Below are positions 1-37,548 of a DNA stretch of 37,548 nt, in pieces. A program made the position numbers and the translations under genes. Each line of letters opens with the position of its first letter. Position 1 is the stretch's first letter. Under the pieces are notes generated by a model, which saw nothing but the letters and a program-made list of their open reading frames with translations, searched no databases and had not been told where the DNA came from. Source of the DNA: Bacteroidota bacterium (lineage in GTDB: Bacteria > Bacteroidota > Bacteroidia > Chitinophagales > Chitinophagaceae); NCBI GenBank assembly GCA_005883765.1, contig VBAQ01000153.1, positions 1 through 37,548 on the forward strand. The letters run 5' to 3'.

Positions 1-3000
1 GGAGTAAAACTAAAATCTGCGGTCGGGTTATCCTGGACAATAATTGTTGCTCGCGCCGTATCTGTAACGTTGCAGGTGGCCGGATCATTTGCGATCAACG
101 TGACCGTGTAACTACCCGGAGCAGTGTACCGATGCGTTGGATTGATTGCTGTTGAAGTTCCACCGTCCCCAAAATCCCATTGAAAACTTTGACCCGCCAA
201 TGATGTATTTGCGAACACAGCATTATAAGGCGCACAACCAGCAGCTGGCGTAGTGAATTGCGCCTTCACAAGAGCGGCTACTCTTAATTGAATTGTGACG
301 GAGTCGGGAGAATTACAAAACGCCGAATCAGTTAATACCAACTTCACAGTATAAATTCCGGCAGCCGTGTAATTGTGAAAAACACTTCCTGTACCGCTGA
401 CAACGCGCGGGGAGCCGTCACCAAAATCCCACGTGAAAGAGCTGTTGTTAAATGAAATCGTTGCTGTAGATAAATTGTCAAACCTGTATTTGAAGGAATC
501 GCAGGGATTCAATTTTACAGGAGTAAAATTTAGAACGGCTTTGTTGTCTTTAACGATTATATGCACGTATGAAGTGTCGCGAATATTACAGGTAGCGGAG
601 TCAACGGCCACAAGCATCACTTTGTATGTGCCCACTGAATTAAATGTATGAGATGAGGAAGGAATCGTCGTCGTGATTTGCGGGCTGCCATCCCCAAAAT
701 TCCATTCATAGGTCACCGCATTCTTGATCGTGTCGCTGAAATCAACTGTTAATGGAACGCAGCCTGAAGAATCGCGAGGCACGCCGTTGATGCTTGACAA
801 CACGCCGGATTTTACCCCTGCGAGATTGAATGCAATTTTCACCAGCGCAAGATTGCACTCACCACCGTCGGTGGCGCGGTTGGTTGACGACCACACACCC
901 GGGGTTGTCGGAAATGTTCCTTCCTTTCCACAATTCGCACATATGGCCTGGTAGATAATGCCATTCTGATCGAAACGGCTGGTGCCTCCATCAACGTGGT
1001 CAGTGCCATAAGAATTTGTTTCGCCGAAAAAACTGCCGTAGAGTTGTGACCCAGCATCTTTTTTTAAAACAAAGAAATAAAAATCTCTTCCGTCAGTTGT
1101 GCCTTTGATCGCATTCGGCGTCACAGGCAAGCCCGCAGTTCCGGCATTTGGATAGGCAAACGTAGCCGGCGATCCCTGGCAAAAACATCCACCCCACCCG
1201 GAGACATACACATTTTCACAACGATCGACGAGGAATGCAGTTGGTGAAATATTCGGCAATACGGATCCTGATCCAAAGACGGTTGAATAAACGTACGCGG
1301 AGAGATCGGGTTTCAATTTTGCAATAAATTGTTTGCCTCCGTTGTTGAAATAAGCAGCATTGATGTGGGGCCAGGTGCCTGTTGTTTGCCCCATTACATA
1401 CGGAAACCCTTTTTGATCAAACTTGATCCCGTACACCTGGTCATAGCTGGTGGTTCCTAAAAAACTGGAACGTACTAATGAAGTGCCTGATATGATCGCA
1501 ACAAATCCATCGATCGCCCCGGAATAATTGGGCCCGACCGTTCCTGCATGATTGCCGGGAAAACTATTTGTGCTACTCTCTGTTCCCCCTGCCACATATA
1601 AGTTGCCTGTCACCGGATTTATATCTAAAACATAAGCGGCATCATTGCCGTCGCCTCCCAGATAACTACTGAATAAAAGTGTTGACAGGTCGGGAGACAT
1701 TTTCAAAACAACTCCATCCTGCGCGCCGCCATTTGAAGATTGAAAAGGTGAAACGGTTGGAAAATTATTTGATTGGGTACAGGAGCCTAAATACACGTTT
1801 CCTGCGTTGTCAAGAATAACTTCGCTCCTGGCTTCATCGCCATAATTGTGTTGCAACGAAGCAGCGCCATTGCCATAGGGAGTAATATTTGCACCATCAT
1901 CTTTGTCTCCTCCAATTCTTTTCGATCCTATCAATCCATTCCCTGCAGCATTCAGTTTTGTGAGAATAATATCAAAACCGCCGCCGGGTCCAATGAGCCC
2001 ACCGCTTCCCGAAGGTGTTGTTGGATAATCAGGCGAATTGGTACGACCCGCAATAATTAGCTCCCCTTGTGGATCGCAAATAAGACTTTGCGGGAATTCA
2101 TTTCCTGAACCTCCGATGTATGTTGCATAAATCCTGTTGCTGCCATTGGGAGAGAGTTTGATGATGCCGATGTCAAAACCATTCGGACCAAATTCACTTG
2201 ACACACCTCCTCCAAAATTTGTTTGAAAGGCACCCGGTGAAACGGGAAAGCCCGGATCAAAAACAATTCCACCTCCATACATACTACCATCCGGACCATA
2301 GGTGGCAGTAAAGCCCCAGTTATCTGCCGTGCTGCCGGTAAACGAACAAAAGATCAATGAAGGATCTATGACCAGAGTAGAAGATGGATCGTAGTCTTTC
2401 ACATCGAAACTTACAACATCGTTTTTTAGCTTGTATTTACAAATTATTTCTTTTCGTCCATTTTCATTTTGCTGAAATGAATAAGGATCCAGCTCTTTGA
2501 GGTTGCCAACGGATGTTCCAATAACCAACTCCTTATTTTTTATTTCAAGCTTATCGGCTCCATGATATTTCAAAGCAATGCGGGAAATATCGCCACCAGG
2601 TTTTACAACAAGATCATATTTTACCGCTCCGCTGTTCGAATAATATCTCACATCCACATTGGGATAAATATTTTTTACAGTGATGCCCTGGTACACTTTG
2701 CAATCACTCGCCCATTTTGAAGGATCGTTACCAATAAAGTAATTGTTGTAACCTGGCAAAGGCTTATCAGCAATAATCTCGGGATTTTGTTTGCCATTGA
2801 CGAATTCAACTTTATAAGCATGTGAGTGAACGGTAACCGAAGTTTCTTTCATGGTCTTCCCGCTTTCAACACCGTGTCCATGCCTTGCCTCAGCGAGCCT
2901 TGCCCAGTCAGCGGGGCTGTGTTGAATTACCATGAAACCATCTTTTTGCACATAAAATGCTCCTGCGTTGACCTGTCCAAAAAATTTAATATTGTTGCTC

Positions 3001-3110
3001 CATTGACCCTTGTTCTCGATAAATTCAATGTTACTGTACTGCGCCCTGAGCAAAGAGAATTGGAAACAACAGGCAACAATTATCAATAGCGTACGGTTCA
3101 ATCTCATCAT
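1..3110 (-). CDS. PKD-repeat surface protein, T9SS cargo type, second copy (3' end outside window)
   Basis: An open frame runs from ATG at 3110 (two ATG codons in tandem) to the left edge without a stop, giving 1036 codons; the C-terminus is missing. A signal peptide (MMRLNRTLLIIVACC, cleavage near RAQ) is followed by NIEFIENKGQW, the start of the N-terminal domain seen in many Bacteroidota PKD proteins, then a propeller-like region rich in GG and YVAG-type strands, then PKD repeats with WDFGDG-type cores. Most residues match the protein at 4253-7948 along the whole visible length, so the two are paralogs. By comparison about 195 residues are lost at the edge: the rest of the fourth PKD repeat and the C-terminal sorting domain. 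It follows the PorP/SprF gene by 77 nt and is probably co-transcribed. Likely a secreted or surface-bound adhesin or motility-type protein; the ligand is unknown. Confidence 0.9.
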   Translation of the reverse strand, partial: MMRLNRTLLIIVACCFQFSLLRAQYSNIEFIENKGQWSNNIKFFGQVNAGAFYVQKDGFMVIQHSPADWARLAEARHGHGVESGKTMKETSVTVHSHAYKVEFVNGKQNPEIIADKPLPGYNNYFIGNDPSKWASDCKVYQGITVKNIYPNVDVRYYSNSGAVKYDLVVKPGGDISRIALKYHGADKLEIKNKELVIGTSVGNLKELDPYSFQQNENGRKEIICKYKLKNDVVSFDVKDYDPSSTLVIDPSLIFCSFTGSTADNWGFTATYGPDGSMYGGGIVFDPGFPVSPGAFQTNFGGGVSSEFGPNGFDIGIIKLSPNGSNRIYATYIGGSGNEFPQSLICDPQGELIIAGRTNSPDYPTTPSGSGGLIGPGGGFDIILTKLNAAGNGLIGSKRIGGDKDDGANITPYGNGAASLQHNYGDEARSEVILDNAGNVYLGSCTQSNNFPTVSPFQSSNGGAQDGVVLKMSPDLSTLLFSSYLGGDGNDAAYVLDINPVTGNLYVAGGTESSTNSFPGNHAGTVGPNYSGAIDGFVAIISGTSLVRSSFLGTTSYDQVYGIKFDQKGFPYVMGQTTGTWPHINAAYFNNGGKQFIAKLKPDLSAYVYSTVFGSGSVLPNISPTAFLVDRCENVYVSGWGGCFCQGSPATFAYPNAGTAGLPVTPNAIKGTTDGRDFYFFVLKKDAGSQLYGSFFGETNSYGTDHVDGGTSRFDQNGIIYQAICANCGKEGTFPTTPGVWSSTNRATDGGECNLALVKIAFNLAGVKSGVLSSINGVPRDSSGCVPLTVDFSDTIKNAVTYEWNFGDGSPQITTTIPSSSHTFNSVGTYKVMLVAVDSATCNIRDTSYVHIIVKDNKAVLNFTPVKLNPCDSFKYRFDNLSTATISFNNSSFTWDFGDGSPRVVSGTGSVFHNYTAAGIYTVKLVLTDSAFCNSPDSVTIQLRVAALVKAQFTTPAAGCAPYNAVFANTSLAGQSFQWDFGDGGTSTAINPTHRYTAPGSYTVTLIANDPATCNVTDTARATIIVQDNPTADFSFT

Positions 3111-3187
3111 ATAACAAAGGTGATTCGCTTATAATTAAAAAAGCTGTTTCAAAAATTAAAAGAAAGCAAAAATTTCAGTTGAACTTA

Positions 3188-4228
3188 TCAGTAGGCATTT
3201 TTAAAATCAGGACACATGGATTGCCGGTCCGTACGGCCAGTGAAGAATCCATTCTTTATTAGCGAAAACTCAAAAGCGCCGCGGGTATTGTTGTAATTTT
3301 TTAGCGTTGACGTAGTAGCATCATAGGTAAAAGTAAAAGTATAGTCTTTATACACCAGCCCGACCATTGGTATGATCGCATCTTTATACCGATAATAAAG
3401 CCCTCCGATCAATTCCTTATCTCCGTCGCCCGACAAATTATAATGAGCGTTGGCTCCGCCAACGATCTCAGATGCCTTTGCCTGTTCTGAAAAATATATG
3501 TTGGGATTGATGATCCACTCATCATTCAATTTAAAACTACCATTTAAAAAACCCGTAAAGCGAACAGGAACACGGTTGTCAACACCAGGCTCCTGGTCAA
3601 AGAAAGATTCTCTTGGGCGGTTAACATGCATGGCCGAAAAACCAGCGTTAACATATACTTTCTCATTTGGGAAGTAAGCATAATTGGCGCCGGCCTGGAT
3701 ATCGAGGTAGTTGATATTATTTTCTGCTAATGCAACACCTGTTGGCAGATGATTGTCAAAAAATTTTCCATCATATTGATCAGGAAATTTTAGGTTAGTG
3801 ACGTTGATCTGTTTATTTGCCCAACCAACATTAAATCCGGCGCTTACCAAACTTCCTGAATTGATCATTTGATGATAGGCAACAGAGCCGTAAATCTTGG
3901 TTGATGTAAGATTTCCGCTTCCTGCCACGTCGTGTAGTATCACCCCACCTAATCCCATCCACCCTGTTTCGATCCTGTTCCGAAGAACCTGCACATCGCC
4001 AAAAGCACTCATAGTTTTGTAAGGGACGGCCATTATTGCGGACCATTGATTACGATAATTCATTCCCAGCCTGTAATCGGCCTGTGGGATAAACCCGGTA
4101 TTTGCGGGATTCGTTAGCAACGGAGAATTCATGAATTGAGAAAAATGTAAATCTTGTGCAAAGGCACAAGGCACAAACCACAAGGCACAAGTGGCAAACA
4201 TTACGCTTCGATAAAAAATTCTCTTCAT
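3188..4228 (-). CDS. PorP/SprF family type IX secretion system membrane protein
   Basis: The protein has a signal peptide ending in CAFAQ and the family's opening pattern DLHFSQFMNSPLLTNPANTG, then alternating strands expected of an outer-membrane beta-barrel (RLGMNYRNQW, GLYYRYKDAIIPMVGLVY), ending in a short tail. PorP/SprF proteins pair with large T9SS cargo carrying type B C-terminal domains, as SprF does with SprB. The location here, 24 nt after one giant PKD gene and 77 nt before its paralog, fits that role. ATG 4228 gives a normal signal peptide (MKRIFYRS); an in-frame GTG at 4237 would add three residues. About 346 residues, a usual family length. The signal-peptide region is built on a short GGCACAA DNA repeat. 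Function as anchor or export partner is inferred from family and context. Confidence 0.9.
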   Translation of the reverse strand: MKRIFYRSVMFATCALWFVPCAFAQDLHFSQFMNSPLLTNPANTGFIPQADYRLGMNYRNQWSAIMAVPYKTMSAFGDVQVLRNRIETGWMGLGGVILHDVAGSGNLTSTKIYGSVAYHQMINSGSLVSAGFNVGWANKQINVTNLKFPDQYDGKFFDNHLPTGVALAENNINYLDIQAGANYAYFPNEKVYVNAGFSAMHVNRPRESFFDQEPGVDNRVPVRFTGFLNGSFKLNDEWIINPNIYFSEQAKASEIVGGANAHYNLSGDGDKELIGGLYYRYKDAIIPMVGLVYKDYTFTFTYDATTSTLKNYNNTRGAFEFSLIKNGFFTGRTDRQSMCPDFKNAY

Positions 4229-4252
4229 CACTATCACTTTTAGATTTGCATG

Positions 4253-7200
4253 TTATCTGATTAACGTTATATCACCCTTTTTAGTTGTTTTCTTTCCGTC
4301 AAAAAATTCTACATCCAAAGTGTATGCGTATACGTCCATTGGCTGTATGGTGCCGCTAAATCTTCCATCCCAACCAATGCTCTTATCGTTTGTTTCGAAA
4401 ACTTTTTGTCCCCACCTGTTCCAGATAATAAATTTCATTTTAGTTATCCCAAAGCCCTTCACAAAGATCTTGCTGTTCATGGTACCGCTCAGCGGAGTAA
4501 ATGCATTTGGTACATCTACTGCGGGTATAACGATCGCACTAACTGGTTTGCACACTGTGTCGGGGCACCCCGCTACATTGAAGGCAACAAGACAGGCGTT
4601 GAAAGTTCCCGTGGCATTGTATTGATGCGAAACTTCAAGTCTTGATGTTGTCCCCAGGCTATCTCCGTCGCCAAACTTCCAGATAAACCGGATGGCGTCT
4701 GGCGAAGACAAGTTGGTAAATGTGGTTGGCGTGTTTTCAATGGGCGGATCCGGGGCAAAACTAAAGTCTGCTATTGGAATATCTGCAACAACAATTGTTA
4801 ATGTTGTTGTGTCTGTAAGATTGCAGGTGCCGGGGTCGTTTGCAATCAATGTCACGGTGTAAGTTCCCGGGACGGTGTATAAATGGGTTGGGTTGATCGC
4901 CGTGGAAGTTCCCCCATCACCAAAATCCCACTGGAAGGTTTGCCCGGCCAGGGATGTGTTTGTGAACACGGCGTTGTAAGGAACACAGCCTGCCGGTGGC
5001 GTAGTAAATTGAGCTTTCACTAACGCCGCTACTCTCAGTTGAATGGTCACGGAATCAGGTGCATTGCAAAAACTGGTATCGGTCAGTATGAGTCTTACAT
5101 TGTAAGTTCCCGGAGCAGTATAGCTATGAAACACACTCGCGGTGCCTGTATTTATCCTTGGAGAACCATCGCCAAAATCCCATGTAAAGGAATTATTGGA
5201 AAAGGCAATGGGAGCAGTTGATAAATTATCGAACCTGTATTTAAATGAATCACATGGATTCAATTTCACAGGATCAAAAGCGATCAAAGCCTTTACATCT
5301 CCGACCCTGATATGAACATAGGACGTGTCGCGAATGTTACAAGTTGTAGAATCAATGGCAACCAGCATCACCGTATACGATCCTACTGAATTAAATGTAT
5401 GCGACGTGCTGGGAACCGTCGTCTTCACCTGGGGGCTGCCATCACCAAAAGTCCATTCATAGCTGACGGCGTTCTTAACGGTATCTTTGAAATCCACAGT
5501 TAAAGGAACACAACCCGCTGAATCCCTCGGTACGCCATTTATTATTGATACTATGCCCGCTTTTACTCCCGCCAGGTTGAAAGCAATTTTTACAAGTGCA
5601 AGGTTGCACCTTCCTCCCGAAGTGGATGGATTTGTTGATGACCAGGCGCCGGGTGTTGTCGGAAATACGGCACCACCATCCAATTCCTTACAGTTAGCGC
5701 AAATGGCCTGGTAGATGACGCCGTTCTGATCAAAGCGGCTCGTACCACCATCAACATGATCCGAGCCATTGATGTTACCTTCCCCGAAAAAAGCACCAAA
5801 TAGTTGAGATTTGGCATCTTTCTTCAAGACAAAGAAGTAGAAATCTCTTCCGTCAGTTGTACTTTTGCCAACAGTACCAGCATCCGCCGTTACCGGCAAG
5901 CCAGCCGTGCCAGCATTGGGATATTGCCAAAAGGTTGGCGAGCCCTGGCAAAAACATCCTCCCCATCCCGAAACATAGACGTTCTCGCAACGGTCAACTA
6001 AGAATGCGGTGGGAGAAATATTCGGCAAGGCTGTTGTTCCAAAAGTGATCGAGTAAACAAAAGCCGACAAATCGGATTTCAATTTTGAAATGAACTGTTT
6101 ACCGCCTGGTTGATTCCACGGGCTTGGATTTCCCGGTGGCGCGACAAATGGCCATGTTCCTGTAGTTTGACCCGTGACATAAGGAAAACCATTCTTATCA
6201 AACTGAATTCCGTACACTTGGTCAATACCCGAGGTTCCTAAATAGGTGGAGCGAATAAGATTGGTGCCGGAAATCACAGCGACGAAGCCATCAATTCCGC
6301 CGTGGGAACCCGGGCCGATGGTACCTCCTTTATTTCCGGGAAAATCACCGCTTGCTGTGCCACCCGCTACGTATAAATTTCCACTTGTCGGATCTATCGA
6401 CAGGACATAGGCGGCATCATCCCCGCTTCCCCCTAAATAAGAACTAAACAGGAGGGTGGAAACATCAGGGGATATTTTTAAAACAACTGCATCCTGGTTG
6501 CCAGCATTTGCGGCTTGAAAAGCAGACACTTTCGGAAAATCATTCGAGCGGGTGCAGGACGCCAGGTAAATATTACCGGCATTGTCAAGGATCACTTCAC
6601 TTCTTGCTTCATCACCATAATTACGCTGCAATGAAGTAGCCCCTCCACCATACTCCGTTATATTTGCCCCATCCTGACCGGTTCCACCAATCCTCATTGA
6701 GCCTATCAAGCCGTTTCCGGCTGCATTTAATTTGGTAATAATAATATCAAAGCCCCCTCCGGGACCGCTCAAATTACCAGAGGGTTTTGTCGGATAATTT
6801 GAAGAACTGCTTCGGCCAGCAATAATCAATTCGCCCTGGGGATCACAGATCAAACTCTGTGGCATTTCATTGCCCGCGCCACCAACATAAGTTGCATAAA
6901 CGCGGTTGGATCCATTTGGCGAAAGCTTGATAATGCCTATATCGATAGCTCCCCAGCCATTTCCATCACCGCCCGCATAAGTTGTTTGGAATGCTCCTGG
7001 TGACACGGGGAAGCCAGCGCTAAAAACAATACCGCCACCATACATACTTCCATCGGGTCCGTAAGTAGCCGTAAAGCCCCAGTTATCTGCCGTGCTACCG
7101 GTGAACGAACAAAATACTAGTGAAGGATCGATGATCAACGTTGATGACGGATCATAATTCTTGATATCAAAACTTACAACATTATTCTTGAGCTTGTATT

Positions 7201-7948
7201 TACAAATCACTTCTTTTTTCTGCTCTCGTGCGGCGCTGTTTGCACCAGGTCTTTCATCATATTGGTAACTGTATGGAGCCAGTTCTTTGAGGTCACCTGC
7301 CGATGTTTTAATGGTGAGTTCCTTGTTTCTTAATTCCAGTTTATCTGCTCCCCGATATTTTAACGCGATGCGTGAAATATCGGCGCCCGGTTTTATGATC
7401 AGGTCATATTTCACTGCACTCTTATCAGAATAATAGCGAACATCAACATTAGGATATATATTTTTTACAGTAATGCCCTGGTACACCTTACAATCAGAAG
7501 CCCATTTGGAAGGATCATTGCCGAGGAAGTAATTATTGTATCCCGGTAAAGGCTTATCAGGAATCAATTCAGAATTTGGATTGCCATTCAAAAATTCAAC
7601 ATTGTAGGCGTGAGAGCGAATGGTAACATGTCCCTCTTTTATCAGTTCAAAATTTTTTGCTTCGTGACTGTGTGTTAGCTCACCAACCTTTGCCCAATCT
7701 TCCGGGTTGTGCTGTACAACCATGAATCCATTCTGCTCCACGTAAAACAAACCCGCTGCAACCTGACCTGAGAACTTGATACGACTATCCCACTGACCTT
7801 TATTTTCTATGAACTCAATATTATTGTATTGTGCTTTGAGAGCGGTGGCTGACAGTAAGAAATAAGAAAGGAGTATGTAGATTGTACGGTTCAAGGAAGT
7901 TTTTACCAATTTAACTAAAATCACCGAAAAATATTTTATAATCTCCAT
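4253..7948 (-). CDS. PKD-repeat surface protein with gliding-motility (T9SS type B) C-terminal domain
   Basis: This 1231-residue protein has an N-terminal hydrophobic signal at about 20-40 (cleavage near LKAQ), an N-terminal domain beginning NIEFIENKGQW (43-53), a long propeller-like region (about 280-790) with repeated YVAGG/YLGGSGDD strands, four PKD repeats (about 798-883, 884-975, 977-1055, 1056-1143; cores WTFGDG, WDFGDG, WDFGDG, WKFGDG) and a C-terminal domain (1145-1231) with VPNAFTP, WNRWGQKVFET and GWDG, the hallmarks of the gliding-motility-associated sorting domain. Such proteins cross the outer membrane by type IX secretion and stay on the surface or are released. The ATG at 7948 adds 17 residues before the signal core; the paralog begins at the equivalent of residue 18, so a later start is possible. 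The stop is 24 nt before the PorP/SprF start, which suggests an operon. Confidence 0.93.
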   Translation of the reverse strand: MEIIKYFSVILVKLVKTSLNRTIYILLSYFLLSATALKAQYNNIEFIENKGQWDSRIKFSGQVAAGLFYVEQNGFMVVQHNPEDWAKVGELTHSHEAKNFELIKEGHVTIRSHAYNVEFLNGNPNSELIPDKPLPGYNNYFLGNDPSKWASDCKVYQGITVKNIYPNVDVRYYSDKSAVKYDLIIKPGADISRIALKYRGADKLELRNKELTIKTSAGDLKELAPYSYQYDERPGANSAAREQKKEVICKYKLKNNVVSFDIKNYDPSSTLIIDPSLVFCSFTGSTADNWGFTATYGPDGSMYGGGIVFSAGFPVSPGAFQTTYAGGDGNGWGAIDIGIIKLSPNGSNRVYATYVGGAGNEMPQSLICDPQGELIIAGRSSSSNYPTKPSGNLSGPGGGFDIIITKLNAAGNGLIGSMRIGGTGQDGANITEYGGGATSLQRNYGDEARSEVILDNAGNIYLASCTRSNDFPKVSAFQAANAGNQDAVVLKISPDVSTLLFSSYLGGSGDDAAYVLSIDPTSGNLYVAGGTASGDFPGNKGGTIGPGSHGGIDGFVAVISGTNLIRSTYLGTSGIDQVYGIQFDKNGFPYVTGQTTGTWPFVAPPGNPSPWNQPGGKQFISKLKSDLSAFVYSITFGTTALPNISPTAFLVDRCENVYVSGWGGCFCQGSPTFWQYPNAGTAGLPVTADAGTVGKSTTDGRDFYFFVLKKDAKSQLFGAFFGEGNINGSDHVDGGTSRFDQNGVIYQAICANCKELDGGAVFPTTPGAWSSTNPSTSGGRCNLALVKIAFNLAGVKAGIVSIINGVPRDSAGCVPLTVDFKDTVKNAVSYEWTFGDGSPQVKTTVPSTSHTFNSVGSYTVMLVAIDSTTCNIRDTSYVHIRVGDVKALIAFDPVKLNPCDSFKYRFDNLSTAPIAFSNNSFTWDFGDGSPRINTGTASVFHSYTAPGTYNVRLILTDTSFCNAPDSVTIQLRVAALVKAQFTTPPAGCVPYNAVFTNTSLAGQTFQWDFGDGGTSTAINPTHLYTVPGTYTVTLIANDPGTCNLTDTTTLTIVVADIPIADFSFAPDPPIENTPTTFTNLSSPDAIRFIWKFGDGDSLGTTSRLEVSHQYNATGTFNACLVAFNVAGCPDTVCKPVSAIVIPAVDVPNAFTPLSGTMNSKIFVKGFGITKMKFIIWNRWGQKVFETNDKSIGWDGRFSGTIQPMDVYAYTLDVEFFDGKKTTKKGDITLIR

Positions 7949-8031
7949 CTAAAAACAAATCCGACAAGTAGTTTTACCTTTTTGTGACGACGAAAGGCCG
8001 TTTGTCCAAAGGAAATGATCAGACGTCTTTA

Positions 8032-10101
8032 TCAGGAAATTCTGCTCCACACCGTACCATTCTTTTGCCTCATCAGGAAATTTTTTAAGAGCAAATTTTC
8101 AGCCGAACCAAGGTCTGGATCTTCGTCTAAAATTTTCATGGCTATATTTTTCGCAGTTTCGAGTATTGGTCTGTCTTTGACTATACTTGCCAGCTTAAAG
8201 TTTAATTCACCACTTTGTCTTGTACCCTCTATATCCCCAGGTCCCCGCAGGTCAAGATCTTTTTCGGCGATCAGGAAACCGTCATTCGTTGAGGTCATTA
8301 CACTCATTCTCTCCCGGGCATCATTTCCAACGTCGTTTGCTGATAACAGGATGCAATAGCTTTTTTCCTGTCCCCTTCCCACTCTTCCTCGTAGTTGATG
8401 GAGTTGCGAAAGACCAAATCTCTCCGCACTTTCGACCACCATGACGGTTGCGTTAGGAACATTTACACCCACTTCAACTACAGTTGTCGACACCATGATT
8501 TGTGTATCGCCGGTAACAAACCGATGCATATTAATTCGTTTTTGCTCGGCCTTCTGTCGTCCATGCACCATGCTGATCCAATATCTTGGCTCAGGAAAAT
8601 ATGCCTTTACATTTTCATATCCCTTCATCAGGTTCTCATAATCCAGTTTTGAGCTTTCTTCGATTAATGGAAAAATAATATAGGCCTGCCTTCCCTTGGC
8701 AATCTCAGCCTTCACAAAATCCATTACCTGCGATCGCTTGTTTTCATAACGGTGAACTGTGGTGATGAGTTGTCTTCCCGGCGGCATTTCATCCATGATG
8801 CTATAATCAAGATCACCATACGCCGTCATCGCTAAGGTCCTGGGTATAGGTGTTGCCGTCATCACGAGTATGTGCGGTGGGATCTCTGCCTTCTCCCAAA
8901 GTTTCGCTCGCTGGGCAACACCGAAACGATGCTGTTCATCAACGATCGCGAGTCCAAGATTTCTAAATTGGACTGCCTCTTCGATGATGGCATGTGTGCC
9001 CACAAGGATCTTTAGAGTTTCATCCGCTAACATTTCGATAATCTCTTTCCTCTGTGCGGCTTTTGTTGAACCCGTCAGCAACCTTATTGACACCGGCATG
9101 TCCTTCAGCAATTCAAGAATGCTGTTGTAATGTTGCTGCGCCAATATTTCTGTTGGAGCCATCATACACGCCTGGTATCCGTTATCGATAGCAAGCAGCA
9201 TGGTCAGTAAGGCCACAATAGTTTTTCCGCTACCCACATCACCTTGCAATAAACGATTCATTTGGTGACCCCTGGCCGTATCAGTTCTTATTTCTTTAAT
9301 AACTCTTTTTTGCGCACCGGTTAATTCAAAAGGAAGATAATTACCGTAAAAATTATTGAACAGCTCACCTACTTTATCAAATACAATTCCTTTTGAAAAG
9401 CGATGGCGTTTTTGACGCAACAACCCTAATCGTAGCTGTGATAAAAAAAATTCTTCAAACTTCAATCTTCGTATGGCTTGTTCATAATTTTCCAGTGATT
9501 CCGGAAAATGAATTTGCCTGTAAGCCTCAAACCGCGGCAAAAGTTTTAACTGTTTTAAAATGGTTGAAGGCATGTTTTCGGGAACATCTTTTTCCCTCAG
9601 CAGAGTAAAGAGAAGCTTTGTCAATTTCCCAATTGGCCTTCCTCCCAATCCTTTTGCTTTTAATTTTTCGGTACTGGGATAAACAGGCTCGAGATAGTTT
9701 TTGCCTTCTATTGTTTCTTCAGTCAGCAGCTCCATTTCCGGGTGAACGATCTGGGGATGCCCCTGGAAGAAACTAACTTTTCCGTAGACAAGATAGGCCT
9801 CGCCCTGCCTTAAATTTTTTTGCAACCAACTGACTCCTTCAAACCATACCAGTTCAAGGAAACCGGATTTGTCTGCCAATTGACCCACCAACCGCTTGCT
9901 GTGCTTGTGGCCGACCAATTCAATAACGGACAAGATGCCCGCGACCTGGATATAATCCGTTGCAGAAGTTATCTCCTCGATCAAATTCACTTTTGTTTTA
10001 TCAACGTGCCGATAGGGAAAATGATTGAGCAGGTCCCCAAACGTAAAAATGTTGAGTTCTTTTTTCAAAAGATCTGCCCGCTGCGGACCAACACCTTTCA
10101 A
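8032..10101 (-). CDS. recG: ATP-dependent DNA helicase RecG
   Basis: RecG remodels stalled replication forks and branch-migrates Holliday junctions in the cytoplasm. Visible parts (numbered from TTG 10101) are KGVGPQRADLLKKEL at the N-terminus, an OB-fold wedge domain (about 45-140), Walker A GDVGSGKT (287-294), the DEQH box (388-391), TATPIPRTLAM (415-425), and the helicase end with STTVVEVGVNVPNA and RGRVGRG (571-577). Length 689 is close to the usual 690-700. The start is odd. TTG 10101 is the only standard start codon in frame, yet family-like sequence continues upstream (NPIEY before LKGVGP) and the frame stays open to a TAA at 10189-10191 with no ATG, GTG or TTG. Initiation at an ATT (10143 or 10146) would give a family-length N-terminus. 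It lies 83 nt upstream of the PKD gene. Confidence 0.95.
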   Translation of the reverse strand: MKGVGPQRADLLKKELNIFTFGDLLNHFPYRHVDKTKVNLIEEITSATDYIQVAGILSVIELVGHKHSKRLVGQLADKSGFLELVWFEGVSWLQKNLRQGEAYLVYGKVSFFQGHPQIVHPEMELLTEETIEGKNYLEPVYPSTEKLKAKGLGGRPIGKLTKLLFTLLREKDVPENMPSTILKQLKLLPRFEAYRQIHFPESLENYEQAIRRLKFEEFFLSQLRLGLLRQKRHRFSKGIVFDKVGELFNNFYGNYLPFELTGAQKRVIKEIRTDTARGHQMNRLLQGDVGSGKTIVALLTMLLAIDNGYQACMMAPTEILAQQHYNSILELLKDMPVSIRLLTGSTKAAQRKEIIEMLADETLKILVGTHAIIEEAVQFRNLGLAIVDEQHRFGVAQRAKLWEKAEIPPHILVMTATPIPRTLAMTAYGDLDYSIMDEMPPGRQLITTVHRYENKRSQVMDFVKAEIAKGRQAYIIFPLIEESSKLDYENLMKGYENVKAYFPEPRYWISMVHGRQKAEQKRINMHRFVTGDTQIMVSTTVVEVGVNVPNATVMVVESAERFGLSQLHQLRGRVGRGQEKSYCILLSANDVGNDARERMSVMTSTNDGFLIAEKDLDLRGPGDIEGTRQSGELNFKLASIVKDRPILETAKNIAMKILDEDPDLGSAENLLLKNFLMRQKNGTVWSRIS

Positions 10102-10241
10102 ATACTCAATGGGATTCGATAATATGTCGGGAGAAGAAGAAATAATATTGTTTCGTACAAATGTAATGGTGGAAGAGCGATTTGCGATTTAGAAATCCCA
10201 GATTTGACTGTAATGTGCTGTTCGCGTCAGTGGCAAATATT

Positions 10242-11423
10242 TTATTTAATCGCTTCACGCATTGACTTTTCCCATAACACCGTTTGACGGCCTTGCAGGT
10301 ACTTAAAAAAACCTTTTACAAGGCAGAGATTCATGAACAAGAAATAAAAAGGTATGTTTAAAATTCCCAATCGCCAGCCAGCGGCAAAGAAAATGCGGCC
10401 GATGATTGCCAAAGAATAAAAAATAAATTGGGCAAAAAGAAGGGAATTAAAGATCGCTCCCGGCTGATGCACCACCAGCGAAATATTAGTAAGAAAAAAT
10501 AAAACGATTAAAACAGGACTCGCAACCCACCTTAGCAGCCGGCGTGAAAAGTATTGAAAACTTAACCTGGGGTATTTAAAAACATAAAGTCCATGTTTTA
10601 ACTGCTCAATAGACTGATAGGCACCTGACGCGATGCGAACCTTTCTTTTTTCCTCTTCCCAAAGTGAGGCAGAAGGACATTCCAGCGCATAAGCGCCGGG
10701 TTCATATTTTATCGTATAGCCATCGAGGCATACTTGCATAGAGATGGCGAAGTCATCGAGTATCACATTATCTTCCGGCAGTTGGAATAATTCGGTGCGA
10801 ATAGAAAACAACTCACCTGCGGCTCCCACAACTGAATTAAAGTTAGAATCCTGTTGCTTCATAAAAGACTCATACTTCCAGTACAAGCCCTCCGCTTCTC
10901 CAACAGCAGAAGTGTGACCATTGACCAATATCTTTTTTTCACCGGCAACTCCGCCTACTCTTTCATTCTTGTAGTGACGGACAATGGCCTTAATGCAGTC
11001 GCTATTCAACATACAGTTGGCATCACTGAAAACGACGACCGGCGTGCGGACGAATCGCATCGCCCTTTTTATCGCGGCTGATTTTCCTTGTCTTCTTGTT
11101 TGATGGAGGAGTGTAATGAAATCATGCTGAGCGACCAGGTCTGTGGAATTATCGGTCGAGCCATCAGTAATAAAAATAACCTGGAAAAGATCGGCAGGGT
11201 AATCGATCTCCCTGGTATTATTAATTTTCCTCTCGAGAACAGCTTCCTCATTGAATGCTGCTACGATAAGAGTTACCGGTAATAATTCAAAATCCTGATC
11301 TCCTGAAGGAGGCGAAACAAGTTGTTTAAGCGTGTTCCAAAAAAATAATAAAACCCCATATCCCACGTAGCAGTAAAACAATATGGCTACGGACAACCAG
11401 AATGTTATTTCTAAAGAAGTCAT
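10242..11423 (-). CDS. Membrane glycosyltransferase family 2
   Basis: A processive-type GT-A glycosyltransferase of 393 residues. One N-terminal membrane helix (about 8-30) precedes the catalytic domain, with VTLIVAAFNEE (50-60), the nucleotide-sugar motif DGSTDNS (87-93), the metal-binding FSDANC (D134), a later acidic pair LDDFAIS (223-224) and a KVRIASG motif in the place of the acceptor-site QxxRW. Two or three C-terminal helices follow (about 298-318, 325-350, 355-375). Family members polymerise or extend surface polysaccharide from a cytoplasmic UDP- or GDP-sugar. The divergent neighbour is a WecA/TagO-type lipid-linked sugar initiator, which supports a role in envelope polysaccharide; the exact sugar cannot be read from the sequence. 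ATG 11423 is the only good start. The gene ends about 140 nt before the recG TTG. Confidence 0.88.
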   Translation of the reverse strand: MTSLEITFWLSVAILFYCYVGYGVLLFFWNTLKQLVSPPSGDQDFELLPVTLIVAAFNEEAVLERKINNTREIDYPADLFQVIFITDGSTDNSTDLVAQHDFITLLHQTRRQGKSAAIKRAMRFVRTPVVVFSDANCMLNSDCIKAIVRHYKNERVGGVAGEKKILVNGHTSAVGEAEGLYWKYESFMKQQDSNFNSVVGAAGELFSIRTELFQLPEDNVILDDFAISMQVCLDGYTIKYEPGAYALECPSASLWEEEKRKVRIASGAYQSIEQLKHGLYVFKYPRLSFQYFSRRLLRWVASPVLIVLFFLTNISLVVHQPGAIFNSLLFAQFIFYSLAIIGRIFFAAGWRLGILNIPFYFLFMNLCLVKGFFKYLQGRQTVLWEKSMREAIK

Positions 11424-11579
11424 TTGAATAGACGATTCAAGATAGCAAAATTGGTCGTGTCGGCGTGATAAATTTATTTACTTGTCTGCACAATAAAATA
11501 ATATTGTGATTTCTGGCAAATCTTCTTATTTTTCGAGACCAATATCTTTTTGCGGATTAATGAAAAACCAGGACCACCA
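11424..11579. promoter_or_regulatory. Divergent intergenic region with a palindromic operator candidate (11489-11508)
   Basis: This 156-nt spacer must carry the promoters of both the minus-strand glycosyltransferase and the plus-strand polyprenyl-phosphate transferase. It contains a perfect inverted repeat at 11489-11508: CACAATA, spacer AAATAA, TATTGTG. Partial matches to the Bacteroidota -7 element (TAnnTTTG) lie at 11543-11550 on the plus strand (TATCTTTT) and about 17 nt upstream of the glycosyltransferase ATG on the minus strand (TATCTTGA), but neither has a clear -33 TTG at the right spacing. The dyad sits about 66 nt from the glycosyltransferase start and 72 nt from the transferase start, a reasonable place for a shared operator. 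Which protein binds, if any, is unknown. Confidence 0.4.
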
Positions 11580-12701
11580 ATGAAAGCCATCTCTCCACTG
11601 CTTCAAATCGAACTAAATTTTATCGATTACAAGTACGCATTGATTTGTTTCATAACGGCGTTCGTTGTGGCCATGGTTAGTATTCCCCCCGTAATATTGC
11701 TGGTCAATAAGTACAGGCTACATGACGTACCTGGTATTCGCAAGGAACACTCGATGCCGACCCCAACACTAGGCGGTATCGCGATCATGACCGGAACAGC
11801 GGTCTCACTTTGTTTTTGGTTTCCTTTTTCGCTGAGTCCGGAAATATTAACCTGTTTTCTTGCCATCGCAATTCTTTTCGCAATGGGAATAACGGACGAT
11901 ATTAAAGACCTGTCTGCAAAATATAAATTGATCGTTGAAATAGCCCTGGCCGCATTAGTAGCTTTGTCCGGAATTCGCATCACCAGCTTTGGTGGCTTGT
12001 TTGGTGTCAACGATCTCCCTGTGTCTGCACAATACACTTTTACCATCCTGGCAATTGTAGGCATTACCAATGCATTCAACCTGATCGATGGCGTCGACGG
12101 ACTCGCGGGTGGATTGAGTTTTATGAGCCTGGTTACCCTCGGCATTTTTCTCACAATAAGCGGCGACAAAAGTTTTGCTTTAATTGCATTTGCCCTCGCC
12201 GGCAGTGTGCTCGCCTTTTTATATTTTAACATGAACCCTGCAAAAATTTTTATGGGTGACACAGGGTCATTGGTCCTTGGTTTTGTGATCGCTTTACTTT
12301 GCACAAGAATAATCCAGATAAACAGTATCGCCTATCAGCCCCTGTTAAAAACTGCGCCGTTGTTTGCCCTGGGAATGGTGCTGATCCCCGTTTTCGATAC
12401 TATCCGGGTATTTTCGTTGAGAATATGGAAAGGCCAATCGCCCTTTGACGCAGACAGAACGCACATACATCACTTGTTGACCAATGCGGGCTTCAGTCAT
12501 GGCCTAACCTCCAGGATCATTTGCGTGATCCATGGCTTTATTTTGATCGAAGTTTATTGGTTAAAAGCACTCCGGCCGGAATTTATTCTGTGCATGTTGA
12601 TAGCAGCTATGATCGCTGTAACTATTGTATTTTACAATATTCATCGGCTCAGGAAACAAAGAAAGACCACTACCCCATCTGTTGAGTACGAATTAAATTA
12701 G
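11580..12701 (+). CDS. Polyprenyl-phosphate N-acetylglucosaminyl-1-phosphate transferase (WecA/TagO/MraY superfamily)
   Basis: This multi-spanning membrane enzyme would transfer a sugar-1-phosphate, usually GlcNAc-1-P from UDP-GlcNAc, to undecaprenyl phosphate, the first step of many surface glycans. Family signatures are clear (numbered from ATG 11580): TPTLGGIAI near 62, the acidic MGITDDIKDLSAKYK (D106, D107), NAFNLIDGVDGLAGG (164-178), FMGDTGSLVLGF (224-235) and the late DRTHIHHLL (292-300). About ten hydrophobic segments can be seen. A TTG at 11550 in the same frame would add ten polar residues; the ATG is preferred. It is transcribed away from the glycosyltransferase 2 gene, and the two may serve the same polysaccharide. 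The HIHH motif suggests the WecA/TagO branch rather than MraY, but the donor sugar is inferred. Confidence 0.92.
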   Translation: MKAISPLLQIELNFIDYKYALICFITAFVVAMVSIPPVILLVNKYRLHDVPGIRKEHSMPTPTLGGIAIMTGTAVSLCFWFPFSLSPEILTCFLAIAILFAMGITDDIKDLSAKYKLIVEIALAALVALSGIRITSFGGLFGVNDLPVSAQYTFTILAIVGITNAFNLIDGVDGLAGGLSFMSLVTLGIFLTISGDKSFALIAFALAGSVLAFLYFNMNPAKIFMGDTGSLVLGFVIALLCTRIIQINSIAYQPLLKTAPLFALGMVLIPVFDTIRVFSLRIWKGQSPFDADRTHIHHLLTNAGFSHGLTSRIICVIHGFILIEVYWLKALRPEFILCMLIAAMIAVTIVFYNIHRLRKQRKTTTPSVEYELN

Positions 12702-12795
12702 TCAATATTTTTTTCTTACATTGTGGAAACAAGGCAGGTCGATTATATGGTCGCTTGCCGATCCAGTTGACCGTTCACATGAGAAAATTCTCCCT

Positions 12796-12819
12796 ATCCC
12801 GCCAATAGCGGGATTTTTT
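12796..12819 (+). terminator. Rho-independent terminator after the polyprenyl-phosphate transferase
   Basis: A perfect 7-bp stem ATCCCGC / GCGGGAT (12796-12802 and 12808-12814) encloses the loop CAATA and runs into six T residues on the plus strand. It lies about 95 nt past the stop at 12701 and touches the end of the convergent topoisomerase gene, whose stop is at 12818-12820. On the minus strand there is no T run after the stem, so it should act mainly in the plus direction. Confidence 0.8.
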
Positions 12820-13891
12820 ATTCTGATTCGAGTATTTTCATAAGAATATTTTCTGCCTCAGACAGTTTTTCGAAGTTTTTATCTTTTTCATTTTGGAAAA
12901 GCGCGTCCAATTGCTTGTTGGTGAACATCTCCAGGATCACCGGATGCACATAATATTTTTTGCAAACGGTCCTTGTATTTCCCAATCGTTTCGCAACTAT
13001 GTCCAGGGCTTGCATGATCTTCTTTTTCGCTTCAGCATCTGTTTCACAACAACCTAATTCCTTTAATGCTTCAATAGTGTACACAGTACCCGTCCAGGTT
13101 CTGAAATCTTTAGTCGTAAAATTATCGCAGCAGATGTTCCTTATGTACTCGTTCACCATGCCTGAGTCTAGAGACCTTTTTTCACCTTCCACGTCATAAT
13201 ATTGAAAGAGCTCTTTACCAGGAATGTCTTTACATTGCTTTATTATCCTGGCCAGCCTTGCGCTCTTGAGGTCAACTTCATGATAGACTCCTTTTTTTCC
13301 TTTGAAACAAAATTTTACCGAATTGCCATTAACTTTTACATGTTTATCCTTCAAAGTCGTCAATCCAAATGACCCGTATAATTTTTCGTACATGCTGTTG
13401 CCGACGCGGATGCTAGTTTGTTGCATGATCATCACCACGGCGGCCAACAGTTTTATCAATGGCAGTCCCGGTTTTGCAAGATCTTTCTCCAGCTGCTCAC
13501 GTATTGAGGGCAGTTTTTTTCCAAATGCAAGTAGCTGGTAAAATTTTGTTTGATTTCTGAAATCGGACCATGCACGATGATAGAGGTATTGCTTTCTTCC
13601 TTTTGCGTCAATGCCAGTAGCCTGCAAATGACCATTTGTTAAACTACATATCCATACCTTTTCCCAGGCTGGAGGAATAACCAATTGTTTAATCCTTGAA
13701 AGTTCTTTTTTATCAGTGACTTTTTCTCCGTTTTTGATATAAACAAAATTTTTCCCACGCTTTACTCTTTCAATGCCGGGATCTTTATCGGAAACATACA
13801 CAAGATGTATTACTGCAGCACTTTTCTCCGCATCCTGCAAGAGTCCTTTTAATTTTCTTTTTGATATTTTAAACTCGGCAACCGTGTCCAT
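12818..13891 (-). CDS. DNA topoisomerase IB (poxvirus/bacterial type)
   Basis: A type IB enzyme that nicks one strand through a 3'-phosphotyrosine and lets supercoils relax without ATP. Visible signatures (numbered from ATG 13891): an N-terminal DNA-clamp region with KNFVYIKNGEKVTDKKEL and IPPAWEKVWI, YHRAWSDFRNQTKF (about 104-117), the catalytic arginine in TSIRVGN (R162), a KGKKG hairpin that should carry the catalytic lysine, KDFRTWTGT (R264), and the tyrosine in KKYYVHP (probably Y314). The pentad can therefore be placed. The length, 357 residues, is typical of the bacterial form. The TTG at 13906 would add five residues; the ATG is preferred. Its tail overlaps the neighbouring terminator. 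Confidence 0.93.
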   Translation of the reverse strand: MDTVAEFKISKRKLKGLLQDAEKSAAVIHLVYVSDKDPGIERVKRGKNFVYIKNGEKVTDKKELSRIKQLVIPPAWEKVWICSLTNGHLQATGIDAKGRKQYLYHRAWSDFRNQTKFYQLLAFGKKLPSIREQLEKDLAKPGLPLIKLLAAVVMIMQQTSIRVGNSMYEKLYGSFGLTTLKDKHVKVNGNSVKFCFKGKKGVYHEVDLKSARLARIIKQCKDIPGKELFQYYDVEGEKRSLDSGMVNEYIRNICCDNFTTKDFRTWTGTVYTIEALKELGCCETDAEAKKKIMQALDIVAKRLGNTRTVCKKYYVHPVILEMFTNKQLDALFQNEKDKNFEKLSEAENILMKILESE

Positions 13892-13933
13892 GATGGCTTT
13901 TATCAAAATATCGTGCTAATGTAGAAATCTGGG

Positions 13934-14101
13934 ATGAACTGGCTTGATCGTTCCAAACAATTACGTACACTATTCAACGAAGCTGTGTTTAGCGAAGATC
14001 TGAATGGCATACTTCATGCTTTATTTGATATGATCCCTCACGATCATTTCCCAAAAAAACAGCGGGATCGCCATACGAAACCAATTTTTTGCCAACCTTA
14101 G
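13934..14101 (+). CDS. Possible 55-residue small protein, unrecognised
   Basis: This small plus-strand frame runs from ATG 13934 to TAG 14099-14101 in the spacer between the topoisomerase and the kinase cluster. The product begins MNWLDRSKQLRTLFNEA, continues with a mixed helix (EDLNGILHALFDMIP) and ends in a basic histidine-containing tail (DHFPKKQRDRHTKP). I do not recognise a family. It may be a short gene, the remnant of a longer one, or chance. It ends inside a small hairpin (AACCTT, loop AGTC, AAGGTT, at 14094-14109). No clear ribosome-binding site is visible. Confidence 0.25.
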   Translation: MNWLDRSKQLRTLFNEAVFSEDLNGILHALFDMIPHDHFPKKQRDRHTKPIFCQP

Positions 14102-14238
14102 TCAAGGTTTGCCGGAGGCAAATTGTGTTGTGGGAAAAATTTTGCCCATAATGAAGTCTTATGTCAACACTGCAACCTCTTTTTGGAATTATGAAAAAAA
14201 TTGTTTGTCAAAAAGATGAAAAGATGCCTCATAATGAG

Positions 14239-14264
14239 GGGAGGAATAACATTTTTTCCCTCCC
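14239..14264 (+). terminator. Terminator-like hairpin upstream of the kinase operon
   Basis: GGGAGG (14239-14244) pairs with CCTCCC (14259-14264) across a 14-nt T-rich loop, followed by AAATTTTT. It lies about 85 nt upstream of the first kinase. It could end transcription of the small upstream ORF or act as a leader structure. The long loop and imperfect T run make this weak. Confidence 0.3.
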
Positions 14265-14348
14265 AAATTTTTAATTTGCTATGTTGATTTTTATCGATAC
14301 CAGGCATTCAGAGCAAGTCTCGTTTTAATTGTGAAAAACGTTAGTCCC

Positions 14349-17300
14349 ATGAGTGTTTTACGGAAAACAAAGTTCCCAGATCCGAAGGCCGGGGTCAATA
14401 CAAAGGAAGACGGAAACTCATTGCATCATGAAAACGATTTTGTATTGATGGAGCTGCTTTCCTTTCCCGCTGCGTACATAAATAAAAATGGGCGATACGA
14501 ATATGTCAACAGAGCTTATTCAGAATTGTACAATACGGAGTGCACCCATATTATTGGAAAGACACCAAATGAGTTTCTAGGCGATAATATCTATCACTCG
14601 GTAAAAGATAATATCGCAACAGCATTGGCAGGGGAGACAGTAGATTATGAAATTGAACTTCCTCATAAAAATAATTATCTGAAGATCGAAGCACATTGCA
14701 CACCGCAATTCGACAAAGAAGGGAATGTGCTGGGATTTTTGGCAGTACTCCATGATATTACCGAAAAACAAAAAGCTAAAGAAGAACTGCAGGATAGTGA
14801 ACAACGTTACCGTCATCTTATTGATCATTTACCGGCGGCTGTCTACACAACGGATAAAGATGGTTACATAACAATGTACAACGACGCAGCGGCCGAACTG
14901 TGGGGAAGGCATCCGGAAATCGGAAGGGACATGTGGTGTGGCTCATGGAAAATCTATGAATCGGATGGCGTTACAGAAGTGCCATTGGATAAATGCCCCA
15001 TGGCTGTTGCCTTACGGGAAAAACGCAGAGCAGCGGCCACTTCATCTTTCATAATTGAAAGACCTGATGGGAGCAGAAGACATTTTATTCCGTATCCCGA
15101 ACCCATTTTTAATTCGAAGGGAGAGGTGACGGGCGCCTTCAATATGTTTGTCGATGTGACCGACGCCAAATTAGCGGAGTTGGAATGCGCAAAGCTGGCT
15201 GCCATTGTCCAATCTTCTGGTGACGCTATCATTGGGAAGACACTTAAGGGAATTATCACGAGCTGGAACCAGGGTGCCGAGAAATTATTTGGGTATACTG
15301 AAGAGGAAATGCTTGGCCAGCCGATCACCCGCTTAATCCCAGCTGATCGCATAGACGAAGAACCAGAAATTCTTAACAGGCTTCGAAGGGGTGAAAAAGT
15401 TGAGCATTTTGAAACGAAGAGAATTGCCAAAGATGGAAGGACCCTTGATCTTTCCCTCACGATCTCACCGATCAAGGATTCAAATGGAAACATTATCGGG
15501 GCCTCCAAAATTGCGCGTGATATCACGGAAAGAAAAAAGGTTGAAGAGATCAATGCAAGGTTGGCAACTATTGTTCAATCTTCAGACGATGCCATTATAA
15601 GCAAGACATTAGACGGGATCATTACAAGCTGGAATCCTGCGGCTCAAAGATTATTTGGCTACATGGAGGAAGAAATGATCGGACAACCGATCACCTTGTT
15701 AATGCCGCCAGACCGCCTTAATGAAGAGCCCGAGATTCTCGACAGGCTCAGGAGAGGTGAAAGACTAGACCACTTTGAAACAAAGCGGGTCGCCAAAGAC
15801 GGCAAGCTGCTGGATATATCTTTAACCATTTCACCTATAAAAAACTTAAGTGGCAAAGTCATCGGGGTATCGAAGATCGCCAGGAACATCACCGCTCAAA
15901 AAGAAGCAGAAAGCCTGATACACGAAAATCAGGAGCGTTTCAGAATGGCAGTGGAGACAACTAATTTAGGCACCTGGGAATATAACCCCCGGGATTTTAA
16001 ATTATACTGTTCACCGGAAAGCAGAAAAATATGCGGGCTGCCTGGAGACGTAGATCCTGACTTCGAAATGGTTTTTGAGCATATATTCGAAGAGGACAAA
16101 GATTATTTTGTGGACGAAGTTAAAGCGGCGATCAATCCCGCTGGCAACGGAACCTTTGACATGCTTCTACGCATTCGCCGATACAAGGATAAAGAGATGC
16201 GATGGGTCCACGCGCAGGGAAAAGTTTTCTTTAACTCTAATTTTTTCCCTGAAAGGCTTATAGGAACTATGCTGGACGTCACGGAAGAAAAAACAAAGGA
16301 AGAAGAATTAAAAGAAAGCGTGGAGCTGTTTGAAACGATGGCTGATAATGTTCCCTCCATGATCTGGATGTCAGGTACCGACAAGTTTGATGATTATTTT
16401 AACAAGACCTGGCTACAATTTACCGGCAGAACGCTGGACCAGGAAAGTAACGAAGGCTGGCTTGATAATGTGCATCCTGACGACGTTCAGAAATGCATTG
16501 ACACGTACAACGCGTCATTCAAAGAACAAAAGGGGTTCTATACAGAATACCGGTTGCGACGGTATGATGGTGAATACCGGTGGATATCCGACAATTCTGT
16601 TCCAAGATTCTCCTCTGAAGGCGATTTCCTCGGCTTCATAAGCGCCTGCATTGATATCGATGATCAAAAAAGATTCAGGGAAAAGATCCAGGAAAGTGAG
16701 CTCTTATTTAAAACCATTTCAAACGCTTCGCCTGCGGCTTTGTGGATGACGAATGAAAAAGAAGAAAATGTATTTGTAAGCGATACATGGTTAAAATGGA
16801 CAGGGAAAAATTTCAACGAAGTCATCAATCGTGGTTGGGTGGAATCAGTCCTCGAAGAGGACAAAAAGCTCGTCGTGAAAAAATTCCGTGAATGCTTTGA
16901 ACAAAGAAAATATTTTAATGCGGAGTTTAGATTTGCCAGAGGCGACGGAGAGATCCGCTGGGGACTAACCGAGGGATATCCTTTTTATGATTTCACGGGC
17001 GTCTTCTCCGGCTACGCGGGATCTGTAACCGACATTACTGACATAAAAAAACTGGAGCAACGCAAGGATGATTTTATAAAAATGGCAAGTCATGAATTAA
17101 AGACGCCCATCACTTCTATCAATGGATATGTGCAATTACTGCTCAATATTTATAATGAAAGCGACGAACAACAATTGCATTTGTCAAAGCCCACGGTCAA
17201 GTCGTCACTGAATACTATTTCAAAACAAGTCACCAAGCTCACAAGGCTGGTGTCGGAACTTCTCGATCTTTCGAAAATTGAATCGGGTAAACTGGAATTA

Positions 17301-17753
17301 CATAAAACCGAATTTGACCTGGCCGACATGGTGGAGGAAACAGTTCAGGATGTGCGGCATACCACATCAAAACATGCGATCATAATACACAACGAGTTTG
17401 AGGGAAAGATATTTGCCGACAAAGACCGAATTGCCCAGGTACTAATGAATTTTTTGACCAACGCCATAAAATACTCTCCTGATGCCGACAAAGTGGAAGT
17501 ATTCGTTAAGGGCAATGACAAATTTGCTACTGTTCGGGTAAAGGACTATGGCATTGGCATACCCAAAAAAGATCACCAAAGGATATTCGAACGCTTTTAT
17601 CGGGTGGAGGGAAAAAGTGAACAAACATTTCCGGGCTTTGGCATTGGCTTGTTCATAGCCAGTGAGATCATTCATCGACACCATGGAACTATTGCAGTAA
17701 GGAGCGAGAAAGGCAAAGGCGCAGAATTCACATTGACCCTACCGCTGCAGTAA
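14349..17753 (+). CDS. Soluble multi-PAS sensor histidine kinase (seven PAS domains)
   Basis: This large kinase (1134 residues from ATG 14349, 1140 from GTG 14331) has no membrane segment and should be cytoplasmic. Residues counted from the GTG: seven PAS units at about 37-145, 155-280, 285-400, 405-520, 530-655, 662-780 and 786-905, then HisKA with MASHELKTPITS (phospho-acceptor H921), a HATPase domain with the N box FLTNAIKYSP (N1044), DYGIGIP (1072-1078) and GFGIGLF (1102-1108). PAS units 3 and 4 are near-duplicates. Several units end with DITE-type linkers typical of PAS-PAC joints. It heads a cluster with another kinase 25 nt downstream, a receiver and a third kinase, probably one operon. 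The signals sensed are unknown; PAS domains bind small ligands, haem or flavin, and no cofactor residue can be assigned by eye. Confidence 0.93.
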   Translation: MSVLRKTKFPDPKAGVNTKEDGNSLHHENDFVLMELLSFPAAYINKNGRYEYVNRAYSELYNTECTHIIGKTPNEFLGDNIYHSVKDNIATALAGETVDYEIELPHKNNYLKIEAHCTPQFDKEGNVLGFLAVLHDITEKQKAKEELQDSEQRYRHLIDHLPAAVYTTDKDGYITMYNDAAAELWGRHPEIGRDMWCGSWKIYESDGVTEVPLDKCPMAVALREKRRAAATSSFIIERPDGSRRHFIPYPEPIFNSKGEVTGAFNMFVDVTDAKLAELECAKLAAIVQSSGDAIIGKTLKGIITSWNQGAEKLFGYTEEEMLGQPITRLIPADRIDEEPEILNRLRRGEKVEHFETKRIAKDGRTLDLSLTISPIKDSNGNIIGASKIARDITERKKVEEINARLATIVQSSDDAIISKTLDGIITSWNPAAQRLFGYMEEEMIGQPITLLMPPDRLNEEPEILDRLRRGERLDHFETKRVAKDGKLLDISLTISPIKNLSGKVIGVSKIARNITAQKEAESLIHENQERFRMAVETTNLGTWEYNPRDFKLYCSPESRKICGLPGDVDPDFEMVFEHIFEEDKDYFVDEVKAAINPAGNGTFDMLLRIRRYKDKEMRWVHAQGKVFFNSNFFPERLIGTMLDVTEEKTKEEELKESVELFETMADNVPSMIWMSGTDKFDDYFNKTWLQFTGRTLDQESNEGWLDNVHPDDVQKCIDTYNASFKEQKGFYTEYRLRRYDGEYRWISDNSVPRFSSEGDFLGFISACIDIDDQKRFREKIQESELLFKTISNASPAALWMTNEKEENVFVSDTWLKWTGKNFNEVINRGWVESVLEEDKKLVVKKFRECFEQRKYFNAEFRFARGDGEIRWGLTEGYPFYDFTGVFSGYAGSVTDITDIKKLEQRKDDFIKMASHELKTPITSINGYVQLLLNIYNESDEQQLHLSKPTVKSSLNTISKQVTKLTRLVSELLDLSKIESGKLELHKTEFDLADMVEETVQDVRHTTSKHAIIIHNEFEGKIFADKDRIAQVLMNFLTNAIKYSPDADKVEVFVKGNDKFATVRVKDYGIGIPKKDHQRIFERFYRVEGKSEQTFPGFGIGLFIASEIIHRHHGTIAVRSEKGKGAEFTLTLPLQ

Positions 17754-17778
17754 GCTTTCTTTTTAATAACCATACAAT

Positions 17779-20700
17779 ATGCAAGACTTGACTGCCATAC
17801 CTCCAACAAAACAAAATGTTTCTTCGAGCTATGCGGAACAGCTGATAAAAAATCTGTTCATGCAAGCCCCGTTTGCCATCCAAATTGTGCGCGGACCTGA
17901 TTTTATTTACGAGCTGGCCAACAAGCGATCACTGGAAATCATGGGCCGGCCTGCACACGAGGTAATCGGTCGCCGGGCTCTGGACGTAGTGCCAGAAATA
18001 AAAGACACACTTTACAGATTATTACAGCAAGTCTACACCACGGGTGAAAGATATTTAGCCGAAGAGGAAGCAGTAACCTACTGGCGAAATGGAGAGAAGG
18101 TTGACATCTTTGCCAAATTTTTGTATGAGCCGTTAAGGGATGAACACGGAAAGATAACGGGCATCATTATAACCGGGGACGATATTACGGCGCAGGTGTT
18201 GGCAAGAAAAAAAATTGAAGAAGGAAGTAAGCAACTGCAATCCATAAAGGAGCAACTGGAGATCACTTTTAGAAATATTCCGGGCGGCATTTACCAGTTT
18301 AATGGAAATGGCAAGTTGGAATACGTGAACAAAAAAGGAGCTGAATTGATGGGATATAATTCTGTAGAAGAAGTGATGGCGGAACCGGATATGCAGCAAT
18401 TGAAAGATCACGTAAACAAAACATTTATCATCAGCGATGAAGCAGGCCAGGTGGTGTCGCAGGAAAAAGGCTCCGTTTACCAGGCTATTACCACGGGAAA
18501 AAAAGCGGAAACGGTAACTCAGTTCGTCAACAAAAAAACTAACCAATCATTTTGGATCATTTCCAATTCTACGCCAGTTTACAACGATGATGGCTCACTT
18601 GGCTTTGTGCTAACAACCGCTACTGACATTACGCCGCAAAAACTGGCGGAACAGAAGATCAGGGAAAGTGAGCGGCAAATGAAATCTGCCAAGGAGCAAT
18701 TGGAACAATCCTTTGAAAACATTCCCGCCGGTATTTTTCTCATTAGCAAGAATCGGGAAATACTTTTTGTCAATGACTCCGCCGCGGTCATGAGTGGTTA
18801 CGCTTCTGCGCAGGAAATGATGAGAGTTAAGGACCCGAAACTAGTAGCGGCGAGGATCGTTGACAGGTATGAAATGTATGACGAGCAAGGCAATCCAGTC
18901 ACCATAGACAAAACCCCGCCTTCCCTCGCCCTGCAAGACGGCCAGCGTCATGAGACTGTTCTGGAAGTTAGGGATAAGAAGGAGCAAACGTCCTATTGGG
19001 TGCTGGCAAAAGCATCTCCCCTTTTTGAGGCGGATGGCAAGCTGTCCATGGTGTTGGCGGTTTCAACAAACATCACCACACAGAAAAAAGCGGAACAGGC
19101 CGTACGTCAAAGTGAACAGCGATTCCGTTTCCTTTTTGATTCGAATGTGCTTGCTGTAGCTTTTTGGAAGGTGGGCGGTGAAGTGTATGATGCCAACGAC
19201 TCCTTCCTTAATCTCGTGGGCTATTCGAGGGAGGAAATGAGGCAGGGCAAATTGAACTGGAGAAAATTTACTTTACCCGAGGACGCAGAATTACATGAAC
19301 AAAAAGTGAGGCAGGCCGTTGCGGGAGCTACGATCGCGCCGTATGAAATGCAATACATTCATAAAAATGGTCAACGGATCTCCACACTGGTAGGATATGC
19401 CATGCTTACAGGCTCGCAAGAAAATGGCATTGCATTTATGCAGGATATTTCAAAGCTCAAAGAGGCGGAAGACGAGTTGAGAAGAAGTGAAGAAAAATAC
19501 AGGCAACTGTCGATCAATCTTGAGGAGCAGGTAAACCAAAGAACAGAAGAACTGACTGAAAAAAACCGGCAGTTGAGTGAGGCGCAGCAAATTGCCCAAT
19601 TAGCTAACTGGGAATGGAATCCCGAAACGAACGAGGTATTTTGGTCTGAGGAAATGTATGGCATCTATGGCTACGGAAGCGAAAGATTCCCGCTAACATT
19701 TGAAAAAGCGGTGGAGCGAATGTTACCCGATGAAGCTGTGGCCACCCGACGAAGAATGCAGGAGCATATTGTGGCAGCCGTCAGATCATTTAAAGAAACC
19801 GGTGAAACCATATTTACCAATCCACCCATTGATTTTCAAATTCGGTTACCAGATGGATCCGGAAAATTTCTACGGGGAACCGGGAAAATTATTTTGGACA
19901 ACAAAGGACAAATTTCGAGGATCGTTGGAACGGTACAAGACATAACTGAACAGAAAAGATCAGAAGAAAAAATCATCGAGGCGAATGAAAAGTTGGAGCA
20001 GCGGAATCAATTTGTCGAGAAGCTGATCAATTCCTCCCTGGACCTGATCACCGTTGTAGACCGGGAATTGCGGTTCATCAAGATCAATAAAAAAGCCGAG
20101 TCAGTTATGAGGGCGTATTACCCACACGATGCGATCGGCAAAAAGATAACGGACATAAATCCCTCCATAAAAGGCACCTTGGCATACGATGACCTGGCAC
20201 GAGCCTTCCAAGGCGAAATTATTATCCGGGACAAAGTAAAATCGACCATATCAGAGAATTACTATGAGTACAACTATGTGCCATTATCAGATTCAACGGG
20301 AGTGTACGCGGTCATGATCATCAGTCACGATATAACAGAAGGAATCAGGCAAACGGAGGAATTGCGGAAAGCCATTGAAGCCGATAAACTGAAGAGCGAT
20401 TTCATTAAAATGGCAAGCCATGAATTGAAGACACCGGTTACATCCACTAAAGGTTATGTGCAATTGCTTTTAACCATCCTGAAAGAAAACGATGGACAGG
20501 AGAAAAAGCTGTCGCCCTTGCTCCTTCGTTCTTCGCTGGTGAGCATCGAAAAGCAACTCAATCGACTAACCAGGCTCCTGACTGAGCTGCTTGATCTGTC
20601 AAGAATTGAATCGGGCCAGCTCGAGCTCAACAGGGAGGAATTTAGCATTAACGAACTGGCAATTGATGTGGTGCAAGACGTTGCTTACACAAACCCGAAG

Positions 20701-21102
20701 CAACAGATCAACTTGTATCATGACCTGACATGCAAAGTTTATGGCGACAAGGATCGTCTTGGCCAGGTAATAATCAACCTCCTCACGAATGCCATCAAAT
20801 ATTCGCCGGGCGCAGATAAAATAGATATAACGATTGAGCGGCACGACACCGACCGGGTGGCGGTTCAAGTAAGAGATTATGGTATCGGCATCGATAAGAA
20901 ATTTCATGAGCGGATATTTGAGCGTTTTTTCAGGGCCGAGGGCCAGGAAGAGCAAACTTACCCGGGTTTTGGCATCGGTCTGTTTATTGCCAAAGAAATT
21001 ATCCAGCGCCATGGCGGCTCGATATATGTGGCCAGCGAAAAAAGAAAAGGTTCTCTGTTTACTTTTACATTGCCCCTCGGAAAAAAAATAAAGCATGAAT
21101 AA
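17779..21102 (+). CDS. Soluble multi-PAS sensor histidine kinase (six PAS domains)
   Basis: A cytoplasmic kinase of 1107 residues starting at ATG 17779. PAS-like units lie at about 27-140, 157-288, 310-436, 445-560, 605-725 and 740-855; a heptad-rich helix (about 560-602, EDELRRSEEKYRQLSINLEE) between the fourth and fifth is probably a signalling coiled coil. HisKA carries MASHELKTPVTST (H881), and the ATPase domain has LLTNAIKYSP (N1004), DYGIGID (1033-1039) and GFGIGLF (1063-1069). The catalytic end closely resembles those of the kinases before and after it, so the three are paralogs. The response regulator starts inside its last codons (8-nt overlap), which suggests translational coupling and makes that receiver its likely partner. 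Inputs are unknown. Confidence 0.93.
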   Translation: MQDLTAIPPTKQNVSSSYAEQLIKNLFMQAPFAIQIVRGPDFIYELANKRSLEIMGRPAHEVIGRRALDVVPEIKDTLYRLLQQVYTTGERYLAEEEAVTYWRNGEKVDIFAKFLYEPLRDEHGKITGIIITGDDITAQVLARKKIEEGSKQLQSIKEQLEITFRNIPGGIYQFNGNGKLEYVNKKGAELMGYNSVEEVMAEPDMQQLKDHVNKTFIISDEAGQVVSQEKGSVYQAITTGKKAETVTQFVNKKTNQSFWIISNSTPVYNDDGSLGFVLTTATDITPQKLAEQKIRESERQMKSAKEQLEQSFENIPAGIFLISKNREILFVNDSAAVMSGYASAQEMMRVKDPKLVAARIVDRYEMYDEQGNPVTIDKTPPSLALQDGQRHETVLEVRDKKEQTSYWVLAKASPLFEADGKLSMVLAVSTNITTQKKAEQAVRQSEQRFRFLFDSNVLAVAFWKVGGEVYDANDSFLNLVGYSREEMRQGKLNWRKFTLPEDAELHEQKVRQAVAGATIAPYEMQYIHKNGQRISTLVGYAMLTGSQENGIAFMQDISKLKEAEDELRRSEEKYRQLSINLEEQVNQRTEELTEKNRQLSEAQQIAQLANWEWNPETNEVFWSEEMYGIYGYGSERFPLTFEKAVERMLPDEAVATRRRMQEHIVAAVRSFKETGETIFTNPPIDFQIRLPDGSGKFLRGTGKIILDNKGQISRIVGTVQDITEQKRSEEKIIEANEKLEQRNQFVEKLINSSLDLITVVDRELRFIKINKKAESVMRAYYPHDAIGKKITDINPSIKGTLAYDDLARAFQGEIIIRDKVKSTISENYYEYNYVPLSDSTGVYAVMIISHDITEGIRQTEELRKAIEADKLKSDFIKMASHELKTPVTSTKGYVQLLLTILKENDGQEKKLSPLLLRSSLVSIEKQLNRLTRLLTELLDLSRIESGQLELNREEFSINELAIDVVQDVAYTNPKQQINLYHDLTCKVYGDKDRLGQVIINLLTNAIKYSPGADKIDITIERHDTDRVAVQVRDYGIGIDKKFHERIFERFFRAEGQEEQTYPGFGIGLFIAKEIIQRHGGSIYVASEKRKGSLFTFTLPLGKKIKHE

Positions 21103-21472
21103 TAACACGAGGATATTGGTTTTGGATGATGATCCTGATATTGGAACAATGATCAAAATGATGCTTGAATATAAAGGTTACTCCGTAACTGTTTCTGATC
21201 GTGCCGAATTGGCCCAGCAAACACTGAACAGCGGCGGTGTTGACCTGGTAATCATGGACATGCTTTTATCGGGCGTAAATGGAACCGACCTGTGTATTGA
21301 TCTGAAAAAAAATAAATCCACCTCGCACATACCGGTGATCATGATCTCTGCCCACCCGAACGCAAAGGAAATTTGCCTACAGGCGGGCGCAGACGAGTTT
21401 ATTTCAAAACCTTTTGATATGAACGATATACTTTCCAAAATTGATCGTCTCATTCATAAACGTTTTGCATGA
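21095..21472 (+). CDS. Stand-alone receiver-domain response regulator
   Basis: A 125-residue protein made of a CheY-like receiver domain only. It has the acidic pocket LVLDDDPD (D11, D12), the phospho-acceptor in LVIMDMLL (D55), the serine of ISAHP (S85) and the lysine of FISKPFD (K105). No DNA-binding or enzymatic output domain follows, so it probably acts by protein contact or as a phosphorelay intermediate. ATG 21095 overlaps the stop of the preceding kinase by 8 nt. The next kinase begins 43 nt downstream. It is the only receiver in the window for three kinases, so it may be shared, or other regulators may be encoded elsewhere. Confidence 0.93.
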   Translation: MNNNTRILVLDDDPDIGTMIKMMLEYKGYSVTVSDRAELAQQTLNSGGVDLVIMDMLLSGVNGTDLCIDLKKNKSTSHIPVIMISAHPNAKEICLQAGADEFISKPFDMNDILSKIDRLIHKRFA

Positions 21473-21515
21473 TAAAAGCAACAATAACCTCTGACCATTA
21501 AAGCCACTGATCGTC

Positions 21516-23837
21516 ATGACTGATTTTTTCAAAAAACTCTCTTTGCCTACAAAGTTGCTGCTGCTGATTTTAATTCCTCTTGCCCTGATCACTTATCTTT
21601 CTTTTGAATTATATAGCGAGAAATCAAAAAAAGTAGACCTGTTGGCCGGGTACATTAATCGTATAATTGTGTCCGCAGATATTTCAGATCTTATCAACGC
21701 TCTTCAGCTTGAACGCAGGCATAGTTTCTCGTACGGATTAAAAAAGGATATTGATTCCCGCGCACAACTCGAGGCGCAACGGCCGGTTACAGATAGGGCA
21801 ATAAAAAAACTTGAAGAAAGAAATGATTCAACATTAAAAGATTTCAAAGATTACACTTTTCTCAAAAATCTTGAAAATGTTCGCAAAGTAGTAGATACAG
21901 GCGCTTCAGCGGACTTTGCCATGAATTACTACACCACCACTATTTTCAGGCTGAATACATTGAACATGATCATTCCCGTTGGGAGTAACAGTTATTTAAG
22001 ACCCGTATTTAACGATCTGATCACGCAGAAAATTTTGTCTGAGATGGCGACTTACCTGGGCATAATCCGGGCCAACTTCTACAATGTATTGTTCACAAAA
22101 CAAAACATGATTGGTACCCTATATGGCCTCACCGGTGTAAATGAAATCTACAAAAGTTATGAAGCGGAATTTCTGGCAAAAGCATCTCCTTCCTCATTGG
22201 AACAATATAAAAGGATCCGAAATACAACGGCATTAAAACCAACGCTCGATTATGTGAGCAGAGTCTTTCAGAAATTCGCATTCGATAGTTTATACGATGC
22301 CGAGGAGTGGTGGAGAATTTCGGGTGAGGGAACTGACCAAATAAAAGATTTTCAGCAGGACCTGATGCGCCACGTGAAGTTGAGAATGGATGAAGCATAT
22401 AAAAATGAATTGTTCGGGAGAAATCTTACACTCGTTCTACTTATAGCAGCGCTGGCTTTTGTAATTGCCATCATGGTTTATACAACTCATATTATTACTC
22501 AAATGCTTGGAAAGCTGAATGAGGCGGCGCAAAAAATTTCTGCGGGTTCAACCGACATCGAAATAAAAAAAGTTTCCCGGGATGTGATAGGCAGTTTGTC
22601 TGAATCCATTTCCAAGATCGCGACTATCAATAAGCAACTTGCGGATGCCGCCGACGCTATTGGCAAAGGAAACTTCAATGTGCCTTTTAATCCCCGCAAC
22701 GAAGATGATGTACTGGGCAATGCCATTATCAGGATGAAAGAAAACCTGCGGCGATTCACCAGGGAAATTGAAAAAAGCAAGGAGCAGTTCAGGCAAGTGG
22801 CAGATAATGCGCCGGTGATGATATGGATGACGGACGAGAAAAAGCAATGCAGCTTTGTGAACAAGGGCTGGTTGAAATTTACCGGCCGATCAAAAGAACA
22901 GGAAATGGGGTACGGGTGGATAGAGGGCCTGCATCCTGACGATTATTCACGGTGTTCTGAGGTCTTTGAAGATGCTTTCAATTCCCGCGAACAATATTCT
23001 ATCGAATACAGGTTTAAAAGGGCAGATGGCGCATACAGGTGGTTGAGTGAAACGGGCGCGCCGCGATATTCTGCAGAAGGGAAATTTGAAGGATATATCG
23101 GCACCTGCGTTGACATTCATGAAATGAAAATACACGAGCAGAGACGGAATAATTTTATTAAAATGGCAAGCCATGAATTAAAAACTCCTGTTACCTCTAT
23201 CAAGGGCTATGTCCAGTTATTATTAAGCATGTATAAAGATCATAATGAAAATAACGTTCAATTCTCATCACAGGCTGTACAAACTTCATTAAGTACTATT
23301 GACAAGCAAATCGTGAAGTTGAACAGGCTCATGTCTGAATTATTGGATCTTTCAAGAATTGATTCGGAGAAGCTGGAACTGAATATGCAAAACTTTGACC
23401 TGAACAGCCTGGTAACAGAAACTGTTCAGGATGCTCAGCAAACGACAAAACATCACATTGTCATTAAAAATAGTTCAGAGTACAGGGTAGTCGGCGACAG
23501 GGATCGCATAGGACAGGTGATGCTCAACCTCCTGGCTAATGCAATTAAGTATTCGCCCAAACGAAATTCCATCGAAGTAGATATTTATCAGCCCGCCAGG
23601 AATTGTGTATCCGTGAGTGTTACAGATCATGGAATAGGAATTGGAGAAGAGCACCAGGAAAAAATATTTGAACGTTTTTACCGGGTAGAAGGAAAAAGTG
23701 AGCAAACCTATCCTGGTTTTGGTATCGGCCTTTTTATTGCCAGCGAGATCATTCAGCGACATCATGGTACCATCAATGTCAAAAGCAAAAAAAGCGAGGG
23801 TTCAACCTTCACATTTACTCTACCTGTAGCCAATTAA
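21516..23837 (+). CDS. Membrane sensor histidine kinase with NIT-type sensor, HAMP and PAS
   Basis: A 773-residue kinase with two membrane helices (about 12-32 and 303-322) around a helical periplasmic region. That region carries the pattern of nitrate/nitrite-sensing (NIT) domains: ERRHSFSYGL near 66-75 and LEAQRPVTDRAIKKL near 85-99. A HAMP linker (about 323-380 and a following helix), one PAS domain (about 422-537), HisKA with MASHELKTPVTS (H553), and a HATPase domain with LLANAIKYSP (N675) and GFGIGLF follow. NIT domains are known or proposed to bind nitrate and nitrite, but the ligand here is inferred from the pattern only. The kinase half resembles those of the two upstream kinases, so it arose by duplication with a swapped sensor. 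Probably the last gene of the operon; no clear terminator follows. Confidence 0.9.
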   Translation: MTDFFKKLSLPTKLLLLILIPLALITYLSFELYSEKSKKVDLLAGYINRIIVSADISDLINALQLERRHSFSYGLKKDIDSRAQLEAQRPVTDRAIKKLEERNDSTLKDFKDYTFLKNLENVRKVVDTGASADFAMNYYTTTIFRLNTLNMIIPVGSNSYLRPVFNDLITQKILSEMATYLGIIRANFYNVLFTKQNMIGTLYGLTGVNEIYKSYEAEFLAKASPSSLEQYKRIRNTTALKPTLDYVSRVFQKFAFDSLYDAEEWWRISGEGTDQIKDFQQDLMRHVKLRMDEAYKNELFGRNLTLVLLIAALAFVIAIMVYTTHIITQMLGKLNEAAQKISAGSTDIEIKKVSRDVIGSLSESISKIATINKQLADAADAIGKGNFNVPFNPRNEDDVLGNAIIRMKENLRRFTREIEKSKEQFRQVADNAPVMIWMTDEKKQCSFVNKGWLKFTGRSKEQEMGYGWIEGLHPDDYSRCSEVFEDAFNSREQYSIEYRFKRADGAYRWLSETGAPRYSAEGKFEGYIGTCVDIHEMKIHEQRRNNFIKMASHELKTPVTSIKGYVQLLLSMYKDHNENNVQFSSQAVQTSLSTIDKQIVKLNRLMSELLDLSRIDSEKLELNMQNFDLNSLVTETVQDAQQTTKHHIVIKNSSEYRVVGDRDRIGQVMLNLLANAIKYSPKRNSIEVDIYQPARNCVSVSVTDHGIGIGEEHQEKIFERFYRVEGKSEQTYPGFGIGLFIASEIIQRHHGTINVKSKKSEGSTFTFTLPVAN

Positions 23838-23998
23838 AAATTCACCTTAGCTAAAAATCATCTTCTCTTTATTGCGAACTCGGCGCCACAAGATTATTTG
23901 AAAATCGTATCTATTGCTTTGAAGTTCGTTATAAAAATGTTATGAAGTCATGTTGTTTTGCAACTGAAAACCTTAAACATCGCTGATGAAAGAAAAAG

Positions 23999-24939
23999 AT
24001 GCCAAACCATAACAAACATCTGAAATCAGTAAGTTTGTGGGAGATGCGAAAGGTTGAAACCATAGAAGAATTCTACACACGGAAATTCGGAAAGGTGCCT
24101 GAGGATATTCGTAAAGAAATTGCGCATTTCAATGTGTTTAAGCTGGATCCTTTTGTAGGTAATAACGCTAAGCCTGTTCCATATAGCAGGAGAGATTATT
24201 TTAAAATTATGCTGGTAATAGGTACCTACAGGATGCACTATGCGGATGAAGCTGTTGAAATACAAAAGCAGGCATTAGTGTTCTCCGATCCGCAGATACC
24301 TTATAGCTGTGAATTTACTGATAGAATTGTAAGTGGCTTTTTTGCCTGTTTACTCCGGCTTTTTTTCATCAATTCGGAAACTTAGATCAATACGCCGTTT
24401 TTCAACCCGGCGGTACACATGCATTTGAGTTGACGGATGAACAAGTGAACAAGATAACCGAAATATATAAACGTATGTTTGAAGAAATTGATTCTGATTA
24501 CATACACAAATACGATGTGTTGCGCAATTTTGTTTTTGAATTGTTGCATTTCGCAATGAAATTGCCGTCTGCAAAATTTGAAAAGCAGCCGATTAATGCA
24601 TCCCAAAGAATTTCCACATTGTTTTTAGAACTGCTGGAACGCCAGTTTCCTATTGATGAAATACACCAAACATTGAACCTGCGTTCTGCATCCCATTTCG
24701 CAAACCAGTTGAATGTTCACGTAAACCATTTGAATAGGGCAATAAAAGAAACCACAGAGAAGACCACATCACAAATTATTGCTGAGCGCATATTACGCGA
24801 ATCAAAGATCCTGTTAAAGCATAGCGCGTGGAATGTATCTGAAATTGCCTACGCATTGGGTTTTACTGAGGTAACGCATTTCAACAACTTCTTTAAAAAG
24901 CATGTGCAGCTGAGTCCGCTAAAATTCAGAAATATTTGA
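23999..24939 (+). pseudogene. AraC-family transcriptional regulator, frameshifted
   Basis: Two frames together encode one AraC-type regulator of about 313 residues. The first (ATG 23999) carries the N-terminal sensing half (PYSRRDYFKIMLVIGTYRMHYADE, IPYSCEFTDRIVSGFF) and then runs into a TAG at 24383-24385. The second resumes with FCLFTPAFFHQFGNL and ends with the DNA-binding domain (ERILRESKILLKHSAWN, VSEIAYALGFTEVTHFNNFF, LSPLKFR). The shift falls at a run of six T (24338-24343); a seventh T would restore one frame. It may be a real inactivating mutation, a homopolymer sequencing error, or, less likely, slippage. The neighbours are a cupin and an oxidoreductase operon, so it would be a local regulator if functional. 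A good ATG-started open frame holds the DNA-binding half (24430-24939). Confidence 0.85.
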
Positions 24940-24960
24940 ATTTCGTAAATGATTGTTTGG
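24934..24960 (+). promoter_or_regulatory. Candidate regulatory site upstream of the cupin (copy 1 of a shared motif)
   Basis: The motif ATTTGA-N2-TTCGTAAAT-N3-TGTT starts at 24934, overlapping the stop of the AraC reading frame and lying about 60-85 nt upstream of the cupin start. The same motif with the same internal spacing occurs at 25734-25759 upstream of the ior operon. An AraC-type site or an AT-rich promoter element would fit; binding is inferred only. Confidence 0.35.
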
Positions 24961-25021
24961 TTTTAGTTTTTTTTATCTCTCGTTGTTTCTCCTACTTTAT
25001 TCATAGTAAAAATAAATTATC

Positions 25022-25576
25022 GTGAATACAATAAAAGGAAGATTTAGACGCAGATTGTCAGGGAATTTTGATATATGCTTTTGTGAAAAAATTATCAAAC
25101 AGTTAGTGCTTCATTTTATAAGTTTCATCTTATTCAACGTAAATGCAAAAGCACAAAAACCGATAGATACGACTGCAATAGTAAACTCCATTTTCCCACG
25201 CGGTGAAAAAGTCGCGTCCAGTAATAATTTCAATGGAGCAGTATGGCTTAACAGGTTTATTTCCCCCAGCGATTCGTTGGACTGCATTGTAGCGCTTGTA
25301 ACGTTTCAACCTGGGGTAAGAACCAACTGGCATACACATCCCGGCGGGCAAATTTTGATTGTTACGGAAGGCGTAGGTTATTATCATGAAAAGGGGAAAC
25401 CTAGACAGATAATACGCAAAGGAGATATCATTAAATGCTCTCCCGGAGTACAACATTGGCACGGTGCATCGCCTGACAGCGAGTTTGCCCATCTTGTTGT
25501 TGCGCCTGACATAGAGAAGGGAGACGTAACATGGCTGCAAAGAGTAACAGACGAAGAGTACAACGGCTTGAAGTAA
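25022..25576 (+). CDS. Secreted cupin-domain protein
   Basis: This protein of up to 184 residues has a hydrophobic signal-like segment (about 25-45, ending NAKAQ) and a single cupin barrel. The metal-binding pattern is visible: WHTHPGGQ (H104, H106, Q110) and the second motif PGVQHWHGA (H145, H147). It resembles small cupins found beside oxidoreductase and AraC genes, but the substrate is unknown. The start is unclear. The frame has no ATG; GTG 25022 is the first candidate and gives a basic leader of about 25 residues before the signal segment, and a TTG or another GTG further in are possible. It follows the frameshifted AraC regulator, whose motif copy lies in its upstream region. A relic of a molybdopterin hydroxylase begins within 3 nt of its stop. 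Confidence 0.8.
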   Translation: MNTIKGRFRRRLSGNFDICFCEKIIKQLVLHFISFILFNVNAKAQKPIDTTAIVNSIFPRGEKVASSNNFNGAVWLNRFISPSDSLDCIVALVTFQPGVRTNWHTHPGGQILIVTEGVGYYHEKGKPRQIIRKGDIIKCSPGVQHWHGASPDSEFAHLVVAPDIEKGDVTWLQRVTDEEYNGLK

Positions 25577-25578
25577 AA

Positions 25579-25677
25579 TCCGGAGTACCGGCGTTTGCTC
25601 CCGCATTAGCCAACGCAATTTTTACAGCTACACACAAGAGAATTCGTAAGATGCCTTTTGATTTGAATAACATTTAA
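25579..25677 (+). pseudogene. Relic: C-terminal 32 codons of an IorB-type molybdopterin hydroxylase
   Basis: Immediately after the cupin stop (25574-25576), in another frame, the sequence encodes SGVPAFAPALANAIF, continues with KRIRKMPF and ends at TAA 25675-25677. This matches the last residues of isoquinoline 1-oxidoreductase/aldehyde oxidase large subunits: the intact gene at 27074-29230 ends GLPAFAPALTNAV ... KRIRKLPF. The rest of the gene, including the catalytic Glu segment (GVGE), is absent. No start codon or other part of such a gene is nearby. The likely explanation is a deletion that joined the cupin end to the tail of an older hydroxylase gene. Its DNA differs clearly from the tail of the resident gene, so it is not a recent copy. 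Confidence 0.75.
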
Positions 25678-25733
25678 AGAATACTGCCCGGTTTTTGTGG
25701 ACTAAAATGTTTGAAAACCGAAAAAAATGATTT

Positions 25734-25759
25734 ATTTGATATTCGTAAATAAGTGTTGG
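25734..25759 (+). promoter_or_regulatory. Candidate regulatory site upstream of the ior operon (copy 2 of a shared motif)
   Basis: ATTTGA-N2-TTCGTAAAT-N3-TGTT at 25734 lies about 120-145 nt upstream of iorA and about 35-60 nt upstream of a -7-like element. It shares 19 fixed positions and the same spacing with 24934-24960. A common regulator of the cupin and the ior operon is a plausible explanation, the AraC-type protein encoded just upstream being the obvious candidate. Confidence 0.35.
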
Positions 25760-25790
25760 AAATTTATATAAGCAAAAATTGTAGGTAAAA

Positions 25791-25798
25791 TATTTTTG
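25791..25798 (+). promoter_or_regulatory. Candidate Bacteroidota -7 element before the ior operon
   Basis: TATTTTTG matches the Bacteroidota -7 consensus TAnnTTTG and lies 83 nt upstream of the iorA ATG in a non-coding stretch. No clear -33 TTG stands at the expected distance, so the call is weak. Activation by a regulator at the motif just upstream could make up for that. Confidence 0.3.
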
Positions 25799-25880
25799 TA
25801 CGAGTTACTGGTCAGGATTTAATAAAAGACCAACGCGATTAAACAAAAAAAACATTTATTACTCAGCAATTATTTAGAGT

Positions 25881-26357
25881 ATGATTTCATTAAATATTAA
25901 TCAGAAAACTTACCAGGTTGATGTAAGCCCTGATATGCCATTATTGTGGGTGATAAGAGATATTGTCGGTCTTACCGGGACTAAGTATGGATGTGGAGTT
26001 GCACAATGTGGCGCATGTGTTGTTCATATGAACGGTGAAGCTGCGCGATCATGTGTGACGAAAGTTAGCCGTGCCGAAGGGCAGGCGATAGTGACAATTG
26101 AAGGATTGTCACAAAATAATGACCATCCGTTACAAACAGCCTGGAATGAAATCAGTGTACCGCAATGTGGATATTGTCATTCAGGCCAACTTATGTCAGC
26201 AGCGGTTCTGCTAAGAGAGAATCCGAATCCCACCGACGATGATATTGACGCGGCAATGGCCGGTAATATCTGCCGCTGTGGTACCTATCCTCGTATTCGG
26301 CAGGCTATTCATTTAGCAGCAGAAATGCAGCGGAAAGGAATCAAGAATAAAAATTGA
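25881..26357 (+). CDS. iorA: [2Fe-2S] small subunit of an isoquinoline 1-oxidoreductase-type molybdenum hydroxylase
   Basis: The 158-residue electron-transfer subunit carries two [2Fe-2S] clusters: a plant-ferredoxin-type set (C38, C43, C46, C58; motif [16 protein letters not shown]) and the helical set (C96, C99, C131, C133; motifs CGYCHSGQ and [15 protein letters not shown]). The residues after the second motif fit the IorA branch rather than CoxS. It passes electrons from the Mo site of IorB to the next carrier, here probably the cytochrome encoded 23 nt downstream. ATG 25881 is the natural start. No Tat signal is present, so it would have to be carried out with IorB, as is proposed for this family. 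The first gene of the operon iorA - cytochrome - iorB - xdhC - mocA. Confidence 0.92.
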
Positions 26358-26380
26358 CACTTTTAAACTCATTCCATAAT

Positions 26381-27049
26381 ATGAAACGAAACTCAGAGAC
26401 TGCAGGACGCTATTTTCTACCTGTAAAAACAATTTCGGTATTGGCTGTTATTCTTTCAGCAATTGGAATCATGAGTTTTGGAATTAAGAATAAAAAAGGA
26501 GTTACGAAAAGCAATATTCAATTTGAAAACAGTAACCGGGATAGCATTAAATCAGTTAAAGCCTTTATGGATGTTTACAAAGTTCTCATGAGTCCCCGTT
26601 GTGTGAATTGTCATCCATCAGGAGATGTGCCACTTCAGGGAGACGATAGCCACTTGCATACCATGTTTCCCAGGAGGGGTGTAGATGGGAAAGGAGTTTA
26701 TGCAATGAAGTGTGCCAACTGTCATCAGCCTGCTAATACGCCGGGATTAAATACACCTCCCGGTAATCCGAACTGGCATTTGCCTCCCGCTAATATGAAA
26801 TTGGTTTTTCAGGGTAGAACACCTCATCAATTAGCCAAACAGTTAATGGATCCGAAACAAAACGGTCATAAGGGTAAGGAACAGTTAATTGCACATGCAA
26901 CGGATGCATTAGTGCTCGCTGCCTGGAATCCGGGGGATGGCCGTGCGCTTCCACCGATGAGTCACGAGGCATTTAAAAAAGCCTGGACCACATGGATTGA
27001 AAACGGAGCTTATGCCCCAAAACCATCAAAAGTAAAGGCGAGGCCCTGA
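26381..27049 (+). CDS. Dihaem cytochrome c-like subunit of the ior operon
   Basis: A 222-residue protein with one N-terminal membrane or signal segment (about 15-33) and two c-type haem motifs, CVNCH (74-78) and CANCH (111-115); conserved histidines and methionines (HLHTMF, MKLVF, PPMSHEAF) offer possible sixth ligands. It should sit on the periplasmic side, anchored or secreted. Placed between the iron-sulfur and molybdenum subunits, it is the probable electron acceptor, handing electrons to the respiratory chain, as cytochromes do in membrane-bound aldehyde dehydrogenases of acetic acid bacteria. That role is inferred from position. The ATG at 26381 is preferred over the TTG at 26354, which would overlap iorA. 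It is 24 nt from the next gene. Confidence 0.88.
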   Translation: MKRNSETAGRYFLPVKTISVLAVILSAIGIMSFGIKNKKGVTKSNIQFENSNRDSIKSVKAFMDVYKVLMSPRCVNCHPSGDVPLQGDDSHLHTMFPRRGVDGKGVYAMKCANCHQPANTPGLNTPPGNPNWHLPPANMKLVFQGRTPHQLAKQLMDPKQNGHKGKEQLIAHATDALVLAAWNPGDGRALPPMSHEAFKKAWTTWIENGAYAPKPSKVKARP

Positions 27050-27073
27050 ATGAACTTTTAAATATTCACAATC

Positions 27074-29230
27074 ATGGATACAAATACTTTATCCAGAAGA
27101 AAATTTCTCAAATCAACTGGCTTAACAGGGGCAGCTCTCTTTTTAGGTTGCTATTTTCCTGCAAGTGCAAGGGAAGCAAAAATTTTAAATGCTGCACAAC
27201 CTGAAACCACAGAGATTGAACTTAACGCATGGATACTTATTGATACTTCAGGTAAGGTCACCCTTTTGAGTCACAGGGCAGAAATGGGGCAGGGTGTGTA
27301 TCAATCATTGCCACAAATCATAGCGGAAGAACTTGAAGTGAATTTAAATGAAGTCAATATCATTTTTGCAAAAGGTGATAATAAGAAATATGGGAACCAG
27401 GTAACCGGCGGCAGTTCCAGTGTTCGTGGTTCTTATAAAAATTTATTGAAGCTAGGAGCTACTGCCCGGGAAATGTTGATCGAAGCTGCAGCTAAGAAAT
27501 GGAATGTTGCAAATGAAGAATGCTATGCTGAAGCAGGACATGTAATCCATAAACCATCAGGAAAAAAATTCCATTACGGAGAACTTGTTGTTGATGCCTC
27601 AAAATTGGAAGCGCCAAAGAATATTAAGCTCAAAGCCCGTTCTGAATACAAAATAATCGGTAAGCCTCTGCATAGGCAGGATACGCCATTAAAAACAAAT
27701 GGTACAGCTATATTCGGTTTAGATAAAAGAGTTCCGAATATGCTGTATGCTGCTGTTGAACGTAATCCGCGGTTACGTGGAGTTGTAAAGAGTTTTGATG
27801 ATTCGGCTGCGTTAAAGATACCTGGTGTTAAAAAAGTTTTCAAGGTAAGAATGGGAGTTTTCAGTACCTATCGGGAAGGTGTTGCTGTCGTAGCAGATAA
27901 TACGTGGGCTGCTATACAAGGAAAGAAAGCATTGAAGATCGAGTGGGATGATAGCGGCTTTGAACATTTAAGTACAGATGAGATCTATAAACGTCAGCAA
28001 GAAGACTTGAAAACAAAAGAAGGACTTTCTTTTCGCAAGGTCGGTGATCCTGACAGTATAATACAACAAGCAGCAAAGAAGATTGATGTAGTTTATCAGA
28101 CACCCTATCAATCTCACAGTTGTATGGAGCCATTGAATTGCGTGGCTCATTGGCAAGGTGATAAACTGGAGATCTGGGGACCAATACAAGCACCCGACTG
28201 GGTTCAGGATTATATAAGCAAGGAAATGAATTTGCCCAGGGAAAATGTGATTGTGAACCTGACGTTTCTTGGCGGAGGATTCGGAAGAAAAGCGTTTATG
28301 GATTATCCGCACGAGGCTTCGGTTATTTCAAAAGAGATAGGTGCGCCGGTACAAGTAGTGTGGACGAGAGAAGATGATGCAACACAGGGGCCTTACCGTC
28401 CGGGTATATCCTATCGATGTGAGGGTGTTGTTGCAAATGGTGAGATCAGTGCCTTCAAGGTAAGGATGGCCGGACAAAACAACGGCCATTGGATGGGAGG
28501 AAAAAAGGATATAGCCAACCGTAGCGCAACGGAAGGATTTCTAAAGCCTTATTTTGATTCCATGAAGAACATAAGCGTTGCGGATGTTCCTTTCGAAACT
28601 CCTATTCCTACGATGTGGTGGCGTTCGGTTTATGCCTCCACTAATGGATTTGCATATGAAAGTTTTATGGATGAGTTAGCAATTGCAGCCGGTAAAGATC
28701 CACTTGAGTTAAGAAGGGAATATCTGAAAGACGAACGATTACATCGCCAAATAGACAAACTGGAGGAAGTATCTGGTTGGAAAAACAGGAAGAAAAATGA
28801 AGGCTTCGGTGTTGCAATTACAGAATGCTTTGGAACTCCGGTAGGACAGGTCGTAAAAGTGTCGAAACAAAAAGATGGAAAGATTAAAATTGATAAAGTT
28901 TGGGCCGTGGTAGATTGTGGATGGTATGTAAATCCTGATACTATTAAAGCGCAGGTGGAAGGAAGTATTGTAATGGCATTGGGTGCAGCCACCATACATG
29001 AGATCACATTCAAAGATGGAATGACCGAACAAAGGAATTTTTATAATTACAGAATGCCACGGATAAATGACATACCACCTATTGAAGTACATATCATGGA
29101 AAATGATGCGGATGCAGGCGGGGTTGGCGAACCGGGTTTGCCCGCTTTCGCTCCGGCGCTGACCAATGCTGTTTATGACTTAACAGGGAAGCGAATAAGA
29201 AAACTACCATTTAGTTTGGCTACTGTTTAG
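27074..29230 (+). CDS. iorB: Molybdopterin-binding large subunit, isoquinoline 1-oxidoreductase/aldehyde oxidase type
   Basis: The 718-residue catalytic subunit hydroxylates an aromatic N-heterocycle or oxidises an aldehyde at a Mo centre; the real substrate cannot be read. It begins with a Tat signal (LSRRKFLKSTGLTGAALFLG), so it is exported folded to the periplasm. Visible cofactor segments are HRAEMGQGVYQSLPQIIAEE, GGSSSVRGSYKNL, GGGFGRKAFMDYP and the catalytic glutamate in GGVGEPG (E686), followed by PAFAPALTNAV and the tail KRIRKLPF. No FAD domain is encoded nearby, as expected of the IorAB type. xdhC and mocA downstream would supply sulfurated molybdopterin cytosine dinucleotide. The length is typical and no break was seen. 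Confidence 0.92.
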   Translation: MDTNTLSRRKFLKSTGLTGAALFLGCYFPASAREAKILNAAQPETTEIELNAWILIDTSGKVTLLSHRAEMGQGVYQSLPQIIAEELEVNLNEVNIIFAKGDNKKYGNQVTGGSSSVRGSYKNLLKLGATAREMLIEAAAKKWNVANEECYAEAGHVIHKPSGKKFHYGELVVDASKLEAPKNIKLKARSEYKIIGKPLHRQDTPLKTNGTAIFGLDKRVPNMLYAAVERNPRLRGVVKSFDDSAALKIPGVKKVFKVRMGVFSTYREGVAVVADNTWAAIQGKKALKIEWDDSGFEHLSTDEIYKRQQEDLKTKEGLSFRKVGDPDSIIQQAAKKIDVVYQTPYQSHSCMEPLNCVAHWQGDKLEIWGPIQAPDWVQDYISKEMNLPRENVIVNLTFLGGGFGRKAFMDYPHEASVISKEIGAPVQVVWTREDDATQGPYRPGISYRCEGVVANGEISAFKVRMAGQNNGHWMGGKKDIANRSATEGFLKPYFDSMKNISVADVPFETPIPTMWWRSVYASTNGFAYESFMDELAIAAGKDPLELRREYLKDERLHRQIDKLEEVSGWKNRKKNEGFGVAITECFGTPVGQVVKVSKQKDGKIKIDKVWAVVDCGWYVNPDTIKAQVEGSIVMALGAATIHEITFKDGMTEQRNFYNYRMPRINDIPPIEVHIMENDADAGGVGEPGLPAFAPALTNAVYDLTGKRIRKLPFSLATV

Positions 29231-29293
29231 CGGTTGTTTGATTTGTTCGCATTTTATGTTGTACATTTTGTAACTCTACTCGGAAAATTGAGG

Positions 29294-30445
29294 ATGACAG
29301 AAATAGAGTCAATACTAAAAGCATTTGATAAAGCGACAGAAGCAGGCAAAAAAGTTGCACTGGCTACTGTAGTGCACGTAGACGGCTCTTCATACCGCAG
29401 GCCTGGCGCGAGAATGCTTATAACTGAAGACGGTGAATTTACAGGCTCAATCAGTGGTGGATGCCTGGAAGGTGACGCTTTACACAAAGCTCTCCTTGCA
29501 ATTCATTCTTCTAAAACAATGTTGGTAACCTATGATACCACAGATGAAGATGATGCAAAGTTTGGAATGGGTTTAGGTTGCAATGGAATCATTCAGGTAT
29601 TGATAGAGCCGCTACCGGGGCCTAATGAATTCCGTGTAATAGATTTATTGCGAAAAGCATATGAGTCGAGACAGAAAGCTGGTTTGGTGACACTATATTC
29701 GCTAAAGGACAAAAGAGGACCTCAACCAGGCTCTTGCTTTCTGCTTAATGAAAATGGAGAGTATTCTGGTGAAATTCCTTTTTCCCAGAAAGAGCTGGTG
29801 ATGAAGGAGGCAATGGATGTGATTAAAAAACAAAAATCCTCTTTCAAAAAATACCAGGTAAATAGTCAGGAAATCATTGCGTTTACGGAAATTATATTAC
29901 CCGCAGTGTCTTTGGTGATTATTGGAGGTGGTAATGATGTAATTCCCCTGGTAAAAATGGCAGATATATTGGGATGGCAAACCACTGTTGCTGATGGCAG
30001 ACCCATGTACGCCAATAAGGAAAGATTTCCAGTGCCTTCCTGCCAGGTGTTATTTTCAAAAGCCGAGGATGTTTTGCAGAATATTACGGTTGACAACCGA
30101 ACTGTCTTTGTATTGATGTCTCATAATTACAATTATGACTTATCCATATTGCGAGCATTGCTCGAAAGACAGATCGTATATATTGGGATATTAGGGCCTA
30201 AGAAAAAATTGACCATGATGATTGAGGAATTAGAAGATGATGGAATAATTCTCACACCCCAGCAACGTGATGTTATACATGGCCCGGTTGGTCTTAATAT
30301 TGGGGCAGAGACTGCTGAAGAAATTGCTATTTCAATTGTTGCAGAAATAAAGTCAGTGCTAAGTTCGACCAGGCCGGAATCTTTACGTAACAGGGAAGAT
30401 ACAATTCACCTGCGGTCTGATTTGACAATTGAAAATTCTAAGTAG
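29294..30445 (+). CDS. xdhC: XdhC/CoxI family molybdenum cofactor insertion factor
   Basis: XdhC proteins bind the Mo cofactor, promote its sulfuration and deliver it to hydroxylase large subunits. The N-terminal domain shows ATVVHVDGSSYRRPGARM, the conserved SGGCLEGD (54-61) and GLGCNG (93-98). The C-terminal domain is Rossmann-like with LVIIGGGNDVIPLV (GGGND 211-215), VFVLMSHNYNYD, IGILGPKKK and GPVGLNIGAETAEEIAISI. The ATG at 29294 gives 383 residues and is preferred; a TTG at 29234 would add 20 residues unlike the family start. It is 63 nt after iorB and 22 nt before mocA. The neighbouring cox cluster on the other strand has no XdhC of its own in the window, so this protein might also serve it. 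Confidence 0.9.
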   Translation: MTEIESILKAFDKATEAGKKVALATVVHVDGSSYRRPGARMLITEDGEFTGSISGGCLEGDALHKALLAIHSSKTMLVTYDTTDEDDAKFGMGLGCNGIIQVLIEPLPGPNEFRVIDLLRKAYESRQKAGLVTLYSLKDKRGPQPGSCFLLNENGEYSGEIPFSQKELVMKEAMDVIKKQKSSFKKYQVNSQEIIAFTEIILPAVSLVIIGGGNDVIPLVKMADILGWQTTVADGRPMYANKERFPVPSCQVLFSKAEDVLQNITVDNRTVFVLMSHNYNYDLSILRALLERQIVYIGILGPKKKLTMMIEELEDDGIILTPQQRDVIHGPVGLNIGAETAEEIAISIVAEIKSVLSSTRPESLRNREDTIHLRSDLTIENSK

Positions 30446-30467
30446 TAATGCCGAATGAATTGCCTTC

Positions 30468-31049
30468 ATGAAAAACAAATTTGGTGTAATAATACTGGCT
30501 GCCGGAAGTTCTGCAAGGATGGGCCGGCCCAAACAAAATCTTACGTTTAAGAATCTAACCTTTTTACAGAGGATAGCGAGCACGGCCGCTTCTCTAAACT
30601 GCGGACCCGTTATTATTGTGTTAGGATCAAATGCACCGCTTTTCAGCGAAGATTATGAAAACGCAATTGCCGTTATTAATGATAACTGGCAGGAAGGAAT
30701 GGCAAGTTCGATTTGTTGTGGTCTTAAGAAATTATTGGAAAAATATCCTTCCATTGAAGGAGCAATTATTACGGTATGCGATCAGCCTTATATTTCTGCT
30801 GCAGTTTTAAATGATATGATAACTACACAACAAAAAACAGGAAAGCGGATCGTTGCTTGCAGTTATGGAGAAATCATTGGACCTCCAGCTCTGTTTCACA
30901 AAGCTTTTTTTCCTGAGGTGATGAAATTACGAGGAGATGCGGGTGCAAGAAAAATTATTCAGCAAAATATGGACGAAGTTGCTACTGTGTTATTTCCCCA
31001 GGGGCGAATTGATATTGACACAGAAGCTGATTACGATGCGTTAGCGTGA
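30468..31049 (+). CDS. mocA: Molybdenum cofactor cytidylyltransferase (MocA-type)
   Basis: This nucleotidyltransferase of 193 residues should add CMP to molybdopterin, forming the cytosine dinucleotide cofactor used by the xanthine oxidase family. The signature loop LAAGSSARMGRPKQ (10-23) binds CTP; VCDQPYIS (103-110) carries the metal-binding aspartate; GPPALFHKAFFPEV and RGDAGARKI are usual for the MocA branch, as is the C-terminal DIDTEADYDAL. MobA (GTP-using) proteins look similar, but the operon with iorAB and xdhC favours MocA. The downstream spacer to the convergent VWA gene is 36 nt and has the repeated string GACTTCAGACTTC but no clear terminator. Confidence 0.9.
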   Translation: MKNKFGVIILAAGSSARMGRPKQNLTFKNLTFLQRIASTAASLNCGPVIIVLGSNAPLFSEDYENAIAVINDNWQEGMASSICCGLKKLLEKYPSIEGAIITVCDQPYISAAVLNDMITTQQKTGKRIVACSYGEIIGPPALFHKAFFPEVMKLRGDAGARKIIQQNMDEVATVLFPQGRIDIDTEADYDALA

Positions 31050-31085
31050 ATCCTTAGATCAGACATCCGACTTCAGACTTCCTTT

Positions 31086-32201
31086 CTATAACCACTTTTC
31101 CAGTCTTTTCAAACTTTCAGCATTATGTACGGGAGCGAAAACATCTATAAAAGGCATGGCTGCCTTCATGCCAGATACATCCGGTTTATAATCTTCAAAA
31201 CCTGCTAATGGGTTTAACCATATGACCTTTTTAGATTTAGCATATATAAACTCCATGCTTTTTTTGATCAGGTCAATATTACCGGTATCCCACCCATCGC
31301 TCACGATGATGACAATCGTTTTTGAACCAAGCATTTTTTTGCCATAGTCATTCGTAAATACATTCAATGCTTCACCGATCCTGGTTCCTCCACTCCACCC
31401 GCTGTTTTCGCTGGTCAGAAGGCGGATTGCTTCATCAAAGTTTTTTTGCTTAAGTAAAAAAGTGATTCTTTTTAAAGAAGTACTGAAAACAAAAGTTTCC
31501 ATTCTTCTAAAAACTTGCTGGAAGGCATACATGAATTGAATAAAAAATGCTGAATACAGTTCCATGGACCGGCTGACATCGCAAAGCAAAACAAGTTTTA
31601 CACGGTTACGTTTGGGACGACGATGAATTATATCCAGCAGTTCACCGCCGCGACGGAGATTCTTTCTGAGAGTTTTTCTTAAATCAGGGAGGTCAATTTT
31701 ATGCGAAGATTCATACCTTCTGTTTGTTTTTGCTGCCAATCTTTTTGCAATACTTTTAACGGTTTGCATTAGTTCATCTACCTCATCTTCCGGTACAGCA
31801 GAAAAATCTTTTTGTGAAAGATTTTCATTCACACTGTAAGAGGCTGTCTCCTCTGTTTCTTTATTTTTATTACCATACAGCCAGGCTTTTAATGATTTGA
31901 GTTGTGGCTGGGCAATTGGGGGTTGTTTTGTTTCTTCATTTTTTAATTTGGCATCAGCAGCGCTATCGAGTCGCTTCCAGTATTCATTGAACAGATTTTT
32001 AAATTCATCCAATTGTGTTTTGCTTCTGCAAAAAACTGCTTGTAATGCCAGAAAGAAAACTTGGTTATTACCATAATCGATGTGTTGTAATGCCTGCAAT
32101 GCAGTTGCTTCTTCTTCAACGGTTACAGTAAATCCCTTCTGCCGGAGAAAGCGGCAGAATTGCACAATGTTTTTTGAGAGGGAAGTAAGTCTTGTGATCA
32201 T
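31086..32201 (-). CDS. coxE: VWA-domain protein, CoxE-like maturation factor
   Basis: CoxE-type proteins work with the AAA+ ATPase CoxD in finishing the active site of CO-dehydrogenase-like enzymes. An N-terminal helical region (1-190) with basic stretches (RRYESSHKIDLPDLRKTLRKNL, RRPKRNRVK) leads into a von Willebrand A domain with the metal site DVSRSMELYS (DxSxS, D208-S212), then GWSGGTRIGEAL and IIVSDGWDTG. The ATG at 32201 gives 371 residues and stands 1 nt after the MoxR stop, so the two are translationally linked; a TTG at 32210 is the alternative. It is the last gene of the minus-strand cluster and converges on mocA. Confidence 0.88.
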   Translation of the reverse strand: MITRLTSLSKNIVQFCRFLRQKGFTVTVEEEATALQALQHIDYGNNQVFFLALQAVFCRSKTQLDEFKNLFNEYWKRLDSAADAKLKNEETKQPPIAQPQLKSLKAWLYGNKNKETEETASYSVNENLSQKDFSAVPEDEVDELMQTVKSIAKRLAAKTNRRYESSHKIDLPDLRKTLRKNLRRGGELLDIIHRRPKRNRVKLVLLCDVSRSMELYSAFFIQFMYAFQQVFRRMETFVFSTSLKRITFLLKQKNFDEAIRLLTSENSGWSGGTRIGEALNVFTNDYGKKMLGSKTIVIIVSDGWDTGNIDLIKKSMEFIYAKSKKVIWLNPLAGFEDYKPDVSGMKAAMPFIDVFAPVHNAESLKRLEKWL

Positions 32202-32202
32202 G

Positions 32203-33090
32203 TTATCCAACTTTGGAACGGACCCCTGTTTTTTCCATCAACTCACTCAACGACATCTGCACCTGTCTTGTATCTCTCCAGTCTTTTAAGACAACGCCAA
32301 GAGTTTGTTCAATGATTGATTTATCAAGATGATCAATATGCAAAGCTGATAAGGCCGAAGCCCAATCAAGTGTTTCAGCGATGCCAGGGGTTTTTTCCAA
32401 TTTAAGAATTCGCAGTTGTTGCATGAATCCGGTAATTTGTTCAGCAAGTTTTGTATCAATGCCCGGTACTTTGCTTTTTACGATCATCCATTCTTTTTCA
32501 AAATCGGGATAATCAATGAATAAATACAGGCAACGTCTTCTTAATGCTTCGCTAAGTTCTCTTGTTCTGTTGCCGGTTAATATTACCTGTGGAATATGTG
32601 TCGCTTTAATGGTGCCGATCTCAGGAACGGTAATTTGCCAGTCACTCAGCACTTCCAGCAAAAAACTTTCAAACTCTTCATCACTTCTGTCTATTTCATC
32701 GATCAGTAAAACAGGTTTTTTATGATGTGTGATGGCCTGTAACAGGGGACGCTTCATTAAAAAACCATCGCTGAAAATCGTTTTTTCTTTTTCTTCAACA
32801 GATTGCTCATTGTGCTCCACCATTTTAAGATGTAACAATTGCCGTTGATAATTCCATTCATATAATGCATGCGTTGCATCAAGACCTTCATAACATTGAA
32901 GCCGGATCAGATCTGTCTGTAGTGCATTTGCCATTACTTTAGCAATTTCTGTTTTACCAACACCGGCAGGACCTTCGACAAGTAATGGTTTGTTTAATTG
33001 CAAAGAAAGAAACACAGACATCGCAACACTGTCATCGGTGATATACCCTTGTTCATGCAACATTCCTTTTATGTCCTTCAATTCCGGCAT
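32203..33090 (-). CDS. coxD: MoxR/CoxD-type AAA+ ATPase
   Basis: This AAA+ protein of 295 residues has Walker A GPAGVGKTEIAK (40-51), Walker B LLIDEIDRSDEEFE (128-141), the sensor motif ILTGNRTRELSEALRRRCLY (arginine fingers in EALRRRC) and a C-terminal lid. In the oligotrophic CO oxidisers, CoxD helps insert sulfur and copper at the Mo centre by remodelling the apoenzyme; MoxR-VWA pairs act in similar chaperone roles elsewhere. Because the linked large subunit is of form II type, lacking the copper-binding cysteine, the task here is probably general Mo-site maturation, an inference. It lies 64 nt past the FAD subunit gene and almost touches the VWA gene. Confidence 0.9.
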   Translation of the reverse strand: MPELKDIKGMLHEQGYITDDSVAMSVFLSLQLNKPLLVEGPAGVGKTEIAKVMANALQTDLIRLQCYEGLDATHALYEWNYQRQLLHLKMVEHNEQSVEEKEKTIFSDGFLMKRPLLQAITHHKKPVLLIDEIDRSDEEFESFLLEVLSDWQITVPEIGTIKATHIPQVILTGNRTRELSEALRRRCLYLFIDYPDFEKEWMIVKSKVPGIDTKLAEQITGFMQQLRILKLEKTPGIAETLDWASALSALHIDHLDKSIIEQTLGVVLKDWRDTRQVQMSLSELMEKTGVRSKVG

Positions 33091-33154
33091 ATCATAAAAT
33101 TATAAAAACAAAGGCGGCATTACTACCGCCATGCTTCTTTGAAAAATATTTCCA

Positions 33155-33988
33155 TTAGGCAACCGCTTGCAATGCTTTTTTCAAGTAAACCTTTGCCAGG
33201 TGTTTGCGGTATTCTTCCGATGCATAATGATCGCTCAAAATATTTACACTCTGCACAGCAGCCTTTGCTGCTGCGGCAATAGAATCATTACTGATCACTT
33301 TTCCAGATACAACTGCTTCGGCATTACTGTCACGAAAAGCATTATCAGATACACCTGTGAATGCAATATTGGTTTTCCCATCAGGGAAACGCATCACGGC
33401 ACAACCGACAATGGCAAATCTTGATGCAGGTTGAGAAAATTTCTGGTAAGAAGTTTTTGTTCCTTGTGCCGGAACAGGAATGCGTATAGCAACGATGATC
33501 TCATTGTCCTGTAATGACGTTGAGAACAGTCCCGTAAAAAAATCAGTTGCTTTAATTCTGCGTTTGCCATTGCTGCCCTGTACTTCGATAGCAGCATCAG
33601 CCGCTAATACCAGGGCGGGCCAATCGGCCGCAGGGTCAGCATGTGCAAGGCTGCCACCAATAGTACCATGGTTGCGGACCTGTACATCACCAATCATAGA
33701 AGCACCCTCAGCAAAGAAAGGAAGTTTGCTCTTGATGAGCTTATCACCAGCAATATCTGCATGAGTGGCGCCGGCGCCAATAACGATCTCGCCATCTTCT
33801 TCTTTTATTCCTTTGAGTGAAGCGATGGCGGCTATATCCACCAGTTTGGATGGCTGACTTAAACGCAGTTTCATTGCAGGCAACAAACTGTGTCCGCCTG
33901 CCAGTATTTTACTATTGTCATTGGATAAAGCCGCAATGGCTTCATCTACTGTTTTTACTTTTTGATAATCGAATGAAACAGGAATCAT
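33155..33988 (-). CDS. coxM: FAD-binding medium subunit, CoxM type
   Basis: The flavoprotein subunit takes electrons from the iron-sulfur subunit. The 277-residue protein has the PCMH-fold FAD motifs AGGHSLLPAMKLR (30-42), GAGATHADIA (71-80) and the second motif RNHGTIGGSLAHADPAADWP (105-124), then the CO-dehydrogenase flavoprotein C-terminal domain with YQKFSQPASRFAIVG. ATG 33988 is chosen: the ATG at 34009 lies inside the palindromic repeat 34002-34025 and would add seven residues unlike the family. It is separated from coxL by a 230-bp repeat element, an unusual interruption for such operons. A hairpin with T run in that element points in the plus direction and should not block coxM. Confidence 0.92.
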   Translation of the reverse strand: MIPVSFDYQKVKTVDEAIAALSNDNSKILAGGHSLLPAMKLRLSQPSKLVDIAAIASLKGIKEEDGEIVIGAGATHADIAGDKLIKSKLPFFAEGASMIGDVQVRNHGTIGGSLAHADPAADWPALVLAADAAIEVQGSNGKRRIKATDFFTGLFSTSLQDNEIIVAIRIPVPAQGTKTSYQKFSQPASRFAIVGCAVMRFPDGKTNIAFTGVSDNAFRDSNAEAVVSGKVISNDSIAAAAKAAVQSVNILSDHYASEEYRKHLAKVYLKKALQAVA

Positions 33989-34001
33989 AAAACAATAATT
34001 T

Positions 34002-34231
34002 ACCCCCATCCCCTAAAGGGGAGTAAGGCGTTGATATTCCTTCCCCGCAGGAATAATTTTTTAACGAAGCAATTTTATAGATGCCATTGGCACAACAGAT
34101 GAAAGTATTGCGACGCAAGGGACGATGCTATGAAAAACCATCGCCGGGATCAAAAAAATAATTCTTCATAAACCGGGTTAAACAAAAAAACAAAGAACTA
34201 TTCCCAATACTCCCCTTTAGGGGATGGGGGT
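34002..34231. repeat. Element A: 230-bp MITE-like element with perfect 24-bp terminal inverted repeats
   Basis: The arms 34002-34025 and 34208-34231 are perfect inverted repeats of 24 bp, and each contains an internal palindrome CCCCTAAAGGGG or its complement. Between them lies non-coding sequence with a hairpin TATTCCT/AGGAATA followed by six T (34035-34062), a small dyad TGCCA-T-TGGCA near 34082-34092, and the core 34098-34155 shared with element B. The core has the dyad TTGCGACGCAA and the string ATGAAAAACCA. The right arm overlaps the coxL stop codon at 34231-34233; the left arm contains an unlikely coxM start. No target-site duplication is obvious. It looks like a REP-type or miniature mobile element that has landed between coxM and coxL. 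Confidence 0.75.
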
Positions 34232-36584
34232 TACTGCATGGCACGCCAAACTCTTTCTGATGTCAGCGGCATTCGGATATCTTTTACTTTATGTCCACCA
34301 CTCCATAAGGCATCCAACACAGCATTTACTACCGCAGGAGGTGAACCGATAGTACCGGCTTCGCCTGCACCTTTTACCCCGAGTGGGTTGTGAGGACAAG
34401 GAGTAACCTGGCTGCCTGTTTCAAACATCGGGAAATCATCGGCGCGAGGCATACAGTAGTCCATATAAGATGCATTGGTAAGCTGACCGTTCTCATCATA
34501 CTCGGCGCCTTCGAAGAGTGCCTGTCCCACTCCCTGCGCTACGCCACCATGTATTTGCCCTTCTACGATCATCGAGTTGATAACATTACCGACATCATCC
34601 ACAGTTCCACAACTGCGATATGACAACCGAACGGGAAAGTAAAATTGGCTGGATCATAAAAACTGCTGAAGTCAAGACCTGGCTCGAGATCTTTTGGATA
34701 ATGATGCGGTACATAAGCCGTGAGTGCCACATTACCGAACGGAACAGATTTATCCGTTCCTTTTACGGTGAATTTTCCATTTGCAAAATCAACATCATCA
34801 GCACTGGCTTCGAGCAGATGCGCAGCGATCTTCTTTCCCTTCTCAATTATTTTTTCAATGCTTTTTACAATGGCAGTTCCCCCAACAGCAATACTTCTTG
34901 AACCATAAGTACCCATGCCAAATGCAACTGATTCGCTATCGCCATGTACTATCTCCACATCATCCATACTGATGCCGAGTTTATCGGCCACTACTTGCGC
35001 AAAAGTGGTTTCATGCCCCTGCCCATGAGAATGCGAACCGGTATATACACTTACCTTACCAGTAGGCTGCACCCGCACATGACCTACTTCAAATAATCCG
35101 GCTCTTGCTCCCAACGCTCCAGCCACAGCAGATGGAGCAATCCCACATGCTTCTATATAGGTGGAAAAACCAACGCCCAATAATTTTCCATTGTTCGCAG
35201 CTTCCTTTTGTGCCTTGCGGAAATCTTCATAGTCGAGTATCTCCAATCCTTTTTTCAACACAGCTTCATAATTTCCGCTATCATATTGCAAAGCCACCTG
35301 TGTTTGATAACCGGGTTGATTAACACCATCAAATGGCGGAATAAAATTTTTAAACCGAAGTTCGGCCGGATCCATATTCATTTCATGAGCAGTTAAATCA
35401 ACTAATCTTTCAAGAAGATAACTGGCTTCAGGTCTGCCTGCACCGCGATAAGCATCAACCGGAGTAGTATGTGTGAACGCGGCTGTGACATCAATATTAA
35501 TTTTTGGTGTGGTATATAAACCCTGCAACAAGGTGCCATGGAGGTAAGTGGGAACACAGGACGCAAATGTTGAAAGATAAGCGCCGAGATTAACATAAGT
35601 CTTTGCACGAAGTGCAACAATTTTTCCATCATTGTCAAAACCCATTTCGGCTTTGGTGATATGATCACGGCCATGAGCATCCAATAAAAAGCTTTCGGTT
35701 CTTTCGGCTGTCCATTTAACCGGCCTTCCGATTTTCTTTGTACACCAGGTCAACAATGCTTCTTCAGTATAATGAAAACACTTGCTGCCAAATCCTCCGC
35801 CAACATCGGGGCCTATCACATGTACTTTATGCTCCGGTAATCCCAAAACAAAGGCACTCATTAATAACCTTATCAGGTGCGGTGCCTGCGTGCTCGTATA
35901 TAAAGTGTACTTATCATTAATAGCATCATAAGAACTGTTATAACTGCGGGGCTCAATAGCATTCGGCACCAAACGTTGGTTTACAAATTCCAACGTAGTT
36001 ACATGCGATGCTTTACTCATTGCTTCATTCACTTCTTCAATAGGATTTCCCAAAGCCCAGTCAAAACACATATTATTGGGAACATCATCATGCACCAGCG
36101 GTGCACCCGACTGCGTTGCTTTAAAAGCATCTACCACGCAAGGCAATTCTTCATATTCTACATTCACTGCTTGTGCAGCATCCACCGCTTCTTCTTTTGA
36201 TTCTGCAATTACAATAGCAATCGCATCACCTGCATGTCTTGCTTTATCTGCCACAAGCAATGGATGCTTTGGCTCCCTCATCGCATTGCCATTTTTGAAA
36301 TTTACCTGCCAGCCGCAAGGCACGCCATTTACTCCCGCCACATCAGCGCCGGTATAAATAGCCACCACACCCGGCATCGCTTTCGCTGCACTTACATCAA
36401 CACTTAAAATTTTTGCATGAGCATATTGACTGCGAACGAATGCAGCATAAGTTTGACCCGGCAACACAATATCTTCGGTAAACTGACCGTGACCGGTGGT
36501 GAATCTTTTATCTTCAACCCGCTTAACGGATTTGCCGATCAGGCCACTTGCTGTGGCCATTCCATTACCCTTATTTGTACTCAT
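34231..36584 (-). pseudogene. coxL: CO-dehydrogenase-like large subunit (form II CoxL), disrupted by an internal deletion
   Basis: The molybdopterin subunit of a CO-dehydrogenase-like enzyme. The first frame (ATG 36584) shows GPDVGGGFGSKCFHYTEEA (259-277), the active-site loop AYRGAGR (378-384), SHSHGQGHETTFAQVVADKL (517-536) and GTYGSRS (558-564), then [11 protein letters not shown] (650-660), after which it leaves the family frame and stops at 34569. The rest of the protein follows in a different frame (34609-34231: [38 protein letters not shown]). About 15 residues between VVE and VDDVGN are missing and only 2 nt stand in their place, a net loss of about 43 nt. The gene cannot make a full enzyme as written. 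AYRGAGR lacks the copper-binding cysteine of true CO oxidisers (AYRCSFR), so its substrate was probably not CO. The ATG overlaps the coxS stop by 4 nt. Confidence 0.85.
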
Positions 36585-37087
36585 AATGCCGCCTCCTTTT
36601 TAGTTTTACGGGCACGGGGAGCAGACATCTTATCAGCAGCATACTGCACGGCTTTTACAATATTGTGATAGCCCGTACAACGGCAAAAATTTCCTTCCAG
36701 TGCTGCACGAATCTGTTCTTCGCTTGGCTTCTTATTATTCTTTAGCAAATCAGCCGCGGTCATGATCATACCCGGTGTGCAAAAACCGCATTGCAATCCA
36801 TGACACTGATTGAAACCTTCCTGCAGCGGATGCAGTTCACCATTTGTTGCCATGCCTTCAATCGTAGTGATCTTACATTTATCGGCCTGCACTGCCAGCA
36901 TTGTGCAACTCTTCGTTGCCTTGCCATCTACAAGTATTGTACATGCACCGCAGCTGCTGGTATCGCAGCCTACGTGTGTGCCGGTAAGTTTCAGCACATC
37001 ACGCAGGTAATACACCAGCAATAACCGCGGCTCCACTTTGTCAATGTGTTTAGCACCATTAACTGTTACAGTGATTTTAGTACTCAT
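36581..37087 (-). CDS. coxS: [2Fe-2S] small subunit, CoxS type
   Basis: A 168-residue iron-sulfur subunit with the two expected clusters: C41, C46, C49, C61 (motif [16 protein letters not shown]) and C100, C103, C135, C137 (motifs [16 protein letters not shown] and [15 protein letters not shown]). These motifs are closer to CoxS than those of the iorA product (CTPG rather than CHSG). It carries electrons from the Mo site of CoxL to the FAD of CoxM. The C-terminus has a basic tail ([13 protein letters not shown]). The stop overlaps the coxL ATG by 4 nt, which suggests translational coupling; this intact, well-conserved gene next to a broken coxL suggests either recent decay or an assembly error. 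Confidence 0.93.
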
Positions 37088-37104
37088 GGAATTTGATTTG
37101 TAGG

Positions 37105-37338
37105 CCTCACCCTCTTGTCCTCCGAAGGAGGAGGCCGGGCTTTAATATGTTTTAATGAACTTTAGTAATTAAGCATTTCGTCATTGCATCAATTTTCTGC
37201 AATGTATATTTTGATACCAGCGGTGGTTTTTCATGGCATCGTCTGTTGCGTCGCAATCACTTCACCGTTCCGTTTTCATGCCATCATGACCTCACCCTTC
37301 TTATCCCTCTCCAAAGGAGAGGAGAGGCCAGGCTTCAA
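37105..37338. repeat. Element B: REP-like direct repeats flanking a core shared with element A
   Basis: Two direct copies of a palindrome-bearing unit stand at 37105-37145 and 37290-37338. Each begins CCTCACCCT and ends GGCC-GGCTT-AA, with hairpins TCCTCC-GAA-GGAGGA (37118-37132) and CCTCTCC-AAA-GGAGAGG (37306-37322). Between them the minus strand carries the 58-bp core at 37209-37266, 48 of 58 positions identical to 34098-34155 in element A with no gaps. The minus strand also shows a second related string near the core (GATGGCATGAAAAC beside GATGCCATGAAAAAC). It fills the spacer of 373 nt between coxS and the partial gene at the right edge; I see no gene or clear promoter in the rest of that spacer. 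Confidence 0.7.
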
Positions 37339-37460
37339 CTATCTTTTCAATTTAAATAATTAAGCCCATCCGACCCTGATCATCCGGGTGGGCATTTCAT
37401 CATTTATCTCTCTATTCAACTTTGAACATGATACATTTTAATTAAAAAACGTTCTCCGCC

Positions 37461-37548
37461 TCACGCGGTGACGGACTTACTTAATTCCTTATCCAAATTC
37501 GCAAAGAACTGTTTGGTCAATGTATTTGCTACGCCGCTCATGACTCTT
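37461..37548 (-). CDS. C-terminal end of a CoxG/SRPBCC-type protein (partial)
   Basis: At the right edge the minus strand carries an open frame of 28 residues ending at TGA 37461-37463: RVMSGVANTLTKQFFANL followed by DKELSKSVTA. A stretch of this form, with a small residue run followed by L-KQFF--L--EL, ends many CoxG proteins (SRPBCC, membrane-associated partners of CO-dehydrogenase-like enzymes). Position directly upstream of coxS on the same strand agrees. The remaining part of the gene is outside the window, so this is a tentative call. Confidence 0.6.
   Translation of the reverse strand, partial: RVMSGVANTLTKQFFANLDKELSKSVTA

Follow-up and report, generated by a model that had tools for sequence, protein, structure and literature searches.

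A dispersed family of intergenic units with a nearly invariant core in Chitinophagaceae

Two similar intergenic segments of the window, the 37,548-nucleotide stretch of DNA analysed here, are two members of a real dispersed family, found so far in Chitinophagaceae, with more than a hundred units per genome in unit-rich species. The units nearly always lie between genes, and their core and often their place are kept while the surrounding DNA changes, so they probably do a job. The reading that we favour, at a probability a little short of even, is that these units are a non-coding intergenic family of lineage-specific, cis-acting recognition sites, most simply for a putative DNA-binding protein; this assignment is drawn from sequence comparison.

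Results

Two units beside a carbon-monoxide-dehydrogenase-like cluster

The window pair adjoins a minus-strand gene cluster that resembles those for carbon monoxide dehydrogenase, with domains assigned by Pfam and gene names by our own reading. It includes a coxS-like iron-sulphur subunit (36581-37087, minus strand; PF01799), a coxL-like molybdopterin subunit in two overlapping frames (34231-36584, minus strand), a coxM-like FAD subunit (33155-34009, minus strand; PF00941 and PF03450), an AAA ATPase and a CoxE-like protein. Two frames, 34569-36584 and 34231-34626 (minus strand), make up the coxL-like gene; one matches MoCoBD_2 positions 2-211 and the other positions 225-283, the split being the result of either a frameshift or an assembly error.

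Unit 1 (34096-34168, plus strand) is located in the coxL-coxM gap, with its 3' end toward the coxL stop codon, and unit 2 (37200-37288, minus strand) is located upstream of coxS and reads toward it. Both are delimited by alignment and by matches to the family model R1 (see below), at E=7e-9 over model positions 25-95 for unit 1 and E=2.9e-13 over positions 5-91 for unit 2, both units being among the 33 copies used to build that model. The sequence-only reading had reported that 34098-34155 (plus) and 37209-37266 (minus) agree at 48 of 58 positions without gaps; the count is exact, and when the two intergenic regions were shuffled 1000 times (first-order), every shuffle fell below it (best 58-mer, maximum 34, mean 28.9). 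The window contains the pattern TTGCGACGCAANNGACGATGCNATGAAAAACCA twice, compared with a mean of 0.00 in 100 shuffles. The 5-bp dyad around one central A described in that reading is indeed present as TTGCGACGCAA (by pattern match at 34108-34118, plus strand, in unit 1 and at 37246-37256, minus strand, in unit 2), but together with ATGAAAAACCA it is typical only of a small subtype, to which L001-L005 are nearest among the core matches read (see below). The flanks differ, as had also been claimed: unit 1 lies between two G/C-rich palindromic repeats, 24-bp stretches at 34002-34025 and 34208-34231, each the perfect inverted copy of the other, whereas unit 2 is flanked by other repeats (by eye). 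G/C-rich palindromes of the type CCCCTAAAGGGG recur intergenically in the genome of the window, near some units, and are possibly terminators or another repeat class. We considered and rejected the possibility that a mobile cassette has such a pair as its matched ends: the similarity of the two window units is unusually high (0.82; 99th percentile, 0.80), but bracketing pairs taken together scarcely exceed the background (0.626 and 0.625 against 0.606).

Copy number and range of the family

A DNA search of the genome of the window (hereafter G000) recovered further copies of the pair. Core matches with at most one mismatch numbered 87 and 80, whereas the reversed control gave 25 and 34; among the matches listed, GTGCGACGCAA is commoner than the window form. 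Of 55 core matches that were read, 47 were kept and 8, including L031, omitted because they were coding or had no arms, and 33 of the 47, excluding hairpin-insert, truncated and odd copies, were used to build R1, a model of sequence alone. Among the best 150 candidates scored in G000, 144 places match R1 at E<=1 and 119 at E<=1e-3, 33 of them by construction; eight of the nine exact matches to TTGCGACGCAA fall at model matches, one of these eight inside an ORF. A DNA uptake sequence was among the readings considered for the family. The complete genome of a relative (G005) contains at least 150 R1 places, and the true number may exceed 150 because the best 150 all score at E<=3.8e-10.

At E<=0.1, R1 matches 28 of 59 genomes, including 26 of the 36 Chitinophagaceae, and 16 of these 36 contain at least 20 matches each (best 70 per genome scored). 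The other 10 Chitinophagaceae genomes lack an R1 match, and the family is thus dispensable. Among the 23 genomes of other families, two contain one match each, at E>0.04. A pattern scan of a species-level collection yielded at least 118 stretches with the core, the titles of which name Chitinophagaceae genera, Chitinophagaceae or Chitinophagales bacteria or, less precisely, Bacteroidota, Bacteroidetes or Sphingobacteriales bacteria. In IMG/VR, 13 stretches of putative viral contigs (L285-L297) contain the core. The suspicion of a dispersed element voiced from the two window copies is thereby borne out in G000 and in its relatives. Its companion remark, that no named family is known for the element, is in line with the limited range of papers searched, including those on repeats and REPs in Bacteroidetes, which gave no description of this family.

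Anatomy of the unit

The general unit, described in part from a profile of 68 copies from which the window subtype was left out, is a non-palindromic segment of roughly 80 bp. Its centre, AAGWGTGCGACGCAAC, hardly varies, its arms are half-conserved and its 3' end is A-rich; the consensus is near TTGCTGAATAGAATTACCGAACGTACAAGAGTGCGACGCAACAGAAGCTTAATAGTAGCAATGCAGCTGGTTACATAAAAA. Most copies carry a 4-bp dyad, TGCG-A-CGCA, preceded by G, and conservation reaches further to both sides than in the core recognised in the window. The strongest coupling in a mutual-information analysis of 207 distinct, nearly full-length copies (out of 454 hits) lies inside the dyad and is produced by a second core class, GAGTGACACAAC, represented by 11 copies, in which columns 40/44 change from C-G to T-A while GTG-A-CAC is kept. 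This class is present in 16 of the 59 genomes, with 0 control matches.

The sequence-only reading had listed a structured RNA among its candidates, a suggestion that does not survive. The mutual-information analysis of the 207 copies detects no stem beyond the dyad, the other coupled columns forming none; RNAalifold returns three invariant dyad pairs without covariation; and no Rfam family matches the window at gathering scores. A coding role was rejected as well: open frames occur in several copies, but single-base indels are common in the arms, and the core is near-invariant at all codon positions (by eye). In G000, one unit-like match (L031, on G000:C4, at about 1468-1543 of that locus; model E=2e-8) lies in frame within an 826-codon ORF.

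In some G000 units, the core is interrupted at one fixed position, directly before TGCGACGC, by a double hairpin. Exact copies of the junction string number 10 in G000 and one in G001, which is a second species of the window's genus, and the 57 other genomes contain none; two further G000 copies (L084, L378) contain base changes. The G000 carriers are L055, L057, L058, L068, L078, L079, L084, L086, L089, L378, G000:C302:12729 and G000:C360:21917, with the hairpin loops swapped in some insert copies. In both sites compared with G001 orthologues (L079/L151 and L058/L152), the latter are empty. The double-hairpin sequence has entered the unit core within the genus of the window.

Conservation of core and place

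For comparison with G000, we chose 16 unit sites of G001 by model score. At 9 of the 16, G000 contains a unit in the same gap and the same orientation, a figure that is biased because the partners were fetched by core search (six) or by the model (three), so that a gap that had lost its unit would be missed. At three further sites (L142, L145, L149), one flanking gene tested is absent, distantly matched or differently neighboured in G000, and one (L157) falls on a run of N; retention is accordingly at least 9 of 12, the remaining three (L148, L154, L156) being those where losses could hide. The string TGCGACGCAA is identical in all nine pairs. Four-fold codon sites in six of the nine neighbourhoods are identical at only 535 of 1355 positions (39%), so that neutral DNA is close to saturation, and in most of the six pairs measured the core is far better preserved than the arms. 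That the core stays identical at such divergence is probably due to selection on it.

Recent copying does not seem to account for this constancy. Within seven genomes (21-94 copies sampled in each), mean identity between copies is 0.58-0.68 and that of the best pair only 0.74-0.87, so no recent copying that would renew the core is seen in these partial samples.

Few sites are common to different genera. From 11 candidate neighbourhoods, one (L010) was without a unit, leaving 10. Gap and orientation are shared on both sides in two (L081/L128 and L108/L124); the orientation agrees on one side only in another two (L003/L102, and L107/L058 at 47% protein identity); the rpoB-rpoC gap, named from translations, is occupied in opposite orientations; and in the remaining five the unit lies elsewhere.

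Arrangement and orientation of the units

Close neighbouring units are mostly inverted. Among 48 neighbour pairs with a gap below 400 bp, taken from hits at E<=0.05, 42 are 5'-to-5' inverted, 2 are 3'-to-3' and 4 are tandem, 3 of the tandem pairs having negative gaps and possibly representing halves of one interrupted unit. Below 200 bp, 31 pairs are 5'-to-5' versus 1, and among the best 150 matches in G005, all 10 pairs below 400 bp are 5'-to-5'. At 0.2-4 kb in the loci examined, 69 of 83 neighbours are opposite (41 facing and 28 facing away, with 11 and 3 parallel; binomial p=7e-10). The few pairs beyond 4 kb (3 opposite, 8 parallel) show no inverted bias, and in G005 it is weak at 0.4-8 kb (21 opposite, 11 parallel among the best 150 matches). 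If the units were sites of a site-specific recombinase, deletion would remove parallel neighbours and leave the inverted ones; a nearly invariant core and an inverted bias that is strongest at short range speak for this. However, positions and orientations are kept between species in the nine pairs found, and the 31-to-1 excess is unexplained by recombination alone; we consider this reading highly improbable.

With respect to the flanking genes, orientation is neutral. By simple ORF calling, 94 of 268 single units read against both neighbours, 91 with both, 43 lie between convergent and 40 between divergent genes; the corresponding counts for 30 doublets are 12, 11, 4 and 3. More than 30 bp overlap with a mechanically called ORF in 50 of the 268 singles. 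A sigma-70-like promoter, TTGCTG-17-TACAAG, was rejected on two grounds: many copies have CACAAG or TTGAAG at the position concerned, and the singles are split almost evenly, 94 against versus 91 with both genes (n=268). A general role as a 5' leader element was rejected because doublets occur between genes of any orientation. A replication-strand bias is not evident among the best 150 matches of G005, in which the origin was not located. In L119 (1085-1641), a small ORF lies between two inverted units, bounded by GTTAGCGGC and GCCGCTAAC, which may resemble integron attC ends.

Most units are single, without a hidden partner: a weak inverted partner upstream was detected for 16 of 268 singles and in no shuffled sequence. 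The arms of the doublets, again from hits at E<=0.05, are no more alike than those of shuffled pairs over the whole unit (0.589 versus 0.587) or the 3' arm (0.526 versus 0.525), although the 5' arms are slightly more alike (0.352 versus 0.287, a value reached in 3 of 300 shuffles). These measurements bear on the possibility that the units are a non-autonomous mobile repeat, REPIN- or MITE-like, which was moved in trans by a putative transposase and is now mostly inactive, the singles being remnants of inverted pairs. Such a repeat would be compatible with the 42 inverted pairs out of 48, with the uneven distribution of the units, from none in some genomes to at least 150 in another, with sites that differ between genera, including the rpoB-rpoC gap occupied in opposite orientations, and with the relative rarity of units between divergent genes (40 of 268 singles, compared to 62 of 179 gaps without a unit). 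Conversely, there are no recent copies among those sampled, pair arms resemble shuffled pairs over all but the 5' arm, few singles (16 of 268) show an inverted partner, and the core is kept at near-saturated divergence. On balance, we judge a mobile repeat to be rather unlikely, though the most probable of the alternatives.

A different possibility is an RNA-level leader or trailer element, in which inverted units at transcript ends or within one gap would pair via the core, protecting the mRNA or leading to its cleavage. The excess of inverted neighbours at 0.2-4 kb agrees with this scheme, and inverted pairs have complementary cores, the 21 doublets that were folded reaching -26 to -82 kcal/mol (no control). 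Some units are located in leaders of gyrA-, metK-, rpoC- and groEL-like genes (named from reading translations), and of 225 singles, 144 have the 3' end nearer to a gene than the 5' end, whereas 80 have it farther away. However, most units are single, sense and antisense placements are equally common, and the pair arms as a whole do not covary, so that we regard an RNA-level element as unlikely. A hairpin formed by the inverted pair is not favoured: the doublets can fold, but arm likeness over the whole unit is no better than that of shuffled pairs.

The units might also mark the boundaries of single genes or of small operons in an orientation-aware manner, being joined or insulated by a putative lineage-specific protein, a reading to which we assign a distinctly low probability. 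A unit would then tend to face a gene end, and close neighbours would face each other or face away. If true, this would be a bacterial counterpart of paired boundary elements, at more than 100 loci per chromosome.

Y1 transposases and the units

The sequence-only reading had raised a link to a RAYT-like transposase, which the distribution of the two elements does not bear out. PF01797 matches were found in 44 of the 59 genomes. Six of the 16 unit-rich genomes (G001, G011, G012, G013, G025 and G027; completeness of G001, 75%, and of G013, 72%) contain no PF01797 match stronger than 1e-14, whereas the unit-free G002, G003 and G031 have strong matches. In unit-rich genomes, a unit lies within the fetched stretch at 6 of 21 distinct transposase places, on one side only, where about 3 are expected from our own density estimate. 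Beside six of the seven transposase loci examined, there are other small palindromes (by eye). A RAYT partnership is thus not supported. The sequence-only reading had also asked whether copies always lie between REP-like palindromes; many are placed otherwise (by eye, uncounted). In L306, L313, L320, L328, L329 and L330, Chitinophagaceae Y1 transposase genes have small palindromes such as CCCGTAGGGAC adjacent to them (by eye). PMC6006769 reports atypical structures for one Bacteroidetes class of Y1 proteins, and the palindromes at the transposase loci agree with that report.

Discussion

A putative recognition site

We chose a protein recognition site as the best explanation on three grounds, namely the use of both orientations, the lack of a conserved RNA structure and the persistence of the dyad through the change of core class; the DNA rather than the RNA level is favoured because there is no covarying stem beyond the dyad and singles read against and with their neighbouring genes almost equally often. 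A putative lineage-specific protein would read the 16-bp centre around the GCGACGC dyad and make contacts in both arms, and the second core class, in which the dyad is kept, would represent a variant of this site. The role of such a protein could be chromosome organisation or the marking of a transcription boundary. The spread of the units, perhaps in the form of a mobile repeat, probably dates far back, and selection would have kept them since. Several considerations speak against a recognition site. The units are absent from 10 of the 36 Chitinophagaceae genomes, the choice of partners at the nine conserved sites is biased, few sites are common to different genera, one unit-like match is intragenic, and the inverted bias is weak in G005 beyond 400 bp; moreover, a length of 80 bp is considerable for the site of a single protein, and gene conversion among copies could be another source of a constant core.

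Intergenic repeats of bacteria are often taken as selfish or decaying. Here, a single core is preserved in more than 100 diverged copies per genome, and many copies have stayed in place between two species with near-saturated synonymous sites, which points to a chromosome-wide cis-acting system, with a putative partner, in a large bacterial family of the environment. The defined 80-bp probe allows a direct search for this partner, with the natural absence of the units from some genera providing controls.

Comparison with known intergenic repeats

Terminal inverted repeats, target duplication and recent copies are the hallmarks of MITEs. The units share with them the inverted pair form; they differ in that single units predominate, no near-identical copies were seen among those sampled and no parent transposon was found in the loci examined.

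REP and REPIN sequences are recognised by a short palindrome that forms a stem-loop and in many cases carries a GTAG or CGTC tag. The units resemble them in their high copy number, their extragenic location and their occurrence singly or as inverted doublets. In contrast, the units are about 80 bp long, with a non-palindromic conserved body, and in place of a stem-loop there is only a three-pair dyad without hairpin covariation; furthermore, the RAYT loci in these genomes show other palindromes, and no recent unit copies were seen. A REP is described as a tagged palindrome of 20-40 bp (PMC3733652), and insertion sequences are reported to target REPs (PMC3116915); some units, too, contain another sequence.

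Unlike in BIMEs, the units are often spaced hundreds to thousands of bases apart, with genes between, and the units themselves are not palindromic. Yet, much as REPs alternate in the BIMEs described, along with their protein binding, in PMC2817692, neighbouring units tend to alternate in orientation.
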